This document shows positions 1-64,000 of a DNA stretch of 64,000 bases, piece after piece. The stretch's first letter is position 1, and each line of letters begins with the position of its first letter. The stretch comes from Sulfurimonas hongkongensis (GTDB lineage Bacteria; Campylobacterota; Campylobacteria; Campylobacterales; Sulfurimonadaceae), in contig NZ_AUPZ01000002.1 of NCBI RefSeq assembly GCF_000445475.1, positions 186,001-250,000 of the forward strand, given 5' to 3'. Under the pieces are notes generated by a model. That model was not told where the DNA came from and made no database searches. It was given only the letters and a program-made list of their open reading frames with translations. Position numbers and translations under genes: made by a program.

Positions 1-516
1 AGAGACCTCTTCTAAAGTTATGCTTTTTTTTACCACAACTTTGATTCCAAAATCTTCTATATATTTTATAATAACTCTCTGCATTATATTAGCAGCTTTT
101 AAAACTTCATCAGTCATTGTAAAAGTACTGTTTTCACCTATGACAAAGGGAATTACTCCTACTATTTTTGTAGATGGCAAATCTCCTAGCATCTCAATCA
201 TCTGGAGAGTTTGTAGCATCTCTACCTCATGAGCACTTCCATTCCATGTGATAAACTCAGGGACATCGCTAAAATCAAAGCTATAAACATCTCCAACTTT
301 TCCATCAACTACTTTTACACAGTCTATAAGTAAAACACTCTCATACTCTGTAATAATAGGAATCAATCTTTGTGCTAAAGTACCACCATCTAGGATATCT
401 ACGGTATGCTCATCAGATATAAACTCATATTTTTCATCTAGTAGATTTGCAAGATGAGGACCAATCCCCTCATCTCCAAACAGAATATTTCCAATACCAA
501 GAATTAAAATTTTCAA
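1..516 (-). CDS. hydD: [NiFe] hydrogenase maturation endopeptidase HydD/HyaD (partial)
   Basis: This gene encodes the nickel-dependent protease that trims the C-terminus of the hydrogenase large subunit after the NiFe site is assembled. The reading frame is open from a TTG at 514-516 to the window edge (172 codons, stop codon not seen). It begins MKILILGIGNILFGDEGIGP, which holds the GxGNxLxxDExxG signature; the Glu in this motif and the later Asp (LLIDCV) are the usual nickel-binding residues. A later GSAHEVE segment also fits the family. The TTG start is chosen because AGAGGA lies about 8 bases upstream and it follows the hydC stop by 16 bases. It is the fourth gene of the hydABCD operon, and its natural substrate is the HydB tail encoded two genes upstream. 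Confidence 0.9.
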   Translation of the reverse strand, partial: MKILILGIGNILFGDEGIGPHLANLLDEKYEFISDEHTVDILDGGTLAQRLIPIITEYESVLLIDCVKVVDGKVGDVYSFDFSDVPEFITWNGSAHEVEMLQTLQMIEMLGDLPSTKIVGVIPFVIGENSTFTMTDEVLKAANIMQRVIIKYIEDFGIKVVVKKSITLEEVS

Positions 517-532
517 AAGCTATTCCTCTGTA

Positions 533-1246
533 TTAGTGTTTTCTTTTCCATCTATATCCGCTAAATATAGAGTCAACTGTTCCCTCTTTGCCATAGACAG
601 CGTTAAAGACTACCATATAAACATGCCCAACTACAAAGATAATAACTCCCCACATAAGTATATGATGAAGCTCTCTAACCGCCGCTAATCCACCAATCAT
701 AGCTTCGATAACTCTCATTGAGTCATAGAGTATTGCACCTATTCCACCATGAAAGCTGTGAACATAGAGGATAAGTCCTGTTAGAATTAGACCACTTATT
801 GCAACATAAAAGACTACATAAGCCATTAGCTGTATAACATTATAGGCTCCACTTAGCTTTGGATGTTTTGTTAAGAGGAGATAATATCCTACCTGATTAA
901 GCCAATTTTTAAGACTAAAAAGATCTTTAAAAGAATTTATCTCAACCTTATCTTTAACAGAAAAAAAGAAGTAGTATGTTTTTCCTATAAACATAGATAT
1001 CATAATAAATCCAAAAATTTCATGTATACCTCTTAAATCTGCATTTAAAAAATTTGTCGGCTGGGCATTTACAGCTGGCACTATAAAAGGAACAGAGATA
1101 TAAAATCCTGTTACGGTTAGTATGATTATACTTAACACTCTAATCCAGTGATGCCATCTATAAAAAGAAGTAAATTCAAGCTCACGTTGGATTTTTTCAT
1201 CACTGTTTTTTAAAGAGCTTTGCTCTAATGTAGTAACACCTTGCAT
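533..1246 (-). CDS. hydC: Ni/Fe-hydrogenase b-type cytochrome subunit HydC
   Basis: This is the membrane cytochrome b that passes electrons from the periplasmic HydAB dimer to the quinone pool. The 237-residue protein has about four hydrophobic segments and membrane-placed histidines (RWHHWIR near the N-terminus, HEIFGF, HSFHGG, ELHHILMWG, VVGHVYM) expected of a di-haem family member. An in-frame ATG lies 54 bases further upstream, but it would overlap hydB by 44 bases. The ATG at 1246 is preferred because it has AGGGGGC about 6 bases upstream and follows the hydB stop by 10 bases. It is co-transcribed with hydA, hydB and hydD in the order known from Wolinella. Confidence 0.93.
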   Translation of the reverse strand: MQGVTTLEQSSLKNSDEKIQRELEFTSFYRWHHWIRVLSIIILTVTGFYISVPFIVPAVNAQPTNFLNADLRGIHEIFGFIMISMFIGKTYYFFFSVKDKVEINSFKDLFSLKNWLNQVGYYLLLTKHPKLSGAYNVIQLMAYVVFYVAISGLILTGLILYVHSFHGGIGAILYDSMRVIEAMIGGLAAVRELHHILMWGVIIFVVGHVYMVVFNAVYGKEGTVDSIFSGYRWKRKH

Positions 1247-1256
1247 AATAGCCCCC

Positions 1257-2990
1257 TTAAACCGTACATCCGCCATAAAGCGGATCAACTTTATACTCAC
1301 TTAGCACTTTGCCTTTAGTATCCATTACATGAACAGCACATGCTATACATGGATCATATGAGTGGATGATTCTAATTATCTCTATTGGTTGTGTCAAATC
1401 TTCTATCTTTAGACCGATTAAGTCAGCTTCATATGGTCCTTTTGAACCTTTAGCGTCCATAGGCCCAGCATTCCAAGTAGATGGAACAACTGTTTGATAG
1501 TTCTCAACAACTCCGTTTTTAATTCTAATCCAGTGACTAAGCATTCCACGAGGCACATCACCTAGACCTCTTCCTTTATACTCTTTGTTTTTATCAATCG
1601 TATAAGTTGCACAAGTCTCTTGATCAACTTTTAGGTTTTCTATAAGATTATTAAAAGCAACCAATGCGTTATCAGCTATAAGTTTAGTTTGTAGCATTCG
1701 CCCAGCTGTTCTTCCTAGAGTTGAAAACAGAGCACTAGCAGGTAGTCCTGTCTGCTCTAAAAATCCATTTACAACACTCTCTACTCTTTTGTTACCTTTT
1801 GCATAAGCAACTAAGATACAAGCAAGAGGTCCAACTTCCATAGGTTCGCCATCATATCTAGGTGATTTTATCCAGCTATATTTCTCTTTTTCATTAATAT
1901 TTTTTGAAGCTACCATCTTACCATCAGGTCCAACGCTTTGCCCATCTACAAAACCTGTATATTTAGGATTGTTTGTCCCATCATAAGGATGCTGTGGTTC
2001 TTCATCTTTGTACCAAGCATGCGTAGCTTCTTCTGTTATTTTATCTTCATCGATTTCAAAGACTTTACTCAAATCTCCGTTTTTAATGATGCCACTCTCA
2101 AAAAGATACTCATTCCTTCCTACCATAAACTCTCTATGAGCTAAAAAGTTTTTAACACCCATAGGTTTCATAACTGATGGCTCTGTTTTATACATCTGGG
2201 CTGCCATTACAATATCTGCGTAATAAGCATTATTTATAAATTCAGCAACATCTTGAAACTTAACAAGATACTCTCCCATTCTAGCTGGATTTAAAAGATC
2301 CATAACACAGGTAACACCACCAACTGCTAAACTTTGAGGATGTGGTTGTTTACCTCCAAATATCGCCATCATTTGTGCTACAGTTCTTTGAACCTCAAGC
2401 GCTTTTAAATAGTGAGAGAGTGCTATAAGGTTTTGCTCAGGAGAGAGTCTAAAGGTTTTATGACCCCAATATGCATTAGCAAAAGGCCCAAGTCCTTGAG
2501 GATTTTTAGCAAATTTTGCTATTTTTTCTTTCACCTTTTTCAGCTCATTCTCACCTGTTCCTATAGGATTTGGTGTATATTTAAATGCTAACTTACTAGC
2601 TTTTGCCTCATCAGCCGATAGTGCGGAGACTATATCTACCCAATCAACACCATGGAGATGATAAAAGTGAACAACGTGGTCATGCATAAATAGAGCAGCA
2701 AGCATAAGTGTTCTTACAAGTTCTGCATTATATGGTATTTTAATATCCAATGCGTCCTCCACTGCAACAGTACTTATTAGATAGTGTGAGTAGGTACAAA
2801 CACCACAGATTCTCTGCATCATTAGTGGTATATTTCTGGGGTCTCTTCCTTTGGCTATAACCTCTAAACCTCTCCATAGAGTTGACGATACAAAAGCATC
2901 TTGAACAACCCCATCATCTCCTACTATTACTTCAGCTCTTAAATGTCCCTCTATTCTTGTTATCGGGTCTACTATTACTCTTTTTGACAT
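1257..2990 (-). CDS. hydB: Periplasmic uptake [NiFe] hydrogenase large subunit HydB
   Basis: This is the catalytic subunit, which oxidises H2 at a NiFe(CN)2CO centre in the periplasm. The 577-residue chain has both ligand motifs of the family: RICGVCTYSH near residues 60-69 (Cys62, Cys65) and DPCIACAVH near residues 546-554 (Cys548, Cys551). A 23-residue tail after His554 is the expected substrate of the HydD protease. It has no signal peptide and would be carried across the membrane by the Tat signal of HydA. The spacing to hydA (12 bases) and hydC (10 bases) supports one transcript. The length and motif set fit group 1 membrane-bound uptake hydrogenases. Confidence 0.97.
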   Translation of the reverse strand: MSKRVIVDPITRIEGHLRAEVIVGDDGVVQDAFVSSTLWRGLEVIAKGRDPRNIPLMMQRICGVCTYSHYLISTVAVEDALDIKIPYNAELVRTLMLAALFMHDHVVHFYHLHGVDWVDIVSALSADEAKASKLAFKYTPNPIGTGENELKKVKEKIAKFAKNPQGLGPFANAYWGHKTFRLSPEQNLIALSHYLKALEVQRTVAQMMAIFGGKQPHPQSLAVGGVTCVMDLLNPARMGEYLVKFQDVAEFINNAYYADIVMAAQMYKTEPSVMKPMGVKNFLAHREFMVGRNEYLFESGIIKNGDLSKVFEIDEDKITEEATHAWYKDEEPQHPYDGTNNPKYTGFVDGQSVGPDGKMVASKNINEKEKYSWIKSPRYDGEPMEVGPLACILVAYAKGNKRVESVVNGFLEQTGLPASALFSTLGRTAGRMLQTKLIADNALVAFNNLIENLKVDQETCATYTIDKNKEYKGRGLGDVPRGMLSHWIRIKNGVVENYQTVVPSTWNAGPMDAKGSKGPYEADLIGLKIEDLTQPIEIIRIIHSYDPCIACAVHVMDTKGKVLSEYKVDPLYGGCTV

Positions 2991-3002
2991 ATCTATACTC
3001 CT

Positions 3003-4154
3003 CTATTCTTTAGGTTTTTTAACTAATGATATGGCGGCATGCGCCGCTATTCCAATTGCAGTTACAGTTAAAATTCCAACACCTATCTTATCCGCTGTTG
3101 CATCAGCACCGAGTCCTCCAAAGGTTGTATGATAGAGTCTATCACCTAGTGGTTCATGAACTATTCCCATTTTATCCCAAAAATCAGGTTCACTGCATCC
3201 CATACAGCCATGTCCTGCTTGAATTGGCCAAGATGTACCTTGATTAAATTTTTGTTTTGAGCAGTTGTTAAAGGTATAAGGTCCTTTACATCCTACTTTA
3301 TAAAGACAAAAACCATTTTTTGCGCCCTCATCACCAAACTCTTCTACAAACTCACCTGCATCAAATCTACCTCTCCTCTCACAAGCATCATGGATTCTAA
3401 GTCCATAAGCCCATTTTGGTCTGTTGTAAACATCAAGTGCTGGAAGAGTTCCATATAAAATAAAGTGAAATAGCGTTCCTACAATATTGCTCTCACTAGG
3501 AGGACAACCTGGAACATTTATAACTGGTCTGTTTGTTACATTACTAAGTGCTGTTGCATTTGTAGGATTTGGAGCTGCAGCTTGGACGCCACCAAAGGAT
3601 GAACATGTACCAATAGCAAAAATCGCAGCAGCATTTTGAGATGCATCTTTTGCACTCTGCTCTCCTGTTTTACCATGAGCACCGATTGTTAAAAAGTAAT
3701 CACTCTGCCCATGGGGGATACCACCTTCGACCATTAAGATATATCTACCCTTATATTTTTCAATAGCATGTTCGAGATTTTCCTCAGCCTGCCAACCAGC
3801 TGCTGCCATAAGTGTCTCATGATACTCAAGTGAAATATAATCAAATATCAGACTATCTATACTCGGTGTAGCAGTTCTAAGCAAAGATTCACTACATCCT
3901 GTACACTCTGCCATATGTAACCAAACTAAGGGAAGCCTATCAGCTAACTCTGCTGCCTTTGCAACAAGAGGAGTAAAACTAGCAGGCAACATCAGCATTG
4001 ATGTCATGGCTCCTGCCCAAGTCATAAACTCTCTTCTTGAAAAACCTTTCTCTTCAACCAATTTTGAGATTGAAACTTCCTCATCTAGTTTTGGTAGATT
4101 TGACAACTCTTCTAATCTAGAAGACAACTTGTTAAACAAACTATTACTCTCCAT
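3003..4154 (-). CDS. hydA: Periplasmic uptake [NiFe] hydrogenase small subunit HydA
   Basis: This is the iron-sulfur subunit that relays electrons from HydB to the cytochrome HydC. The 383-residue precursor has a long N-terminal extension with a Tat motif (SRREFM, Arg40-Arg41) followed by a hydrophobic stretch ending near AKA. It then has the proximal cluster motif AECTGCSES (Cys84, Cys87), GTCSSFGG, the GCPPSE segment, and a later Cys-rich region including GCMGCSEPDFW. A C-terminal hydrophobic helix (about residues 355-375) anchors it in the membrane. GGGGAG lies about 7 bases before the ATG. The gene starts the hydABCD operon, and its promoter carries a TetR-type operator at 4186-4203. Confidence 0.97.
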   Translation of the reverse strand: MESNSLFNKLSSRLEELSNLPKLDEEVSISKLVEEKGFSRREFMTWAGAMTSMLMLPASFTPLVAKAAELADRLPLVWLHMAECTGCSESLLRTATPSIDSLIFDYISLEYHETLMAAAGWQAEENLEHAIEKYKGRYILMVEGGIPHGQSDYFLTIGAHGKTGEQSAKDASQNAAAIFAIGTCSSFGGVQAAAPNPTNATALSNVTNRPVINVPGCPPSESNIVGTLFHFILYGTLPALDVYNRPKWAYGLRIHDACERRGRFDAGEFVEEFGDEGAKNGFCLYKVGCKGPYTFNNCSKQKFNQGTSWPIQAGHGCMGCSEPDFWDKMGIVHEPLGDRLYHTTFGGLGADATADKIGVGILTVTAIGIAAHAAISLVKKPKE

Positions 4155-4185
4155 AACATGCTCCCCATAATTTAATATTATCCTA

Positions 4186-4203
4186 AGAATGAATACTCAT
4201 TCA
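4186..4203. promoter_or_regulatory. Predicted TetR-family operator on the hydA promoter
   Basis: The 18-mer AGAATGAATACTCATTCA has perfect 6-base arms (GAATGA / TCATTC) around ATAC. From memory it matches 17 of 18 positions of the TGAATGA-MTAN-TCATTCA operator of the TetR-family regulator FadR of Bacillus. It covers the expected start of hydA transcription, just downstream of the -10 at 4209-4214, a position suited to repression. The TetR-type gene at 6445-7035 is the nearest candidate regulator. The link is inferred. Confidence 0.65.
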
Positions 4204-4208
4204 GTAAT

Positions 4209-4214
4209 AGTATA
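4209..4214 (-). promoter_or_regulatory. hydA promoter -10 element
   Basis: On the minus strand a TATACT hexamer follows a run of T residues and lies about 55 bases before the hydA start codon. No clear -35 is visible, as is common for campylobacterotan sigma-70 promoters. The predicted transcription start falls at the edge of the palindrome at 4186-4203. Confidence 0.55.
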
Positions 4215-4307
4215 CAAAAAAAACTTAATCTAAAATTAAAAAGATGTATATAACTATTATTTATATAATAAAGTCAAATTTAGTGTAGATTGTATAATTT
4301 TAAATTA

Positions 4308-5567
4308 TTAATGTGTAGTGCAGACCGAACAAACGTCAAATGATTTAAAAACAAGTTCTGCAGTTTTTATATCACTTAGTCCAACCATTGCTTTTTGCGA
4401 AACTCCTGGTTTTTCTCTTGTTCCACCACTTAAATTCCACTGTGTTGGAGTAATAATCTCATAATTTTTTATAATACCCTCTTCCAACTCAACTTTATGA
4501 ATCAGAGTTCCGCGTGCTGCCTCAACAGCAGAGTAACCACTGGAGGTAAGTTTTGAGATGTCAAACTCTGGCTCAATATATGAAGGCTCATCCAAATCTA
4601 TCTTATCTATCAGTTTTTTTGAATGATTTAAAAGCTCTAATATCTCAAAAACTCTTGCTAAGATTCTACTAAAGAGACTATCACCATACTTTTTATGAGC
4701 ATCTACTACAAGAGTTGTTTTATTTACCATAGCACGGGCAAGTGGTCCTACTTCATAGTACTTGTCTTTATAGCTTACATTTTTAGCAAATGATGATGGC
4801 ACTTCAGACTCTTTTACATCTTTTAGTGAAATACTGTGACTTACTCTTGCCTTTAGCGACTTGCCTTTTTTAAAAAAACTATTTTCCCCAAAAGCTATAA
4901 ACCTATCATAACTCTTTGCATGATTTAGCATATCTCTTTTTTTTATCTCTATTAATATTTCTGGTAAATCTCCAGAAAAATCTAAAAGTGCATCTGCATC
5001 TTTACATGCTAAGAGTGTTTTACTATCTACTTTTACCAAGTTATCCTCTACAAACTTAAGTGTTTGAGTTATATAACTCTCTATTTTTATAATGTCCATT
5101 TGAGTGATTTCACAAACTACTCCACCAACAACTGCATAAGAAGTATGAGGATATTGTCCACCTAAAGCTGCTATAGCTTTGCCCATAAGTTGCGTCGGAT
5201 ATGTTGCTTTTAATATCTGTTGTTTATGCCCAAAAAAAGGCAACATTGTTAGATAAAACCACTTAAAATGGTTTTGAATAAGCTCAAAATTAAGAGTTAG
5301 CTCTCTTATGGCTTTTGCTTTATTTGAGAGCTGTAGATTGTTATAGCAACTCTCTAGTGCCTCAACTGTAGCTATAAGATGTGCATGACCACAGATGCCA
5401 CAGACCCTTGGATTTATCACAAGTGCGTCAAAAGCTCTTTTGTCTCTTAAGATATTTTCAATATTTCTTGTTGACATAAACTCAACATCCACAAAATCAA
5501 TCTTGTCATCTTTAAAATTAAAGTTGAGCTTTGCTTCGCCCTCTATTTTTTCTATCAATTTAATCAT
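4308..5567 (-). CDS. hupL: Cytoplasmic group 2-like [NiFe] hydrogenase large subunit
   Basis: This is the second hydrogenase catalytic subunit of the window and is clearly distinct from HydB. The 419-residue protein has the first NiFe ligand motif RVCGICGHAH (about Cys56 and Cys59) and ends exactly on the second, DVCSVCTTH, with the stop codon right after the ligand-motif His. The C-terminal peptide that maturation proteases normally remove is therefore missing, as in H2-sensing (HupV/HoxC-type) hydrogenases, and the usual Pro of DPC is Val. The ATG at 5567 is used; a TTG one codon earlier is possible. It overlaps hupS by 8 bases and has no export signal. It could be a sensor or a cytoplasmic H2 oxidiser, and the sequence does not settle which. 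Confidence 0.88.
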   Translation of the reverse strand: MIKLIEKIEGEAKLNFNFKDDKIDFVDVEFMSTRNIENILRDKRAFDALVINPRVCGICGHAHLIATVEALESCYNNLQLSNKAKAIRELTLNFELIQNHFKWFYLTMLPFFGHKQQILKATYPTQLMGKAIAALGGQYPHTSYAVVGGVVCEITQMDIIKIESYITQTLKFVEDNLVKVDSKTLLACKDADALLDFSGDLPEILIEIKKRDMLNHAKSYDRFIAFGENSFFKKGKSLKARVSHSISLKDVKESEVPSSFAKNVSYKDKYYEVGPLARAMVNKTTLVVDAHKKYGDSLFSRILARVFEILELLNHSKKLIDKIDLDEPSYIEPEFDISKLTSSGYSAVEAARGTLIHKVELEEGIIKNYEIITPTQWNLSGGTREKPGVSQKAMVGLSDIKTAELVFKSFDVCSVCTTH

Positions 5568-6441
5568 CAAACAACTTCTTCTCTAATCTGTCAATTTTAA
5601 ACGCTTTTGTGATTCCAGCAAGAGTAAGATAAGCTCTTTTGCTAACACCAACAGGCAGGTTCTCAGGAATGGACATATTTTTTTTCGTACTAAAGAGGTT
5701 TTGCCTTGGAAAGCTAGGTTCAGTACAACCCATACAAGGAAGCCCTGCTCTAGTTTTTGAATTTACCTCATTCCAAAGTATCTTATTGCAACTCCCATGT
5801 GTAAAAGGCGCTTGACAGCCATGCTCATAATACATACATCCCTCAAGCTCTCCAAATTTGTGATTATCTACTTTATACTCAAAATATTCGTTTCTTGTAC
5901 AACCATTATGAACAGTATAAGCATAAAATGCTTTTGGTCTTAAAAAGCCATCAAGCCTTAATGTAGTGCTCTTTTTAATAGCATAGAGAGTATTTACCAA
6001 AACTTCTGGATGAATAGGACAACCCGATATTGAAATCGTTTTATCTAACAAATATTTAAAGTTTTCTATCTGCTTTTCTTGGTCAAAATGTAGTCCTGAA
6101 GTGTTTTTATAACCACTCTCTCTAAAAATACCCCCAAAAGTTGCGCATGTACCAACGGTAACTATTTTTTGCACTATCTTAGAGTATTTTTCAATTATAT
6201 CTACAATCGATACATCCGCTCTTTTAAACTCCCTTGATATCGCACCCTCTATAAGCAGGATATCACATGAAATAAGTTTTGAGACTATATCTTGTAGCAG
6301 ATACTTAGAATCTATAACTGGATGATAAATAAATTCAAAGTCATCTAAGAATGTTTCCATATATGGATAGTTTAAAAATGAGTGAGTATTACCATTGCAA
6401 GAGATGGCACTAAGCCATAAAATTCTCATCTTTTTTTTCAT
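5560..6441 (-). CDS. hupS: Cytoplasmic group 2-like [NiFe] hydrogenase small subunit
   Basis: This is the iron-sulfur partner of the adjacent large subunit. The 293-residue protein has no Tat leader, so it stays in the cytoplasm. Its proximal-cluster segment reads LSAISCNGNTHSF (Cys15), the C-x-G-N-T type seen in group 2 small subunits rather than the CTGC type of HydA. Further cluster segments are GTCATFGG, SGCPIHPE, HNGCTRNEYF, an EHGC-containing segment, and GLPCMGCTEPSFP near the C-terminus. It starts 3 bases after the TetR-type gene, so regulator and hydrogenase are one operon. No electron-accepting subunit is encoded beside it. Confidence 0.88.
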   Translation of the reverse strand: MKKKMRILWLSAISCNGNTHSFLNYPYMETFLDDFEFIYHPVIDSKYLLQDIVSKLISCDILLIEGAISREFKRADVSIVDIIEKYSKIVQKIVTVGTCATFGGIFRESGYKNTSGLHFDQEKQIENFKYLLDKTISISGCPIHPEVLVNTLYAIKKSTTLRLDGFLRPKAFYAYTVHNGCTRNEYFEYKVDNHKFGELEGCMYYEHGCQAPFTHGSCNKILWNEVNSKTRAGLPCMGCTEPSFPRQNLFSTKKNMSIPENLPVGVSKRAYLTLAGITKAFKIDRLEKKLFDD

Positions 6442-6444
6442 AAT

Positions 6445-7035
6445 CTACTCAGCGCTGAGGGCTTTGTATATATTAAATGTTATGTCCTCTACATAGTCAT
6501 TTAAATCTTTTGGCAAAATATTTTCGCCTTTTAAAAAAACCATACCACCCAAATAACCCATAAAAAGTCCAAAAGCACTAAAGAAGTCTTGTTCTCTTAA
6601 ATCTCCACACTTAACACCCTCTTCAAAGTAGATCATAATCTCTGTAACAAACTCATTTACACAGAGCATGCCCTCACAACTATCTTTAAAAACTTCACGA
6701 TTAGATAGGTATATCCTTAAAAAATAGTCTATCATCTCAGGTTTTAGCGAGGCAGTTTTAAAATACATCTCTACTATTTTTCTTGTTTTTTCTTTAGTAG
6801 ATATATCCTCTTCATTTATCTCTTTTAGTTTTTCTCCTAAATATATAGAGATGTACTTTATGATTTCACTCGCTAATATATCTTTAGATTTAAAATAGTT
6901 ATACATGTTACCAACGCTCATCTTAAGAGATTTAGCAATATCAGGTATAGTAGTACTGTAAAATCCTCTTGAGGCAAATAACTCTAGTGCGCACTGTATT
7001 ATCTGCTCTTTTTTTAACTTCTTTTTGTCTAACAA
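6445..7035 (-). CDS. TetR/AcrR-family transcriptional regulator
   Basis: The N-terminal part is a typical TetR helix-turn-helix (IIQCALELFASRGFYSTTIPD, then SVGNMYNYFKSKD), followed by a helical ligand-binding domain of about 140 residues. An ATG exists at 7059, but it lies only 6 bases after a TATAAT at 7066-7071. The TTG at 7035 has AGGAGAG 4 bases upstream and is preferred. The gene directly precedes hupS. I infer that it controls hydrogenase expression, because the only TetR-like palindrome I found nearby sits on the hydA promoter. The ligand is unknown. Confidence 0.85.
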   Translation of the reverse strand: MLDKKKLKKEQIIQCALELFASRGFYSTTIPDIAKSLKMSVGNMYNYFKSKDILASEIIKYISIYLGEKLKEINEEDISTKEKTRKIVEMYFKTASLKPEMIDYFLRIYLSNREVFKDSCEGMLCVNEFVTEIMIYFEEGVKCGDLREQDFFSAFGLFMGYLGGMVFLKGENILPKDLNDYVEDITFNIYKALSAE

Positions 7036-7065
7036 AACACTCTCCTGCTCAATTAACATAGCAAG

Positions 7066-7071
7066 ATTATA
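7066..7071 (-). promoter_or_regulatory. Promoter -10 of the tetR-hupS-hupL operon
   Basis: A consensus TATAAT on the minus strand lies about 30 bases before the preferred TTG start of the TetR-type gene. Its closeness to the upstream ATG at 7059 argues that this ATG is not used. Confidence 0.6.
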
Positions 7072-7232
7072 CTATAAATATTCTATGTTTTTAAATTACT
7101 GAAATCCTTTAGCTAGCTCTTTGGGTCCCTCTTTTTAGATGGAATGCATACATAAGTTAATCTATACTAAAATATCTAAATGCGAATATCAATATAGAGA
7201 GTTAAAGAACAAAGCAAGAGAAAAAAACTAAG

Positions 7233-7250
7233 TTCACAATAACTTCACAA
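7233..7250 (+). promoter_or_regulatory. Direct repeat TTCACAA with 11-base period, candidate response-regulator site
   Basis: Two TTCACAA copies (7233-7239 and 7244-7250) are spaced by one helical turn, the arrangement typically bound by OmpR-type regulators. They lie about 60 bases before the tolC-like gene. The operon encodes its own OmpR-type regulator at 11561-12217, so autoregulation is a reasonable inference. Confidence 0.5.
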
Positions 7251-7308
7251 GTACTTTGTAAGATACAAAATACAAATCTTGTGTTTTTAAAGAGAGGATT
7301 TTACTATA

Positions 7309-8565
7309 ATGAAATTTTTGTTTTTACATATATGCCTTTTTGGCTTAATACTCCAAGCAAATATCTTAACACAGCAAGAGTGTATAGATAAAACGCTTAA
7401 AAATCATCCTGATATCAAAAAGCTATCTCTTAGCGTCAATAGAGCTGATGCTGCTGTCGGAATTGCAAAAGCTGATTATCTGCCTCAAATAGATGCAAAT
7501 GCACAATATAATCCCATCAATACTTTTGTGATGCCACAAAGTGGACACTTCAACACTATAGAAGATGATAGCTGGCAAGCTGGTGTAGAACTCAATCAAA
7601 AAATCTATGATTTTTCTAAAACCACATCTAATATTAACGCTTCTAAAAAGGATAAAGAGATAGCATCTTTGTACTTAGGTGACCAAAAAGCCCTTCTGGC
7701 TTATAGTGTAAAGATTCAGTACAACATTGTACTTCTTCAAACAAAAGCACTTGAGGTAAGAAAAAAAGATCTCCAAACAAAAGAAGAGCTCTACAATCAA
7801 GCAAAAGCCTTTGTAAAAGAGGGTTTAAAAACTGAGGCCGATGCCCTAAGCCTTCTTAGTGCGATGTATATAGCAGAAGATAGTCTTGCCCAGACTGAGT
7901 CTGAACTTGACAAAGCTCTCTCAACTCTCTCTTTATATATGGGAGAAAAAATAGATTCGCACACCAAATTTGAAGATAGTAGTATATTAAATAATAGTAC
8001 TATAGAAGACTCTGAAGTTCTTCTTGAGAGTATCCTAGCAAATAACTATGAAGCAAAGAGCAAAGAGCAACAGGTATATAGAGATGAGTTTTTGTATAAA
8101 GCTTCAAAAGCCGGGCACTATGGCTCCATAGATGCTATAGCATCATATACACATCAAGATACTCTAAACGAATATGACACCTCACAAGTAGGCATATCTA
8201 TCAACATCCCTATCTATAGTGGTGGAAGAGTAAGTGCAGAAGTCCAGCAAAAACGCATAGCAAAAGATGAGTCAAAAGAGGCTTATAACTCTAAAAAATT
8301 ACTTCTTGAAGATGAGATGCAACGGCTTATAATTGACTTAAAAAAGTTCAAACATACAGTAAAAGCCAAAGAGGCCCTGCTAGAGTCTTCACAAGCTACT
8401 AAAGATATTGTTGAGGCTAGATATAAAGAAGGACTCTCAACTTATATAGAAGTTCTTGATGCATCTTCAACTTATCTGTTTGCTAACTTAGGACTCTTAG
8501 AAGCCAAATTTAGTATAAATAACATTATCAACAGACTAGACTACTTACAAGGAATCATACAATGA
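7309..8565 (+). CDS. TolC-family outer membrane efflux protein
   Basis: The 418-residue protein starts with a signal peptide (KFLFLHICLFGLILQA) and continues with two long helical, coiled-coil-rich repeats joined by short beta segments (near VGISINIPIYSGG), the layout of TolC-type outer membrane channels. GAGAGGA precedes the ATG. It overlaps the adaptor gene by 4 bases and forms the outer part of an export system completed by the next three genes. The exported substrate cannot be told from the sequence. Confidence 0.9.
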   Translation: MKFLFLHICLFGLILQANILTQQECIDKTLKNHPDIKKLSLSVNRADAAVGIAKADYLPQIDANAQYNPINTFVMPQSGHFNTIEDDSWQAGVELNQKIYDFSKTTSNINASKKDKEIASLYLGDQKALLAYSVKIQYNIVLLQTKALEVRKKDLQTKEELYNQAKAFVKEGLKTEADALSLLSAMYIAEDSLAQTESELDKALSTLSLYMGEKIDSHTKFEDSSILNNSTIEDSEVLLESILANNYEAKSKEQQVYRDEFLYKASKAGHYGSIDAIASYTHQDTLNEYDTSQVGISINIPIYSGGRVSAEVQQKRIAKDESKEAYNSKKLLLEDEMQRLIIDLKKFKHTVKAKEALLESSQATKDIVEARYKEGLSTYIEVLDASSTYLFANLGLLEAKFSINNIINRLDYLQGIIQ

Positions 8566-9707
8566 AGACATGGATAAAATATAGTATAGGTGCATTAATT
8601 ATTGCTCTAGGGGTTTTTGTTTTTTACAACAAGGTATATGTAGAAAAATCAACTTTTAGTACGATAAAGCCTGTTTATGGGGATCTGTTTGTAAGTATCA
8701 GAGGGATTGGAAATGTAGATGCAAAAAACATCTATACAATTACAGCACAGAGTGGTGGAAAGATACAAAACATCTATTATGATGAAGGAGAATGGATAAA
8801 AAAAGGGGATTTGCTCCTAAATATAGACCCTGTAGATCTGCCTATGCTCTTAGATGAACAAAGAGTAGCACTTAAAAAAGCTAGACATGAAGTTCGTACC
8901 ACCAAGAGTAATCTTGAGAGCCTAGAAGCCCAAAGATCACTTCTATTAGTAACTTATAGTCGCTACAAAAAACTACTAGAAGATAGATATGCTACTCAAG
9001 CAGAGTTTGACAAGGCTGAGAGTGACTTACAAAACATGGATGCACAAATAGATGCGGCAAAAGCAAAGATTGCATCTGCTAAACTTGAGATTCAAAGATT
9101 AGGTAAAACAATAGAAGCCTCGCAAGAAAAGCTAAAAAGACTCAAAATTTACGCTCCCTCTGATGGATATATAATCTCAAAAGATGCAGAGTTAGCACAA
9201 TATGTTCTACCATCAACTCCAATCTTTAAGATAGTTGATCCTAAAACACTCTGGGTTGTTGTAAACGTAGATGAGAGACTTGCCCATAGTGTAAAACTAG
9301 GTCAAGATGCGTCCATAGTGTTAAGATCTCAAAAAGATAAAAAACTTCAAGGAGTTGTTAAAAGAGTTGTAGCTATTAGTAATGCTGTAACACTTGAGAG
9401 AGAGATAGCAGTAGCGTTCAAAGTTACTCCAAGTAAGTTTTACATAAATGAACAAGCAGAAGTAAATATAAAAACCACAAAGCATGAAAATGTCTTAAAA
9501 ATTCCCATCACTCTCATCCGCACAAAAGAGTCTAAAAAAGGTGTTTGGGTAGTAAAAGATGATAGAGCTTATTTTACACCTATAACTATTTTGGCACAAA
9601 ATGATGATGAGGTTGCTGTATCTGATGGTATTAATAGGGATACAGAACTAATCATACATAAAAGTTCAAATAAACCACTTAGCGATGGTATGAAGATATT
9701 TAGATGA
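8562..9707 (+). CDS. Periplasmic adaptor (HlyD/MacA-type membrane fusion protein)
   Basis: The 381-residue protein has one N-terminal membrane anchor (IGALIIALGVFVFY), then lipoyl half-domains (the first near GGKIQNIYYDEGEWIKKGD, the second near LKIYAPSDGYI), separated by a coiled-coil hairpin of about 100 residues, and C-terminal beta-barrel domains. This is the layout of adaptors that join an inner membrane transporter to a TolC channel. Four-base overlaps with the genes on both sides indicate translational coupling. Confidence 0.92.
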   Translation: MKTWIKYSIGALIIALGVFVFYNKVYVEKSTFSTIKPVYGDLFVSIRGIGNVDAKNIYTITAQSGGKIQNIYYDEGEWIKKGDLLLNIDPVDLPMLLDEQRVALKKARHEVRTTKSNLESLEAQRSLLLVTYSRYKKLLEDRYATQAEFDKAESDLQNMDAQIDAAKAKIASAKLEIQRLGKTIEASQEKLKRLKIYAPSDGYIISKDAELAQYVLPSTPIFKIVDPKTLWVVVNVDERLAHSVKLGQDASIVLRSQKDKKLQGVVKRVVAISNAVTLEREIAVAFKVTPSKFYINEQAEVNIKTTKHENVLKIPITLIRTKESKKGVWVVKDDRAYFTPITILAQNDDEVAVSDGINRDTELIIHKSSNKPLSDGMKIFR

Positions 9708-10849
9708 TTAATTTAGCTGCAAGAGATATAAAACACACCCTTGGTAAGTTTATAGCAACTGCTATGGGTGTTGGTATGCTCCTTGGAATTGTTCTTATTA
9801 TGATTGGTGTTTATCGCGGGATGATAGTTGAAGCTGAGATTTTACTAAATGATATAGATGCAGACTTATGGATAGTTCAAGAGAACACTTTAGGACCATT
9901 TGCTGAGTCTTCAAGAGTTCATGAAGACCTTAAAGATATCATCTATGTTATGAATGGCATAGAGAGAAGTGAAGCTATGACTTTTCAAAATATTCAACTC
10001 CCAAGTGCTAGTAAACCTGTTAGAGTTTTTGCTGTAGGTTTTGATATCCATGGAACATTTAATCCAATAAACCCAGATAGATTGATAGCTGGGCGTGAAC
10101 TTAAAAATGACCACTATGAGATTGTTGTAACAGATACAACAGGCTTTAAGCTAGATGAGAGAATAAAACTTGGAAGAAATTTTTATAGGGTTGTTGGAAT
10201 AACAACAAAAACAGTCTCAAACAATGGAGACCCTTTGGTTTATCTCAGTCTAAAAGATGCTCAAGAGTTGCAATTTTTATACTCAAACAAAGAGATACAA
10301 AACAATGTTGCAAGAGGGGTAGAAAATACTGAATCTAATATGGTCAACACTATCGTTGCTAAGGTAAAAGAGGGTTTTGAGATAGATGAAGTGGCCCAAG
10401 AGATTAGAAAGTGGCAACATAAGAGTGTTTATACAGCAAAGGGGCAAACTGATATTTTAATAAAAAACCTAATTGAGAAGTCAGCGGTACAGATAGGTCT
10501 TTTTACAGTTATTTTAATTGTTGTATCAACTATCATCATAGCACTCATTATCTACACCATGACGCTAGAGAAGATGAAAGAGATAGCCATCATGAAACTT
10601 ATGGGACTACCAAACTCTCTTATCATAGAGATGATTGTTAAAGAGACTATACTCTTAGGTATTTTTGCTTTTATTTTTGGAAATATCTTTTCACATCTCA
10701 TTTATGATAGCTTTCCAAAGTTAGTAGTCTTGCAAATCCCTGACGCATGGGCGTTGTTTGGAGTTATTTTAGTAGCTTCCATCTTAGCTTCTTTTGTTGG
10801 TGTAAATAAAGTTATAAGTGCTGATCCAGCAGCTGCTATTGGAGGATGA
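9704..10849 (+). CDS. ABC transporter permease, FtsX/MacB (DevC-like) family
   Basis: The 381-residue protein has an N-terminal transmembrane helix, a large periplasmic domain of the MacB-core type (about residues 40-240), and three C-terminal transmembrane helices starting near LFTVILIVVSTIIIALIIYT. This is the MacB/FtsX topology. The ATPase is a separate chain encoded directly downstream, as in DevBCA and LolCDE rather than the fused MacB. It probably works with the adaptor and TolC-like protein as a mechanotransmission exporter. Confidence 0.9.
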   Translation: MINLAARDIKHTLGKFIATAMGVGMLLGIVLIMIGVYRGMIVEAEILLNDIDADLWIVQENTLGPFAESSRVHEDLKDIIYVMNGIERSEAMTFQNIQLPSASKPVRVFAVGFDIHGTFNPINPDRLIAGRELKNDHYEIVVTDTTGFKLDERIKLGRNFYRVVGITTKTVSNNGDPLVYLSLKDAQELQFLYSNKEIQNNVARGVENTESNMVNTIVAKVKEGFEIDEVAQEIRKWQHKSVYTAKGQTDILIKNLIEKSAVQIGLFTVILIVVSTIIIALIIYTMTLEKMKEIAIMKLMGLPNSLIIEMIVKETILLGIFAFIFGNIFSHLIYDSFPKLVVLQIPDAWALFGVILVASILASFVGVNKVISADPAAAIGG

Positions 10850-10850
10850 T

Positions 10851-11540
10851 ATGAGCAAACATAGTGCTATAAAGGTTAAAGACCTTGTAAAACACTTTGG
10901 CAAAGATGATAATCTAGTTAGAGTTATAGAGGGTGCTTCATTTGAGATACAAAAGGGAGAAGTTGTAGCTCTAATAGCTCCTAGTGGTGCTGGAAAAACT
11001 ACCCTTTTGATGATGATTGGCTGTGTTACAGAGCCAACAAGTGGAGAAATTTGGCTCGGGGAAGATTTGGTTTATAAGAATAAGTGGATGGCTAAAGATA
11101 CTCGTAAGATACGTAGAGAGAAGATTGGCTTTATCTTTCAATCTCACTATCTTATCCCTTTTTTAAATGTTTTAGAAAACATAACACTACTGCCTCAGGC
11201 AAACGATGTAAGTCAAAAAGATGCTCAGATAAAAGCCATGGAGCTACTTAAATATCTCGAAATTGATGACAAAGCGCACAATATGACATCACAACTCTCT
11301 GGCGGACAGAACCAAAGGGTTGCCATCGCAAGAGCACTAGCAAACAACCCAGAGATCATACTAGCAGATGAGCCAACAGCAGCGTTAGATGGTGAAAGAG
11401 CAGTTAGTGTAATTAAGATGCTTAAAAAGATAGCATCTGAACAAAATGTTGCCATCATCACCGTTACTCATGATGATAGAATTCTTCCCTATTGTGATAG
11501 AATAATGAAAATACAAGACAGAGCTATTGTTTTTGAGTAG
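10851..11540 (+). CDS. ABC transporter ATP-binding protein (LolD/MacB-like)
   Basis: The 229-residue ATPase has a Walker A (APSGAGKTT), a Q-loop region (GFIFQSHYL), the signature LSGGQ (in QLSGGQNQRVAIARAL) and a Walker B with D-loop (ILADEPTAALD). The first Gly of Walker A is Ala (APSG rather than GPSG). An earlier in-frame ATG at 10818 would overlap the permease by 32 bases; the ATG at 10851 has GGAGG just upstream and is used. It powers the permease encoded immediately before it. Confidence 0.93.
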   Translation: MSKHSAIKVKDLVKHFGKDDNLVRVIEGASFEIQKGEVVALIAPSGAGKTTLLMMIGCVTEPTSGEIWLGEDLVYKNKWMAKDTRKIRREKIGFIFQSHYLIPFLNVLENITLLPQANDVSQKDAQIKAMELLKYLEIDDKAHNMTSQLSGGQNQRVAIARALANNPEIILADEPTAALDGERAVSVIKMLKKIASEQNVAIITVTHDDRILPYCDRIMKIQDRAIVFE

Positions 11541-11560
11541 TCAGTGGAGGTACTGCTTTT

Positions 11561-12217
11561 ATGAAGATTTTATATCTTGAAGATGATATAAACCTATCTC
11601 AAACTTTAAAAGAATTTTTAAGCGATGAAGGTTTTGATGTTACTTGTGTTTATGATGGCGAAGATGCGCTACAAGAAGTCTATAGTTCAAACTTTGATAT
11701 CTTACTCTTAGATGTCAATGTTCCTCATATCAATGGATTTGAACTTTTAAAAGAATTAAGAGAGACAAAGACAAATACCCCAGCTATCTTTATAACTTCC
11801 CTAAATGGTATAGATGATCTCTCAAGAGGATTTTTAAGTGGTGCTGATGACTATATTAAAAAACCATTTGAATTAAAAGAGCTACTTTTAAGGATCAATG
11901 CTCTTTTAAAAAGAGTGTATAAAACACAAGAGAGCATCATGCAAATAACGCAAAATATAGAGTTTAATATACACAGCGATGAGCTAAAAAAAGATGATAA
12001 AATAATTACTCTAAAACATAAAGAGTCTCTTCTTTTAAAACTTCTACTAAAACACAAAAATGAGTGCGTGAGCTTTGATGATATCTATCAAAATGTTTGG
12101 AGTTTTGATGAAGAACATAGCTATATGAGCTTAAGAACATACATAAAAGAGCTGCGTAAATATCTTGGCAAAGAGCGGATACTTAGCATAAAAAAACTTG
12201 GATATAAGCTTGTATAG
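11561..12217 (+). CDS. OmpR-family response regulator
   Basis: The 218-residue regulator has a receiver domain with acidic residues EDD near position 7, a phospho-acceptor Asp51 (LLLDVN) and the conserved Lys of KKPFE, followed by a winged-helix DNA-binding domain (residues about 125-218, ending SIKKLGYKLV). It sits between the export ATPase and its histidine kinase and overlaps the kinase by 20 bases. The 11-base-period direct repeat at 7233-7250 is a candidate binding site, which would make the operon autoregulated. Confidence 0.93.
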   Translation: MKILYLEDDINLSQTLKEFLSDEGFDVTCVYDGEDALQEVYSSNFDILLLDVNVPHINGFELLKELRETKTNTPAIFITSLNGIDDLSRGFLSGADDYIKKPFELKELLLRINALLKRVYKTQESIMQITQNIEFNIHSDELKKDDKIITLKHKESLLLKLLLKHKNECVSFDDIYQNVWSFDEEHSYMSLRTYIKELRKYLGKERILSIKKLGYKLV

Positions 12218-13361
12218 AGGTGAGAAAAAAAGCATCATCTATGTGCTTGGACTCTATCTTAGTTCTACACTTTTACTCATTACCACTCTTTTTATAAGTT
12301 ATTACTACTACGAACAAGAACAGTTTGCACATAGTGAAAAAGATCTTTTAAAAAAATATACTCTTCTTCTAACACAACAGCTCTCCGAGCTAAATGAAAA
12401 GAGCAGCGAGAGATATAGATATCCTAGATTTAATGAATTTGAGAGTGCCATCTATGATATAGATAAGAACCTCATCTTTAGCACAAGCAAAGATATAGAT
12501 ATAACAAAGTTTAAAGATGATTTTTTTACAAAGGAGTCCAACTCTTATTTTATTTCGTCACTTACACCCTACTATTTTGGCGCTGCTTACATTATTATAG
12601 AAAAAAAGTCTAAGCATCTTGACATTTTAGATAATCTTATATTTATTGCTATTGTTACGATTATAATAACCTTAGTTACCTCTGTTTTTCTTGTTAATCT
12701 TGTCCTAAGACCTATGAGAGAGAACATAAAACTTCTTGATAGCTTTATAAAAGATACTACACATGAGCTAAACACACCCATCACTGCAATACTTACAAAT
12801 ATAGAGACTATAGACTCTTCAAATTGTGATGAGAAAACATTAAGAAAACTAAAACGCATAAAAATAGCATCACAAAGTATCTCAAATATCTATGAAGACT
12901 TAGTCTATATACTCTTAAACCACAGAACATCTACTCAAAATATAGACCTTAATCTAAAAGAGATGCTGCACCAAAGAGTAGAATATTTCACAGAAATGGC
13001 ACATACAAAAAAGATAGACTTTACCTTAGATATAGAAAAAGATGTCTACTTCAAAGCTGATAAAAAAAAGATACAGAGACTCATAGATAACCTCATATCA
13101 AATGCAATTAAATATAGCTACAAAGCCACAACTATAAAGATCATCTTAAAGTATTCTTCTCTTATCATCGAAGATGAAGGAAAAGGTATGAGTAAGCAAG
13201 AGGTTAAAAACATCTTTACAAGATATTTAAGATTTGACAAGTCTCAAGGTGGTTTTGGCATAGGATATAGCATCATAAAGTCTATAGCCGATGAATACAA
13301 GATAAAGATAGACATAGTCTCAAAGCAAAACCAAGGAACAAAGGTAGCTCTATCATGGTAA
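12198..13361 (+). CDS. Membrane sensor histidine kinase
   Basis: The 387-residue kinase has two transmembrane helices (about residues 13-35 and 147-170) enclosing a periplasmic sensor domain of roughly 110 residues with no family I recognise. The H-box is KDTTHELNTPI with His189. The catalytic domain has the N-box (DNLISNAIKYS), G1 (DEGKGM) and G2 (GGFGIGYSI). The start is a TTG at 12198; another TTG at 12210 would shorten the overlap with the response regulator. It is the cognate kinase of the regulator encoded before it and presumably senses the exported substrate or envelope stress. Confidence 0.9.
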   Translation: MDISLYRGEKKSIIYVLGLYLSSTLLLITTLFISYYYYEQEQFAHSEKDLLKKYTLLLTQQLSELNEKSSERYRYPRFNEFESAIYDIDKNLIFSTSKDIDITKFKDDFFTKESNSYFISSLTPYYFGAAYIIIEKKSKHLDILDNLIFIAIVTIIITLVTSVFLVNLVLRPMRENIKLLDSFIKDTTHELNTPITAILTNIETIDSSNCDEKTLRKLKRIKIASQSISNIYEDLVYILLNHRTSTQNIDLNLKEMLHQRVEYFTEMAHTKKIDFTLDIEKDVYFKADKKKIQRLIDNLISNAIKYSYKATTIKIILKYSSLIIEDEGKGMSKQEVKNIFTRYLRFDKSQGGFGIGYSIIKSIADEYKIKIDIVSKQNQGTKVALSW

Positions 13362-13681
13362 GACTCTTAAGTGTTTTTCTTCTTTTTTACATAACCCTAG
13401 GTGCTTCGGAGTTTGATAAAAACTGCTTTGACTGCCACGGTAAAGATTTTAAATTTCATATTATTATGAAAAAATACACACTTAAATATAGTAGTGAAAA
13501 AAGGATAAAAGAGGCTATGTTTGACTACCTAAGAGAGCCAAGTCCTGAAAAGTCTATTTTGCCTTTAGAATATATACAAAAGTTTGGTTTAAAAGAAAAA
13601 AGTCCCCTTGATGATAAGACTTTAAGAGAGATGATAGATATCTACTACGATAGATTTAATCTTCAATCTAAGCTTTTTTAA
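13355..13681 (+). CDS. Small secreted c-type cytochrome-like protein
   Basis: The 108-residue protein has a signal peptide (VRLLSVFLLFYITLGAS) and one haem c attachment motif, CFDCH, right after the predicted cleavage site. The rest is helical and charged. It overlaps the histidine kinase gene by 7 bases, so it belongs to the efflux/two-component operon, where a periplasmic haem protein is unexpected. It might serve as a redox or ligand-sensing partner of the kinase, but that is inference. It overlaps the convergent next gene by 4 bases at the 3' ends. Confidence 0.8.
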   Translation: MVRLLSVFLLFYITLGASEFDKNCFDCHGKDFKFHIIMKKYTLKYSSEKRIKEAMFDYLREPSPEKSILPLEYIQKFGLKEKSPLDDKTLREMIDIYYDRFNLQSKLF

Positions 13682-15045
13682 CTATCACTCAATTTTCTTA
13701 TATCTTTAACAGCATTAATAGCAGCTGGTAAGAGTGATTCACTAAGTGCCGGATGGATATATAACATCTCTTTTAGATGCCGTATATCATTATCTATATG
13801 CATAACAGTAAGAACTTGATGGATCATCGTTGAGCTTTGCGGTCCTATCATATGACAACCGAGTATCTCATAAGTTTTTTTATCTACAATAAATTTTGTA
13901 AAAGGATATTTTAGCTTCATTGACTCTGCTTTTGCACTCGTTAACCAATCTGTTTTTGACACTACTGCATCTAAATCTTTCTCTTTTGCTTCTTGCTCAC
14001 TTATACCTACACTTGCAATCTCAGGATCTGTAAAAACAGAGTGTGGCATATATTTAAATTTCAATGGCTCTTTTTTATCTTCAAATAAGTATTTATAAAG
14101 ATGATTTATCTCAAAAGATGCAGCATGTTGTAACATGTGCTCCCCTGCTGCATCTCCTGCAACATATACACCCTTAGCATCTGTTTGGAAAAACTCATCT
14201 CTTTTTATAAAGCCTCTCTTATCTAAGGCAATGTGAGTATTTTCTAAGTTTAAAGTTTTTGCATTTGATTCTCTTCCTATTGCATAAAGTAGAGCTTCTG
14301 AGGTATGTTTTTTAATTTTACCAGCCTTATCTTCTAGTATTATGTCAAAAAAAGAGTCATTATATATTGCATCTTTTATTGTTGTGTTAAATTCTATATC
14401 AATCTTTTTGGAAAACTCTTGCTTAAATACTTTGGATATATCCTCATCTTCATTTGAGAGAAGTCTCTCACTCCTTACTAAGAGTTTTGTTTTTACACCC
14501 AACGCATCAAACACATTTGCTAGCTCACAAGCAATAAAACCAGAACCTACGATTGTAATAGAGCTTGGGATTTTATTTAAAGGAAAGATATCATCACTAC
14601 TCCAAGCCTCTTTAAAAGGTGGTTTTTTAGGTTTTGTTCCTGTTGCAATAACTATTTTTGGTGCTGTTAATTTTACACCATTAACTTCCACTATGCTATC
14701 TGAGACAAAAGAACCTATACCTCTAAAGAGTTCTACATTTTCATTTAACATAGCTTTATACTCTCCATCAACACTAGCAATATATTCGTTATTTTCTTTA
14801 AATATCTTTTTAATGTCAATATTATCAATACTGCTTCTTACATAGTGTCTTTGTGACTCTTTTATACTCCGCAAAACATCAGCATAGCCAACTAAAAGTT
14901 TTGAAGGAACACAGCCTCTATTTGCACAAGTACCTCCAAGCTTAGACTTTTCAATCAGAGCAACCCTTTTACCTAATCTACCAACTTTTGCAGCTAATCT
15001 AGAGGCTCTTCCACCCCCAATTATAATTAAATCATATATCTTCAT
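13678..15045 (-). CDS. FAD-dependent pyridine nucleotide-disulfide oxidoreductase (mercuric/dihydrolipoyl reductase-like)
   Basis: This is a class I flavoprotein disulfide reductase of 455 residues from the preferred ATG at 15045, which has AAAAGG upstream. It has an FAD-binding GGG motif (IIIGGGRAS), the redox pair in GGTCANRGCVPSK (Cys40, Cys45), a second nucleotide-binding motif (IVGSGFIACE), a second FAD segment (GVYAGD-like, VYVAGDAAG) and a C-terminal HPALSE segment in which the family His-Glu pair is present. Substrate specificity within the family (lipoamide, mercuric ion, mycothione) is not readable here. No mer or lipoate-complex genes are nearby. Confidence 0.88.
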   Translation of the reverse strand: MKIYDLIIIGGGRASRLAAKVGRLGKRVALIEKSKLGGTCANRGCVPSKLLVGYADVLRSIKESQRHYVRSSIDNIDIKKIFKENNEYIASVDGEYKAMLNENVELFRGIGSFVSDSIVEVNGVKLTAPKIVIATGTKPKKPPFKEAWSSDDIFPLNKIPSSITIVGSGFIACELANVFDALGVKTKLLVRSERLLSNEDEDISKVFKQEFSKKIDIEFNTTIKDAIYNDSFFDIILEDKAGKIKKHTSEALLYAIGRESNAKTLNLENTHIALDKRGFIKRDEFFQTDAKGVYVAGDAAGEHMLQHAASFEINHLYKYLFEDKKEPLKFKYMPHSVFTDPEIASVGISEQEAKEKDLDAVVSKTDWLTSAKAESMKLKYPFTKFIVDKKTYEILGCHMIGPQSSTMIHQVLTVMHIDNDIRHLKEMLYIHPALSESLLPAAINAVKDIRKLSDS

Positions 15046-15130
15046 AATTTTGCCTTTTATCACTAATAGTACCAAAATACTATATAATCTTTCTTTTAGA
15101 AAATGTTATAAAGATGTTTAAGGAGAGAGG

Positions 15131-16183
15131 ATGGATACAAAAACGCCCAATAAATTTCAGCAAACGTTTATACTACTACTGCTACTTATAGTTCTTGTAG
15201 GCTTCATTGGAATGATTCAAAAATTTCTGATAGCTATTATACTCGCTGCTATCTTTTCAGGTTTGCTTTATCCTCTCTACCGTAAGACTCTTTACTATCT
15301 AAAAGACAGATCCGCTTTGGCGGCTACTTCCATACTTATCATATCCATTTTAGCTATCGGTTTTCCCTTAGCTGCTCTTACAAGTATGGTAACAAGTGAA
15401 GCAATACAAGTCAGCCAAAAGGCGCGTCCAATAGTAAAAGAAATCATGGATAACAACATCTCCATAAGTCAACAACTACCTGAGTGGCTACCATTACATG
15501 AAAAATTTAAATCCTTTGATGAAACCATTATTAAAAAAGCCTCCGAGGCAGCTAGCTCAATAGGAAGCTGGCTAGTTTCAAGTCTCTCTAGTGCAACTAA
15601 AGGAACAGTTAACTTTTTTATTAGCTTGTTTATTATGTTTTACGCAATGTTTTACTTTTTAATGTATGGGCGACAATTATTAGACTCACTTGCCTCTTTA
15701 CTTCCCCTTTCAAAAAAAGATTATGATGAGCTGATGAGCCGTGGCTTGATGGTAACTAAAGCATCTCTAAAAGGTATTATGATTATAGGGGTTATTCAAG
15801 GTTTATTAGTTGGGTTAGCATTTTGGGCTACTGGGATTGGTGGACCAGCATTTTGGGGAAGCGTCGTTTTTATTCTTTCAGCCATTCCTGGAGTAGGGGC
15901 TCCTTTAGTCTGGTTGCCAGCAGCCGCATACCTTATATTTACAGGCAATATGGCATGGGGAATAGGTCTTATTTTGTGGGGAGTATTGGTAATAGGATTG
16001 GTTGACAATCTTCTGCGCCCATGGATAGTTGGAAATGACGCAAAATTACCAGATCTAGTCATACTTATATCAATTCTTGGAGGGATCACATCCTTTGGCC
16101 CCATAGGCATTATTTTAGGCCCCGTTATAGCAGCTATTTTAGATACAATTTTAAACATTTATAAAAAGAGCATCTGCACTTAA
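15131..16183 (+). CDS. AI-2E/PerM family membrane transporter
   Basis: The 350-residue protein has about eight hydrophobic segments and the family pattern of a short N-terminal membrane region, a central soluble part (about residues 95-150, SQQLPEWLP) and a C-terminal half rich in Gly and Pro (PGVGAPLVWLPAA, DNLLRPWIVG, FGPIGIILGPVIAA). The DNxxRP segment is typical of the family. AGGAGAGAGG lies just before the ATG. Members have been linked to export of small molecules or Na+/H+ exchange, and the substrate here is unknown. Confidence 0.88.
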   Translation: MDTKTPNKFQQTFILLLLLIVLVGFIGMIQKFLIAIILAAIFSGLLYPLYRKTLYYLKDRSALAATSILIISILAIGFPLAALTSMVTSEAIQVSQKARPIVKEIMDNNISISQQLPEWLPLHEKFKSFDETIIKKASEAASSIGSWLVSSLSSATKGTVNFFISLFIMFYAMFYFLMYGRQLLDSLASLLPLSKKDYDELMSRGLMVTKASLKGIMIIGVIQGLLVGLAFWATGIGGPAFWGSVVFILSAIPGVGAPLVWLPAAAYLIFTGNMAWGIGLILWGVLVIGLVDNLLRPWIVGNDAKLPDLVILISILGGITSFGPIGIILGPVIAAILDTILNIYKKSICT

Positions 16184-16390
16184 TGCTATTGTTAAATCCT
16201 TTACTCGTTTATTCCCTACCCTACTCAATTTTATGTTCCTTTAAAAAAAATTAATAACTTTTTATAATAATTTAATATAAATTTATGCTTAACTTTGCAA
16301 TAATTGTAGCAATTTTAAAATAACTATATATTAATTATAATAATTAGAATATTAATATATAAAATTCAAATAATTATAAAAAATATATAA
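16184..16390. other. AT-rich non-coding stretch
   Basis: These 207 bases are mostly A and T with no open frame or recognisable RNA. They end abruptly where homology to a sodium/solute symporter begins, so this is probably the deletion junction that removed the symporter's 5' half. Confidence 0.5.
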
Positions 16391-17422
16391 ACTATTGGGG
16401 GAATAGGTGCAGCATTTTCTAAACTTGAAAATGTATGGCAAATAACTGTAGTTGAACCTCTTGCATCCAAAAATATAGTAGAGTTTTCCCCAGGTTCGCC
16501 TGACTTTATGATGAAGCTATCTCTTTTATGGGGGTTTGAGGGTTGGAACTCCATGCCGCAGTTTTTAAGTAAGGGTTGGCTCTTTGTTATTACTACTATT
16601 ACTATGGGTGTGGGCATTGGTGTTTTGGCTCAGCCACAGCTTATAGTTAGGTTTATGACAGTAAAGAGCAAGCAAGAGTTAAATCGTGCAGTTCTTATCG
16701 GCTCTATATTTATACTTGCAATGACAGGGATTATCTTTATAGTTGGAGCTTTGTCAAATGCTTGGTATTTTGAGTTCAATGAAGGCAAAAATGCACTTCA
16801 AAGTGCTGGTTCAGTTGGTAAAGTAATCCCACACTTTATAAATACTGCAATGCCAAAGTGGTTTGCTTTTATCTTTTTGTTTGCTCTTATCTCAGCTGCT
16901 ATGAGTACCCTCTCCTCCCAATTTCACACTATGGGAACAGCAGTTGGGCGTGACTTTTTTGAGCAAATCACTACAAAAGACTATGATTCTGTAACGGTTA
17001 CAAGACTAGGCGTCGTTATAATGATAATCTTCTCAGTCTCTTTAGCTTATGCTTTTGATGATGAGCCAGCCATCATAGCACGCTCAACTGCCATTTTCTT
17101 CGCTCTTTGTGCAAGTATCTTTTTGCCAAGTTTTATAGGTGGACTCTTCTTTAGAAGTATAACAAAAGCGGGAGCTATCTCTTCTATGCTAGTTGGTTTA
17201 GTAGTGTCAAGCTTTTGGCTACTTTTTGTTCACTTCAAAGAAGCAAAATCACTAGGTCTTGCAAAAGCCATCTTTGGCAAAGACTCACTTTTAAGTGGAG
17301 ATATTATCTTTGTAGATGCACTCATAATCGCTCTACCACTCTCCATTATCACTGCGATAGTAGTCTCACTTATGACTAAAAAGATGAATAAAAAACATCT
17401 TGATAGATGTTTTAATGACTGA
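16391..17422 (+). pseudogene. 5'-truncated sodium:solute symporter (SSS family)
   Basis: The frame is open from just after a stop at 16388-16390. It encodes about 343 residues that match the C-terminal part of an SSS transporter: an extracellular loop (GIGAAFSKLENVWQ), a helix with GIGVLAQPQLIVRFM, the FALISAAMSTLSSQ segment, and further helices to a charged C-terminus. Family members are about 500-600 residues, so roughly the first 200 residues with several helices are missing. The first in-frame ATG (16508) lies inside conserved sequence and is not a native start. No ribosome site precedes the fragment. The next gene, an outer membrane porin, may once have worked with it. Confidence 0.75.
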
Positions 17423-17442
17423 ATGTTCTAAAGAATTATTGG

Positions 17443-17634
17443 GTTGGATCCTGAATCAAGTTCAGGATGACGTGTATCATCAAGTTCAGAATGACATGTG
17501 TTTCATCAAATTCAGGGTGATGCATGCCCGTCAGGTTAGATGACGCATGTTTCGTCAACTCAGGTGACGCATGCCTCGTCAAGTTAGGTGATGCATGTAT
17601 CGTCATTCCGTGCTTGACACGGAATCTAGTTTAT
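17443..17634. repeat. Degenerate tandem array of palindromic repeats (family 1)
   Basis: The array begins with an 8-base-stem hairpin (ATCCTGAA / TTCAGGAT, loop TCAAG) and ends with another (ATTCCGTG / CACGGAAT, loop CTTGA). Between them lie about five degenerate units of 23-26 bases, each with a CGTCAAGTTCAGG-like start and a TGACGCATG-like end. The last 34 bases (17601-17634) recur exactly at 29501-29534. It separates the truncated symporter from the porin gene. Confidence 0.8.
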
Positions 17635-17686
17635 GGATTAATCAGAGGATTCGATTAAATAAGAAATAATAAACAAGGGAAGAGAC

Positions 17687-19084
17687 ATGAAAAAAAGAAG
17701 TTTAGTGCTAGCTACTGTTTTAGGTTTAACTACGATTGTTTCAGCAGATACCCTTAAAGATGCATTTAAAAAGGGGACTGTTCAAGGGGGACTAAAGTCT
17801 TTTTATATAAGTCGGACTTATGATTGGGAAAGTGGATTTGGCAAAAATCCATCTAAGTACACTCGTGATGGGCTCTCTTTTGGTGGATATTTAGGTTATC
17901 AAACAGCATCTTACTACGGTTTTGATGCAGGTGCTACATTTTACACTACAAACAAAGTAGACAACAAATCAGACAACACGCTTAAAAACGATAACACTCT
18001 GTTTGGTGCTGATGGTAGAAGTTATAGTGTTTTAGGAGAGGCTTATATAAGCTACACACTAGCAAATACTAACATTAGAGTTGGAAGACAAAGCATAAAC
18101 ACTCCTTTTGCAGCTCCAAACAACTTTAGAATGCTACCAAATACTTTTGAAGGCGTTGTTGTAAAAAACAGTGATATAGCAGACACTAAATTTGAACTAG
18201 GTCATATCACTCGTGTTCAAACAAACGGTTTTGCAAACTCAGTCCCTGTACCAAACAATGTGCTGAACCCAAATGATGCTATGACAAGGCTGAGCTTACT
18301 TTATGGTTTTGGACCAGGATACAAGGTTGGAGAGTTTGAATCCATTGCAGATGTTTACTTAGGTCAAAACAACAAAAAAAATACAGCTGGTATGACCTAC
18401 TTAAGTACAACCTACACAGGCTTTGATGGCATAAAATTAGAAATATGGGATCAATATATTCATGACATTATGAACATAATAGTTGCTAAGGTTAGTTACA
18501 AAGGCAGACTAAGTGTTTTTAATACCTTTGCATCTATGTTTTACACCAAGCAAGATAATGTTGGAGATAACCTACTTGGAAAAGCATTTAATACAGCGGG
18601 CGATGACAAAGATGTAGATGCAAGCCAATGCGGAGCAATGCTTAAAGCTTCACTAAATAATGGCTTTGGAATTGATTTGCGTTATGTAAACACTCCAGCA
18701 TCACAGGGAAGCGTTTTAGACGGTGGCATTATAAACGCACTAGGTGGAGCTAATCCTTTTATAATCTCTCAAGGAGCACTGCACGCTAACTTGGGAGACA
18801 CCTCTTCTATTTTGCTAGGAGTTAATTACAATCTTAAACATCTGACTGGAGTAGATATCCTAGCAATGCTTAAGTATTTTGAGTATGATATTGGCAAATA
18901 CAATGGCTACCAAAGTGGTTATGAATGGGAAACAAAAGAGTTTGATTTTGATCTTGTATATCAAGTGAGATCAAAATTTAAACTTCAAGCAAGAGGTAGT
19001 TTTACTAAGGATTGGCTAGATTTAGGTGGCACTAAAAAATTGAGTTTTGATGAATATCGTTTAATAGCGTATTATAAATTTTAG
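17687..19084 (+). CDS. OprD-family outer membrane porin
   Basis: The 465-residue protein has a signal peptide (KKRSLVLATVLGLTTIVSA) and a mature part of alternating hydrophobic and polar residues typical of a beta barrel, ending in RLIAYYKF with the aromatic C-terminal residue recognised by the Bam machinery. The N-terminal part (TLKDAFKKGTVQGGLKSFYI) and the RVGRQSINTPFA segment fit OprD-type porins of Campylobacterota, which admit small organic acids and amino acids. AAGGGAAGAG precedes the ATG. Its position before the aryl-acid operon suggests a role in uptake of related acids, which is inference. Confidence 0.88.
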   Translation: MKKRSLVLATVLGLTTIVSADTLKDAFKKGTVQGGLKSFYISRTYDWESGFGKNPSKYTRDGLSFGGYLGYQTASYYGFDAGATFYTTNKVDNKSDNTLKNDNTLFGADGRSYSVLGEAYISYTLANTNIRVGRQSINTPFAAPNNFRMLPNTFEGVVVKNSDIADTKFELGHITRVQTNGFANSVPVPNNVLNPNDAMTRLSLLYGFGPGYKVGEFESIADVYLGQNNKKNTAGMTYLSTTYTGFDGIKLEIWDQYIHDIMNIIVAKVSYKGRLSVFNTFASMFYTKQDNVGDNLLGKAFNTAGDDKDVDASQCGAMLKASLNNGFGIDLRYVNTPASQGSVLDGGIINALGGANPFIISQGALHANLGDTSSILLGVNYNLKHLTGVDILAMLKYFEYDIGKYNGYQSGYEWETKEFDFDLVYQVRSKFKLQARGSFTKDWLDLGGTKKLSFDEYRLIAYYKF

Positions 19085-19200
19085 TATTTCTCAATAGTTG
19101 TAAAATTTAGCCTTAATTTAAGCCTTATTTATATAACTATTGTGTAAATTAACAAAAACATATCTTTAACGGATAAATAATTACAAAGAGTGAGACTTTT

Positions 19201-21030
19201 ATGAAACAGACACTAATGGGAAATGACGCGATTGCTTGGGGACTTATCCACGCAAATGTTGATATGATTAGCGGATACCCCGGTACCCCATCTAGCGAGA
19301 TACTAAGCGAAGTTCAAAAGATAAAACATAAACTAAACTTAGATATATATGCTGAATGGGGAACTAATGAAAAAGTTGGTTTTGAAGTAGCTTACGCTGG
19401 TGCGATAGCGGGCAGGAGAACCTGTGCAACAATGAAGCAAGTAGGTCTTAATGTTGCAAGTGATGCGCTTATGAGTGCGGCTTATATCGGTAATCTCGGC
19501 GGAATGTTACTTATCGCTGCTGATGATCCAGGTTTTCACTCTTCTCAAACCGAACAAGATAGCCGTGTTTTTGCAAAGTTTGCTCGCATCCCAGTACTAG
19601 ATCCAGCAACTCCACAAGATGCTTATGACCTTACAAAATATGGGGTAGAACTCTCTGAGAAGTTTCAAATCCCTGTAATGCTTCGTCCTGTTATGCGTGT
19701 TTGTCACGCTAGAGAGATCATAGAGATGGATGATGAGACAAACTTTAAGCCTAACAAGGGCGAGTTTAAGAGAGATGTTCCTCGCTGGGGTGCAGTCCCC
19801 CGTGTTGGTAGATTTGCTCAAGGTGTTGAGCAACTAAATCGCATGGAGGTTATCAAAGAGTATAACTGGGACCATCTTCTAAAAAAAGAGTTTGACAAGT
19901 GTGAGGGTAAAAATAGAGTTCTAATCATCACTAGCGGAACTGGTTATGGCTTTGCTAAAGAGACTCTAAGTGACCTTAATCTCGAAGCTGATGTTGTTAA
20001 AGTTCTTATGCCCTATCCTCTTCCTGTAGAGCAGATGAGAGATAGATTTAAGTCTTACGATAAAGTTTTAGTAGTTGAAGAACCGTACCCATGTGTTGAA
20101 GAGCAAATAGCATCTCCTAATGTTTATGGAAAAAATACAAACTCTATTCATAATATAGATGAGATGAGCAAAGAAGAGATTTTAAAAGCATTTGTAAATA
20201 TCGGTCTTTATGAGGGAGAAAATATCTATGCTACTCCACCATCATTAGACTTTGAAGTAGAGACTCGCCCGCCTGCACTCTGCCCTGGTTGTCCTCATCG
20301 CGATGTTTACTATGCTATTACAAAAGTCTTTAAAAAGAAAAAAGCCATCTATCCATCAGACATTGGTTGCTACACTTTAGCAATTGCACAGGGTGCTATT
20401 GACAGCATTTTATGTATGGGTGCTAGTGTTTCTATGGCTAGTGGTTTTGCTCTTAGTGACCCAGATAAAACAGTTGTTGCTACCATTGGAGATGGAACAT
20501 TTTTTCACTCTGGAATCGCACCACTTATAAACGCTGTCTATCAAAATCATAAGTTTATACTTGTTATCCTAGATAACTCTACCATCGCCATGACAGGAAG
20601 ACAGACTACTCCATCAAGAGAGAACAAAAACATCGACATCAAAAAGATTGTCGAAGGAATGGGGATTGAGTGTATGGAACATCACTACTCTTATGAGATG
20701 CAAGATAACGTTGACTTCTTTAGAGAGGTAAAAAAAATTCACGCAGATGCAACTGGACCAACTGTTGTAGTTGTTCGTGAGTTTTGTATCTTAGATGGAG
20801 AGAGGGCTCCTGAGTTTATCCCAAATATCTTTGCTAAGGTTGATCCTGAGCTTTGCATCGCATGTGATCAGTGTACTACCGTATATAAGTGCCCGCCAAT
20901 GGCTTACAATGAGGACGGCGTTATAGAGATAGACCCTTTTCTTTGTGCTGGTTGTGGTGGATGTTTAGATGTAGTATGTCCAACTGACGCCTTTGTGCAA
21001 GATTTTGACTATCTAAAGAGAGGTAACTAA
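19201..21030 (+). CDS. iorA: Indolepyruvate:ferredoxin oxidoreductase, alpha subunit
   Basis: The 609-residue subunit interconverts aryl pyruvates with aryl-acetyl-CoA, CO2 and reduced ferredoxin. It has the N-terminal pyrimidine-binding domain (GYPGTPSSEI), the PALCPGCPHR segment, a TPP-binding motif (IGDGTFFHSG to ILDNST), and a C-terminal ferredoxin domain with two clusters (CIACDQCTTVYKCP and CAGCGGCLDVVCP). The first motif has an insertion between its second and third Cys positions, as is common for IorA. It begins a tight operon with iorB (1-base gap), paaK, an ACT protein and paaI, which points to aryl-acetate/aryl-pyruvate metabolism. Confidence 0.95.
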   Translation: MKQTLMGNDAIAWGLIHANVDMISGYPGTPSSEILSEVQKIKHKLNLDIYAEWGTNEKVGFEVAYAGAIAGRRTCATMKQVGLNVASDALMSAAYIGNLGGMLLIAADDPGFHSSQTEQDSRVFAKFARIPVLDPATPQDAYDLTKYGVELSEKFQIPVMLRPVMRVCHAREIIEMDDETNFKPNKGEFKRDVPRWGAVPRVGRFAQGVEQLNRMEVIKEYNWDHLLKKEFDKCEGKNRVLIITSGTGYGFAKETLSDLNLEADVVKVLMPYPLPVEQMRDRFKSYDKVLVVEEPYPCVEEQIASPNVYGKNTNSIHNIDEMSKEEILKAFVNIGLYEGENIYATPPSLDFEVETRPPALCPGCPHRDVYYAITKVFKKKKAIYPSDIGCYTLAIAQGAIDSILCMGASVSMASGFALSDPDKTVVATIGDGTFFHSGIAPLINAVYQNHKFILVILDNSTIAMTGRQTTPSRENKNIDIKKIVEGMGIECMEHHYSYEMQDNVDFFREVKKIHADATGPTVVVVREFCILDGERAPEFIPNIFAKVDPELCIACDQCTTVYKCPPMAYNEDGVIEIDPFLCAGCGGCLDVVCPTDAFVQDFDYLKRGN

Positions 21031-21031
21031 G

Positions 21032-21574
21032 ATGAAATATCAAATAGTAATAGCTGGCTTTGGTGGTCAAGGTGTTGTTTTTTTAGTTAAGGTTTTAGCT
21101 ATTTGTGCAGGAAATCGTAATATCGCATTTTTAGGGACTGAAAACCATGGAATGAGTCAAAGAGGAGGCTCTGTCTCTTGTGATATTAAAATAGGCGACT
21201 TTACAAACCCGGTGATCGACAAAAACCAAGCCGACCTTATGATAGCACTAGAGAAAAACGAAGGTCTTAGAAATCTTGCTTTTTTGAAACTTAGCGGAAC
21301 ATTGGTTACAAATGCTAAAGATAAGGACAAATATCCAGAGCTTCCATTTAAAGGTTTTGCTAAAATAGATGCGTTTAAAAAAGCTGAAAATGGAGAGTTT
21401 CCTATTCAAGGTTTAAATGTATATATGCTAGGATTTGCACTTGTAAATGACAAAAACTTCCCATTTAGCGTGCAAGAGGTAAAAGATGCCATCACACAGA
21501 TAAATACAAAAGTAGCAGAGCAAAATATAGTTATCTTAGAGCAAGCCATGAGAGATGCTAAGGAGTCAAAATAA
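21032..21574 (+). CDS. iorB: Indolepyruvate:ferredoxin oxidoreductase, beta subunit
   Basis: The 180-residue protein is the gamma-type domain of 2-oxoacid:acceptor oxidoreductases. It begins YQIVIAGFGGQGVVFLVKVL, the GxGGQG motif that binds the CoA/nucleotide part, and has the family segment GTENHGMSQRGGSVSCDIKIG. It follows iorA after one base and overlaps the start of paaK at the ATAATG junction, so the three are translationally coupled. It forms the IorAB heteromer in the cytoplasm. Confidence 0.94.
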   Translation: MKYQIVIAGFGGQGVVFLVKVLAICAGNRNIAFLGTENHGMSQRGGSVSCDIKIGDFTNPVIDKNQADLMIALEKNEGLRNLAFLKLSGTLVTNAKDKDKYPELPFKGFAKIDAFKKAENGEFPIQGLNVYMLGFALVNDKNFPFSVQEVKDAITQINTKVAEQNIVILEQAMRDAKESK

Positions 21575-22866
21575 TGTGGAATAAAATCGAGGGTGCCCCA
21601 AGAGAAACTATAGAAGAGATACAACTAAGAAGACTTAAAGAGACACTAGAGAGAGTTTATGAACTAACACCTTTTTACAAAGAAAAATTTGATGAGTTAG
21701 ATATATCTCCAAAAGGGATTAAGTCTCTAAAAGATATAGAAAAATTACCCTTTACAAAAAAGCAGGATTTGCGAAACCACTACCCTTTTGGACTCTTTAC
21801 AGTTCCAATGAGTGAAGTTGTTAGAGTTCACAGCTCGAGTGGAACCACAGGAAAACCTACCGTTGTTGGCTACACTCAAGGAGATATGGATGTTTGGGAT
21901 GAAGTGATGGCTAGAGTCTATACAATGGCTGGAGCTACAGGAGCTGATGTTATACATAACGCTTATGGCTATGGACTATTTACTGGTGGACTTGGATTTG
22001 ATGGTGGTGCTAAAAAGATAGGTGCTACAACTATTCCAGCTAGTAGCGGTTTTACAGATAGACAGATTATGCTTATGAAAGATTTCAATGCCACTATAAT
22101 GGCTGCAACTCCTTCTTTTGCACTTCATATGTACGAATCTGCTAAGAAGTCTGGAAGTGGATATCTGAAAGATTTTAAATTAAAATCTGGTGTATTTGGA
22201 GCTGAACCTACAAGTGATGGACTAAAAGAGGAAGTATCTCGTGTTTGGGGGATTGACTATCACGAAGTTTATGGACTTAGTGAGATTATAGGACCAGGTG
22301 TAAGCTCAAACTGCAAACACTCTAAACTTTTACATGTAAACGAAGACCACTTCTATCCTGAAATCATAGATCATAAAACGGGCAAGGTCTTAGAAGATGG
22401 AGAGCGTGGAGAGTTAGTTATAACTTCACTGACAAAACAAGCTCTTCCTATCATTCGCTATAGAACTGGAGATATAACTTCGCTCCATCGCTCTCCTTGT
22501 TCTTGTGGAAGAACTCTTGTTCGTATGGAGAGTATCGTTGGGCGTGTTGATGATATGATAGTCGTAAATGGTGTAAATGTATATCCTTCTCAAGTTGAGC
22601 ATGTCATCGCAAATACTGAGGGAGTTACACTTAACTACCAAATCATCGCAGATAAAAAAGGACATCTTGATAAGATAGATATTTTAGTAGAAGTTAGCGA
22701 TGAAGTTTTAAGTGACTCAGTAGCTGAGATGGAAAAAATCAAAAAAGATATACAACGCTCACTAGCAAACAATCTTTATATAAATGCAAATGTAAAACTT
22801 GTTGAGCCTAGAACACTAGAGAGAAGCATGGGTAAAGCCATAAGAGTTGTAGATAAAAGGGTATAA
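21574..22866 (+). CDS. paaK: Phenylacetate-CoA ligase
   Basis: This 430-residue adenylate-forming enzyme makes phenylacetyl-CoA (or a related aryl-acetyl-CoA) from the free acid, CoA and ATP. It has the ATP-binding loop SSSGTTGKPTVVGYT, the YGYGLFTGG and YGLSEIIGPG segments, the RTGD motif, and the C-terminal GRVDDMIVVNGVNVYPS region typical of PaaK. Length matches the family. With IorAB it can link free aryl acetates to aryl pyruvates through reductive carboxylation, or run the opposite way. There are no phenylacetate ring-oxidation genes in the window, so aerobic degradation is unlikely from this locus. Confidence 0.95.
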   Translation: MWNKIEGAPRETIEEIQLRRLKETLERVYELTPFYKEKFDELDISPKGIKSLKDIEKLPFTKKQDLRNHYPFGLFTVPMSEVVRVHSSSGTTGKPTVVGYTQGDMDVWDEVMARVYTMAGATGADVIHNAYGYGLFTGGLGFDGGAKKIGATTIPASSGFTDRQIMLMKDFNATIMAATPSFALHMYESAKKSGSGYLKDFKLKSGVFGAEPTSDGLKEEVSRVWGIDYHEVYGLSEIIGPGVSSNCKHSKLLHVNEDHFYPEIIDHKTGKVLEDGERGELVITSLTKQALPIIRYRTGDITSLHRSPCSCGRTLVRMESIVGRVDDMIVVNGVNVYPSQVEHVIANTEGVTLNYQIIADKKGHLDKIDILVEVSDEVLSDSVAEMEKIKKDIQRSLANNLYINANVKLVEPRTLERSMGKAIRVVDKRV

Positions 22867-22867
22867 A

Positions 22868-23290
22868 ATGTCAAAAGCTATAAAACAGTTGTCTATATTT
22901 GTTGAGAACAAAAAAGGTGAACTGAGTGATATAACTACGCTTTTAGCATCAAAACATATCTCCATAGAGTCCATAAATCTCTCAGATGCAAGTGACTTTG
23001 GCATACTTAGACTCATAGTTAATGATAGCCAAAGAGCAAAAGATATTTTAGAGAAAAATGGTTTTTCTTCTAAGTTTACAGATGTTTTTGCTGTAGAGAT
23101 TAGTGACCATGTTGGAAGTTTTAACTCTGTTATAAAAGCTCTTGCAAAACAAAACATAAATATAGAGTACACTTATACTCTCACAAACGCACAAATTGGC
23201 GCTTTTGTATTTAAAGTAGCGGATCCTGAGTTAGAAAGTGCTATAAAATCGCTTGAGAGAGAGGGTATCCATCTTCTTAGTGAGATTTAA
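22868..23290 (+). CDS. Tandem ACT-domain protein
   Basis: The 140-residue protein consists of two ACT domains: the first begins KQLSIFVENKKGELSDITTLLA and the second near AVEISDHVGSFNSVIKALAKQ. Such proteins bind amino acids as effectors. Stand-alone copies directly after paaK are a recurring pattern in anaerobes. It starts one base after the paaK stop. I infer that it senses an aromatic amino acid or aryl acid to tune IorAB/PaaK. Confidence 0.88.
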   Translation: MSKAIKQLSIFVENKKGELSDITTLLASKHISIESINLSDASDFGILRLIVNDSQRAKDILEKNGFSSKFTDVFAVEISDHVGSFNSVIKALAKQNINIEYTYTLTNAQIGAFVFKVADPELESAIKSLEREGIHLLSEI

Positions 23291-23301
23291 AAAAGGTAAA
23301 T

Positions 23302-23718
23302 ATGAGAGTTCAAGATATAGATAAAAATGATATAGGTTTTTTAAAGTTTATAGGTGGAGAAGTTTTAGACCTAGGTGACGGCTATGCAGAACTGGGCTTT
23401 GATGTTTTGCCCCATCACAAACAACACTTTGGCGTAGTTCATGGTGGAGCTATTGCCACGCTAGCTGATCACTGTGGTTGGTACGCTGCTGTTTCTGTGC
23501 TTAAAGAAGGTCTTAGTGCTGTAACAATTGAGATAAAGATAAACTACTTAAAACCTGCTAGAGATGAAGTTTTAAAGGCGGAGGCTAGAGTTATAAACCA
23601 GTCAAAAAGAACTGTTTTTACTACTATTGAGATATTTTCAAAAGATACACTAATAGCTTATGCAACAGGAACATATCATATTTTAGATGAACAAAAGGTT
23701 CTTAATAGTGCTAAATAA
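23302..23718 (+). CDS. paaI: PaaI-family hotdog thioesterase
   Basis: The 138-residue hotdog-fold protein has the family motif HFGVVHGGAIATLADHCGWYAA, with the catalytic-region Asp in LADH, and a C-terminal strand pattern ending TGTYHIL. PaaI-type enzymes hydrolyse aryl-CoA thioesters and rescue trapped CoA, which fits its position after paaK and iorAB. GGTAAAT lies before the ATG. The exact substrate cannot be assigned from sequence. Confidence 0.88.
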   Translation: MRVQDIDKNDIGFLKFIGGEVLDLGDGYAELGFDVLPHHKQHFGVVHGGAIATLADHCGWYAAVSVLKEGLSAVTIEIKINYLKPARDEVLKAEARVINQSKRTVFTTIEIFSKDTLIAYATGTYHILDEQKVLNSAK

Positions 23719-24172
23719 CAGAGAAATAAGCGATAGATTTGAAGTTCAAATCAACACACTTTACAACTGGCAAAAGAGCAAACCAAAGCTCTATGCTTAT
23801 CTAAAACACGCTGATTATAACAAAGAGCGAAACAAAGAGATAAATGTACTTCTTGAGTACTATGCAAAGTCCATCAGCAAGAACTTTAGCGTTGAAGAGA
23901 TTCATTATATTATCAACTCCGATATAAACCCACACACTATAGAGCAGATAGACTCGTTGCATAAGATTTTTATCACACTTGAAGCTAAAAATCTCTCCAT
24001 AAAAAGTGACTTTTTACTTGGCATCTATGATAAGTTTCACACTATGAACATCATAGAAAAGTATATCTTTTACAAAAGAGTCTATCGCATAAGAGATAAA
24101 GAAAAATCCTTCTCTAAAGAGAAGATAGAGCTATACTTTAAAGAGTATCTAAGCAGACCAAAAGAGAAGTAA
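23708..24172 (+). CDS. Uncharacterised protein with HTH-like N-terminus
   Basis: I do not recognise this protein. From a GTG at 23708 it is 154 residues. The GTG is preferred over the ATG at 23687 because AAAAGG lies about 7 bases upstream and the overlap with paaI falls to 11 bases. The N-terminal segment REISDRFEVQINTLYNWQKS resembles a helix-turn-helix in which a recognition helix ends in NWQ. The rest is helical, rich in Lys, Glu and Tyr. As the last gene of the aryl-acid operon it may be a regulator of it. Confidence 0.7.
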   Translation: MLNNREISDRFEVQINTLYNWQKSKPKLYAYLKHADYNKERNKEINVLLEYYAKSISKNFSVEEIHYIINSDINPHTIEQIDSLHKIFITLEAKNLSIKSDFLLGIYDKFHTMNIIEKYIFYKRVYRIRDKEKSFSKEKIELYFKEYLSRPKEK

Positions 24173-24309
24173 AGTAGCTTTTTACCTATTTTTTAGTACT
24201 TTTTTGATATAGTTTTACATTATTACATAGATAAAAAAATTTCTTGCTTGGACTAAATTTTATAGATAAAACTTAAAACATCGCAAGATTTTATACTAAA
24301 GGTCAATCA

Positions 24310-25203
24310 ATGAATATAGTAACTGGTTCTTCAACGGCGTTAATAACTCCATTTAAAGATGGAAAACTTGATGAGCAAACATATGCGGCACTTATAAAAA
24401 GACAAATCAACAATGGGATGGATGCAGTTTGTCCTGTAGGAACTACAGGAGAGAGTGCAACTCTTACTTATGAAGAAGATATAAGATGTATGGAAATCGC
24501 AGTTGAAGTCTGTAAAGGTACTAAGACTAGAGTTCTAGCCGGTGCAGGAAGTAACTCTACTGCTGAAGCTATCAAGACTGCACAGCGAGCAAGAGACTGT
24601 GGTGTTGATGCTATCTTCTCAGTAAGCCCATACTATAACAAACCATCTCAAGAGGGACTTTTTCAGCACTACAAAGCAATAGCTGATAGTGTAAGTGATG
24701 TACCTTTTATGCTCTACAATGTACCTGGAAGAACTAGTGTTGATGTAGATGCAGACACAACTATTCGTCTTTTTAATGAGTGTAAAAATATATATGGTGT
24801 AAAAGAAGCAAGTGGAAGCCTAGAGAGAACGGTTGAACTTCTATCTCGTTGTCCTGAACTTAAAGTATTTTCTGGCGATGATGCTATAGACTATCCAATC
24901 CTCGCAAGTGGTGGAGCTGGCATAACTTCTGTTACATCAAACTTAATGCCAGACTTAAAGAGTGAGCTAGTAAGCTTAGCACTAAGTGGTGATTTTGCAG
25001 GTGCAAGGGAGATAAATGAAAAACTATATCCTCTAAACAAAGTTATGTTTTGCGAATCAAATCCAGTACCTATAAAAGCTTCAATGTATATAGCTGGACT
25101 TATAGAGACCCTAGAGTTTAGACTTCCACTAGTTCCACCTAGTTTAGAGAATATGAAAAAGATAGAAAAAGTTATGAAAAACTATGATATCAAAGGACTT
25201 TAA
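24310..25203 (+). CDS. dapA: 4-hydroxy-tetrahydrodipicolinate synthase
   Basis: DapA condenses pyruvate with aspartate semialdehyde in lysine and meso-diaminopimelate synthesis. The 297-residue protein has GTTGESATL, the catalytic Tyr136 in YNVPGRT and the Schiff-base Lys165 in YGVKEASG. AAAGGTC precedes the ATG. The 137-base gap upstream, rich in T tracts, probably carries its promoter. It is followed after one base by a 29-codon ORF and then by fabL. Confidence 0.97.
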   Translation: MNIVTGSSTALITPFKDGKLDEQTYAALIKRQINNGMDAVCPVGTTGESATLTYEEDIRCMEIAVEVCKGTKTRVLAGAGSNSTAEAIKTAQRARDCGVDAIFSVSPYYNKPSQEGLFQHYKAIADSVSDVPFMLYNVPGRTSVDVDADTTIRLFNECKNIYGVKEASGSLERTVELLSRCPELKVFSGDDAIDYPILASGGAGITSVTSNLMPDLKSELVSLALSGDFAGAREINEKLYPLNKVMFCESNPVPIKASMYIAGLIETLEFRLPLVPPSLENMKKIEKVMKNYDIKGL

Positions 25204-25204
25204 G

Positions 25205-25294
25205 ATGCATAAAAATATATCTCTTGCCGACGGCAAAGCTTTAGTTAGAGGAATTTTTGCACAATTCACTTCTGCAAAAAGGAGAATGGCATAA
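25205..25294 (+). CDS. Possible 29-residue peptide between dapA and fabL
   Basis: An ATG one base after the dapA stop opens a frame of 29 codons (MHKNISLADGKALVRGIFAQ, then FTSAKRRMA) whose TAA overlaps the fabL ATG by one base. The AAGGAG serving fabL lies inside this frame. The exact fit between two genes suggests real translation, perhaps as a coupling leader. The peptide has no family I know and could be a chance frame. Confidence 0.4.
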   Translation: MHKNISLADGKALVRGIFAQFTSAKRRMA

Positions 25295-26061
25295 TGAAGG
25301 GGAAAACTCTTTTTATAAGTGGTGGGACTCGTGGTATAGGTAAAGCTATAGTTTATGCTTTTGCTGCAAAAGGTTGTGATGTCGCTTTTACTTACGCATC
25401 TAGCAGTGAGGTTGCAAATGAGATTGTTGCAGATCTTGAAAGTAACTATAATATAAAAGCTCGTGCTTACAAGCTAAATATCTTAGAACCTCTTACTTAC
25501 AAAGATGCATATAAAGAGTTTGACGAAGACTTCGATAGGCTTGACTACTTTATCTCAAACGCCATCATCTCTGGTCGTGCTGTAGTTGGTGGTTTTGCTC
25601 CATTTATGAGACTCAAACCAAAAGGTCTTAGCAATATTTACACAGCTACTGTTGAAGCCTTTGTAGTTGGTGCACAAGAGGCAGTAAAGAGAATGGAGAA
25701 AGTTGGCGGTGGTAGCATCATAAGCATGAGCTCCACTGGTAATTTAGTCTACTCTCCAAACTACGCAGGTCATGGAACAAACAAGGCGGCAGTTGAGACT
25801 ATGGTTAAGTACGCAGCAGCTGAACTTGGCGAGAAAAATATCCGTGTCAATGCAGTAAGCGGTGGTCCAATCGACACTGATGCACTAAAAGCATTTCCAA
25901 ACTATGAGGAAGTAAAAGCCGAAGTAGTAAAACGCTCACCACTCAATCGCATGGGAGACGCAACCGACCTAACAGGAGCTTGTATTTTCCTATGTGAAAA
26001 TAGCTCTTCATGGTTAACAGGTCAAACCATAGTCATAGATGGCGGAACTTCTTTTCAGTAA
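25294..26061 (+). CDS. fabL: Enoyl-ACP reductase, FabL-type short-chain dehydrogenase
   Basis: The 255-residue SDR protein has the cofactor motif SGGTRGIGKA and a catalytic Tyr157-x6-Lys164 pair (YAGHGTNK). That spacing is typical of enoyl-ACP reductases; ordinary SDR enzymes have Tyr-x3-Lys. The segment NAVSGGPIDTDALKAFPNYE closely matches Bacillus FabL as I recall it. It would reduce trans-2-enoyl-ACP in the last step of fatty acid elongation. AAGGAG precedes the ATG. Whether it is the main enoyl reductase or a second one cannot be seen from this window. Confidence 0.82.
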   Translation: MKGKTLFISGGTRGIGKAIVYAFAAKGCDVAFTYASSSEVANEIVADLESNYNIKARAYKLNILEPLTYKDAYKEFDEDFDRLDYFISNAIISGRAVVGGFAPFMRLKPKGLSNIYTATVEAFVVGAQEAVKRMEKVGGGSIISMSSTGNLVYSPNYAGHGTNKAAVETMVKYAAAELGEKNIRVNAVSGGPIDTDALKAFPNYEEVKAEVVKRSPLNRMGDATDLTGACIFLCENSSSWLTGQTIVIDGGTSFQ

Positions 26062-26067
26062 ACAAGC

Positions 26068-26086
26068 TCTCTACATTATGTAGAGA
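26068..26086 (+). terminator. Weak hairpin after fabL
   Basis: A perfect 8-base stem (TCTCTACA / TGTAGAGA, loop TTA) begins 7 bases after the fabL stop. Only a broken T-rich stretch follows, so it is at best a weak terminator or an mRNA 3' end. Confidence 0.45.
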
Positions 26087-26255
26087 TGCTTAAGTTAAAA
26101 TAATATTTTTAGATTTGTCTGTGTAATTAGATATAAAATATTTATGATAAAGAACTGATATCTCAATATAGTCATAAATCAAACCTTACTTATCACCTTT
26201 TAATCCTTATACATAAAATATAATATATATAACATGATTTTTTTGTTTCTTATGC

Positions 26256-26261
26256 TACAAT
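26256..26261 (+). promoter_or_regulatory. Promoter -10 of the GKCG-repeat protein gene
   Basis: The extended -10 TGCTACAAT lies about 30 bases before the ATG at 26291 and follows a run of T residues. AAGGA, the ribosome site, lies about 6 bases before the ATG. The gene therefore appears to have its own promoter, separate from dapA-fabL and from the DoxX gene. Confidence 0.55.
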
Positions 26262-26290
26262 TGTTCTAGTCTAAAACATAAGGATGTCAA

Positions 26291-26572
26291 ATGAAAAAAT
26301 TAAATCTAACAGCACTTTTACTTGGTGTGGCTCTTTTTATGGGATTTGGAGTAACATCTGCAAGTGCAGAGGGTATGAGGTGTGGTGCTGGCAAATGTGG
26401 GAGTTCTATGAAAAAGCCCGTTGAGGCTGCTGGAAAATGTGGCACTGAGAAAAAAACTACAAAAAGAGCGGGAAAATGTGGTGCCAAAAAAAGAGAGGCA
26501 AAGGAAGCAGGAAAATGCGGTGCCAAAAAAAGAGAGGCAAAAAGAAAAGGAAAATGTGGTGGAAATAACTAG
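26291..26572 (+). CDS. Secreted GKCG-repeat protein, candidate HvfA/bufferin-like RiPP precursor
   Basis: The 93-residue protein has a Sec signal peptide with a likely cut after ASA (residues 24-26). The mature part has six Cys, at 31, 36, 50, 63, 76 and 89. All but the first lie in GKCG, and the last four are spaced exactly 13 residues apart. The repeat unit AGKCGAKKREAKE is rich in Lys and has no other hydrophobic core, so the chain is probably unfolded. Such signal-peptide-plus-GKCG proteins are the precursors of copper-binding bufferin/HvfA RiPPs, whose Cys are modified by a DUF692 enzyme. The DoxX gene downstream fits that operon type, but no DUF692 or DUF2063 gene is in the window. A plain Cys-rich metal buffer is the alternative. 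Confidence 0.8.
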   Translation: MKKLNLTALLLGVALFMGFGVTSASAEGMRCGAGKCGSSMKKPVEAAGKCGTEKKTTKRAGKCGAKKREAKEAGKCGAKKREAKRKGKCGGNN

Positions 26573-26689
26573 CCACTAGCCGTTGTTAAAAAAGTATTTA
26601 TGAAGTAAACTCATTTATTTTTGAAGACGAAAACACTCAAATTTGGTTTTAAACTGGTATAGTAAGTTGGTCTGTAACATGGATTACAT

Positions 26690-26715
26690 ACAAATATATT
26701 TATATTTGTTATAAT
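26690..26715 (+). promoter_or_regulatory. Palindromic operator candidate and -10 of the doxX gene
   Basis: A perfect inverted repeat (ACAAATATA, TT, TATATTTGT; 26690-26709) directly abuts a consensus extended -10 (TGTTATAAT, hexamer at 26710-26715) upstream of the DoxX gene. A regulator bound here would lie between the -35 and -10 positions. No equal copy stands before the GKCG-repeat gene. Confidence 0.55.
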
Positions 26716-26739
26716 ACAAATTAACCTAAGGAGTCTGTC

Positions 26740-27180
26740 ATGAAATTCAAACAAATGTATATGGAATTTTCTCGTTTAAGTGAGTATGGTAAACCACTCT
26801 CTTTATTATTTGCCAGATTAGCAATAGCGTACGGCTTTTATGGTCCAGCAATGAGCAAATGGAAAGATATCGGCTCTGTTTCTGAGTGGTTTGGTTCACT
26901 AGGCATCCCTTTTCCAACTCTTAACGCTTATATGGCAGCAAGTACGGAAGCGTTGGGTGTAGTTTTACTTACATTGGGACTATTTACTCGCCTTATATCT
27001 ATACCTCTTATTGTTGTTATGGTTGTGGCAATTATAACTGTACATCTACCAAATGGTTTTTCAGCTGGAGATAATGGTTTTGAAATCCCTCTTTACTATA
27101 TGTTATTTCTCTTTATATTTGTAACAAATGGAGCAGGAAAGTTTAGTATAGATAGATTGATTTTTGGTGAAAAAAATTAG
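26740..27180 (+). CDS. DoxX-family membrane protein
   Basis: The 146-residue protein has four hydrophobic segments and the DoxX pattern: an N-terminal LARLAIAYGFYGPAMSKW, then WFGSLGIPFPTLNAYMAASTE, a helix pair with GLFTRL, and a C-terminal helix before a short charged tail. Family members with this look (HvfD-type) accompany GKCG-type RiPP precursors. AAGGAG lies before the ATG. The gene is 168 bases after the GKCG-repeat gene and has its own promoter with a palindrome. A role in redox or membrane handling of the secreted peptide is inferred. Confidence 0.88.
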   Translation: MKFKQMYMEFSRLSEYGKPLSLLFARLAIAYGFYGPAMSKWKDIGSVSEWFGSLGIPFPTLNAYMAASTEALGVVLLTLGLFTRLISIPLIVVMVVAIITVHLPNGFSAGDNGFEIPLYYMLFLFIFVTNGAGKFSIDRLIFGEKN

Positions 27181-27228
27181 TATAAAATTTCCATCAAATG
27201 ATGTTCTGTTTATGAGAGGAGTCATTTC

Positions 27229-27753
27229 TTGAGTCTTTATTTAGGTAATGTATATTCATCCATATCTTTAAAAACTCGTAGATCTTTTTTAAAGAGTAGT
27301 TTTTTTACAACTGCTCTAATCATTATGCCTAAGAGTGAACTCTTTGGTGCAGTCTCCACTTTGGAGACTATCTCCTTAGTTCAAGAAGACCTCTCTCCAA
27401 GTATAAAAAAGTTGGGTATTAATGGTTCTTCTTATTTATCACTCATCTTACATCACAGCCGTGTAACAGATGATGAGAAAGAGTTCTTAAAAAATGGCGT
27501 GCAGTGGCTCAATGAAGAAGCTGTTTTTCACTACAAACATCCTTATATAAAACTCTCTCCATCTCAGCGACAAAATGTACTCCAGATTATTTCAAAACAG
27601 AGATGGGGAGATAACTGGATATATACTATGCTTAGTTATATAATGGAAGCTACCCTTAGCGATCCTATCTATGGAGCAAATAAAAATGGTGCCGGTTGGA
27701 AGTGGCTAGAACATATCCCAGGACTTCCTCAGCCAAAAGAACCATATCTATGA
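27229..27753 (+). CDS. Gluconate 2-dehydrogenase subunit 3 family protein
   Basis: The 174-residue protein starts at a TTG preceded by GAGAGGAG. It has a Tat-type leader (TRRSFLKSS, then a hydrophobic stretch), so it is exported folded. The mature part resembles the small subunit of membrane-bound sugar/gluconate dehydrogenases, ending in the region YGANKNGAGWKWLEHIPGLP, a typical family end. It overlaps the GMC oxidoreductase by 4 bases (ATGA). The small subunit usually helps fold and export the flavoprotein, which has no signal of its own. Confidence 0.82.
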   Translation: MSLYLGNVYSSISLKTRRSFLKSSFFTTALIIMPKSELFGAVSTLETISLVQEDLSPSIKKLGINGSSYLSLILHHSRVTDDEKEFLKNGVQWLNEEAVFHYKHPYIKLSPSQRQNVLQIISKQRWGDNWIYTMLSYIMEATLSDPIYGANKNGAGWKWLEHIPGLPQPKEPYL

Positions 27754-29420
27754 CTTATGATGTTTGCATAATAGGAAGCGGTGCAGGAGGTGCTCCTATA
27801 GCCTATGAACTCTCAAATGCGGGTTTTAATGTTGTAGTTTTAGAAAAAGGAAAAGATTACAAAGAAGAAGATTTCAACAAAGATGAGTTAGCTGTTTGCA
27901 GAAGAGATATCTTTACTCCTTCTCTAAAAGAAGAACAACATGTCATAAATGAGAGAGATGCTGATGACTCCATAGTGCGTTACGAAGGAAGCAAGTACAA
28001 TTGGAACTTCTGGAACGGCTCTATGGTTGGAGGCTCCTCTAATCTAATGAGTGGTTATTTTCATAGGATGAAGCCAAACGATTTTAAACTAAAATCTGTT
28101 TACGGAGAGATTGATGGAGCGAATGTTGTTGACTGGCCTATAAGTTATGAAGATTTGGAACCTTACTATACAAAAGTAGAAAAGATTGTTGGAGTCTCAG
28201 GCAAAATAGTAAAACATAAATTTTTAGAGCCTCGTTCTACTCCAAACTTCCCTTACCCCGCTCTAGCAGTTAATAGTGCTACACAATGGTTTGATGATGC
28301 GTGTAAGAGTTTATCTTATGAAAGTATCCCAACTCCAAGGGCAATTTTACCTTTAAATGCACAGGGTAGACAAGGCTGTTCCTACTCAAACTTTTGTGGA
28401 AGTTATGGTTGTGCAACTGGTGCAAAAGGGAGTGCAAGAGCGGCACTTTTACAAAAATGTAGTGCGACAATAATCACTGAAGCCTTTGTATACAAACTAG
28501 AGAGTGATGATAAAAAAGTGACTAAGGCTCACTATTATGACAAAAACAGAGTCTCTCATATTGTAGAGGCTAAGATTTTTGTTGTGGCTGCTCAGGCGAT
28601 AGAGAGTTCTCGCCTACTACTAAATTCAAAAAACAAGTTTTTCCCAAATGGTTTAGCAAACAATAGTGGACAAGTAGGCAAAAATCTCATTTTTTCAGCG
28701 GGTGGGGTTGGCAGTGGCCGTTTTAACTTTGAAACACTTTCGCAAAAACAGCAAAAAGAGCTGATGCAAGTAGGTTTGTTTTTCAATCGCTCTTTACAAG
28801 ATTGGTACGAATATGATGAAAATGGAAAAAAATATAAGGGTGGAACTATTGACTTTTTGTTTGAACACGCAAATATTATATCTCGTGCAACAAGAGAATT
28901 TTATAATGATAATGGTGAGCTTATCTGGGGAGAAAAACTAAGCGATAAAATACACAAAAGGCTCACAAATTCAAGAGTTTTAACATTTGAAGTCTTTAAT
29001 GACTGGCTTCCAAGTAATTATTGCTTTGTTAGTGTGGATGATAAACTCAAAGACAAGTTTGATATGCCAGTAGGTGTGATAAACCTTTATGGACATCCGC
29101 ATGATATAAAAGTGGGAACATATCTTGCAAACAAAGCTATAAAAGTTTTACAAAAGATGGGTGCGAGCGATGTATCTATGAGCATCTCCTCTTCACCACC
29201 ACCAAATTTAGTAGCAGGCGGATGCCGTTTTGGAAAATATGCAAAAGCATCGGTGCTAGATGTAAACTGCAAAGCTCATGAGCTTAAAAATCTATATGTA
29301 ACAGATGCAAGCTTTATGCCAACAGGAGGAAGCGTTCCATACACTTGGACGATTTATGCTAACTCTTTTAGAGTTGCCAAGCATCTAGTAAGCAGATTGG
29401 ATGCTCTGAACAATTATTAA
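27750..29420 (+). CDS. GMC-family FAD oxidoreductase (gluconate/sugar-alcohol dehydrogenase large subunit-like)
   Basis: The 556-residue flavoprotein starts at the ATG in ATGA overlapping the small subunit stop. It has the FAD-binding motif YDVCIIGSGAGGAPIAYELS with ELEK-like VVLEKG, the GMC segment GGSSNLMSG, and the C-terminal His/Asn region (VTDASFMPTGGSVPYTWTIYANSFR). Such dehydrogenases oxidise sugars or alcohols in the periplasm and usually hand electrons to a multi-haem cytochrome c subunit, which is not encoded here. The substrate is unknown. An in-frame ATG at 27696 was rejected because of its larger overlap. Confidence 0.85.
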   Translation: MTYDVCIIGSGAGGAPIAYELSNAGFNVVVLEKGKDYKEEDFNKDELAVCRRDIFTPSLKEEQHVINERDADDSIVRYEGSKYNWNFWNGSMVGGSSNLMSGYFHRMKPNDFKLKSVYGEIDGANVVDWPISYEDLEPYYTKVEKIVGVSGKIVKHKFLEPRSTPNFPYPALAVNSATQWFDDACKSLSYESIPTPRAILPLNAQGRQGCSYSNFCGSYGCATGAKGSARAALLQKCSATIITEAFVYKLESDDKKVTKAHYYDKNRVSHIVEAKIFVVAAQAIESSRLLLNSKNKFFPNGLANNSGQVGKNLIFSAGGVGSGRFNFETLSQKQQKELMQVGLFFNRSLQDWYEYDENGKKYKGGTIDFLFEHANIISRATREFYNDNGELIWGEKLSDKIHKRLTNSRVLTFEVFNDWLPSNYCFVSVDDKLKDKFDMPVGVINLYGHPHDIKVGTYLANKAIKVLQKMGASDVSMSISSSPPPNLVAGGCRFGKYAKASVLDVNCKAHELKNLYVTDASFMPTGGSVPYTWTIYANSFRVAKHLVSRLDALNNY

Positions 29421-29480
29421 GTTAGATCCCAAATCAAAACAAGAAAATCGCTTTTTGCTATGCAAAAATGTTTCTTTAGA

Positions 29481-29534
29481 GTTCAGGATGACACTTGTTC
29501 CGTCATTCCGTGCTTGACACGGAATCTAGTTTAT
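29481..29534. repeat. Dispersed palindromic repeat, family 1 (second locus)
   Basis: Bases 29501-29534 are identical to 17601-17634 and contain the ATTCCGTG / CACGGAAT hairpin. The preceding GTTCAGGATGACA resembles the first unit of the array at 17443. It lies in the 255-base gap between the GMC dehydrogenase and the protoglobin gene. The rest of that gap is AT-rich with no frame I can support. Confidence 0.8.
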
Positions 29535-29675
29535 AGTTATGCAAAAAGACAGTGTAATTAAGAAGATAAAAGCAGTACTAATTTAGCATCTATATTAAAA
29601 CTTGACTTTGCTATAATTACTATTAACATTTTAAAAGAGTCTAGATAGAAAAACTAACCACTAAAGGACAGCTAT

Positions 29676-30581
29676 ATGCAAGATTATATAGACTTAAAGG
29701 CACACTATAGATTTACTGAGGAAGAAGCTAATCTTTTAAAGCAATTGCAACCTAGAATGGAACTTTTAGCAGAAGAGTTTATAGATGGATTTTACGATTA
29801 TATTTGGGGCTTTGGAAAGACTGCACAGTTTTTAAAAAACAAAGAGATTATCGCAAATCATCGTAAAAAAATAAAAGAGTGGTTTGTAAATCTCTTTTGT
29901 GGCAAATATGAAATGACTTACTTTATGTATATCTACAGCATCGGAGAGATTCATGTCAGAATAGGTCTTCCAACTCACTATGTAAACTCAGCTTTTACCT
30001 TTGTTAGAACTTTTATACTTCAAAATATTGAAGAGAACTTTGAGAACAAAAAGCTTCATATAAGCGAGATAAAAGCGGTTGAGAAGATTTTAGATATGAA
30101 TCTTGATGTGCTTACAAGTTCTTATAGAGACGGTGAACTTAGTAAGTTTTTATCTCTCTCAAAGTTTGAAAAAACAATCCTCTCAGGACTTAAAAACTTC
30201 AACTCATATGTAAATTTTTTTTTAGCAGGGGCTTTAGCCCTAGTTGCTTTTTTTGCTATTGGACTTTTTGCTTACGATATCTATCTCCTGTTTTTCTCAG
30301 ATATTGGAATAGAGAAAGGGATATTGACAATTTTGGGAAGTTTGCTTGTCCTTTGGGCAGCAATCGAGCTTATACATGAAGAGATAAATCATCTCCAAGG
30401 AAAAGGTTTTGCTATTGGAGCGTTTATTATGCTTGCTATGGCGGCACTTATTAGAAAAGTTTTAATCTACTCGCTATCATCTGAGAAATCTAATGAACTT
30501 TTGACTATAGGCGTTGTTATAGTTGGTTTAGCTATAGCATACTGGCTTGTAGGAGCTAAAAAAAGGACTACAATAATTTAA
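29676..30581 (+). CDS. Protoglobin domain fused to a membrane domain
   Basis: The N-terminal 160 residues form a protoglobin/globin-sensor fold: YRFTEEEANLLKQLQPRME, then GEIHVRIGLPTHYVNSAF with His93 as the likely proximal haem ligand. The C-terminal part has about four transmembrane helices (residues about 178-298) of a PsiE-like kind. The protein probably senses or binds O2, NO or another gas next to the membrane. It has no signalling output domain such as GGDEF or a kinase. AAAGGACAGC precedes the ATG. It stands alone between a repeat region and pgsA. Confidence 0.8.
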   Translation: MQDYIDLKAHYRFTEEEANLLKQLQPRMELLAEEFIDGFYDYIWGFGKTAQFLKNKEIIANHRKKIKEWFVNLFCGKYEMTYFMYIYSIGEIHVRIGLPTHYVNSAFTFVRTFILQNIEENFENKKLHISEIKAVEKILDMNLDVLTSSYRDGELSKFLSLSKFEKTILSGLKNFNSYVNFFLAGALALVAFFAIGLFAYDIYLLFFSDIGIEKGILTILGSLLVLWAAIELIHEEINHLQGKGFAIGAFIMLAMAALIRKVLIYSLSSEKSNELLTIGVVIVGLAIAYWLVGAKKRTTII

Positions 30582-30663
30582 AAAATAACTTGAAAAATTA
30601 TTTTGAGCATTTATTTAGCAAAAAAAAGTTAAAATCTCATTACTATATTTTTAAGGACTTTTT

Positions 30664-31218
30664 TTGTTAAATCTTCCCAACGCCCTTGCCTCTCTTAGGA
30701 TTCTTTTAGCTCCTTTGATGTTTTGGGTTATTTTAAATCCTGATATTTTTACAGACAACGGTTTTCATATATCATGGAACTACTACTTTGCATCTCTATT
30801 GTTTGTTTTAGCATCTGCTACTGACTTTTTTGATGGCTATATCGCTCGTGAGTGGGACCAGATGACAATGCTTGGTGGTATCTTAGATCCACTAGCTGAC
30901 AAGATGCTTACCCTTGCTGCATTTTTGGGACTTATGATGATAGGCGAAGCATCTGCATGGGCTATTTACATCATCATAGTTCGTGAGCTTTTTATCACTG
31001 GTATCAGAACTGTTGCAGTTAGTGAGGGAGTCGATGTTAAAGCTTCATGGGCTGGCAAAGTAAAAACTGTAGCACAGATGATAGCCATAGGATTTCTACT
31101 AATGCACTGGCCATTTGGAGATACACTGCTGTGGATTGCAGTAGCGCTTACACTCTACTCAGGATTAGAATATCTTTGGGGTTTTAGAAAAGCACTCTTA
31201 GGAGGTGAAATATCATGA
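30664..31218 (+). CDS. pgsA: CDP-diacylglycerol-glycerol-3-phosphate 3-phosphatidyltransferase
   Basis: PgsA makes phosphatidylglycerol phosphate, the precursor of PG and cardiolipin. The 184-residue membrane protein starts at a TTG with AAGGA upstream. It has the CDP-alcohol phosphotransferase signature as SATDFFDGYIAREWDQMTMLGGILDPLADK (in short: D-F-F-D-G near residues 55-60 and G-x3-D-x3-D after it). About five hydrophobic segments follow. It overlaps rseP by 4 bases. Confidence 0.95.
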   Translation: MLNLPNALASLRILLAPLMFWVILNPDIFTDNGFHISWNYYFASLLFVLASATDFFDGYIAREWDQMTMLGGILDPLADKMLTLAAFLGLMMIGEASAWAIYIIIVRELFITGIRTVAVSEGVDVKASWAGKVKTVAQMIAIGFLLMHWPFGDTLLWIAVALTLYSGLEYLWGFRKALLGGEIS

Positions 31219-32267
31219 GTATCTTAGTATCCCTTTTAGTTCTCTCAGCACTTATATTTTTTCATGAACTCGGTCACTATGGGGCAGCGAGGCTGATGGG
31301 TGTCTCTGTTGAAGTCTTTAGCATTGGCTTTGGTAAGAGAATGCTTACATTTAAAAAGTGGCAGACTGAGTGGAGTATCTCAGCTATTCCTCTTGGCGGA
31401 TATGTCCGCATGAAAGGTCAAGACGACACTGATCCTAGTAAAAAAAGTTATGACGCAGATAGTTACAATGTAAAGACTCCATCTCAAAAGATTTTTATCC
31501 TTCTAGCTGGTCCTCTTGCAAACTTTGTTTTAGCCTTTATACTCTACTTTTTCATAGCACTAGGAGGTCCAAATATTCTCTCGCCTGTTATCGGCGAAGT
31601 TGTAAAAGACTCTCCTGCCGAACTTGCTGGACTAAAGACAAATGACACCATTAAAAGTATTGATGGCGTAAAAATAAACACATGGAAAGAGATGGCTGGC
31701 ATCATAGAGAGATCAGAGGGCTCTTTAAATGTTGAGATTATAAGAGATGGCTTTATAGAGTCTAAAACTCTAACACCTAACATAAAAGAGACTACAAACA
31801 TGTTCAATGAAGTAGTACAAAAAAAGATGATAGGCATAGGAAGTGCAGGAGTCTCACACAAACTTGAACTCTCTGCTGCACAAACACTTAGCTATGCAAC
31901 CGAGCAAACCATCTTTGCCTCTACTGTTATCTTTACAGGACTTAAAAAGCTTATAGTTGGAGAAGTTCCAGCTAAGGAGCTCGGCGGTGTGATAAGCATA
32001 GTAAAACTAACCTCAGATGCAACAGATGCAGGCTGGATGAGTGTACTCTTTTTTGCAGCACTTATCTCTGTAAACTTAGGAGTTTTAAACCTCCTCCCAA
32101 TCCCTGCCCTTGATGGTGGACACATTATGTTTAATCTTTATGAGTTACTTTTTAAAAGAGAAGCGAGTAAAGCCGTTCTTATAAAACTAACTATAGCGGG
32201 CTGGGTAGTACTCTTTTCGCTTATGGGGTTAGGTCTTTATAATGATATAAATAGATTGATGGGTTGA
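31215..32267 (+). CDS. rseP: RIP site-2 zinc metalloprotease RseP
   Basis: The 350-residue membrane protease has the zinc site HELGH at residues 17-21 in the first helix, a GFG-KRML region, one PDZ domain (about residues 115-190, VIGEVVKDSPAELAGLKTND) and the second catalytic motif NLLPIPALDGGHIMF near the C-terminus. It cleaves membrane-embedded substrates such as anti-sigma factors or remnant signal peptides. The gene is coupled to pgsA by an ATGA overlap, consistent with envelope maintenance. Confidence 0.96.
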   Translation: MSILVSLLVLSALIFFHELGHYGAARLMGVSVEVFSIGFGKRMLTFKKWQTEWSISAIPLGGYVRMKGQDDTDPSKKSYDADSYNVKTPSQKIFILLAGPLANFVLAFILYFFIALGGPNILSPVIGEVVKDSPAELAGLKTNDTIKSIDGVKINTWKEMAGIIERSEGSLNVEIIRDGFIESKTLTPNIKETTNMFNEVVQKKMIGIGSAGVSHKLELSAAQTLSYATEQTIFASTVIFTGLKKLIVGEVPAKELGGVISIVKLTSDATDAGWMSVLFFAALISVNLGVLNLLPIPALDGGHIMFNLYELLFKREASKAVLIKLTIAGWVVLFSLMGLGLYNDINRLMG

Positions 32268-32369
32268 TAAATCTTAGCACAAAGCTATAAAAATATATCC
32301 TTTTTTCGATAAAATCATATTTGCAAAATATTTAAAAATAAATTGAAGTTTTATTGTAAGAGGATATAG

Positions 32370-33044
32370 ATGACACAAGAAGAGTATAAAATATATATAG
32401 ATGATGTGCTTAGAAGAGTTGAAAGTGCTAGGCTTAGAGTTAGTGACTACCATATAGTTAAAATCATAGCTATTAGTAAGTACTCTACATCTGCTGAAAT
32501 AGAGAAACTTTACGCTATCGGACAGAGAGCTTTTGGTGAGAACAAAGTTCAAGACTTAAAAGCAAAGGCTAATGAACTTGAAGAGTTGCCTTTAGAGTGG
32601 CACTTTGTGGGAAATCTGCAAAAAAACAAGATAAATAACTTACTTGATATTAATCCTACTCTCTTTCACTCGCTTGATAGCATAGAATTAGCTTATGAGC
32701 TTCAAAAAAAACTCAAAGCAAAAGAGATGACCTTAGATGCACTTATGCAGATAAACTCAGCTAAAGAGGACTCAAAACACGGTTTTATGCCAGAAGTTGC
32801 AGTAGAAGCTTATGAAAAAATAAAAAAAGAGTGTCCAAACATAAACCTAAAGGGTGTTATGAGTATTGGTGCACATAGTCAAGACAAAAATATCATAAAG
32901 AAAAGTTTTGAGACTACATTTGATATTTACAAATCACTAGATGGTGCTAGCATATGTTCCATGGGAATGAGTGGAGATTTTGAGCTAGCAATAGAGTGTG
33001 GCTCAAATATGATAAGACTTGGTTCTATCATGTTTAACAAGTAA
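32370..33044 (+). CDS. YggS-family pyridoxal phosphate homeostasis protein
   Basis: The 224-residue protein has the PLP Lys region (IIAISKYSTSAEIEKLY), the FGENKVQD segment, WHFVGNLQKNK and the C-terminal SMGMSGDFELAIECGSNMIRLG phosphate-binding region, all typical of YggS/PLPBP. These proteins bind PLP without catalysing a reaction and keep free vitamin B6 and amino acid pools in balance. GAGGATATAG lies before the ATG. Confidence 0.95.
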   Translation: MTQEEYKIYIDDVLRRVESARLRVSDYHIVKIIAISKYSTSAEIEKLYAIGQRAFGENKVQDLKAKANELEELPLEWHFVGNLQKNKINNLLDINPTLFHSLDSIELAYELQKKLKAKEMTLDALMQINSAKEDSKHGFMPEVAVEAYEKIKKECPNINLKGVMSIGAHSQDKNIIKKSFETTFDIYKSLDGASICSMGMSGDFELAIECGSNMIRLGSIMFNK

Positions 33045-33133
33045 CATACAGCCTTTTTTATATTTTCACTACATTTTAATGAAGCTTTTATTATAATTAT
33101 TATCATAAATTTATATTATTTAAAAGGTTAAAA

Positions 33134-33523
33134 ATGACAAAAACTCTGCTTCTGGATAAATACCCAATTTACTCACTAAGTTTAAATAAGAGTGAGATAA
33201 AAGAGAAGAGTGTTGATGAGATTGTAAAGTATTTTATACAAATGATTGAGCAACACCCTATAGCTACAAATATCGCTGTTTTTGACCACTTTAAACATAC
33301 AAAAAACTTAGGCGGAGAGATAGATAAAAATATTCTTAATGCTAAAAATGTTGTTTTTTGCTTTGGCGCAGCTATTCCAAACTCTAAAATATTGGCAGTT
33401 AGACCTAGAAGTATTGGTATAGTAGAGTTTAGAGATAGTTTTAGCATAGAGTTTATGGAAGCTCCAAATCCTAAACTCCAAGAAGTGATGCTTGAGTGGG
33501 TTATGAAGTTAAAAAACAGCTAG
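33134..33523 (+). CDS. Uncharacterised conserved-looking protein
   Basis: I do not recognise this 129-residue protein. It has a mixed alpha/beta pattern with hydrophobic strands (TNIAVFDHFKH, NVVFCFGAAIP, SIGIVEFRDSFSIEFMEAP), and no signal peptide or membrane helix. AAAAGG lies before the ATG. It stands alone and overlaps the convergent kinase gene by 4 bases at the 3' ends. The AT-rich upstream gap includes ATTATTATCATAAA, loosely Fur-box-like, but I do not regard that as evidence of iron control. Confidence 0.75.
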   Translation: MTKTLLLDKYPIYSLSLNKSEIKEKSVDEIVKYFIQMIEQHPIATNIAVFDHFKHTKNLGGEIDKNILNAKNVVFCFGAAIPNSKILAVRPRSIGIVEFRDSFSIEFMEAPNPKLQEVMLEWVMKLKNS

Positions 33524-34461
33524 TATGGGAACACTATTTTAAAAACTGCTCCGTGTTCACCGTTACTAACTTGCAGTTCGCCACCACAATGCTCTTCTAT
33601 AATTATTTTGCTCATGTAAAGACCTAGCCCTGTTCCACTTCTTTTCATCTTTGTAGAAAAATATGGATCAAAGATATTTTCTAGATTTTCTTTTGCTATT
33701 CCGCCACCATTATCACTTATTTCTAAAACTCTTTTGTTCTTATTTTTATATGTTTTTATTTTTATATATGCATCTTTTATGTTTTTTTCAACTAAGACAT
33801 CTTCTGCATTTTTTAGTAAGTTGATTATGACATGCTTTAGCTCGTTTGAGTAGGTATTAAACTCACTTCTACAGTTTAACTCTTTAATGATTTTTATATT
33901 TTTTGCTAAAATTGATTCGCCTATGATACTAAGAACTACTTTTACTTCATCACAAAAATTAGTTTTTTGCATCTCTTTATTTGGTCTGAAAAAGTTTCTA
34001 AAGTCATCTATAGTATCACTTAAATGTTGTGAATAACCTGCTATTTTATTTGTATCTTTTATTAACTTGTCTTTATCAATCTTTCCAAATAAAAGATCAA
34101 ACTCTATAGATGCAGTTGTCACACTTATCATGTTTAATGGTTGCCTCCACTGATGAGCTATCATACTTATCATCTCTCCCATTTGAGCCAAACGAGACTG
34201 CTGAAACATAAGTTTATTTTTTTTATCAACTTCTTTATGTGCTTTTTCTAAATCATCAACAGCTTCTCTCATCTCTTGTGATGCTATATCGAGTGAACGT
34301 TCTATAATGCGACGAGTGTCATTGTGATCTTTGTATGATTGTTCTATATACTTTAAGAGATTTTCAAACTTCTCTTTATCTAGTGATTCAAAAGAGCTTA
34401 TACCAGCTTTTTTAAGCTGTCTGCTTAGTAATTTATCTTCACACATGATTATCTTCTTCAT
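33520..34461 (-). CDS. Soluble sensor histidine kinase paired with FIST protein
   Basis: The 313-residue kinase has no membrane helix. It starts with a helical region of about 90 residues (a predicted coiled coil around [19 protein letters not shown]), followed by the H-box [14 protein letters not shown], the N-box ([11 protein letters not shown]), G1 (DNGGGI) and G2 ([10 protein letters not shown]). That AHQWRQPLN form is common in Campylobacterota. It overlaps the FIST gene by 23 bases, so the FIST protein is probably its input module on a separate chain. No response regulator is encoded next to it. Confidence 0.9.
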
Positions 34462-35581
34462 ACAGTAACATCAATGTCATAGACTGGTTATGAAAGTCAC
34501 AACCACCTTCTGAGATATTGGATATCTCTCCATAAGAGTAAAACCCTACAAGTGAGACATTCTCTCCTAAAATATCTCGCACTATCTCTATCTCATCTTC
34601 TGCTTCTTGCTTTAACACTATCTTTCTAGCCACACAGTTGATAGCTATACACAAAGCTTTTTGGCTTTTATCGTAGCTTACCATCAGAGACTCAGCAGCT
34701 TCTTGTGCGCCATCTATGAGTTCATCTAAGTTAGCTTTTGCAAAAGTTACTATGCTTCCTTGTGGGATACTGCCAGCTAGAGTTATGGAGTTATTCTCTT
34801 CATCTATGGCTTTTATGGCTCTAAGTATTGGTTTATCATTTCCCTCTTCTAGTAGCATCAGAGGAAAATAGAGTCCTGATGCTGGTAGTTTATCTGCGTA
34901 AGGACCTAAGTATCTTTTGTAAAGTTCAAGTGCTGGTTTGTTATCTAGAGAGTAGAGAATATTTTGGTGTGATGAAGTCACTCTTCTATCTAATCCAAAT
35001 CTTGACCATCCGCATCTACAGCCAGATCCGACCCGTAAAGAGGTACCGTACAACCCAATTGCCACTATCTGTCTTTTCATAAGTTTTGAGCCTAACAAGA
35101 TCCAAATCTTGTTAAAGTCAACTCCATCTCCAGCCAAGCCTCCAGTTATAATACACTCCTTTGGAGCATTATAGGAGAGTCCTTTTGTGAGTTCTGAGCC
35201 ATTAACATTTACAACACTACTAAGCACAAAAATACTCTTTAGATGGTCATCTTTTAGTTCGTTTACTATATCTTTGCCAACTTCAAAAGAGTTTTGTTCA
35301 CTTATCTCTTTTACTACAACTTTGAATCTACTCTTAGAAAACTTCACAACACTCACACTAAGTGAATCATGAAAAATCTCATTATCATATATCTCTCCAG
35401 AGCTTGAAGTGCCTACGATGGTTGAAGTTGGATAGTTATGTATAATATCATCAATACCATCTTTAACATTTAAAATATTTATGCTTCCAAACATAACAAT
35501 CAGAGTGTTTGCTGAGTCTAGAGTGGCATCTATCTCTTTATTCCACACTCCATCTTCAAAAAGATAAGTCTCTATCTGCAT
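34439..35581 (-). CDS. FIST-domain sensory protein
   Basis: The 380-residue protein has the FIST_N part (VMFGSINILNVKDGIDDII, TIVGTSSSGEI, GGLAGDG) and the FIST_C part (LPASGLYFPLML, VGFYSYGEIS). FIST domains are thought to sense small ligands, possibly amino acids, and normally feed kinases, cyclases or chemoreceptors. Here the partner is the overlapping histidine kinase. It starts directly after the DTW gene stop and has no signal peptide. Confidence 0.88.
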   Translation of the reverse strand: MQIETYLFEDGVWNKEIDATLDSANTLIVMFGSINILNVKDGIDDIIHNYPTSTIVGTSSSGEIYDNEIFHDSLSVSVVKFSKSRFKVVVKEISEQNSFEVGKDIVNELKDDHLKSIFVLSSVVNVNGSELTKGLSYNAPKECIITGGLAGDGVDFNKIWILLGSKLMKRQIVAIGLYGTSLRVGSGCRCGWSRFGLDRRVTSSHQNILYSLDNKPALELYKRYLGPYADKLPASGLYFPLMLLEEGNDKPILRAIKAIDEENNSITLAGSIPQGSIVTFAKANLDELIDGAQEAAESLMVSYDKSQKALCIAINCVARKIVLKQEAEDEIEIVRDILGENVSLVGFYSYGEISNISEGGCDFHNQSMTLMLLYEEDNHV

Positions 35582-36241
35582 CTACTCTAGCCTCTCTCTT
35601 CTTTTCTTAAACCTCACAGCATTGCTAAGAGGATTAGATATAATTTTTTGTTGATATTTTATCATTTTTCTAAAAGGGTTTAAAAACTCTTCAAAGTCAC
35701 TAGCTTTTATCTTCTCTTTATTATGCTTAGCTAGTAACTCTAAAACAGATAAAACAGACTCTATAGTAGATAAACACTGCTCTGATGGTTGTCGTTTTAT
35801 CTTAAACTCAGATAATTTTACAGCATCAAAGCTCATCTGTTTTAAAGTTTGTAGATTTTTCGACTCTCTTAACATTTTAAGAGAGCAACTCCATGTAGAG
35901 TCTATAAGAAATATCGCCATCTTTTTTTGTGACTCTGGAATACTTTTACTTATATTTATAGCATCTTTTGATGGATATAAGATATAACTATCATATAAGT
36001 CTATAATCTCATTTACTCTTTTGTGCTTTGTAAAGTCCACACCTACAAACAACTCAGAGTTTTCTAGAGATAGATGAGTCAAATGCCCAGTCCCATTTTT
36101 AACTTTTTTAAACTCTTTTGGATGCATAAGTATAACAAATTTTGTTTTAGTCCCTATTTTATGAACTTCACTACACATACATGAGCTTGCAGGTCGATAA
36201 CATTTGTAGCATTTTTGTCTATTGATGGTAGATACTCTCAC
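35582..36241 (-). CDS. DTW-domain tRNA-uridine aminocarboxypropyltransferase
   Basis: The 219-residue protein has a zinc-type N-terminus (CYKCYRPASSCMC), then the segment FVILMHPKEFKKVKNGTGHL and the family motif as IDSTWSC (D-S-T-W), with SEQCLSTIE later. Known members (TapT/TuaA types) make acp3U in tRNA from S-adenosylmethionine. It overlaps the upstream lipoprotein by 4 bases and abuts the FIST gene, so it probably shares their transcript, without a clear functional link. Confidence 0.85.
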   Translation of the reverse strand: MRVSTINRQKCYKCYRPASSCMCSEVHKIGTKTKFVILMHPKEFKKVKNGTGHLTHLSLENSELFVGVDFTKHKRVNEIIDLYDSYILYPSKDAINISKSIPESQKKMAIFLIDSTWSCSLKMLRESKNLQTLKQMSFDAVKLSEFKIKRQPSEQCLSTIESVLSVLELLAKHNKEKIKASDFEEFLNPFRKMIKYQQKIISNPLSNAVRFKKRRERLE

Positions 36242-36846
36242 TTTGAATTTAAAGCTCTATATGGAGTGATAAGTGGTGTAAAAAAAACTATTACATCACT
36301 CCAGTTACTAGCTGGCGAGTCTGATGGGTTAAAAGTTATGGCATCGTATTTTAGCTCTTTGATTTTTAAATTCTCCTCTTCTATAAGTCCATTTGCTATT
36401 TTTAAAAACTCTTCATTTGAAAAACCATATGTAAATGTATAGAGTTGAGAGTCACTAGCTTGGATAATGACATTTAGGTATGAAGCATCTTTTAGTTTTA
36501 TTTGAACAAGATAAAGGTTGTTTTTTTCACAAACACTCTCATATTTTTGTGAGTTATCAAAAACATACATCACCGTATATAAACCACCATAATTAAACTC
36601 AAAATTCATATTGGTATTGGCAACTTCATAAAAAAGAGTTCTAGTATTTTTATCTTGAAGTTTATATCTGCTTACATAGAGGTCTTTAAAGTTTAAAAGC
36701 TCTGAACTTACAATTTCGTTAGACAAAATCAACTCACTTTCATCGTGCTTTAGGACGAGTTCATTTTCGTTTTTGAGACTCAAAGAGCTAGTAAAACATC
36801 CATTAAATATAAAAAGAGTAAAAAGACTCAAAATAAAACTTCTCAT
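36238..36846 (-). CDS. Putative lipoprotein of unknown function
   Basis: From the ATG at 36846, which has AAGGTC upstream, this is a 202-residue protein. It starts with a short hydrophobic segment ending in FNGC, a plausible lipobox with Cys at about residue 17. The mature part is rich in charged residues and beta-like stretches, and I recognise no domain. An in-frame ATG 36 bases upstream would give a longer, less typical leader. It is the first gene of the four-gene run to the histidine kinase. Confidence 0.75.
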   Translation of the reverse strand: MRSFILSLFTLFIFNGCFTSSLSLKNENELVLKHDESELILSNEIVSSELLNFKDLYVSRYKLQDKNTRTLFYEVANTNMNFEFNYGGLYTVMYVFDNSQKYESVCEKNNLYLVQIKLKDASYLNVIIQASDSQLYTFTYGFSNEEFLKIANGLIEEENLKIKELKYDAITFNPSDSPASNWSDVIVFFTPLITPYRALNSK

Positions 36847-36957
36847 AACTGACCTTATAAAATTAAAGAGTGATTGTAGCATTTGTTTTTAGTTATTTAA
36901 GATTAATATCCCAAATTGTTATACAATTAGCTCTTTAAAACTTTAATAGGAAATGCT

Positions 36958-38193
36958 TTGATAAAACACTATGATCTTGTTGTTGTTGGCGCTGGTGCTG
37001 CTGGAATGGTTGCTGCCATCAGAGCTGCACGAAATAACAAAAGTGTTTTACTCTTGGAAAAACTTCCAAAAGTCGGTGCAAAGCTAAAGGCGACTGGTGG
37101 AGGTAGATGCAACCTTACAAACACGCTTGAATCACAAGAGTTTATGTCGAAGTTTGGGCGAGATGGTCGTTTTATGCAAGATGCACTAAAAGAGTTTGAC
37201 TACAAAAAGCTTATGATGTTTTTTAAAAGTATTGGCGTTGAGACCCACGCACCTGATGGCTTTAGAGTTTTTCCAACCTCTCACAACTCTAGCACCATCA
37301 TCTCAAGTCTAAAAGAAGAGATGCTAAGACTCGGAGTTGAGATTTTATGCTCACAAAAAGTTACAAAACTACAAAGTTATGATGGGCATATATGTCAAGT
37401 CCAAACCTCATCACATAGTTTTAAGACTTCAAATGTCATCCTAGCAACTGGTGGTTTGGGTTATCCTATGCTTGGTGCTAATGGAGATGGTTACGCTTTA
37501 GCATCTGAGCTTGGACATACATCAACTGCCTTATATCCTGCAATGATGCCACTTCATACTAAAGAGGGTTGGGTAAAGAATTGTCGCGCAGACACCATCG
37601 CAAAAGCCGAGCTTAGAGTTGATATGAAAAAGTATAAAAAACTAAAAGCAAAAGGTGATCTTATCTTTACAAACAGAGGCATAAGGGGTCCAGTAGTTCT
37701 AGACTTTGCAAGAGAGATAACGCCACTTATAGATAAGTATAAAGAGGTAAAAATCTTAGTAAATCTTACAAAAGGTATGAATGAAGATGATATATTAAAG
37801 CACATAAGAGATGAAGCTAATAAGAATCCCAACTCAAGTATGTTAAATATAGTAAAGACTCTACTTCCCGATACTCTCTCTAGTGAGATATGTCTACTTG
37901 CTTCTATAAAAGAAGATGCAAAACTAAAAGATATCTCAGGAAAACAAAAAAACAAACTTATACAGACTCTAGCATCAACGCCCCTAACCATTGTGGGTCA
38001 CGATGGGTTTGAGAGAGCAATGATAACAAGAGGAGGAGTTAGTTTAAAAGAGATAAATCCTAAAAATATGCAGAGCCGACTCATTTGTGGTTTGTACTTT
38101 TGTGGAGAAATTATGAATCTTGATGGACCATGCGGAGGATATAACCTCCAATGGTCTTTTGCTAGTGGTTATCTAGCAGGAAGTCTCTCTTAG
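36958..38193 (+). CDS. BaiN/HI0933-type NAD(P)/FAD-dependent oxidoreductase
   Basis: The 411-residue flavoprotein starts at a TTG with AGGAAA upstream. It has the FAD motif YDLVVVGAGAAGMVAAIRAA, the family segment GAKLKATGGGRCNLTN, the strand-turn NVILATGGLGYP, and the C-terminal GLYFCGEIMNLDGPCGGYNLQWSFASG. This C-terminal signature identifies the HI0933/YhiN family, whose bile-acid member is BaiN. The physiological substrate is unknown in most bacteria. Confidence 0.9.
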   Translation: MIKHYDLVVVGAGAAGMVAAIRAARNNKSVLLLEKLPKVGAKLKATGGGRCNLTNTLESQEFMSKFGRDGRFMQDALKEFDYKKLMMFFKSIGVETHAPDGFRVFPTSHNSSTIISSLKEEMLRLGVEILCSQKVTKLQSYDGHICQVQTSSHSFKTSNVILATGGLGYPMLGANGDGYALASELGHTSTALYPAMMPLHTKEGWVKNCRADTIAKAELRVDMKKYKKLKAKGDLIFTNRGIRGPVVLDFAREITPLIDKYKEVKILVNLTKGMNEDDILKHIRDEANKNPNSSMLNIVKTLLPDTLSSEICLLASIKEDAKLKDISGKQKNKLIQTLASTPLTIVGHDGFERAMITRGGVSLKEINPKNMQSRLICGLYFCGEIMNLDGPCGGYNLQWSFASGYLAGSLS

Positions 38194-38206
38194 AGAGTCT
38201 GTTAAG

Positions 38207-38401
38207 CTATTTTTTTAAAATTTTCTTTACAATTTTCTTAGCTTCTTTTTTGTCCTCTGGTTTTTTCTTAATCACACTTTTAGATACTGACTTTGCAACT
38301 GACTTTGCGTCTTTTTTCTTAATAACTTCTTTTTTTACTGCTTTTTTAGTTGCTTTAGCAACAACTTTTTTTATATCTTTTTTTGATAGTTCCTTAGCCA
38401 T
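38207..38401 (-). CDS. Lysine-rich histone H1-like protein
   Basis: This 64-residue protein is about 45 percent Lys and otherwise mainly Ala, Val, Ile and Ser (start MAKELSKKDIKKVVAKATKK, end KKIVKKILKK). A consensus AAGGAGT lies 8 bases before the ATG, so it is a real gene. Its composition resembles the C-terminal tail of histone H1 and of bacterial H1-like and HU-tail proteins. I infer non-specific binding to DNA or RNA. It stands alone, convergent with the BaiN gene, 14 bases away. Confidence 0.8.
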   Translation of the reverse strand: MAKELSKKDIKKVVAKATKKAVKKEVIKKKDAKSVAKSVSKSVIKKKPEDKKEAKKIVKKILKK

Positions 38402-38510
38402 TTTTGACTCCTTTTATTTGTTTTGCTCAAGAACAAGAGCTAATTTGAACCTATTAGAATCATTATAGCTATACATAGTTATTTTAGGCTTAACATCAAT
38501 GGCTAAAGCA

Positions 38511-39062
38511 CTAATAAAAGTAGCGAATAGAGGCAAAGCCATACGCTTTTGTATTTTTTATCAGCTCTATTTGCTCATGGCTGATTATCCCACCAAGAGC
38601 AAATACCTTTATCTTACATATATCCAAAAGCGTCTCTAACTCTTCTACCCCTTTTGGCTCACCCTTGTTTGGAGATGCAAAGATTGGGCTATATGTAACC
38701 ATATCAGCACCTTTTTGCTCTGCTGTTAAAACCTCATCTATTGTATGTGTACTTATAATAACTTCAAGTCCTAACTCTTTTGCATACTCTATCTCGTCAC
38801 TTTGAGTTGAAGTTAGATGCACTCCAGATGCTCCAGTCTCTTTTGCAAGTTTTACATCTCTATGGATAAAACTCTTAATCTCTTTAAACTCTTTACAAAT
38901 CTCAACAAAATGTGCAGCTTGAATATTGTAGTTTGGATTTGTTTTATCTCTATATAGCGCATAGTCTGGCGAGTGCTTTGTAAACTGTTCATACAGGATT
39001 GTGCGAAATATAGCAGGCGTATCTGTGTAAAACTCTCTTGAGGTTATAAGATACTTTTTCAT
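38511..39062 (-). CDS. Thiamine-phosphate synthase-like protein (ThiE/TenI family)
   Basis: The 183-residue TIM-barrel protein has the ThiE/TenI pattern: YALYRDKTNPNYN, IHRDVKLAKETGASGVHLTS, the ISTHTIDE segment, and the late motif DMVTYSPIFASPNKGEPKGVE, followed by VFALGGI. True ThiE usually has a larger N-terminal half and a K-D-R pattern (here RDKTN). A TenI or ThiE role is possible, and no other thi gene is nearby. It overlaps the upstream unknown gene by 4 bases. Confidence 0.82.
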   Translation of the reverse strand: MKKYLITSREFYTDTPAIFRTILYEQFTKHSPDYALYRDKTNPNYNIQAAHFVEICKEFKEIKSFIHRDVKLAKETGASGVHLTSTQSDEIEYAKELGLEVIISTHTIDEVLTAEQKGADMVTYSPIFASPNKGEPKGVEELETLLDICKIKVFALGGIISHEQIELIKNTKAYGFASIRYFY

Positions 39063-39484
39063 CTTAAAATTGGGTTTATAAACTGAACTGCTTTAGCCTT
39101 ATGCCCAGCTAAAAATCTCTGTGAGACTCCATCAACATGGTAGGCTAGTCGGTTTAAAAGATAGAGTGCATCACCACTATATTTTTCTTGTGACTCTTTT
39201 ATATACTCTTTTAAAAAAACTATTTTTTGCTCTTCATCTTCTATCTCTATGCTTTTAATAATCTTTACTATCTCATCATACTCATCACCGCAAGAGCTTA
39301 GAAAATCATAGGACAAATCTATAGTCTTCATAGTATTAAGTGCATAAGAGAAGTTGAAGTGATTGTAGAGCATACAACCTACAAAGTATTCAATATCTGA
39401 GTCTTCAAACTCACTATATTGTCTATCTTCATCCATAAAATGCTTGTACCAAATATTTAATATCTTTTGTGTTTTTTCTTTCAT
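39059..39484 (-). CDS. Uncharacterised helical protein
   Basis: I do not recognise this 141-residue protein. It is acidic, helical and lacks a signal peptide (start MKEKTQKILNIWYKHFMDED). Its last residues, NPILR, overlap the ThiE-like gene by 4 bases, so the two share a transcript. The Tyr/Phe-rich pattern around FVGCMLYNHFNFSYAL suggests a folded soluble domain. Confidence 0.7.
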   Translation of the reverse strand: MKEKTQKILNIWYKHFMDEDRQYSEFEDSDIEYFVGCMLYNHFNFSYALNTMKTIDLSYDFLSSCGDEYDEIVKIIKSIEIEDEEQKIVFLKEYIKESQEKYSGDALYLLNRLAYHVDGVSQRFLAGHKAKAVQFINPILR

Positions 39485-39522
39485 GGATGAATTATACCCA
39501 ATGAGAGGCGAAGATAGCTTTT

Positions 39523-39541
39523 AGTGACACATAAGTGACAC
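39523..39541 (+). promoter_or_regulatory. Direct repeat AGTGACAC with 11-base period upstream of nrdD
   Basis: Two AGTGACAC copies (39523-39530 and 39534-39541) are spaced one helical turn apart, about 65 bases before the nrdD start. A TATTAT lies just downstream as a possible -10. The repeat does not match the palindromic NrdR box as I know it. A regulator binding direct repeats is inferred. Confidence 0.45.
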
Positions 39542-39605
39542 TTTTTATTATGAGTGTTTAAATCATCTTGGACTAAACTTCTCTTTACAAAAGCAAAGGA
39601 GAGTT

Positions 39606-41714
39606 ATGGCGATGGTAGATACAATTTTAAAAAGAGATGGTACTCAAGCGGAATTTTTATCTTTCAAGATTGAAGATGCTATCAAAAAAGCTTTCAAGAG
39701 TGAGAGAGTTATCTATGATAGTTCTATCTTCTTTAATGTTCTAGATAGACTTAAAAGCAAAAGAGTTGTAGCAGTTGAGGATATTCAAGACAGCATAGAA
39801 AAAGAGCTATATAAAGCTAGATATTTTGAAGTAATGCGCTCATTTATTCTTTATAGACATATGCACAAGATGCAAAGGGATGCTCTTTTAGATGAGGACA
39901 CAACTTATATAAACTCAACTCAAACTATAGAAGAGTATATAAACAAGAGTGACTGGCGTATAAAAGCGAATTCTAATACAGGCTACTCTAACGCTGGACT
40001 TGTAAACAACACAGCTGGAAAAGTTATAGCAAACTACTGGCTAGATAAAATCTACTCAAGAGAGGAAGGATATGCTCATCGTAATGGTGATTATCATATC
40101 CATGATTTAGACTGTTTGACTGGTTATTGTGCTGGTTGGAGCTTGAGAGTCCTTCTTGATGAGGGTTTTAACGGAGTTCGCGGTCGTGTTGAGAGTGATG
40201 CACCTAAACACTTTCGTGAAGCTCTTGGTCAAATGGCAAACTTTCTTGGAATACTACAGAGTGAGTGGGCAGGCGCTCAGGCGTTTTCATCGTTTGATAC
40301 ATACTTAGCTCCCTATGTTTTTCGTGACAAACTCCCATACAAAGAGATAAAAAAGGCTGTTAGAAGTTTTATATATAACTTAAATGTTCCAGCTCGTTGG
40401 GGTCAGTCACCTTTTACAAATGTAACTATTGACTGGACAGTCCCAGAAGATTTAAAAGATCAAACTCCAACTTCAAAACAGTCACATCTATTTAAAAATC
40501 TTTTAGATAGTGAACTTGAAGCTGAGGCAAAAAGAAGAGGTTGTAATGCTCTTGATGAGATGACGTACAAGTACTTTCAACCTGAGATGAACCAGATAAA
40601 CAAAGCTTACTATGAGGTTATGACAGAGGGAGACAAGACAGGACAACCTTTTACTTTTCCTATTCCAACTGTAAACATCACAGAAGATTTTGACTGGTAT
40701 GGTGAAAATACAGATATACTCTTTGAAAATACGGCAAAAGTAGGCTCTTCATACTTTCAAAACTTCATAGGCTCTCAGTACAAGAGAGATGAAAATGGGA
40801 ACTTAGTAGAAAATGAGGAAGCATATAAACCTGGTCATGTAAGAAGTATGTGTTGTAGGTTGCAACTTGATTTAAGAGAACTTCTTAAGCGTGGTGGCGG
40901 TCTCTTTGGAAGTGCAGAGATGACTGGAAGCATAGGAGTTGTAACACTCAATATGGCTAGACTTGGCTTTTTATATAAAGGCAATGAAGAAGCTCTGATG
41001 GCTAGAGTTGATGAGCTCATGATTCATGCAAAGAGCACGTTAGAGAAAAAGAGGGTATTTATCCAAGAGATGTATGATAGAGGTCTTTTTCCATATACTA
41101 AGAGATATCTACCAGGTTTTAAAAACCACTTCTCAACCATAGGGGTAAATGGCATCAATGAGATGATAAGAAACTTCACATCAGATGCTTATGATGTTAG
41201 TGATGAGCGAGGCATTGAGTTTGCAACAAAACTACTCAACCATATGAGAGATAAAATGGTAGAGTTTCAAGAAGAGACAGGCAATCTTTATAACCTAGAA
41301 GCTACTCCTGCTGAGGGAACTACTTATAGGTTTGCAAAAGAAGATAAAAAGAGATATGGCGACTCAATCCTACAAGCTGGAATGGGTGAGAATATCTACT
41401 ATACAAACTCATCTCAAATCCCAGTAGATTTGACAGATGATCCATTTGAAGCACTTACACTTCAAGATGATTTGCAATGTAAGTATACAGGCGGAACAGT
41501 TCTACATCTATATATGCAAGAGAGAATCAGTTCAACTGAGGCTTCAAGAAAGCTAGTAAAAAATGTAATCTCAAACTTTAGACTGCCTTACATTACAGTC
41601 ACTCCACTCTTCTCAGTATGTCCAAAACATGGATATATTGCAGGAGAGCACGAGTATTGTCCAAAATGTGATGAGGAGTTGCTGATGGAACAAAAAGAAC
41701 TTGAGGTTTCGTAA
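39606..41714 (+). CDS. nrdD: Anaerobic ribonucleoside-triphosphate reductase, catalytic chain lacking the glycyl-radical segment
   Basis: The 702-residue protein has an ATP-cone domain (residues about 5-95, LKRDGTQAEFLSFKIEDAI) and the class III reductase core (NGDYHIHDLDCLTGYC, QAFSSFDTYLAPY, GSIGVVTLNMARLGF). It ends with the zinc module CPKHGYIAGEHEYCPKC and a short tail. A one-chain NrdD continues from here into a glycyl-radical motif (RVxGY); this one stops 18 residues after the last Cys. That motif is found in the separate 50-residue protein at 41897. AAAGGAGAG lies before the start. It makes deoxynucleotides without oxygen. Confidence 0.95.
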   Translation: MAMVDTILKRDGTQAEFLSFKIEDAIKKAFKSERVIYDSSIFFNVLDRLKSKRVVAVEDIQDSIEKELYKARYFEVMRSFILYRHMHKMQRDALLDEDTTYINSTQTIEEYINKSDWRIKANSNTGYSNAGLVNNTAGKVIANYWLDKIYSREEGYAHRNGDYHIHDLDCLTGYCAGWSLRVLLDEGFNGVRGRVESDAPKHFREALGQMANFLGILQSEWAGAQAFSSFDTYLAPYVFRDKLPYKEIKKAVRSFIYNLNVPARWGQSPFTNVTIDWTVPEDLKDQTPTSKQSHLFKNLLDSELEAEAKRRGCNALDEMTYKYFQPEMNQINKAYYEVMTEGDKTGQPFTFPIPTVNITEDFDWYGENTDILFENTAKVGSSYFQNFIGSQYKRDENGNLVENEEAYKPGHVRSMCCRLQLDLRELLKRGGGLFGSAEMTGSIGVVTLNMARLGFLYKGNEEALMARVDELMIHAKSTLEKKRVFIQEMYDRGLFPYTKRYLPGFKNHFSTIGVNGINEMIRNFTSDAYDVSDERGIEFATKLLNHMRDKMVEFQEETGNLYNLEATPAEGTTYRFAKEDKKRYGDSILQAGMGENIYYTNSSQIPVDLTDDPFEALTLQDDLQCKYTGGTVLHLYMQERISSTEASRKLVKNVISNFRLPYITVTPLFSVCPKHGYIAGEHEYCPKCDEELLMEQKELEVS

Positions 41715-41725
41715 AAAATCAACAA

Positions 41726-41810
41726 GCGAGGTTTTAGCCTTGTCAAACTTGGTTACACCTCTTCTTAGACTGTGAATAACTCGGAAGCGAGGCTTTAGCC
41801 TCACTTCCGG
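41726..41810. repeat. Dispersed palindromic repeats, family 2 (pair in the nrdD gap)
   Basis: An 11-base-pair hairpin with one mismatch (CGGAAG-C-GAGGC, loop TTTA, GCCTC-A-CTTCCG; 41782-41809) is preceded by a degenerate copy at 41726-41741 (GCGAGGTTTTAGCC). Both fill the 182-base gap between the nrdD chain and the glycyl-radical ORF. Related copies lie at 52791-52880. No T-run follows, so it is not a classical terminator, though it could affect the relative amounts of the two proteins. Confidence 0.75.
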
Positions 41811-41896
41811 AAGCTGTAACAACTGCTCTTGTTCCCAAATTATAAGAGTGTAGTGTTACTAGATAGATATATTAAATAAAACAAAAGGAAAACAAA

Positions 41897-42049
41897 ATGA
41901 GTAAGAACGAAGCATTAGCGCTGTTAAATGAAAAAAGACAAAAGTGTATAGTATATACAAGAGTTATGGGTTATCATAGACCTGTAGAGAGTTTTAATGT
42001 GGGTAAAGCTGGTGAACATAAACAGAGAAAGCAATTCACTGAACACTAG
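41897..42049 (+). CDS. Separate glycyl-radical domain of anaerobic ribonucleotide reductase
   Basis: A 50-codon ORF with AAAGGAAAA upstream encodes a protein containing YTRVMGYHRPVESFNVGK, the class III reductase glycyl-radical motif, with Gly25 as the likely radical site. It ends HKQRKQFTEH. The large NrdD upstream lacks this motif, so the two chains together should form one functional reductase activated by NrdG. The ORF is in a different frame from nrdD and separated by a repeat-filled gap, so this is a gene split, not a simple frameshift. The alternative is a YfiD-like spare radical domain, but no intact copy is seen here. Confidence 0.85.
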   Translation: MSKNEALALLNEKRQKCIVYTRVMGYHRPVESFNVGKAGEHKQRKQFTEH

Positions 42050-42713
42050 AACTGTATATGATATAACAAAGTTCACTCATGTTGATTATCCAGATCACTT
42101 AGCTTGCATCATTTGGCTAAGTGGTTGCAATATGAGATGTGACTATTGCTATAACAAAGATATTGTTTTTGCAAAAGAGGGAAGCCACACATTTGTGGAT
42201 GTACTAGAGTTTTTAAAAACTAGAGTAGGTCTACTTGAAGCTGTGGTTTTATCTGGCGGAGAAGCAACCATGCATAACTTAGTAGAATTCTCTTATGCCA
42301 TCAAAGAGCTAGGTTTTAAGATAAAACTAGACACTAATGGCACAAATTTCACACAAGTAAAAAAACTTATAGAGTTAGATTTGCTTGACTTTGTAGCACT
42401 TGATTATAAAGCACCAAAAGAGAAGTTTACACAAATCACCCACTCAAATAAGTATGAAGAATTTTCTAAAACACTTGATTTTCTTATAGAATCAAACACT
42501 GCCTTTGAAGCTAGAACAACGTTGCATAGTGATCTTTTAAGTACAGAGGATATAAACTCCATCATCAAAGACCTAAAGCGAAGAGGCTACAAAAACAACT
42601 ACTACATTCAAAGTTTTTTAGACACCAAGATAAACATCGCAAATCTTAAAGCTCCAACATCAACTTTTGACAAATCTATACTCTTAGATGAACTTAATAT
42701 CATCTGGCGTTAA
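41997..42713 (+). CDS. nrdG: Anaerobic ribonucleotide reductase activating protein (radical SAM)
   Basis: The enzyme makes the glycyl radical on the reductase using S-adenosylmethionine. The 238-residue protein has FTHVDYPDHLACIIWLSGCNMRCDYCYN with the three-Cys cluster motif CNMRCDYC, and the SGGEATM segment for SAM binding. The ATG at 41997 has GAGAG upstream but overlaps the glycyl-radical ORF by 53 bases; a GTG at 42012 is an alternative. The overlap implies translational coupling of activator and radical domain. Confidence 0.92.
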   Translation: MWVKLVNINRESNSLNTRTVYDITKFTHVDYPDHLACIIWLSGCNMRCDYCYNKDIVFAKEGSHTFVDVLEFLKTRVGLLEAVVLSGGEATMHNLVEFSYAIKELGFKIKLDTNGTNFTQVKKLIELDLLDFVALDYKAPKEKFTQITHSNKYEEFSKTLDFLIESNTAFEARTTLHSDLLSTEDINSIIKDLKRRGYKNNYYIQSFLDTKINIANLKAPTSTFDKSILLDELNIIWR

Positions 42714-42782
42714 TATATATCAAGCTATTTATATTAATTATTAGATAAAATAAAGACATATATTTTTATGGAGTAGATTTTG

Positions 42783-44489
42783 ATGCAAAGCCCAGAGCCA
42801 AAACTAAATAAACGAGAGAGATACAAAGCAAGACTAAAACCTATAGAGTATTTCAAAGAATTTGAAGATCTTGACTTTGAAAACTTAGCAGAGGGAGATA
42901 GATTTTTCCTTCAAGACTTTGGTATCTTTACTACTGACTTTTTAGAAGATGAATTTACTATGCGTCTTCGAGTTCCTGCTGGAAGAGTTACAACTGAGCA
43001 GTTTTGCCATATTGCAAATGTGGTTGAGGAGTATGACTTAACTCTTATCACAACTGCAAGAGGTGGTCTACAACTCCACGACCTCGAAGCGGATGATGTC
43101 TTAGCAATTTGGAAAAAACTAAACTCTCATAAACTAACCACCTGGCAAAGTTTTGGCGACAATATAAGAAATATAGTAAGCGATGTTTATGATGGTTGTG
43201 GAGCTTTTAATGTTATAGAAGCATATCCCATCATAGAAAAGATGCAAGACTATATAGTTAAAAATCCCCGCTATGTTGGTATGTTACCTCGTCGTGTATC
43301 TATTGGCATAAGTGGAAATAGTGCAAGTGTTACCTCATTTTTTGCAAATGACCTCTACTTTGCACTTGCAAAAAAAGATGGTGTTTATGGTTTTAAAGTT
43401 TACATGGGCGGAAAAAATACAGAGATAGCCGAGGATGCCGACATATTTTTGCTTGAGGGAGAAGTTTTTGACTTCTTTAAAGCTTTTGTAGAAGCTTTTT
43501 ATCTTCATGGCTCTCGTTTTACAAGATCTAGAACACGTCTTTTTTATCTTATAGAAGAGATAGGGCTAGATGCACTTAAAGCTCACATCCAAAAGGAGTA
43601 CGGTAAGCCTTTTAATAGCGGTGCGGAGATTGTACTAAAAAAGAGGGTCTTCTTGCCGCATGAAGAGTTAAAAGATAAAACTTTTTCTTACTGCTATCAA
43701 ACTGACTTTGCAAGACTAAGTGTTAAAGAGATAAGAGAGATAGCTGACTTTGCAAACAAAAACAACGTAGAGATTAGAATAGGTATAGATCAAAATATCT
43801 ACCTACTTGGATTAAAAGAAAAATCAACTCCATTTGCATCTCCAAAAGAGAGTTCAACCATCATAGCCTGTGCAGGAAGCTTGTGCCCCTACTCTTTTTG
43901 GAGCATAAAAGATGAGACAAAGTACATACCACTTAGTCGCATAGCAAAACATGGCATCACAGTTGGTTTTTCAGGCTGTATCAAAGGCTGTGGAAGACAT
44001 AGACATACTGATATTGGACTTGTTGGACTAAAAACAAATAACTTTGGCGACACAGATGGGGGAGCTAGAGTTTTTCTAGGTGCAGTTCACACAACTGGAA
44101 AGAACGTTGGAAGAATGCTCTTTTCTATGGTTCCCTTTGTTCATCTTTATAAAACTCTTGATCTTATTATAGATATCTATGAACTAAGTAGCTTCAATAA
44201 CTTTGAAGAATTTTCAGACAATATCTTAAACAAGTTCTCAGAGGAGTTTTTAGCTATTTGGATATTGGCGAGTCTGCAAACAAACAAAACACTAAAGTTA
44301 GAGCCAGCAGGCTCTGGATTTGCTTATGAAAAGTCTCTTTTAATGACTCACTTTAGTGATGTTGATTTTATAGAACCAATAGATGAGAGTTTTTCACCTT
44401 CCATCAGTGCAATGGCAAAAAAACTCTGGACAGTGGAGGGAGAAGACCCAACCTATAAACCAAGCATTGATAGAGTAAAATTTCGCTAA
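42783..44489 (+). CDS. Ferredoxin-type nitrite/sulfite reductase (sirohaem enzyme)
   Basis: The 568-residue enzyme has two ferredoxin-like half-domains (MRLRVPAGRVTTEQF and the later LSVKEIREIADFANKN) and two sirohaem domains. The second carries the [4Fe-4S]/sirohaem ligands CAGSLC and SGCIKGCGRH. It reduces nitrite to ammonia or sulfite to sulfide in assimilation. NirA and Sir are hard to tell apart by eye; nearby mogA (molybdenum cofactor) leans towards nitrogen assimilation. GGAG lies 9 bases before the ATG at 42783; the TTG one codon earlier is possible. Confidence 0.88.
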   Translation: MQSPEPKLNKRERYKARLKPIEYFKEFEDLDFENLAEGDRFFLQDFGIFTTDFLEDEFTMRLRVPAGRVTTEQFCHIANVVEEYDLTLITTARGGLQLHDLEADDVLAIWKKLNSHKLTTWQSFGDNIRNIVSDVYDGCGAFNVIEAYPIIEKMQDYIVKNPRYVGMLPRRVSIGISGNSASVTSFFANDLYFALAKKDGVYGFKVYMGGKNTEIAEDADIFLLEGEVFDFFKAFVEAFYLHGSRFTRSRTRLFYLIEEIGLDALKAHIQKEYGKPFNSGAEIVLKKRVFLPHEELKDKTFSYCYQTDFARLSVKEIREIADFANKNNVEIRIGIDQNIYLLGLKEKSTPFASPKESSTIIACAGSLCPYSFWSIKDETKYIPLSRIAKHGITVGFSGCIKGCGRHRHTDIGLVGLKTNNFGDTDGGARVFLGAVHTTGKNVGRMLFSMVPFVHLYKTLDLIIDIYELSSFNNFEEFSDNILNKFSEEFLAIWILASLQTNKTLKLEPAGSGFAYEKSLLMTHFSDVDFIEPIDESFSPSISAMAKKLWTVEGEDPTYKPSIDRVKFR

Positions 44490-44496
44490 TGCTTTT

Positions 44497-45030
44497 CTAT
44501 TTAGTCTTTGGTCTAAAAGCCTTTATAACCTCTTCATTAGTCTCTATATATGGACCTTCAATAAGGTCTATACAGTAAGGAACAGCAGGAAATACTGCAT
44601 CTAAACACTCACGGATAGACTTTGGTTTTCCCGGAAGATTTATAATCAAAGATTTTCCTCTTATCCCTGCACTTTGACGAGATAAAATTGCAGTTGGCAC
44701 GTATTGCAGGCTTACTTGACGCATAAGTTCACCAAAGCCTGGCATCATCTTATCGCATACATTTTCAGTTGCCTCTGGAGTTACATCACGAAGTGCTGGC
44801 CCTGTTCCACCTGTAGTCACTACCAAGCAGCAAGACTCACTATCACAAAGCTCTTTCATAGTCTTCTCTAGCAAGCTTTGCTCATCTGCTATACATCTAT
44901 AAACTATCTCAAAATCATTCTTTAAGTACTCTTTCATAGTATCTTGAATTGCCACGCCTGAGATATCTTCATATATCCCTCTACTTGCTCTATCACTCGC
45001 TGTTATTACACCTATTTTTATTTTATTCAT
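44497..45030 (-). CDS. mogA: Molybdopterin adenylyltransferase
   Basis: The 177-residue protein of the MogA/MoaB family has the start KIGVITASDRASRG, the TTGGTGPALRDVTPEAT core motif, and GIRGKSLIINLPGKPKSI. It adenylylates molybdopterin before molybdenum insertion. AAAGGAA precedes the start. It is convergent with the nitrite/sulfite reductase, 7 bases away, and has a perfect 42-base palindrome in its upstream region. Confidence 0.93.
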   Translation of the reverse strand: MNKIKIGVITASDRASRGIYEDISGVAIQDTMKEYLKNDFEIVYRCIADEQSLLEKTMKELCDSESCCLVVTTGGTGPALRDVTPEATENVCDKMMPGFGELMRQVSLQYVPTAILSRQSAGIRGKSLIINLPGKPKSIRECLDAVFPAVPYCIDLIEGPYIETNEEVIKAFRPKTK

Positions 45031-45053
45031 TTCATTATTTCCTTTATATGATA

Positions 45054-45095
45054 GATAATAATTGTTTTATAACCGTTTATAAAACAATTATTATC
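45054..45095. terminator. Perfect 19-base-pair AT-rich inverted repeat between bioV and mogA
   Basis: The arms GATAATAATTGTTTTATAA (45054-45072) and its exact complement (45077-45095) flank a four-base loop, CCGT. It lies 9 bases after the bioV stop and 23 bases before the mogA start codon on the minus strand. It may terminate the long operon ending with bioV, in either direction, or fold in the mogA leader. No long T-run follows on either strand. Confidence 0.55.
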
Positions 45096-45104
45096 TTAAA
45101 CACC

Positions 45105-45626
45105 TTATTTAGTCTGCAAAAAATGATTTGCACCTTTTATATATGTAACAGTAGAGACTTGAGTAAAAAACTCCCTTGCTCCATCAACATCTATGATTTT
45201 ATCTTTTTCACCTAGATAAACTTCTAATTTTACGCCTTGTTGCACAAGTTTTTCTAACCCATTGATATCCCACTCATAGTTTAACAGCTCTTCTAACTCT
45301 TCTTTTGTACTCTTTTTTTGCTCTACAATTTTTTTTTCATAAGGATCAAAACAGAGCTTTATAAACTGCTTTATATAGACTATCTCACTCTTTGTGTAAG
45401 AGAGAAGTTGAAGTCTCTTAAACTTTGCATCTCTTGTTTGAAAAAAGGCTGGGGATAGAAGTTGTAGAGTATCTACTCTCTTTTTAACCGCTAGAGTTTT
45501 TTGAACATATTCATAAGCTTTTATAGCTCCATAGCTAAACCCTGCTACGGTGTATTTTGTATCATTTATATACTCTTTAAAGAGATAACTCTCTTTTTGC
45601 AAAGAAAATCCACTAAAGAACTGCAT
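45105..45626 (-). CDS. bioV: Pimeloyl-ACP methyl ester esterase BioV
   Basis: The 173-residue alpha/beta hydrolase has the nucleophile motif GFSYG (Ser31), an acidic segment GEKDKIID near residues 148-155 and a C-terminal His168 (GANHF). The start MQFFSGFSLQKESYLF and overall short length fit BioV, the esterase that replaces BioH in Helicobacter and relatives to complete pimelate synthesis for biotin. It overlaps the FtsH-like gene by 14 bases, at the end of a long minus-strand run. Confidence 0.87.
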   Translation of the reverse strand: MQFFSGFSLQKESYLFKEYINDTKYTVAGFSYGAIKAYEYVQKTLAVKKRVDTLQLLSPAFFQTRDAKFKRLQLLSYTKSEIVYIKQFIKLCFDPYEKKIVEQKKSTKEELEELLNYEWDINGLEKLVQQGVKLEVYLGEKDKIIDVDGAREFFTQVSTVTYIKGANHFLQTK

Positions 45627-47250
45627 CTATTGCTTCTTTAACATCTGACTTTGTGATGCTCTCTTTCTCAGAGAGCTTCTCTTCAACCACAATCATTACA
45701 TCTGACATTTTCTCTATAAGAGCTTTTGTCTCTCTATGTAGCTTTGAGGTAAGAGCCTCATTTTGCTCAATAGAGTAGATAAGAGTCTCACCCATTCCAT
45801 ACTCTTTTAGCATCTTCTCTACAAGCTCTTTAGCCTCATCCAAATCAACCTTAGCACTACTTGCATGCTCGCCGTACTTAATACCACAAGCAACAACTCC
45901 AGCTAAAAGCATCTTGATTCTTGATTCAAGCTCATGCTTAATAAGTGGCTCATCTACAGTTGGAGTTAGCTTTTCATTTGAGAGCATTAACTTCTCAAAA
46001 GGAAGATCAAAGTAAGTAGCAACTATTGCTTTTGCAGCTTGGTAAGTTACTCTATAGGCCTTTTGTTTATCACTTAGCATCTGAAGCTTTTTCTTTCCAA
46101 ACATCACTTTATCTTTTACCTGATGGAAGTGATCTATATTGACTTTTTTATCATCTTGTCTTAACGCTAAGAGAGCTGCCTCATTTACAAGTGCAGCTAA
46201 TGCCGCTCCATTGAAGCCTACTGTCATCTTTGCTATTTTCATGACTTCTAAGTCATTTGGTACTCTGCTTAGGTATTTCTCTAAGATAGCTGCCCTCTCT
46301 TTTTTTGTTGGAAGTTCTACAAAAACTCTTCTATCAAATCTACCAGCACGAAGAAGTGCTGAGTCTAGTACATCTATCTTGTTTGTAGCAGCAATAACTA
46401 TGATGCCGCTTTGACCTTCAAAACCATCCATCTCAGTTAGTAACTGATTTAGTGTAGCTTCTCTCTCATCGTTTCTAACACCCTCTCTTTTTTTACCAAC
46501 TGCATCTATCTCATCTATAAAAATGATAGAGGGTGCTGAGTTTTTTGCAGCTAAAAAGAGTTCATGAACCCTTTTTGCTCCCATACCTACATAGATCTGT
46601 ACAAAAGAAGCGCCACTTTGGTAAAAAAACGGCACACCAGCCTCATGCGCAACTGCCTTTGCTATCATAGTTTTACCAACACCCGGAGGTCCAATCAAAA
46701 GCACGCCCCTTGGCATCCTAGCACCAAAATTTTTATACCTTGTGGGCTTTTTCATAAAGTCTATAATCTCTTCAAGCTCAATCTTAACATCGCTAATGCC
46801 ACCAATATCACTAAACTTTACATCACTCTTTATAGCTTCAAGCGGAGCATTTTGTATCTCAACTCTTGAAGCATTAACTCCACCACCTTCAACAATAACC
46901 CCTCTTTTTTGCCACCACCTAAAGATAAGTGAGCCTATGCCTAAAGCTAAGACTGCAAAAAGTATATAGACTATGACATTAGAACCAGCACCGACTTCAA
47001 CTTTATGGTTTATAAACATCTCAGGTTTAACTTGAGAAGATGCTATCTTGTAAATATCGTTATCAGTTTTTAAATATACATAGTCCTTTGTAATAGTTAC
47101 TTTTTTTACTGTATGATTATCAAGTATCTTTTTTGCTTCATAGAGGGTTATCTTTGAAGAGTTGTCTCTAAGGACTGCAAATAGTACCAAAGCGATAATA
47201 AAAAAAGATGATAAATAGAGTAGTATTTTATTTGTCTTAGAGTTTGGCAT
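45613..47250 (-). CDS. FtsH-like membrane AAA+ protein without the HEXXH protease site
   Basis: The 545-residue protein has the FtsH layout: two N-terminal transmembrane helices (about 8-27 and 92-111), a periplasmic segment, the AAA module with Walker A GPPGVGKT (187-194), Walker B IIFIDE (242-247) and the second region of homology (LLRAGRFDRR), then the peptidase-like domain. Where FtsH has YHEAGHAI, this protein reads YQAAKAI (402-408). Both zinc His and the catalytic Glu are gone, and the C-terminal domain is short. The ATG at 47250 has GGAGA upstream. It probably unfolds or remodels proteins, or partners a true FtsH encoded elsewhere, rather than cutting them itself. Confidence 0.88.
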   Translation of the reverse strand: MPNSKTNKILLYLSSFFIIALVLFAVLRDNSSKITLYEAKKILDNHTVKKVTITKDYVYLKTDNDIYKIASSQVKPEMFINHKVEVGAGSNVIVYILFAVLALGIGSLIFRWWQKRGVIVEGGGVNASRVEIQNAPLEAIKSDVKFSDIGGISDVKIELEEIIDFMKKPTRYKNFGARMPRGVLLIGPPGVGKTMIAKAVAHEAGVPFFYQSGASFVQIYVGMGAKRVHELFLAAKNSAPSIIFIDEIDAVGKKREGVRNDEREATLNQLLTEMDGFEGQSGIIVIAATNKIDVLDSALLRAGRFDRRVFVELPTKKERAAILEKYLSRVPNDLEVMKIAKMTVGFNGAALAALVNEAALLALRQDDKKVNIDHFHQVKDKVMFGKKKLQMLSDKQKAYRVTYQAAKAIVATYFDLPFEKLMLSNEKLTPTVDEPLIKHELESRIKMLLAGVVACGIKYGEHASSAKVDLDEAKELVEKMLKEYGMGETLIYSIEQNEALTSKLHRETKALIEKMSDVMIVVEEKLSEKESITKSDVKEAIDAVL

Positions 47251-48481
47251 GATTAAATTCTCCTCTAGCTTCATAGTTTTGTATAGTTACCCAATTTCCT
47301 AGTAAGTCCTCTTTTGAATCAACCACTATCTTGTTAAAATGTTGGTCGTGTCCTACAAAGAGAGAGCCTTTTTGACTCTCTAGTAGGACTTCTAACTCAC
47401 CACTAAAAGCACTTCTAAACTCTAGATTTTTTTGCTTTACAACAGATTCTAACTCATGTAGACGTTCTTTTGCAAGCTTACCATTTACCTCAGGTTTTAG
47501 AGTTGCTGATGGAGTACCATCTCGTTTTGAGTATGTAAAGGCATGCAGATGCGTAAGTGGCAGATCTCTTACATTTTGCATAGCCTCTTCCCATAGCTCT
47601 TTAGTCTCTCCAGGATGACCTGTTATAAAGTCTGTTCCAATAGCAAAACCCTTTGAGGCTAACTCTTCAAAAAGCTCACAATCATGCTTATAAACATTTC
47701 TTCTATTCATCAGCTTTAACATCTTTGGCGAAGTGTGTTGAAGTGCGATGTGAAGATGTCGCTCTAACCAGCTCTCACCTAAAATCTCTTTAAACTCATC
47801 TGTTATTTGAATAGGCTCAACACTACCTAGTCTTATGCGTCTAACTCCACGAATTTGTGAGATTTTTTTCATAAGTGAAGCTAGTGAGCTATTGGTTTTT
47901 TGTCCATAACTTCCAATATTTGTACCAGTTAAAATAAACTCTCCAAAACCATTAGATGCGAGTCTCTGGATTTGCTCTAAAATTCTTGCCTCATCCATAC
48001 TTCTAGCATCACCTCTTACAAAGGGAATGATGCAGTATGAACATCTAAAACTGCACCCCTCTTGTATCTTTATAAACGCCCTACTCTTACCAACAAAGTC
48101 ATCAACAACTGCATTGTCTATATGGTTTAAATCTCCAGCATCATAAAATGGTTTTTCCTCTTGCAAAAAGCTCTCTATCTTTAGCTTTTCACTCTGTCCA
48201 AATACTCCATGAACTCTACCACTCTTTAGAAGTGACTCGCCTTTTGTATGAGCGCCACATCCAGTGAGATAAACCTTTGCATCTGATGTTTTTTCTATTT
48301 GGCTTAAGTATGAGCGAACATGAGTATCCGCTCCATTTGTAACTGTACAAGAGTTTATAACTATTATCTCAGCCTCAGATTCAACTTCTGTTATCTCGTA
48401 GTTTTTTAAAGCTTGCATCATAACTTGTGAATCATAAATATTTGTTCTACAACCAAAGGTTTTAAAAAATACTTTTTTCAT
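47237..48481 (-). CDS. mtaB: tRNA t6A37 methylthiotransferase MtaB
   Basis: This radical SAM enzyme adds a methylthio group to t6A37 of tRNAs. The 414-residue protein has the N-terminal UPF0004 cluster Cys (FGCRTN, INSCTV, TGCGAH) and the radical SAM motif CSFRCSYCIIPFVRG. It also has the ILTGTNIGSYG segment typical of MtaB. It overlaps the mscS-type gene by 4 bases and the FtsH-like gene by 14, so all belong to one transcript. Confidence 0.94.
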   Translation of the reverse strand: MKKVFFKTFGCRTNIYDSQVMMQALKNYEITEVESEAEIIVINSCTVTNGADTHVRSYLSQIEKTSDAKVYLTGCGAHTKGESLLKSGRVHGVFGQSEKLKIESFLQEEKPFYDAGDLNHIDNAVVDDFVGKSRAFIKIQEGCSFRCSYCIIPFVRGDARSMDEARILEQIQRLASNGFGEFILTGTNIGSYGQKTNSSLASLMKKISQIRGVRRIRLGSVEPIQITDEFKEILGESWLERHLHIALQHTSPKMLKLMNRRNVYKHDCELFEELASKGFAIGTDFITGHPGETKELWEEAMQNVRDLPLTHLHAFTYSKRDGTPSATLKPEVNGKLAKERLHELESVVKQKNLEFRSAFSGELEVLLESQKGSLFVGHDQHFNKIVVDSKEDLLGNWVTIQNYEARGEFNHAKL

Positions 48482-50118
48482 ATTGTCTCACCAATATCAA
48501 AAGGAGGTTCTTTTTTTGTCTCATTATTGAGATGGAGTCTTTGAGTAGGATATGCTATAGTTATGTCATCTTCTTTATTAAAAGCATCAACAATCTCTAC
48601 AGATATAACACTTCTTAGAGTTAAAGTTGCATAAGCGTTTGTTAAGTACCAAGAATCTATAGATACACCATTTTCTTTTATAAAGGAAAATATTCTAGGT
48701 TCAACATTTGTGTTTTTTAGGCTGTACTGATTTCTAAGTTTGTTTAACTGTTTTCTTGTTATATCTGTATAACCTTTAGAGTACTTCTTAACTATCTCTT
48801 TTGCTATATGCATAGCTTTTTTGTGGTTAGACTCAAAGGTAATAGTAATATGCACACCATCCCAAACTGTCTTTAGTGTAGAGTGTGTATAGTTGGCTAT
48901 CATATGTGTAAATACATAGTTATTTGGAATAAAGATGATTCTTCCAGCTCTTCTGTTATCACTAACAGCTGTTAGAGTTATATCTTCAAGTATGGTCATG
49001 CGAAGTAATGAGATATCCATAACATCTCCAACATACTTCATTCCAGCCAAATCAACTCGTATCCTATCTCCCACATGAATACTACCACCGATAACCACAA
49101 CAAGCCAGCCAAGTATACTCATAAACCAGTCTTTCATGGCAATTGCAATACCAGCAGATGCAAATCCAAGTATGGTTACAAGATAACTAGCATTTTCTAT
49201 ATAGTTAAAAAATAGGATAAGTATAATGAGCGTAACATTTAAAAATGTGATGATTTTATTTGTCATATAAAATCGCTCGTTATCAGTTATATACTTCTTA
49301 ACAATTAGTTTTAGGGTAAAAAATATAAAAAATACTACTAATATAACTACGCCTATTTTAGCGAGTTTTAGAACCTGAACCTCTATATCTTTGTTAATAT
49401 TTATCTCAATAATTTCTAATCTTTTTTGATAAACCTCAGATGCGACTTCCATAGTCTCTAGCGCTGTCTCAAATCTCTCTAGCTGTTTGTGCTTCTTCTC
49501 TATCTCTTTTTCATACTTTTTTTCAGTATCTAGAGCCGCTATCTCTTTATAGATTTCACTCTCTTTACGCAAAAGATTTATGAGCTGAGTTAGTTCATCT
49601 TTTCTCTTGATATAGTCATTAAAATCAGAGTTTAAAGTTTTAATAAGTGATATACCAGTAAAAATATCAAAAGGATTGGTAATACTAGGCGTATCTTCAA
49701 TACTAGGTGGAGTGATAAGAGTTGAAAATGGTGCACTATCTTTTTCTTTAAACTTCTCTATCTGTATAGTTAAAATTTTCTCTTTTGAGATGATGGCGTT
49801 TAGTTCATCTTGCTCACTAATAGTTTTTTTCTTTTTGTTTTTTAAAAACTTTATTCTATCTTTTATTTTTTGCAAAGACTCTCTAACATCAAGTGATGTG
49901 AGGTAAGATGCATAACTTTTTGTCCAAACTCTCTCTTTAGATATATCTTCTTCTAGCTTTTTTAAACGATTAAGATACTCAGAGATTCTCTTAAGTCTTT
50001 GTTGTTCTTGCTCTTGTTCTATCTTTTGGAGCTGCTCTTTACTTAACTTCTCTATAGGTTCAGTTTCTGCAAAAACTATTGAGCTAAGTAGTAAAAACAG
50101 AAAAAAGATTATTTTCAT
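48478..50118 (-). CDS. MscS-family mechanosensitive channel with coiled-coil N-terminus
   Basis: The 546-residue protein has a signal peptide (KIIFFLFLLLSSIVFA) and a long periplasmic coiled coil (about residues 20-230). Transmembrane helices follow, including the pore-lining one, SAGIAIAMKDWFMSILGWLVV, and the cytoplasmic MscS domain (VGDRIRVDLAGMKYVGDVMDISLLRMTI). It is longer than E. coli MscS and resembles the MscK/YnaI-like members with N-terminal extensions. It would protect the cell against hypo-osmotic shock. Confidence 0.9.
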   Translation of the reverse strand: MKIIFFLFLLLSSIVFAETEPIEKLSKEQLQKIEQEQEQQRLKRISEYLNRLKKLEEDISKERVWTKSYASYLTSLDVRESLQKIKDRIKFLKNKKKKTISEQDELNAIISKEKILTIQIEKFKEKDSAPFSTLITPPSIEDTPSITNPFDIFTGISLIKTLNSDFNDYIKRKDELTQLINLLRKESEIYKEIAALDTEKKYEKEIEKKHKQLERFETALETMEVASEVYQKRLEIIEININKDIEVQVLKLAKIGVVILVVFFIFFTLKLIVKKYITDNERFYMTNKIITFLNVTLIILILFFNYIENASYLVTILGFASAGIAIAMKDWFMSILGWLVVVIGGSIHVGDRIRVDLAGMKYVGDVMDISLLRMTILEDITLTAVSDNRRAGRIIFIPNNYVFTHMIANYTHSTLKTVWDGVHITITFESNHKKAMHIAKEIVKKYSKGYTDITRKQLNKLRNQYSLKNTNVEPRIFSFIKENGVSIDSWYLTNAYATLTLRSVISVEIVDAFNKEDDITIAYPTQRLHLNNETKKEPPFDIGETI

Positions 50119-51167
50119 TTAACATCTCCAAACTTATCTAAAACAGACATAATCACACTTGGCTCTACATTATTTATGATCTCAACCTCACCAATAGCTT
50201 TTGCTAGTATAAAAGTGACGCTTTCATCTGAGCTTTTTTTATCAAGAAAAAAAGCATCATAAAAGCTATTACTATTTTTGATTTTGTAACTTGTTGGTAA
50301 GTTATACTTTTGCAAAATATTTTTAACTCTTAAGATTTCATCTCTACTCATTAGTCCAAGACTAAGTGAGACTTCATTTGCCATAATCATACCAATAGCC
50401 ACAGCTTCTCCGTGAAGAAACTCTTTGTAGTTTGTCTCGTTTTCTATAACATGTGCAAAAGTATGGCCATAATTTAGTGCAGCCCTTAAACCATGCTCTT
50501 TCTCATCCTTTACAACAACACTAGCTTTTGTCTCAACCGCTTTTTTTATGGCTTGTGCTAAGAGTTCTTTGTCATTAAGATCTGCATCTTCTAAGAATTC
50601 AAAAAAATCTTTATCAAATGTTATCGCCATCTTAAGCATCTCTGCCACTCCAGCACCAAACTCTCGTGGTGCTAGTGTATTTAAAAAATATGGGTCAATA
50701 AAAACAGCTTTTGGTTGATGAAATGCTCCAATGAGATTTTTACCATAAGCGTTATTCATTCCAGTTTTTCCGCCAACACTTGCATCTACTTGAGATAAAA
50801 GTGTAGTTGGGATTTGTATAAAGTCGATACCTCTTTGGTAGATGCTAGCAGCATATCCTGTCATATCTCCAATAACACCACCACCAAAAGCTATAAGCAT
50901 TGATTTTCTGTTAAATCTATGGTTAAAGAGTGATTCTAAAATAGTATCTATACTCTCTTGGTTTTTATACTCCTCTCCATCACTTAGAGTTATGATATAG
51001 AGCTCTTTTGCACTTATAAAACTAAGAAGGTATGAAAGATGCAAACCTGCTACTTTTGGGTTTGTTATAATGGCTACTTTTGTATCAAAGTGAATTTTTT
51101 TAAGAGTGTCTATGCTTATATCATAAGAGTTATCAACAACTTTTTTAAGGGGAATATTTACTTGCAT
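50115..51167 (-). CDS. aroB: 3-dehydroquinate synthase
   Basis: AroB converts DAHP to 3-dehydroquinate in the shikimate pathway. The 350-residue protein has the NAD region (GGGVIGDMTGYAAS), QIPTTLLSQVDASVGGKTGMN, and the metal-binding residues within LNYGHTFAHVIE and HGEAVAIGM. Length fits the family. It is coupled to the MscS-type gene by a 4-base overlap. Confidence 0.97.
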   Translation of the reverse strand: MQVNIPLKKVVDNSYDISIDTLKKIHFDTKVAIITNPKVAGLHLSYLLSFISAKELYIITLSDGEEYKNQESIDTILESLFNHRFNRKSMLIAFGGGVIGDMTGYAASIYQRGIDFIQIPTTLLSQVDASVGGKTGMNNAYGKNLIGAFHQPKAVFIDPYFLNTLAPREFGAGVAEMLKMAITFDKDFFEFLEDADLNDKELLAQAIKKAVETKASVVVKDEKEHGLRAALNYGHTFAHVIENETNYKEFLHGEAVAIGMIMANEVSLSLGLMSRDEILRVKNILQKYNLPTSYKIKNSNSFYDAFFLDKKSSDESVTFILAKAIGEVEIINNVEPSVIMSVLDKFGDVK

Positions 51168-51254
51168 CAGCTATCCAAATTTTAATTAATATATAGGGTA
51201 TCTCTAGTGATAGATAATACTTAAAAAAGGGTAAGAAAAAGCTAAATCACAAGA

Positions 51255-52661
51255 TTATAGTTGAACAGGTAGAAAAATCTGATGATAATTATCTAGTTTG
51301 TAATATAATTTTTCACTATCTGTTGATAAAAGTGAATAGATTCTTCTCTTTTTTACTTTTGGAGTAAATGGCAAGATATGAACAAAATTCTCTTTTTTTC
51401 TAAGCTCTCTTATGGGATTTTCATTCTCATTTATAACTTTAATACTCTTAGAAAAAATTGCAGCAAGGTTGTTATAGTGCTCGATGGTTTGCTCTTTATC
51501 ATCATCATGTTCATTTACATAGCTATAGATTTCTAAGTTAAATCCCATCTGTTCAGAGATGTCAAAAATAGTGGAAGATATCTTCTCTAAGTCTCGATTG
51601 TTTGTTAGTATAATAGCTGCATCTTTAACGCTTGAAAAAGATCTATCAGAGAGTTTGAGCACAGGGACATGTGACTCATAAAGAGTGTTTCTAGTATAGT
51701 AATCGCCAAACATTTCAGATGAGACTATGACTAAACCTATATGGTAGTATTTTATATCTTTATAAAAAGTAGCTCTTAAATCTCTTGATTTGTACTCTAT
51801 ATCTACAATAACATTTTCATCTCTAAACTCTTTTATATATTGAAGAGTCTCTATATTACTAGGGTTTACCACTTTTATAACTAGGTTATGCTTAAACTTT
51901 TTATGAGCAAAAACTGCCCGTCTTATCATCTCTTTTATAGTATTTGAGTTTACTAAGCACATATCTACATATAAAAAGATGTTTGAGCCAAAAGGTTCAG
52001 GAAACTGCCCCAACTCTCTCTTAATAGCACGATAAACTGACTTTAAAACAGCAGGATCACCCACTAAAACTAAAAGGTCATTTGGTTGAATCATTCTTCT
52101 TCGTGATGGCATAAGAAGTTTTCTATTTCTGTAAATAGCAACAATTCGCCAATTTTTTTGCTCTATTACGCCAATATGCCTATAAACAAAAGAGCTTCCA
52201 AATGGAACTAAAACTTCCATTATCTCACCCTCGCCAATCCCTACATTTTGAGCGATTACTGGAACATTTGGTAAATAATCAAGAAGCCTTGATGCTAAAA
52301 TCTCATTAGAATTAACCATAAGAACATCCGAGTCTTCATTTTGCATATCCCACTGATTTAAAACAATAACACGAAGATTTTTTTTGACAAGTCTTATATT
52401 TTTGATAGTATTTTCAGTGTCAAGCTGACTATCCATAGCAATAATGACTTGAACAAACTCCATCTTTAAAAGATTTGAGAGTTTGTAAAAGCTAGTTGGG
52501 TCAAATTCGTAAAATTTAAAACGAGCAGGATTAACTTCTTCATACTTTTTTGCTTTAAGCTCAATTACATAGTAAATATTTTCACTTGTATATGTCTCAA
52601 TAACTCTTTGTATAAAATGTTCGCCTACACTACCATCACTAATTATCAAAATTTTTTTCAA
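51255..52661 (-). CDS. TrkA-type NAD-binding/RCK protein
   Basis: The 468-residue soluble protein begins with a Rossmann-like TrkA_N domain (KKILIISDGSVGEHFIQRVIE), followed by a TrkA_C/RCK domain (about residues 140-215, ending DLLVLVGDPAVLKSVYRAIK). A second nucleotide-binding-like region fills the C-terminal half. The glycine motif is weaker than in TrkA (SDGSVGE). Such proteins regulate potassium channels or transporters, but no channel is adjacent, so the partner is unknown. Confidence 0.82.
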   Translation of the reverse strand: MKKILIISDGSVGEHFIQRVIETYTSENIYYVIELKAKKYEEVNPARFKFYEFDPTSFYKLSNLLKMEFVQVIIAMDSQLDTENTIKNIRLVKKNLRVIVLNQWDMQNEDSDVLMVNSNEILASRLLDYLPNVPVIAQNVGIGEGEIMEVLVPFGSSFVYRHIGVIEQKNWRIVAIYRNRKLLMPSRRRMIQPNDLLVLVGDPAVLKSVYRAIKRELGQFPEPFGSNIFLYVDMCLVNSNTIKEMIRRAVFAHKKFKHNLVIKVVNPSNIETLQYIKEFRDENVIVDIEYKSRDLRATFYKDIKYYHIGLVIVSSEMFGDYYTRNTLYESHVPVLKLSDRSFSSVKDAAIILTNNRDLEKISSTIFDISEQMGFNLEIYSYVNEHDDDKEQTIEHYNNLAAIFSKSIKVINENENPIRELRKKENFVHILPFTPKVKKRRIYSLLSTDSEKLYYKLDNYHQIFLPVQL

Positions 52662-52790
52662 AACAGACTCTACTTTTTAAATTTTTGCCATTATATCATT
52701 TTTAAACTCTACATAACTTAGTGGTGCGAGATTATGAGATACTTCGAAAATGAGGCTTTAAAGCTAGGGTACACAGCTTATAAGCCTTGT

Positions 52791-52880
52791 CCTGCGAGGT
52801 TAAAACCTCACTTCCGAGAAGAGATGTCAAGCTTTAAAATTTATAAGGTTTTCCGGAAGTGGGGCTTTAGCCCCGCCTGC
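52791..52880. repeat. Dispersed palindromic repeats, family 2 (second locus)
   Basis: Two related elements lie here: GCGAGGTTAAAACCTCACTT with CCG following (52794-52816), and CCGGAAGTGGGGCTTTAGCC with CCGC following (52852-52875). Both match the hairpin core at 41782-41809. CTTCCG at the end of the first and CGGAAG at the start of the second could pair to form a larger fold. They sit in the 232-base gap between recQ and the TrkA-type gene; a 73-codon frame running through them is not a gene. Confidence 0.72.
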
Positions 52881-52893
52881 ATAACTTTAATGT

Positions 52894-54681
52894 TTATAAG
52901 GTTTTTATCTCCCTACAAAGAGCTAAAAATTCCTCCCCATATCTCTCAAACTTAACCTCGCCTACTCCATTTACGCCCAGCATTTCATCTTTTGTTTGGG
53001 GAAGTTTGTTTATAAAGTCAACTAAAGTTTTATCTGAAAAAACTATATATGCAGGGACTTCATCTTTTGTGGCAATCTTAGCTCTAAGAGTTCTAAATTT
53101 CTCAAATATCTCATCATCAGCAGTAGTTAAACTCTCTTTTTTGGCTCTCTTTGACTTTAGTTGCATCTTATGTTTATCTATCTCAACTTTAACCAAACCC
53201 TTTAATATATCAGCACCATATTTTTTAAGTTTTATGGCTCTAAATTCGCCTATCTCTATGGCATCTAGCTCAAAGAGTCTATCTCCTATGGCACTCCAAA
53301 TATCTTTTGATATATCCTCGCCTCTACCGTAAACTGAGAGTTTATCATGCCCAAATTCTAAAACTCTTTTAGCCTTAGAGCCTCTTAGGACATCTATAAG
53401 ATGAGTAAGCCCAAATCTTTGCTCACACCTGTAGATGCAAGAGAGAAGTTTTTGTGCTTCTGTTGTGATATCTACTTTCTCAACACTTCCACGCCTACAG
53501 TTATCACAAACATCTTCGCAACTATCTATCTCATCATCAAAATACTTCGCTATGAGTTTGTGTCTGCACTCACTTGAGTTTGCATAGCTGTACATCTTTT
53601 TTAGTTTGTTATAGAGCAGTTCTTTATACTCTTTGTTCTCAAGCACATCAATAAAAGAGCGCATCTTCAAATCATCGCCCTTGGAGTAGAGTAGCAGAGT
53701 CTCAGCAGAGAGTCCATCACGCCCAGCACGTCCAATCTCTTGGTAGTAGTTCTCAACCGTCTTTGGCATACTCATATGTACTACAAAGCGGATATTGCTT
53801 TTATCTATGCCCATCCCAAAAGCAATAGTTGCGACTATGATGTCAACCTCTTCATAGATAAACTCTTTATAGACTCTCTCTCGTACCTCGCTTGAAAAGC
53901 CGGCATGGTAAGCTCCAACCTTATAACCTTTTGTTTTTAAAAAACCTGCAACTGCTTCTACATCTTTTCTACTAAAAGCGTAAATAACGCCACATTTTGA
54001 CTTGTGTTTAGAGATAAAATCAAGTAGTTGAGCTCTACCATTTCCTAATCTTTGTTGTGAGCTGATGGTTAGGTTTTCCCTTAGAGTCTTAGCACGAAGA
54101 GAGAGTGCATTTGAGAGTTTTAGAGTTTTTACTATATCTTCTTGAACTTTGTGCGTTGCAGTTGCCGTAAAAGCTGCGATGCTAACATTACTAAATATCT
54201 CTTTGAGCATAGAGAGATTTCTATAGTCAGCTCGAAACTCATGCCCCCACTCACTCACACAGTGAGCCTCATCTACTACAAAGAAGTTAATCTCTACTCT
54301 TTTTAAAAGTTCTACAAAACCATTTGCACTAAGCCTCTCTGGCGCTATATAGAGAAGTTTTATATCATTTGCTAGAAGTCTTGCGGTAATACCCTGTATC
54401 TCGTTAAAGTCTTGAGAGGAGTTTATCATCTCAGCTTTGATGCCATTTTTCTTTAGCGCATAGACTTGGTCTTGCATAAGGGCAATAAGTGGAGATATGA
54501 CAATAGTAACCCCATCCATCATAAGTGATGGAAGTTGATAACAAAGAGATTTACCGCCACCTGTTGGAAGTATGGTTATGAGGTCTCTCTTTTGTAAGAT
54601 GGCTTCTACTGCTTGCTCTTGATAGTTTTTAAAACTTTCATGTCCAAAGACTCTCTTTAGTAGCTTATCTCTCAAAGACAT
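52894..54681 (-). CDS. recQ: ATP-dependent DNA helicase RecQ
   Basis: The 595-residue helicase has motif I (LPTGGGKSLCYQLP), motif II as DEAH (FVVDEAHCVSEWGH), the motif V/VI region (FGMGIDKSNIRFVVH and QEIGRAGRDG), the zinc-binding Cys of the RQC region (ECRHK and CEDVCDNCRR), a winged-helix segment, and a C-terminal HRDC domain (about residues 515-590). The full set of domains is that of bacterial RecQ acting in recombination and fork repair. Confidence 0.96.
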   Translation of the reverse strand: MSLRDKLLKRVFGHESFKNYQEQAVEAILQKRDLITILPTGGGKSLCYQLPSLMMDGVTIVISPLIALMQDQVYALKKNGIKAEMINSSQDFNEIQGITARLLANDIKLLYIAPERLSANGFVELLKRVEINFFVVDEAHCVSEWGHEFRADYRNLSMLKEIFSNVSIAAFTATATHKVQEDIVKTLKLSNALSLRAKTLRENLTISSQQRLGNGRAQLLDFISKHKSKCGVIYAFSRKDVEAVAGFLKTKGYKVGAYHAGFSSEVRERVYKEFIYEEVDIIVATIAFGMGIDKSNIRFVVHMSMPKTVENYYQEIGRAGRDGLSAETLLLYSKGDDLKMRSFIDVLENKEYKELLYNKLKKMYSYANSSECRHKLIAKYFDDEIDSCEDVCDNCRRGSVEKVDITTEAQKLLSCIYRCEQRFGLTHLIDVLRGSKAKRVLEFGHDKLSVYGRGEDISKDIWSAIGDRLFELDAIEIGEFRAIKLKKYGADILKGLVKVEIDKHKMQLKSKRAKKESLTTADDEIFEKFRTLRAKIATKDEVPAYIVFSDKTLVDFINKLPQTKDEMLGVNGVGEVKFERYGEEFLALCREIKTL

Positions 54682-55321
54682 CTACTCTTTTTATCCATAA
54701 CTCTTCCCCAGCTTTTTGCCATTTTTTATCTATAAAATATCCTGTTATCATAACAAAGTTTTGAGTCTTAACATTTGATGTAAAAGATCTACCTTTTTCC
54801 CACACATAAATCTCCTCTTTATCAAGCGTGCTATAAATCTTGCTATCATTTTTAAGCCTAAAAGTGGTTGGTTTTGTTTTTACTATTACTTCTTCTTTTT
54901 GATTTTCTTTTATAACGTTGATATTTTTTGGCATCAAAGTTGGAAATGTATTGTCATCTTTTACCACTACTTTTGGCTTTTTTTTGCGCTTTTTTTCTAA
55001 AAGAGCTAGTTGATTTTTCAAAGCTTTTATCTCTTGTTCTTTGATTTTTACTTGATTTTTGTACTTCTTTATTTCATCTTTTAGTTTTTTATCTAAATGG
55101 CTATTTTTAGCTTTTAGAGTCTTTATAGTTTTCTCATGATTTTTGCTATGAGTCTCTTTTGTCGCCTCTACTTTTAAAGCACCTTTTGACTCCAAAGCTC
55201 TTTGGCACTCTGCATATTCAACTCTAAGTTTTGTTATATCATTTATGATGGACTCTATTCGTTTTAGTTCATCCCCTTGGAGTAAAGAGAGTGTTAAAAA
55301 AAGTAAAAAAAGAGGCTTCAT
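54665..55321 (-). CDS. Secreted coiled-coil protein of unknown function
   Basis: The 218-residue protein has a signal peptide (KPLFLLFLTLSLLQG), a Lys/Glu-rich coiled coil (about residues 20-115) and a compact C-terminal domain of about 65 residues (RLKNDSKIYSTLDKEEIYVWEKGRSF) that looks like a bacterial SH3-type fold. This suggests a periplasmic protein acting at the cell wall. It overlaps recQ by 17 bases and trmA by 4 bases, with no functional link evident. Confidence 0.72.
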   Translation of the reverse strand: MKPLFLLFLTLSLLQGDELKRIESIINDITKLRVEYAECQRALESKGALKVEATKETHSKNHEKTIKTLKAKNSHLDKKLKDEIKKYKNQVKIKEQEIKALKNQLALLEKKRKKKPKVVVKDDNTFPTLMPKNINVIKENQKEEVIVKTKPTTFRLKNDSKIYSTLDKEEIYVWEKGRSFTSNVKTQNFVMITGYFIDKKWQKAGEELWIKRVDVFER

Positions 55322-56439
55322 TTTTGCTTACCTTTTCTTAATAATTTTGCTCCCATCTCAACATGGTGAGTATAAGGAAATTGATCAAAAAGGGCCATAT
55401 CTACAACTTTATGAGTCTTGCAAAGTAGCTCTAAGTCTCGTAAAAGTGTCTCTGGATTGCAAGAGATATACAAAATATTGTCATATTTTGATGCCATCAT
55501 ACAGGAGGTCTCATCCATTCCAGATCTAGGTGGATCTACAAAGATAGTGTTTATATCATAAGAGTCTATATCTATATCCTTCATTCTGTTAAACTCTCTT
55601 TTTCCTTCTATAGCCTCAGTAAACTCTTCTACGCTCATTCTTAAAAACTCAATATTTTTGACCTCATTTAAGAGCATATTTGTTTTTGCAGCATTTATAG
55701 AAGACTTTGATATCTCTGTAGCTAGAACTTTTTTAAAAGATTTTGCAAAAGGAATTGTAAAGTTGCCAGCTCCACAATAAAGCTCTAGCAAATCTCCATC
55801 ACAAGTCTCTAGTGACTCTGTAGCCCAAGAAATCATCTGCTCATTTACCTTAGAGTTTGGTTGGGTAAAACTATTTTCTATATAGTTAAACTTATAAACC
55901 TCGCCATTAACGCTTAGATGCTCAGTTACAAAGTCTTGACCAATCACTAGCTTTTGCTTGCGACTTCGCCCTATAATAAAGATGTCAAGCTCATCGGCTA
56001 TCTCTTTTGCTTTTATAAGCCACTCATCGCCCAGTTTTCTATGATATATCAAAGAGACTACAATCTCACCACTACTTGAGCTTAAAAAATCCGCTCCAAA
56101 AAGTTTAAAAGCTATATCTTTTTCTTTTATAGCAACTAATAGTTTTGTCATAAGAGATGCAATATGCTCGCTTACTTGAGGGCACTCATCTACTAAAACT
56201 ATGCCCTTATGTTCTAAGTGATTCATCGCATAGAAGATATCTTCATCTTTATGCCAAACCTTAAACTCACTTCTTGAGCGATAGTGTGAAGTTGGGGATT
56301 TAAAAACAGACATATCTCCAGCGTAAAAAGATTTAAATCTATCTTTATTTAATTCTAACTTATCCTTTAGCTGTGATTCATATCCGCCCTCATATACTCT
56401 ACAAGCTCCACACTCTCCAAAATACTTACAATCCATCAT
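55318..56439 (-). CDS. trmA: tRNA (uracil-5)-methyltransferase
   Basis: TrmA makes m5U54 in the T-loop of tRNA. The 373-residue protein has an N-terminal Cys-rich start (CKYFGECGAC), the SAM-binding motif LLELYCGAGNFTIP, the DPPRSGMD motif and the nucleophile Cys in YISCNPETLLRDL. It ends with the family region FDQFPYTHHVEMGAKLLRK. It overlaps the coiled-coil gene by 4 bases, downstream of fliP. Confidence 0.93.
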   Translation of the reverse strand: MMDCKYFGECGACRVYEGGYESQLKDKLELNKDRFKSFYAGDMSVFKSPTSHYRSRSEFKVWHKDEDIFYAMNHLEHKGIVLVDECPQVSEHIASLMTKLLVAIKEKDIAFKLFGADFLSSSSGEIVVSLIYHRKLGDEWLIKAKEIADELDIFIIGRSRKQKLVIGQDFVTEHLSVNGEVYKFNYIENSFTQPNSKVNEQMISWATESLETCDGDLLELYCGAGNFTIPFAKSFKKVLATEISKSSINAAKTNMLLNEVKNIEFLRMSVEEFTEAIEGKREFNRMKDIDIDSYDINTIFVDPPRSGMDETSCMMASKYDNILYISCNPETLLRDLELLCKTHKVVDMALFDQFPYTHHVEMGAKLLRKGKQK

Positions 56440-56443
56440 TTTC

Positions 56444-57178
56444 CTACTTTATCGTCGCTATTAGGTTACCTATAAGCAAATTCCAACCATCTATTAGAAC
56501 AAAAACAAGTATCTTAAAGGGTAGTGATATCATAACAGGTGGGAGCATCATCATACCCATAGACATAAGTATAGATGCAACAACCATATCTATAACTAAA
56601 AATGGTAAAAAGAGTAAAAAACCAATCTCAAAAGCGGTTTTTAGCTCACTTATTACAAAAGCTGGAATGATTACAGAGAGAGGTACATCTGCAATAGTTG
56701 CTGGATTTTGCATCTCTCTTATCCTAAAAAACAGAGCCAAATCTTTTTCTCTGGTATTTCTAACCATAAAGTTTTTAAATGGAAGAGCCGTTTTATCAAA
56801 TGCCTCTTCATAACCGATTTTTTCTTCAATATATGGTTTAATTCCTACATCATAAGCTTCTTTTCCAATAGGCTCCATCACAAAAAATGTTAAAATCATC
56901 GCAAGCATTACAAGAAGTTGAGTAGGAGGTACTTGTTGAGTTCCTAAAGCTTGTCTTAAAAAGCCAAAGACTATGACAAAACGAGTAAATGTCGTCATCA
57001 CAAGTATCATACTTGGAGCTAAAAAGAGAAGTGTTAAAACTACTAAGACATTTAGCGAACTTACAAGTTGCTCTGGAGTATCAGGAGCTGATAGAGCAAA
57101 GTTCATAGTGGGAATAGTTACAGCTTCTGCGCCAAGTATAGATGCTAAGGCTAAAAGAGTAAAAAAGATTCTTATCAT
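56444..57178 (-). CDS. fliP: Flagellar type III export protein FliP
   Basis: FliP is a membrane component of the flagellar export gate. The 244-residue protein has a signal-like N-terminal helix, then the family segment FTRFVIVFGFLRQALGTQQVPPTQ, and a C-terminal pair of helices with FLLFLPFLVIDMVVASILMSMGMMMLPP. It shares its start base with the end of motB. FliQ and FliR are not encoded next to it. Confidence 0.96.
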   Translation of the reverse strand: MIRIFFTLLALASILGAEAVTIPTMNFALSAPDTPEQLVSSLNVLVVLTLLFLAPSMILVMTTFTRFVIVFGFLRQALGTQQVPPTQLLVMLAMILTFFVMEPIGKEAYDVGIKPYIEEKIGYEEAFDKTALPFKNFMVRNTREKDLALFFRIREMQNPATIADVPLSVIIPAFVISELKTAFEIGFLLFLPFLVIDMVVASILMSMGMMMLPPVMISLPFKILVFVLIDGWNLLIGNLIATIK

Positions 57179-57957
57179 TACTCAGCTGTTGCCTTATCTA
57201 AGATAGATTGTTTAGCTTTTGCTTCATCATCTCTCTTACTGCCATAAAAATGTAACTCAACTCTGCGGTTCTTTTCTCGCCCAGCCTTTGTTACGTTTGT
57301 AGCTAGTGGTGTATACTCAGAAAATCCTGCTGCACTAATTCTTTTTGGATCAACTCCATCTAAGATAAGTTCTTGAAGTACAGAGATAGCACGAGCTGAT
57401 GAGAGTTCCCAGTTATCTTTATATACGCTATCTTTTCCCGGAGCTAAGTTATCTGTATGACCTTGGACACTCACTAACATAGCGTTTGGAAGCTCATCAA
57501 CTATCAGGGCTACTCTTTTTAAAAACAAAAGTGCATCTTCATTTTCTATGGTTGCACTTCCAGATTTAAAAAGTAGTGAAGCTGGAAGCTCTATAACAAA
57601 ACCCTCTTGAGCCTCTTCAACTGTAATAGCAGGTCCGTGACCTTTATCTATCATCTCATTTGCATCCATTGCAGCTTGAGTTATTCTATTTACTGCTTCT
57701 GAAGTCTCATCTTTAGTCTCTAGAGGAGTTGACTCTTGAATTCTTCTTTTTGAGATTTCAGTCTTTGTTCCACCTTCTAAAACACTCATAGCACCAGAGA
57801 GTGAGCCGATAGCTTCAGAGATTTTTTTAGCATCCATGCTCGACATAGAGAGAAGTAAAACAAAAAAACATAGAAGCAGGGACATCAAGTCTCCAAAGGC
57901 TGCTAACCAGTTAGGAAGACATCTCTCACACTCAGGACATTTGTTCTTTTTAGCCAT
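57178..57957 (-). CDS. motB: Flagellar motor stator protein MotB
   Basis: The 259-residue stator subunit has one N-terminal transmembrane helix with the proton-binding Asp (LAAFGDLMSLLLCFFVLLLS), a plug/linker region, and a C-terminal OmpA-like peptidoglycan-binding domain (VSVQGHTDN, LSSARAISVLQEL, NRRVELHF). The start is rich in Cys (CPECERCLP). It follows motA by 18 bases and forms the stator with it. Confidence 0.96.
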   Translation of the reverse strand: MAKKNKCPECERCLPNWLAAFGDLMSLLLCFFVLLLSMSSMDAKKISEAIGSLSGAMSVLEGGTKTEISKRRIQESTPLETKDETSEAVNRITQAAMDANEMIDKGHGPAITVEEAQEGFVIELPASLLFKSGSATIENEDALLFLKRVALIVDELPNAMLVSVQGHTDNLAPGKDSVYKDNWELSSARAISVLQELILDGVDPKRISAAGFSEYTPLATNVTKAGREKNRRVELHFYGSKRDDEAKAKQSILDKATAE

Positions 57958-57975
57958 TATCTACTACCCATCTCA

Positions 57976-58740
57976 TTAGTCAAACTGACTAACTCTATCT
58001 TTTGGAGCTAGATAAGCTAAAAGTTTAGCCTCTAAAACACGAGGTGCATCTCCTGACTGAATAGACATGATACCAGAGAGTATCATCTCTTTAATTAGGG
58101 TCTCTTCATTGTTTCTAATACCTAAGATTATCGATATTGGAGTTCCCACAACATTACCAATAATGGCACCATACATCGTAGTAAGAAGTGCAACAGCCAT
58201 AGATGGACCAATAGCAGATGGATCAGCCATGTTTAAAAGCATCGCAACAAGACCGATAAGTGTTCCAACCATACCCATAGCACCAGCCAAAGCTGCCCAC
58301 TGACTAAACATAGTGCCATTTACCCTATGCCTCTCACTGGTTCTCTCCATGTCTATCTCAAGCAACTCCCTTATAGTATCTGGTTCACTTCCATCTATCG
58401 CCATTGAGAGACCCCTTCTTAAAAACTCGTTTGGTTCAGCATTTACTTCACCCTCAAGAGCTAAGATACCGTCTTTTCTTGCCTTTGTAGCAAAATCAAC
58501 TAACTTTTTTATAAGTGCTACTTCATCTTCAATAGTTGGCTTAACAGCAACCATAAAGACTTTTGCAAAGTTTTTCATTTGTGCTGGTTTAAAAGATATC
58601 AGTAATGAACCAATACTACCACCAACAACTATTAAAATAGATGGGATGTCTATATATGGACCTACACCCACACCCATTGACATAGCACCTAGTAAAAGAG
58701 CTAAAACCAGAACTATACCAATAACCGTACCTAAATCCAT
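57976..58740 (-). CDS. motA: Flagellar motor stator protein MotA
   Basis: The 254-residue protein has four transmembrane segments and the MotA/ExbB region (AALAGAMGMVGTLIGLVAMLLNM, then TTMYGAIIGNVVGTPISIIL). The cytoplasmic loop has the charged residues that contact FliG (near EFLRRGLSMAIDG). It opens the motA-motB-fliP-trmA minus-strand run. The genes on the other strand begin about 100 bases upstream. Confidence 0.96.
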   Translation of the reverse strand: MDLGTVIGIVLVLALLLGAMSMGVGVGPYIDIPSILIVVGGSIGSLLISFKPAQMKNFAKVFMVAVKPTIEDEVALIKKLVDFATKARKDGILALEGEVNAEPNEFLRRGLSMAIDGSEPDTIRELLEIDMERTSERHRVNGTMFSQWAALAGAMGMVGTLIGLVAMLLNMADPSAIGPSMAVALLTTMYGAIIGNVVGTPISIILGIRNNEETLIKEMILSGIMSIQSGDAPRVLEAKLLAYLAPKDRVSQFD

Positions 58741-58839
58741 TCAAATACCTTAAGAGTAAATATTGCGGTTATAATACCACAAAAAATATTATACACTTAT
58801 CATTTATCAAAAAATCTAGAAAATTAAAAGGCTAAAGAT

Positions 58840-59112
58840 GTGAGTTTCTTACAAAATATGAAACTTCTTTATATCACTATTTTAGACTCTTCAACAACTT
58901 TTAGCTCATTTCCATCAGGCTATATAACTACAATCTTCGCTACTTTTACCTATCTTGTGTTACTATTTCTTAAATATATCTATTTATGATTTAGTATAGT
59001 CATTGTGCTTTTTTGAAGTAGAGTTTTAGCAAATAGCCATTTTGTTAATGCTATCTTAGCAGGAGTTATGGTTGGGGTGCTCTCAACTATGTTTTTGTAC
59101 TCAATAGTTTGA
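58840..59112 (+). pseudogene. Decayed PAP2-type phosphatase remnant
   Basis: One frame keeps recognisable PAP2 lipid-phosphatase motifs but is broken by TGA codons at 58987, 59014 and 59110. The first motif reads SSFPSGYITTIFA, where the family has FPSGH. The second reads SRVLANSHFVNAILAGVMVG, close to SR-x5-H-x3-D with Asn in place of Asp. A GTG at 58840 follows AAAAGG. The fragment covers only the C-terminal half of a PAP2 protein. The remaining gap between motA and 59136 holds no other frame I can support. Confidence 0.7.
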
Positions 59113-59135
59113 GTTTATTTTTTGTGAGAAGATAA

Positions 59136-60422
59136 TTGAAAAGTTTTTTCAAAACAGTTTTAAAGTTAGTTTTTATTGCAGTTTTACTATATGGTATTGG
59201 CAGATTTGGCATAATAACTTATGATAGCCATGTTTTTGTACCTCGTGCACCTTATACTGTTATGCAAACGCAAGATTCCATAACCATAAAATGGCACACT
59301 CCAGAGTTTGAAGTAGGCTCAATAGAGTATGGTTTTTTCTCAGATTCACTTGATAATACTCTTAAAGACGCTAAAAAAACTAAAAAACACTCCATAACTA
59401 TATCAGGCTTAAATGAATGCACAAAATACTACTACAAAGTCTTATCTGCTTCTATGTCCATAGACAATGAAGATAGAAGTTTTAGAACACTTTGTAAGGA
59501 AAAAGAGACTCAAAGACTATGGGTTATCGGGGATAGTGGTAAGGCAACAGCAGACCAAACAAAAGTTTATACTGCAATGCTAGACTACATCGAGCATGAC
59601 TTCAACAACCTTGATATGTGGATACTTTTAGGTAATAATGCTTATAACAATGGTAGTCAAAAACAGTACAATGAGAGCTTTTTTAAGCCTTATGCAAAAC
59701 TACTAAAAAGATTTACTCCTTGGGCAGTTATCGGAAAATATGATGCTAAGAGATGGGCATTTTATAACATATTTGACTTTCCTACAAAGGGTGAAAGTGG
59801 TGGAGTGCCAAGTGGTAGTGAGAAATTTTACTCCGTTGAGAGTGGTAACCTTCACTTAGTTATGCTCGATAGCGAAATGTACCGTATAGATAAAAATTCA
59901 GACTTAGCAGCGTGGTTAAGAGAGGACTTAAAGAAAAACACAAAACCGTGGGTTATTGTAGCACTTCACACCCCTCCATATACAGATGGTGGACACAACT
60001 CAGATAGCCATAGCAAAATTAAAAAAATCAGAGAAAACTTAGTTCCTATCTTTGATGAATTTGGGGTAGATTTGGTTCTAAGTGGAAACTCACATGGCTA
60101 TGAGCGCTCAAAACTTATGGTCAATCATATAGGTAAAAGTGATACTTTAGGCAAACATAACATAGTTCAAGATGCAAAGAGCTGCTATACAAAACCTATA
60201 AAGCCAAGTAAAAATAGCGGTACTATTTATCAAGTTTGTGGTTCATCTTCAAAACTAGATAACGCCTCTTTAGAACACCCTGCTCTTCCTTTTGCCTTTA
60301 ATCAAATGGGCTCGCTCATCATAGATATAACTCCAACTACGCTTAACTCAAAGTTTTTAAGTATAGATGGAGAGATTTTAGATGAGTTTGTCATCAAAAA
60401 AGACAAATCATCTTGCAAATAA
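59136..60422 (+). CDS. Purple-acid-phosphatase-like protein with lost metal ligands
   Basis: The 428-residue protein starts at a TTG with GAGAAG upstream. It has one N-terminal membrane anchor (7-27), a fibronectin-III-like domain (about 38-118) and a metallophosphoesterase domain. The purple acid phosphatase motifs are GDxG, GDxxY, GNH(D/E), VxxH and GHxH. Here they read GDSG (132-135), GNNAY (166-170), GKYD (200-203), ALH (276-278) and GNSH (317-320). The bridging Asp and the Asn and His ligands of the second metal are therefore replaced. It may be an inactive or binding-only protein, or may work with one metal. It follows a dead PAP2 gene. Confidence 0.8.
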   Translation: MKSFFKTVLKLVFIAVLLYGIGRFGIITYDSHVFVPRAPYTVMQTQDSITIKWHTPEFEVGSIEYGFFSDSLDNTLKDAKKTKKHSITISGLNECTKYYYKVLSASMSIDNEDRSFRTLCKEKETQRLWVIGDSGKATADQTKVYTAMLDYIEHDFNNLDMWILLGNNAYNNGSQKQYNESFFKPYAKLLKRFTPWAVIGKYDAKRWAFYNIFDFPTKGESGGVPSGSEKFYSVESGNLHLVMLDSEMYRIDKNSDLAAWLREDLKKNTKPWVIVALHTPPYTDGGHNSDSHSKIKKIRENLVPIFDEFGVDLVLSGNSHGYERSKLMVNHIGKSDTLGKHNIVQDAKSCYTKPIKPSKNSGTIYQVCGSSSKLDNASLEHPALPFAFNQMGSLIIDITPTTLNSKFLSIDGEILDEFVIKKDKSSCK

Positions 60423-60441
60423 AATATAAAATAGAGGAAAT

Positions 60442-61746
60442 ATGAATAAAAAAGATTTAAGTATAGTAATTTTAGCAGCTGGAAAAGGCAGCCGTATGAA
60501 GTCAACAAAAGCAAAGGTGCTCCACCACATAAGTGGCAAACCAATGCTTTACCACATCATCAAATCTTCACAAGAGATTTCAGATGACATAACAGTAGTT
60601 GTAGCACATCAAAAAGAAGAGGTTATAAAAGAGATAGGCAAGTTTTTTACCAACATAAACTTTGTTATCCAAGATGCACAAAACTTCCCTGGAACTGGTG
60701 GAGCCATGATGAACATAGAGCCAAAAAGAGACAAAGTTTTAGTCTTAAATGGTGATATGCCACTTATAACAGCAGGGGCACTCAGTGGCTTTTTAAGTAG
60801 TGATGCCCAGATTATCATGTCTATCTTTGAGTTAGAAGATCCTGATGGATATGGTCGTGTTATCATTGAAGATGGCGAAGTTTTAAAGATAGTTGAACAT
60901 AAAGATGCAAGTAAAGAAGAGTTAAAAGTAAAAAGCGTAAACGCTGGAGTCTATGCTTTTAGTTCATCTGTCCTTAAAAAGTACATCCCTCTTCTAAAAA
61001 ATGACAATGCTCAAAGAGAGTACTACTTGACTGACATAATCTCATTAGCTAAAGCAGATGCCATCAGCATCTCACCTCTTTTAGTAGATGAGGGACATTT
61101 TAAAGGGGTAAATTCTAAAGAAGATTTAGCCCAGTGTGAAGTTGTTATGCAGGATAAAATCAAATCTCACTGGATGAGAGAGGGAGTTGTGATGCAGCTT
61201 CCTCATACTATCTATATAGAGGAGAGTGTTAAGTTTGAAAAAGAGTGTATTGTTGAAAATAACTGCCGTATAACGGGAGATACTCTTATCTCAAACTCTC
61301 ACATAAAATCCTCAAGCGTTATAGAAGATAGTCGCATCATAGATTCAGATGTTGGTCCATTAGCCCACATTCGACCAATGTCACAGCTCAAAAACACGCA
61401 TATAGGAAACTTTGTAGAGGTTAAAAAAAGCTCACTTATAGGCGTAAAAGCTGGACATCTAAGCTATATTGGTGATGCAGAAGTTGGAGAAGGTACAAAT
61501 GTCGGTGCTGGCGTTATTACTTGTAACTATAATGGCGTAAACAAATATAAAACCATCATAGGAAAAAATGTTTTTATCGGAAGTGACTCACAACTTATAG
61601 CGCCACTTATAGTTGAAGATGATGTTATGATAGCCGCAGGTACTACAGTAACTGGTTCTAAGATACAAAGCGGGGTTTTAGCCATCAGCCGCACAAAACT
61701 AAAGACTATTAAAGATTTTTATTACAAATTTTTTTCAAAAGCATGA
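60442..61746 (+). CDS. glmU: Bifunctional UDP-GlcNAc pyrophosphorylase / GlcN-1-P acetyltransferase
   Basis: The 434-residue enzyme makes UDP-GlcNAc. Its uridylyltransferase domain starts LSIVILAAGKGSRMKSTKAK and has the NGDMPL segment. The C-terminal part is a left-handed beta-helix of hexapeptide repeats (IGNFVEVKKSSLIGVKAG, VGAGVITCNYNGVNKY), with the acetyltransferase His/Tyr region in place. GAGGAAAT lies before the ATG. It is slightly shorter than the E. coli enzyme. Confidence 0.96.
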   Translation: MNKKDLSIVILAAGKGSRMKSTKAKVLHHISGKPMLYHIIKSSQEISDDITVVVAHQKEEVIKEIGKFFTNINFVIQDAQNFPGTGGAMMNIEPKRDKVLVLNGDMPLITAGALSGFLSSDAQIIMSIFELEDPDGYGRVIIEDGEVLKIVEHKDASKEELKVKSVNAGVYAFSSSVLKKYIPLLKNDNAQREYYLTDIISLAKADAISISPLLVDEGHFKGVNSKEDLAQCEVVMQDKIKSHWMREGVVMQLPHTIYIEESVKFEKECIVENNCRITGDTLISNSHIKSSSVIEDSRIIDSDVGPLAHIRPMSQLKNTHIGNFVEVKKSSLIGVKAGHLSYIGDAEVGEGTNVGAGVITCNYNGVNKYKTIIGKNVFIGSDSQLIAPLIVEDDVMIAAGTTVTGSKIQSGVLAISRTKLKTIKDFYYKFFSKA

Positions 61747-61821
61747 TTTATAAAACTTATATAACTTTTTTTAGGTACAATTCATCTTTAAGAAATTTAT
61801 ATTCTAAGTAACGGAAAAAAT

Positions 61822-63267
61822 ATGAATAATTCAACTCTACAAAATTCTGCACATTCAAATACTTTGCAGTTGATCCTTTTTGCTCTAGGATTTGTTTTAG
61901 AAGTCTTTATATTTGACTTCTCTCCTCTTATGGTAGGAATTGTAATAGTGCATATCCTCTTAGCACTATATCTTCGCTCTCAACTACTTCTACTAAAAGA
62001 GGCAATTGAGAAAACTACTAACTCTATGACGAAACTTAGTCATGGAGACTTTGAAGTAGCAGCTCCAGAGATAGGTAAAGCTGAGATATATGAACTTGGG
62101 GTTGAATTTAACTCTATGATAAAACAGTTAAAACACTATATGAAAGAGACTGTAAAAGCCATTCAGATAGCAGAAGACACTTCAAACTCTTACTACGCTG
62201 ATACAACTGGACTTAACCCTACTCTAACGCAAGCAACTCAAGCCATCAACAACTCAGTTAAAACCATAGAAGATGGATACAGAGCACAAGTAAGAGGTAG
62301 CTTTAGTGAAAAACTTCATGATTTAGGTGGAGGAATCTCACATGGTTTAACTATTATCCAGCAAAATCTTTTAAATAACTCAGAAGAGGTAGACAAGATC
62401 TCCCAAATGTCAGATAAAACTTCACAAGAAGCAAACAGTAGCTTAGAGACTATGGACAGTGTTCTTGGCTTGTTTGGTGATCTTAGCCACAAAATAGATG
62501 CAACAAGTAACAATATAGACTCTCTCTCAGAGAGATCAAATGAGATCTCAGCCATTGCAGATATCATCAAAGATATTGCAGAACAAACAAATCTTTTAGC
62601 ACTAAATGCCGCCATAGAAGCTGCACGTGCAGGTGAGCATGGACGTGGATTTGCAGTAGTTGCTGATGAAGTGCGAAAACTTGCAGAGAGAACTCAAAAA
62701 TCAACTCAAGAGATATCTATAACTATCCAAACTCTTCAACAAGAGACACAAGAGATTCAGTCAAACTCACAAGAGATGGCAGACATTTCACAAAATGTTA
62801 CTAGCACTATAGATGATTTTGCTATAACACTTAAACAGTTTCAAGCAAATGCCCAAAATTCGGCTGAATATGCTAGTTTTATACGTGATTCACTCTTTAT
62901 GGTTCTTGTAAAGATTGACCATATTTTATTTAAATCAAACGCCTATACTTCGGTACTGTCTCACGAGGTTAAAGCTCAGTTTGGTGATCATACGCAGTGC
63001 CGTTTAGGTAAGTGGTACCTAGCAGATGGAAAAGAGAGGTATGGACACACTAAAAACTACTCAGCCATAGATACACCTCACGCAAAAGTTCACTCAAATG
63101 TTATTAAAAATATAGAACTAATGAACAATAGCACTATTTTTGAAGAAAATATTGAGGATGAAATCATTAACAACTTTAAAAATATGGAAAATGAGAGTGA
63201 AAAATTATTTGAAATTTTAGACTTAGTTGTAAATGAGTTAGACCCTACAAAAAGAGTAAATAGCTAA
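61822..63267 (+). CDS. Methyl-accepting chemotaxis protein with C-terminal CZB domain
   Basis: The 481-residue chemoreceptor has a short N-terminal hydrophobic region with two helices (about 16-58) and little or no periplasmic part, then a linker and the MCP signalling domain with its hairpin tip ([23 protein letters not shown]). The C-terminal CZB zinc-binding domain (about residues 365-445) shows His in KIDHILFK, the CRLGKW motif and HAKVHSN. It probably senses a cytoplasmic or membrane signal such as zinc or hypochlorite-type oxidants. Confidence 0.92.
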
Positions 63268-63271
63268 TCCG

Positions 63272-64000
63272 TTGAAGATAATTTTTCTGTTTTTTTTAGC
63301 TTTAAATTATCTTGGAGCATCAAACTTTGATGTTAAAAAAATCCAAGATGAATTTTTTTCTAAAGTCATTCTAAAGCCCTTTGATACAAGAGAAAAACTT
63401 ATAGCAAGAGAGAAAAAGTTTAGCATAGATGCCATCTACTGGCAAAGAGCAAAAAAACATCTTCTAAAGTACAAAGAGAAATTTAAAACCTCTCAGTTTA
63501 TCTCTTTTGTAGATTTAAAAAAACAGGTTTTTATATTGGTTTTATATGACGCAGAAGTCGATGACTTCTTTGCCATTGGCTTTGACTTTATCTCTAGTGG
63601 AGATATGAGTAGAGAAGCAGAAGTAAAAAGCAGAGAAGATCACTACTTTAAAACTCCATCAGGACTCTTTAGCATCAAGAGTGGTTGGCGCTCAAAAGGC
63701 GAGATGCTCGATGATAATGTAACCCTTCCTTATGGAAAAAAAGGTAGTTTTGTTTTTTACTTTGGAGAGCAAAGCAGTGTCCGCTACAACACCTTTGATG
63801 TAAATGGTAAAAAGATAAAAGATATAAAAAAGCATAAACTCATAAGAGATAAACTAAAGTTTGCCCTTCATACTCACAAAAGCTCACTAGAGTTTGGAGT
63901 AGCTCGTTCACACGGCTGTATCCGTATGAGCGAAGAGTTAAATAGTTTTTTAGATAATAACCTTGTCTTTTTTAAGCATCTCTACAAAGGCAAAAAGTGG
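63272..64000 (+). CDS. L,D-transpeptidase, YkuD domain (partial)
   Basis: The frame runs from a TTG at 63272, five bases after the chemoreceptor stop, to the window end (243 codons, stop not seen). It has a signal peptide (KIIFLFFLALNYLGA) and a YkuD domain with the catalytic motif HGCIRMS (Cys near residue 219) preceded by the HTHKSS and GVARS segments. These enzymes form 3-3 cross-links in peptidoglycan or link proteins to it. No strong ribosome site is visible for the TTG. Confidence 0.85.
   Translation, partial: MKIIFLFFLALNYLGASNFDVKKIQDEFFSKVILKPFDTREKLIAREKKFSIDAIYWQRAKKHLLKYKEKFKTSQFISFVDLKKQVFILVLYDAEVDDFFAIGFDFISSGDMSREAEVKSREDHYFKTPSGLFSIKSGWRSKGEMLDDNVTLPYGKKGSFVFYFGEQSSVRYNTFDVNGKKIKDIKKHKLIRDKLKFALHTHKSSLEFGVARSHGCIRMSEELNSFLDNNLVFFKHLYKGKKW

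Follow-up and report, generated by a model that had tools for sequence, protein, structure and literature searches.

A TetR-family protein paired with a group 2 hydrogenase as a candidate repressor of respiratory hydrogenase genes in Campylobacterota and Aquificota

The closest described hydrogen-control systems are HoxBC/HoxJ/HoxA and HupUV/HupT/HupR (group 2b), in which a cytosolic group 2 hydrogenase without the C-terminal peptide is combined with a regulator of the respiratory hydrogenase. The absence of this peptide is a property of hydrogen-sensing hydrogenases. The group 2d enzymes, Aquifex Hase III and HuaSL/HupSL of Campylobacterota, have the gene pair described here and occur in similar organisms (PMC10052474, PMC12286921, accessible parts), and the subgroup label used below follows published work on corresponding genes of relatives. 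The accessible text of PMC10052474 calls the function of group 2d unresolved and possibly regulatory, and describes the A. aeolicus enzyme as hardly detectable in extracts. In Sulfurospirillum multivorans, a TetR-like gene stands before hupSL and was proposed by Kruse 2017 to encode a hupSL repressor, while hydB is constitutive and hupL is hardly transcribed, according to the portion of that paper available (PMC5357620). In the accessible part of a transcriptome study of Aliarcobacter butzleri (ISME J 2025), both hynAB sets were up and huaSL was down with H2, in a comparison of H2 with acetate that mixes carbon and redox effects (PMC12286921). Regulation of a campylobacterotal hydABC operon is also described for Helicobacter pylori, by NikR/Fur (PMC6682613, accessible part).

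We analysed a 64,000-nucleotide stretch of DNA from Sulfurimonas hongkongensis, referred to as the window. On its minus strand the genes follow in the order tetR, hupS, hupL, hydA, hydB, hydC and hydD, and the features are as follows.

6445..7059, minus strand: tetR, TetR-family regulator of 204 aa (Pfam TetR_N, 49.1 bits)
5560..6441, minus strand: hupS, group 2 hydrogenase small subunit of 293 aa (Pfam Oxidored_q6 and NiFe_hyd_SSU_C)
4308..5570, minus strand: hupL, group 2 hydrogenase large subunit (Pfam NiFeSe_Hases)
4209..4214, minus strand: TATACT, probable -10 box for hydA, with TG and a T run in T-rich DNA before it (sequence inspection)
4187..4202, minus strand: predicted operator, reading GAATGAGTATTCATTC on the hydA strand, with a T before it at 4203
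3003..4154, minus strand: hydA, small subunit of a respiratory (group 1b-type) hydrogenase with the Tat motif RREFM (TIGR00391, 518.9 bits)
1257..2990, minus strand: hydB, large subunit with a C-terminal peptide (Pfam, 698 bits)
533..1300, minus strand: hydC, cytochrome b subunit (long ORF and synteny)
1..516, minus strand: hydD, hydrogenase maturation protease, truncated where the window ends (synteny and translation)

The gap between tetR and hupS is 3 bases and hupS and hupL overlap by 11; the three genes are spaced as one operon, as the earlier note on this DNA had read them. The true start of hydC probably lies inside the long ORF. An unrelated inverted repeat spans the tetR start at 7055-7089. 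Among the ORFs in positions 1-14000, neither a PAS histidine kinase nor an NtrC-type regulator stands beside HupSL; the sole two-component pair there (11561-13361), by eye an OmpR-like regulator and a membrane kinase, comes after an efflux operon.

The sequence GAATGAATACTCATTC at 4187-4202 is a perfect 6+6 dyad and is the sole copy in the window at zero or one mismatch. At up to two mismatches three matches were found against 4.4 expected, the two extra ones being at chance level, and none of them stands before tetR itself, in agreement with what had been noticed earlier. In the whole 2.3 Mb genome, the exact form GAATGA-N4-TCATTC occurs once, on the hydA promoter, and one further copy with one mismatch lies within a flavoprotein ORF, compared with 13 matches at up to one mismatch for a backward control pattern. 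The genome scan suggested in the earlier note thus returned a single exact copy, before hydA, and not many sites before unrelated genes. The looser pattern RAATGANNNNTCATTY was uninformative, with 4 sites in this genome and 7 for its backward control. The same note had counted 17 of 18 matches to the FadR operator, and this count is right against the FadR consensus in the form used there.

On the hydA strand, the predicted operator starts 6 bases after TATACT, and 32 bases separate its end from the start codon of hydA. Across the loci described below, TAnnnT was found within 14 bases before the site at 35 of 41, compared with between 14 and 31 of 41 when the stretch was shifted upstream, which gives modest support to the putative -10 box. 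TTAAGT farther upstream was considered as a -35 box and dropped because its distance to the -10 box varies. A predicted operator just downstream of a -10-like box is the geometry of a repressor. That the site covers the hydA transcription start, as originally claimed, is plausible with TATACT ending 6 bases upstream, although a generic promoter scan did not list the hydA promoter. The same position bears on whether TetR activates hydA instead of repressing it, as TetR proteins of the LuxR/HapR class do with their targets; with the site shortly after the -10-like box and over the likely start point, activation appears improbable in the extreme.

To follow the predicted operator beyond this genome, we used 149 relatives, in which orthologs of TetR were separated from paralogs by E value (E <= 5.6e-74 and 1.1e-53 and weaker, respectively). 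An orthologous TetR was found in 56 of the 149, and the usual order in these genomes is tetR-hupS-hupL followed by hydABC(D). The 250 bases before hydA were scanned at 47 true hydA loci of TetR-bearing genomes, this number leaving out 7 of 54 initial loci that were mis-hits (31-36% identity, hupS). The site was present with up to one mismatch at 36 of the 47 loci (0.0 in shuffles) and with up to two mismatches at 41 (about 0.9 in shuffles), and the aligned sites yielded the consensus T-GAATGAnTATTCATT(C/T). It precedes type 1 hydA at 22 of 26 loci and type 2 hydA, which is about 52% identical to that of the window, at 19 of 21, at differing distances to the gene. The weak site of Sulfurospirillum diekertiae has two mismatches. 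The six loci without a site at up to two mismatches in the 250 bp are L050, L061 and four loci of family f16, which carry a diverged AAATGAATATTTATTT-like dyad instead. Distance from tetR did not prevent the occurrence of the site: it stands before a hydA about 750 kb away in G068 and before hydA genes on other contigs in G141, G083 and G036, and second hydA copies in G062, G073 and G042 have it as well. When 13 further hydA copies of TetR-bearing genomes were read, 9 of the 12 readable ones had the site at up to two mismatches, a count that includes G110 and G125, each a hupL-hydA junction on another contig; G144 offers 110 bases only. The copies of G074, G111a and G111b had no site at this threshold.

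The regions before tetR, hupS and hydB contained chance numbers of sites; before tetR there were 3 in 54 at up to two mismatches, with 1.05 expected. These counts are relevant to a reading in which TetR would repress its own hupSL operon, as Kruse 2017 proposed for S. multivorans (PMC5357620, accessible part), and the hyd palindrome would not be its target. The position of tetR as first gene of the operon would suit such autorepression, and so would the inverted repeat over its start. The palindrome, however, tracks TetR and hydA and is near expectation before tetR, and we regard this reading as highly unlikely.

Exact sites were also searched genome-wide. The zero-mismatch form TRAATGANTRTTCATTY was found 14 times in 16 genomes, 10 times at hydA loci, and the remaining four comprise one ahead of a Cache/chemoreceptor gene (G062), one ahead of a gene for a small cytochrome-like protein (G068) and a pair in family f16 (G104, G148). 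Sites with one mismatch were near the control level in most of the 16 genomes. On the exact sites of these 16 genomes, the idea of a wider regulon was rejected.

As controls, we took 27 of the 42 genomes that lack TetR and match HydA; in the remaining 15, the match was mostly a fragment or a fused protein of 800 aa. Within 600 bases before hydA, a site with up to two mismatches was found in 0 of the 27. Two of the 27, G041 and G045 (the latter only 65% complete), are of the same genus and have HydA proteins 86% and 90% identical to that of the window and yet are siteless, and the operator therefore seems to be missing together with the regulator. A search of named genomes with a profile detected TetR, at 54-57% identity, in Aquificota that include Persephonella and Aquifex. 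The tetR gene of Aquificaceae is a neighbour of hydAB and not of hupSL; the site was found at up to two mismatches at 7 of 7 Aquificota loci with hydA beside tetR (L125, L127, L128, L131, L136, L250, L254), and HupL was present in 8 of 8 Aquificota genomes checked. With the site following the TetR ortholog through many families and into Aquificota and absent before the hydA of TetR-less genomes, the earlier claim that TetR represses the respiratory hydrogenase through the palindrome is strongly supported as a prediction.

The TetR_N domain of the protein scored 49.1 bits against a cut-off of 24, and the predicted structure (pLDDT 88), together with its structure matches, has the nine-helix TetR fold. 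B. subtilis FadR is among the nearest folds (Z 19.6, rmsd 2.3 over 185 residues, TM 0.78), and with the FadR-like operator this would fit a TetR whose ligand is an ordinary small molecule, for instance an acyl-CoA. We consider this quite unlikely. Z values of this size are frequent in the TetR family, and the NCBIfam FadR model gave 45.8 bits against a cut-off of 200. The sites stand at hydrogenase and not at lipid promoters: none was before fatty acid degradation genes at the exact sites read, namely that of this genome and two of the four non-hydA sites in the 16 genomes (G062, G068). Finally, conservation centres on a C-x4-C loop and helix 8.

This loop, between helices 6 and 7, contains Cys128 and Cys133. 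The C-x4-C motif was found in all 55 rows that cover it out of 57 (the ORFs picked for TetR in L034 and L052 being truncated), in 52 of 52 named loci and in 20 of 20 Aquificota loci, these sets overlapping in part. Of three nearby paralogs read, two lack both cysteines and one keeps both. Model confidence falls in the loop, as it would if a cofactor were missing or the switch were flexible. The sensor domain is unusual in matching the DNA-binding domain in conservation: at 49 loci the mean pairwise identity was 67.5% for the sensor domain, 68.1% for the DNA-binding domain and 77.9% for residues 120-182, with HupS (55.3%) and HupL (49.2%) below the TetR domains. Because C-x4-C is invariant and the sensor domain is as conserved as the DNA-binding domain, the signal of TetR is probably fixed, and it is most likely redox.

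The partner enzyme has the features of a two-subunit group 2 hydrogenase. No signal peptide was seen at the HupS N-terminus and the operon has no partner subunits, and HupSL is cytosolic as judged from the absent signal. In the alignment, the cysteines of the medial and distal clusters of HupS are kept, and at the proximal cluster CxxN replaces CxxC in most copies. HupL has the L1 and L2 motifs RVCGIC and CSVC, and its nearest solved relatives are Hydrogenase-2 large subunit chains (7utd). In the window HupL ends at CSVCTTH without a C-terminal peptide, a trait shared with HoxBC. The peptide is absent in 51 of 51 full-length HupL among 53 rows (L051 is not a HupL and L078 is cut) and in 38 of 38 among a second set of 43 rows (the other 5 being mis-hits or incomplete; L085 belongs to both sets). 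The last His of CxxCxxH is Q or K in several genera.

All 53 of the 149 relatives with HupL have TetR, and so do all 37 of the 81 Aquificota with full-length HupL (Fisher tests 3e-37 and 6e-20, not corrected for kinship). In Aquificota 14 of the 37 pairs are adjacent, and the other 23 comprise 6 at 11-14 kb, 6 at 190-735 kb on the same contig and 11 on different contigs. TetR without HupL was found in G074, G082 and G144 among the relatives, the last at a contig end, and in G166, G173 (a fragment) and G182 among the Aquificota. The matched stretch of the G166 tetR contains stops.

The earlier note had suggested that the sensor-like hydrogenase sets the activity of TetR. The co-occurrence, the lack of the C-terminal peptide and the response of A. 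butzleri to H2 speak for it; an Aliarcobacter relative has TetR plus sites before hydA, and that transcriptome is compatible with H2-responsive regulation through this pair, but is not proof of it. Against it are the TetR genomes G074, G082 and G182 without HupL and the constitutive hydB of S. multivorans, which, with the near-silent hupL, fits only if TetR, encoded in the same operon, is not made. The suggestion is supported only indirectly. Since the HupL-less genomes show that TetR can be retained in the absence of HupSL, the main rival is a regulator that senses redox state or persulfide directly. TetR would still repress hydABCD, and would sense sulfide or persulfide, an oxidant, a metal or general redox state through C-x4-C, with HupSL a mere enzyme, for example a ferredoxin reducer useful in the same conditions. 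G082, which keeps TetR, operator and hydA without HupL, would be explained in this way; most carriers are sulfur and hydrogen lithotrophs. The TetR repressors AltR and NemR are switched through a cysteine and answer reactive species (PMC13178969, accessible part). A mere enzyme would, however, hardly account for the perfect co-occurrence of HupL with TetR even where the genes are unlinked, nor for the lack of the peptide, as in hydrogen-sensing hydrogenases, nor for the scarcity of the A. aeolicus enzyme in extracts mentioned above. We regard this rival as rather unlikely.

The reading that we consider probable, with some reserve, is that TetR is a dedicated group 1 hydrogenase repressor to which HupSL relays hydrogen through the C-x4-C loop. 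A TetR dimer would bind the consensus site over the hydABCD start and block transcription, and would also act in trans on other hydABC operons. TetR and the cytosolic group 2 HupSL, whose genes usually share an operon, would form a functional pair. HupSL would oxidise any H2 present, and the electrons would pass, directly or by ferredoxin, to the loop, where a dithiol/disulfide, a metal or an Fe-S site would be changed; the altered TetR would release the DNA and hydABCD would be made. At the level of sequence it is established that TetR goes together with the operator, hyd and HupL, and that the cysteines are invariant. We infer from this that TetR binds the site, that the control is negative, that the switch is a redox one and that its signal is H2, and HupSL as the relay of hydrogen to TetR would follow on the same footing.

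The recurrence of this arrangement in two phyla suggests an undescribed hydrogen-control switch. We propose tentatively, as a possibility, that it is kinase-free, the group 2d hydrogenase handing electrons, not phosphate, to the C-x4-C site, and, equally tentatively, that it is common to Campylobacterota and Aquificota. If true, the kinase-free switch would supply the function that group 2d hydrogenases have so far lacked. The analysis names a regulator, a predicted operator and a partner, predicts which hydrogenase operons are controlled and points to two cysteines, and it bears on when free-living Campylobacterota and Aquificota respire hydrogen.

Our search of the literature, mostly outside subscription journals, found nothing on this operator or on a TetR acting on hydABC. 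The differences from known systems can be stated as follows. In place of the Hox and Hup sensing chains, a one-component TetR repressor is predicted here, with a predicted operator on the hydA start. In the accessible group 2d literature, Kruse 2017 names TetR only as a possible hupSL repressor, whereas here the gene pair is linked to a candidate repressor whose predicted operator lies before the respiratory hydrogenase genes. Bacillus FadR is alike in fold, in DNA-binding domain and in operator type, but it has other target genes, and the present protein has a sensor domain with C-x4-C and lies far below the FadR cut-off. NemR and AltR, likewise switched through a cysteine, differ in the position of the cysteine and in their targets, which include no hydrogenase in the accessible text of PMC13178969. 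NikR and Fur, which act on hydABC of H. pylori, are metal regulators according to the part of PMC6682613 available, and the TetR-less hydA loci read here are without the operator that accompanies TetR.

Copies of the hyd operator, the TetR-type dyad predicted as a TetR site on the hydA promoter, were also found outside the window. A zero-mismatch copy lies upstream of a Cache/chemoreceptor gene in the genome G062 (L214, 1501-1517), and another lies upstream of a small cytochrome-like gene in G068 (L233, 1501-1517). These two genes are possible extra targets. In family f16 (loci L063, L065, L067 and L068), a diverged, AAATGAATATTTATTT-like dyad is located 55-58 bases upstream of hydA.

The surroundings of tetR were read in several relatives. 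At L043 in the genome G074, tetR has hypF on one side and the operon of a group 4 hydrogenase on the other, as identified by eye, and a genome-wide search of G074 for HupL found none. From ORF reading of two Aquificota loci, tetR and hydA are separated by a diguanylate cyclase gene (1495-2370) at L128 and by a [2Fe-2S]-type ferredoxin gene (9579-9869) at L136.

TetR paralogs near hydrogenase genes were located at two further loci:
L085, 14080-14667: one TetR paralog
L087, 16507-17085: TetR paralog
L087, 15879-16484: TetR paralog
Two of the three lack both cysteines of TetR (Cys128 and Cys133).

The C-terminal peptide was absent from every full-length HupL compared, namely that of the window (4308-5570) and those of the relatives. 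The last His of the HupL CxxCxxH motif is replaced by Q or K in Sulfurovum, Sulfurospirillum and some others. At the second Cys of the HupS proximal cluster, most copies in the alignment, which included the window protein (5560-6441), have Asn, and a few have Asp or Cys.

Two features of the window lie at or beyond the tetR start:
7309-13361: divergent efflux operon, with gene names assigned by eye
7055-7089: inverted repeat AACATAG...CTATGTT, spanning the tetR start
The genes in this stretch were read, also by eye, as those for an outer-membrane efflux protein, a membrane fusion protein and the permease and ATPase of an ABC system, together with a two-component pair. The inverted repeat is dissimilar to the hyd operator.

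Follow-up and report, generated by a model that had tools for sequence, protein, structure and literature searches.

The locus considered here raises the question of how a secreted GKCG-repeat peptide of the HvfA kind is handled in a cell that lacks the enzyme known to modify such peptides. The window, as we use the word, is the whole analysed stretch of 64,000 nucleotides from Sulfurimonas hongkongensis. The original prediction placed a peptide gene and a DoxX gene at this site, with neither DUF692 (MNIO) nor DUF2063 genes in the flanks, and proposed a search of the complete genome for both. Neither is present in the flanks, and in the genome as a whole (2.30 Mb, 28 contigs, 100% complete) we found no match to PF05114 (MNIO/DUF692) and no match to PF09836 (DUF2063). 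A Campylobacterota-centred MNIO profile (alignment A3), for which 14 MNIO sequences from Campylobacterota and two from Methylophilales were used, gave no match in this genome either. An MNIO encoded elsewhere in the genome is thus ruled out by the PF05114 and profile searches and, since both MNIO and DUF2063 are missing genome-wide, no enzyme of the known kind is left to serve the peptide from a distant site, as had been suggested for an orphan precursor.

The peptide itself is as described beforehand: the reading frame confirms a 93-residue Sec-exported precursor, which starts MKKLNLTALLLGVALFMGFGVTSASA|EGMRCGAGKCG... (signal 1-26, set by inspection) and carries six cysteines at residues 31, 36, 50, 63, 76 and 89. 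Five of these lie within GKCG and one within RCG, and the last four are spaced by exactly 13 residues. The mature part has a charge of +16 and a pI of 10.1. The Sec signal and the GKCG repeats that mark HvfA/Buf_EGKCG precursors are both present, the former judged by inspection and from the AlphaFold model, which consists of a single N-terminal helix (residues 5-20) and an otherwise disordered chain (mean pLDDT 53.7, uninformative). The NCBIfam HvfA-family repeat model NF050137 is matched at 21.1 bits, narrowly above its cut-off of 19.5, and the HvfA equivalog model NF050188 is not reached (15 bits against a cut-off of 95). It should be kept in mind that the name of NF050137, 'oxazolone/thioamide-modified RiPP metallophore', would label proteins of genomes which have no known route to that modification.

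The original prediction had made itself depend on homologues with conserved GKCG spacing in related genomes. A homologue is present in 88 of the 135 Sulfurimonas genomes, a set that includes some incomplete MAGs and a count that is sensitive to the detection threshold (in genome G121 the peptide was missed by the search with P0001 and found by the profile). The window peptide differs from its nearest relative (L001) by 26 amino-acid changes that spare every cysteine, and only one of them, R30K, falls among the 18 KCG/RCG residues (whole protein, hypergeometric p 0.013; mature part only, 0.006). The fetched loci yielded 88 distinct peptides, in which lysine precedes 83% and glycine follows 84% of the cysteines; a cysteine spacing of 5 (KCGxGKCG) is the most frequent and one of 13 the second. 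The peptide is duplicated in several genomes and present in many genera. Judged by these comparisons of sequence, the family is real and constrained, far from chance, and the refuting condition set by the original prediction does not hold. A second GKCG-type peptide of 121 residues and 19 cysteines is encoded on contig C7 of the same genome (L054:5909-6274), with neither HvfX nor GMC nearby. In Arcobacter sp. EP1 (L017:5566-6162) a PCuAC copper-chaperone domain (PF04314, 130 bits) is fused to three C-terminal SCGQGKCG repeats.

The DoxX protein clearly exceeds the cut-off of 80 bits of the HvfX equivalog model NF050144 and is linked to a GKCG peptide, which makes it an HvfX-type protein; with both family models above their cut-offs, the description of the site as bufferin/HvfA-like is borne out. 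The DoxX gene had also been credited with a promoter of its own. The gene is where it was said to be, but a scan of the region gave 14 promoter-like sites against 12.2 +/- 4.3 in shuffled sequences, that is, no excess; topology, promoters and the signal peptide were assigned by inspection. Within the genus, 62 of 66 HvfX-bearing genomes also have the peptide, and HvfX above the cut-off is absent from 26 of the 88 peptide-bearing ones.

Table 1. Genes of the peptide locus, in window coordinates.
Feature	Position	Strand	Basis
GKCG-repeat secreted peptide precursor, 93 aa	26291..26572	+	NF050137 match, homologues, AlphaFold model
DoxX-family membrane protein, HvfX type, 146 aa	26740..27180	+	PF07681 68 bits; NF050144 124.6 bits
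Tat-exported Gluconate_2-dh3 small (hitchhiker) subunit, 174 aa	27229..27753	+	PF13618 40.2 bits; TTG start; TRRSFLKS
GMC-family FAD/Fe-S flavoprotein, 556 aa	27750..29420	+	Domain match, alignment, structure model

The unit does not end with HvfX. The start codon of the GMC gene overlaps the stop codon of the Gluconate_2-dh3 gene by 4 bases (ATGA), and the twin-arginine (Tat) motif of the latter recurs in 48 of 51 homologues. The order found again and again in the genus is peptide, HvfX, sometimes a membrane FMN Glu_synthase-like protein, Gluconate_2-dh3 and GMC. Thus, the two-gene variant that had been proposed gives way to a conserved unit that takes in the next two genes, and the locus is best read, from gene order and homology, as four genes (peptide, HvfX, Gluconate_2-dh3 and GMC) extending to 29420. 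Further on, at 29676-30581, the window encodes a protoglobin joined to a PsiE-like membrane domain. Many Sulfurimonas encode the FMN Glu_synthase-like protein between HvfX and Gluconate_2-dh3, and it comes directly after HvfX at L062:9808-11562 and L161:7040-8797 (GMC and MNIO loci). As a candidate enzyme it was rejected, being absent from the window and also found after HvfX in the MNIO locus L161. A periplasmic MBL-fold protein (c8) was likewise set aside; it lies near some peptides, yet also near the MNIO loci L170 and L171.

In order to see which partners accompany the peptide elsewhere, we compared its neighbourhoods and its distribution in Campylobacterota, as had been advised, and found that it goes with either MNIO or the GMC pair. 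In the genus, 78 genomes have both peptide and GMC, 10 the peptide alone, 8 GMC alone and 39 neither (Fisher p 8e-17, a test that ignores phylogeny). MNIO occurs in only 5 of the 135 genomes and was not detected in 83 of the 88 peptide carriers. The five MNIO-bearing Sulfurimonas also have the GMC pair, together with a second peptide in those inspected. Next to MNIO, four of them encode a short precursor with a lipobox-like LASGC or MASGC (L020, L021, L022, L023, L062:7707-7892); the genus-type peptide of these genomes is a different protein, encoded at another site.

Across 298 genomes of the class Campylobacteria, the peptide profile matches 49, the GMC clade 44 and MNIO 13. Among the 49 peptide carriers, 37 have GMC only, 10 MNIO only, one (G410) both and one (G373) neither. 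In G373 the profile had picked up a YtkA-domain protein with a short GKCG stretch, which is no genuine peptide. The GMC clade is thus present in 38 of 49 carriers and in 6 of 249 peptide-less genomes (Fisher p 9e-32). The mutual avoidance of GMC and MNIO in the carriers has a p of 1.4e-8 by genome and 5e-4 by genus; kinship is allowed for only through the genus-level counts and two mixed genera. One of these genera (g55) has one species of each type; in the other (g32) MNIO is found in two species, with an adjoining GKCG peptide (L099, L100), and GMC in two others. Of the 38 genomes, 27 have the peptide and GMC genes within about 6 kb of each other, pointing the same way or diverging according to the family; in seven genomes they are far apart on a single chromosome. 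The MNIO loci read peptide-MNIO-DUF2063-(HvfX), and those outside the genus have no adjoining GMC. It is this near-exclusion, and not linkage alone, that forms the main argument for the flavoprotein pair standing in for MNIO.

The original prediction had further set the peptide apart from known precursors by its Lys-rich spacers (AKKREAK). This distinction falls away: MNIO-linked peptides, nearly all of which come from the same class, are equally Lys-rich and do not differ from GMC-linked ones in length, cysteine number or pI (median 9.36 vs 9.41). Several loci show variations on the theme. In G167 (L143, g16), one of three related GMC genomes without the peptide, a Met/Cys-rich MKCGSGMM peptide (3121-3537) adjoins Gluconate_2-dh3/GMC, and ZnuA/ABC-3 metal transport genes adjoin the same GMC locus. 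At L063:3954-4655 a membrane protein of the DUF4395 family, extended by a GKCG tail, is encoded between a short GKCG peptide and Gluconate_2-dh3/GMC, and at L148 6509-7201 a putative DUF4395-like protein lies near a peptide.

These distributions bear on the possibility, already raised in the original prediction, that the peptide is an unmodified Lys/Cys buffer. It would then act as a metallothionein-like periplasmic copper buffer whose thiols bind the metal directly, and the GMC pair and HvfX would have a separate redox task. MNIO is indeed missing from nearly all carriers in the genus, the peptide is predicted to be disordered, and GKCG repeats do occur fused to a copper chaperone. In PMC12452194, 67 of 2583 Buf_EGKCG genomes are without MNIO, and such rare precursors are presumed to be unmodified or no longer functional; activity without modification is proposed there for these cases. 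However, the GMC clade seldom occurs in genomes without the peptide and all but excludes MNIO, a pattern that is hard to explain if the clade is functionally unrelated to the peptide, and free thiols would need a reductant in the oxidising periplasm. We regard the unmodified buffer as somewhat unlikely.

Modification by another, unrecognised enzyme, either a highly divergent MNIO or one of a different class, seems improbable. Our searches consisted of Pfam models and one MNIO profile, and two weak, sub-threshold matches were left in the class (G287 and G315). Inspection of the locus of the DUF692-like match in G287 (L110) showed sugar-nucleotide genes on either side and suggested an ordinary TIM-barrel enzyme that helps to make surface sugars. 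The MNIO profile has no match in the genome of the window and, over 75 genomes selected for the GMC clade or the peptide and for the absence of MNIO, gave a single match with an E of 0.004 (G014); the same profile recovered all five MNIO-bearing genomes in the list, G410 included. The repeated enzyme neighbours of the peptide in MNIO-free loci outside the genus are Gluconate_2-dh3 and GMC, with HvfX.

What kind of protein is the GMC flavoprotein? It is homologous to the alpha subunit of FAD glucose dehydrogenase and the large subunit of fructose dehydrogenase (phmmer E 1e-50), and its AlphaFold model superimposes on 6a2u_B with a Z of 34.7 (rmsd 3.4, 500 residues); the overall fold with its FAD domain and the hitchhiker subunit of BcGDH/FDH-type enzymes are thus both found in the window pair. 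In BcGDH, His476 and Asn519 are the likely catalytic pair and Cys212, Cys218 and Cys222 ligate a 3Fe-4S cluster (PMC6719666). In the alignment, the window protein has Leu and Pro at the two catalytic positions and retains the three Fe-S cysteines, the last spacing being one residue longer. The same holds for the clade: in 48 of 48 aligned homologues both catalytic residues are lost, with Leu and Pro in their place (Ala in two), and the three cysteines are kept. The FAD-linking His105 of BcGDH is also replaced in the window protein.

It could be argued that the pair is an ordinary respiratory sugar-acid dehydrogenase whose linkage to the peptide is incidental. The modelled fold is shared with the glucose and fructose dehydrogenases, and Campylobacter jejuni does have a gluconate dehydrogenase, Cj0414/Cj0415 (PMC4178425). 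A separate clade of 573-residue GMC proteins, from genomes of two other genera that are probably Campylobacter, keeps both His and Asn and is split from the window clade with 100% support; no peptide was found in stretches of about 3.4 kb around its genes, and size and genus suggest that it corresponds to Cj0415. Membership of the window protein in this C. jejuni-type clade is ruled out by the tree and by its missing His and Asn. Since the catalytic pair is gone in all aligned homologues and retained in the gluconate-dehydrogenase-type clade, since no cytochrome subunit gene was noticed beside the window genes, and since GMC presence tracks the peptide, an ordinary dehydrogenase is decidedly improbable.

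In a tree of HvfX, proteins from MNIO and GMC loci are intermixed, with at least six switches by parsimony, only two of them forced by well-supported branches. This indicates that partners were switched or lost more than once, as would also be expected if the locus were a decaying remnant in which the precursor outlived its MNIO, but such a remnant is hardly credible for a peptide whose KCG cores stay strict while its spacers drift, and which is kept in 88 of 135 species, duplicated in several genomes and found across many genera.

The reading that we prefer, and hold at about even weight, is that the window encodes a variant of the HvfA/oxazolin (GKCG) metallopeptide system with four genes and no need of MNIO, whose place is taken by the flavoprotein pair. 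Its foundations (the gene set, the absence of MNIO and DUF2063, the peptide-GMC association, the near-exclusion of GMC and MNIO and the loss of the alcohol-oxidising residues) come from sequence and comparison. In this four-gene system the peptide would enter the periplasm via Sec with its cysteines free, and the GMC flavoprotein would reach the same compartment on its Tat hitchhiker, Gluconate_2-dh3. There, GMC may act on the peptide thiols or on their bound metal, and electrons would leave it through the 3Fe-4S site to the respiratory chain, possibly via HvfX. The product would work as a buffer in the periplasm by binding Cu(I) or a comparable soft metal. Where MNIO is used, the chemistry precedes export and takes place in the cytoplasm; here, it would follow export. 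We infer that the effect of the pair on the cysteines is modification, redox control or electron transfer; the loss of His and Asn could also reflect an electron-transfer role without any action on the peptide. The copper role is suggested by analogy with the family (HvfA and bufferins; PMC13419390, PMC12452194) and by the PCuAC fusion.

A bolder version, which we consider unlikely, makes GMC/Gluconate_2-dh3 an enzyme of a new kind for peptide maturation, one that oxidises cysteines in the periplasm with the help of flavin, replaces the iron enzyme MNIO and modifies GKCG after export, the product being perhaps the same or a similar copper-binding group. Thiols ionise more easily than alcohols, and therefore the lost catalytic base would fit a thiol substrate. 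Hydroxymethylfurfural oxidase, a GMC relative, oxidises primary thiols (PMC7414962), which makes action on cysteine thinkable, but as a chemical precedent only: that enzyme depends on a catalytic His base absent here, and it uses small-molecule substrates and O2. Whether a flavoprotein is able to replace MNIO in making a copper-binding peptide is a testable question. MNIO-free GKCG precursors are the norm in one large genus and occur widely in its class, with a consistent alternative partner, and our findings suggest an unrecognised alternative form of a copper-handling system. Our literature searches found no paper describing a GMC partner for GKCG peptides, and none naming both Sulfurimonas and DUF692; in the cited sections of the text of PMC12452194, no GMC partner is described for Buf_EGKCG peptides.

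Among known systems, the flavoprotein pair resembles the gamma-alpha unit of Burkholderia FAD glucose dehydrogenase and the Gluconobacter fructose dehydrogenase, with which it shares a Tat hitchhiker and a GMC subunit bearing surface 3Fe-4S cysteines (Z about 35); it differs from them by Leu and Pro in place of His476 and Asn519, by the replaced His105 and by a cytochrome c subunit that was not noticed nearby in the window. The bufferins (Buf1/Buf2) and fontiphorin, thiooxazole metallophores, have in common with the window system a secreted Cys peptide, a DoxX protein and a proposed role in copper buffering but, unlike it, are modified by MNIO and DUF2063. Another close parallel is oxazolin, the HvfABCX system of nontypeable Haemophilus influenzae (Buf_EGKCG), which shares the Sec-exported KCGxGKCG/GKCG peptide and the DoxX-type HvfX. 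Oxazolin has MNIO (HvfB) and DUF2063 (HvfC), whereas the genome of the window is without both, and the window peptide is Lys-rich, has mostly single GKCG motifs at 13-residue intervals and is followed by the Tat-exported Gluconate_2-dh3 and GMC.
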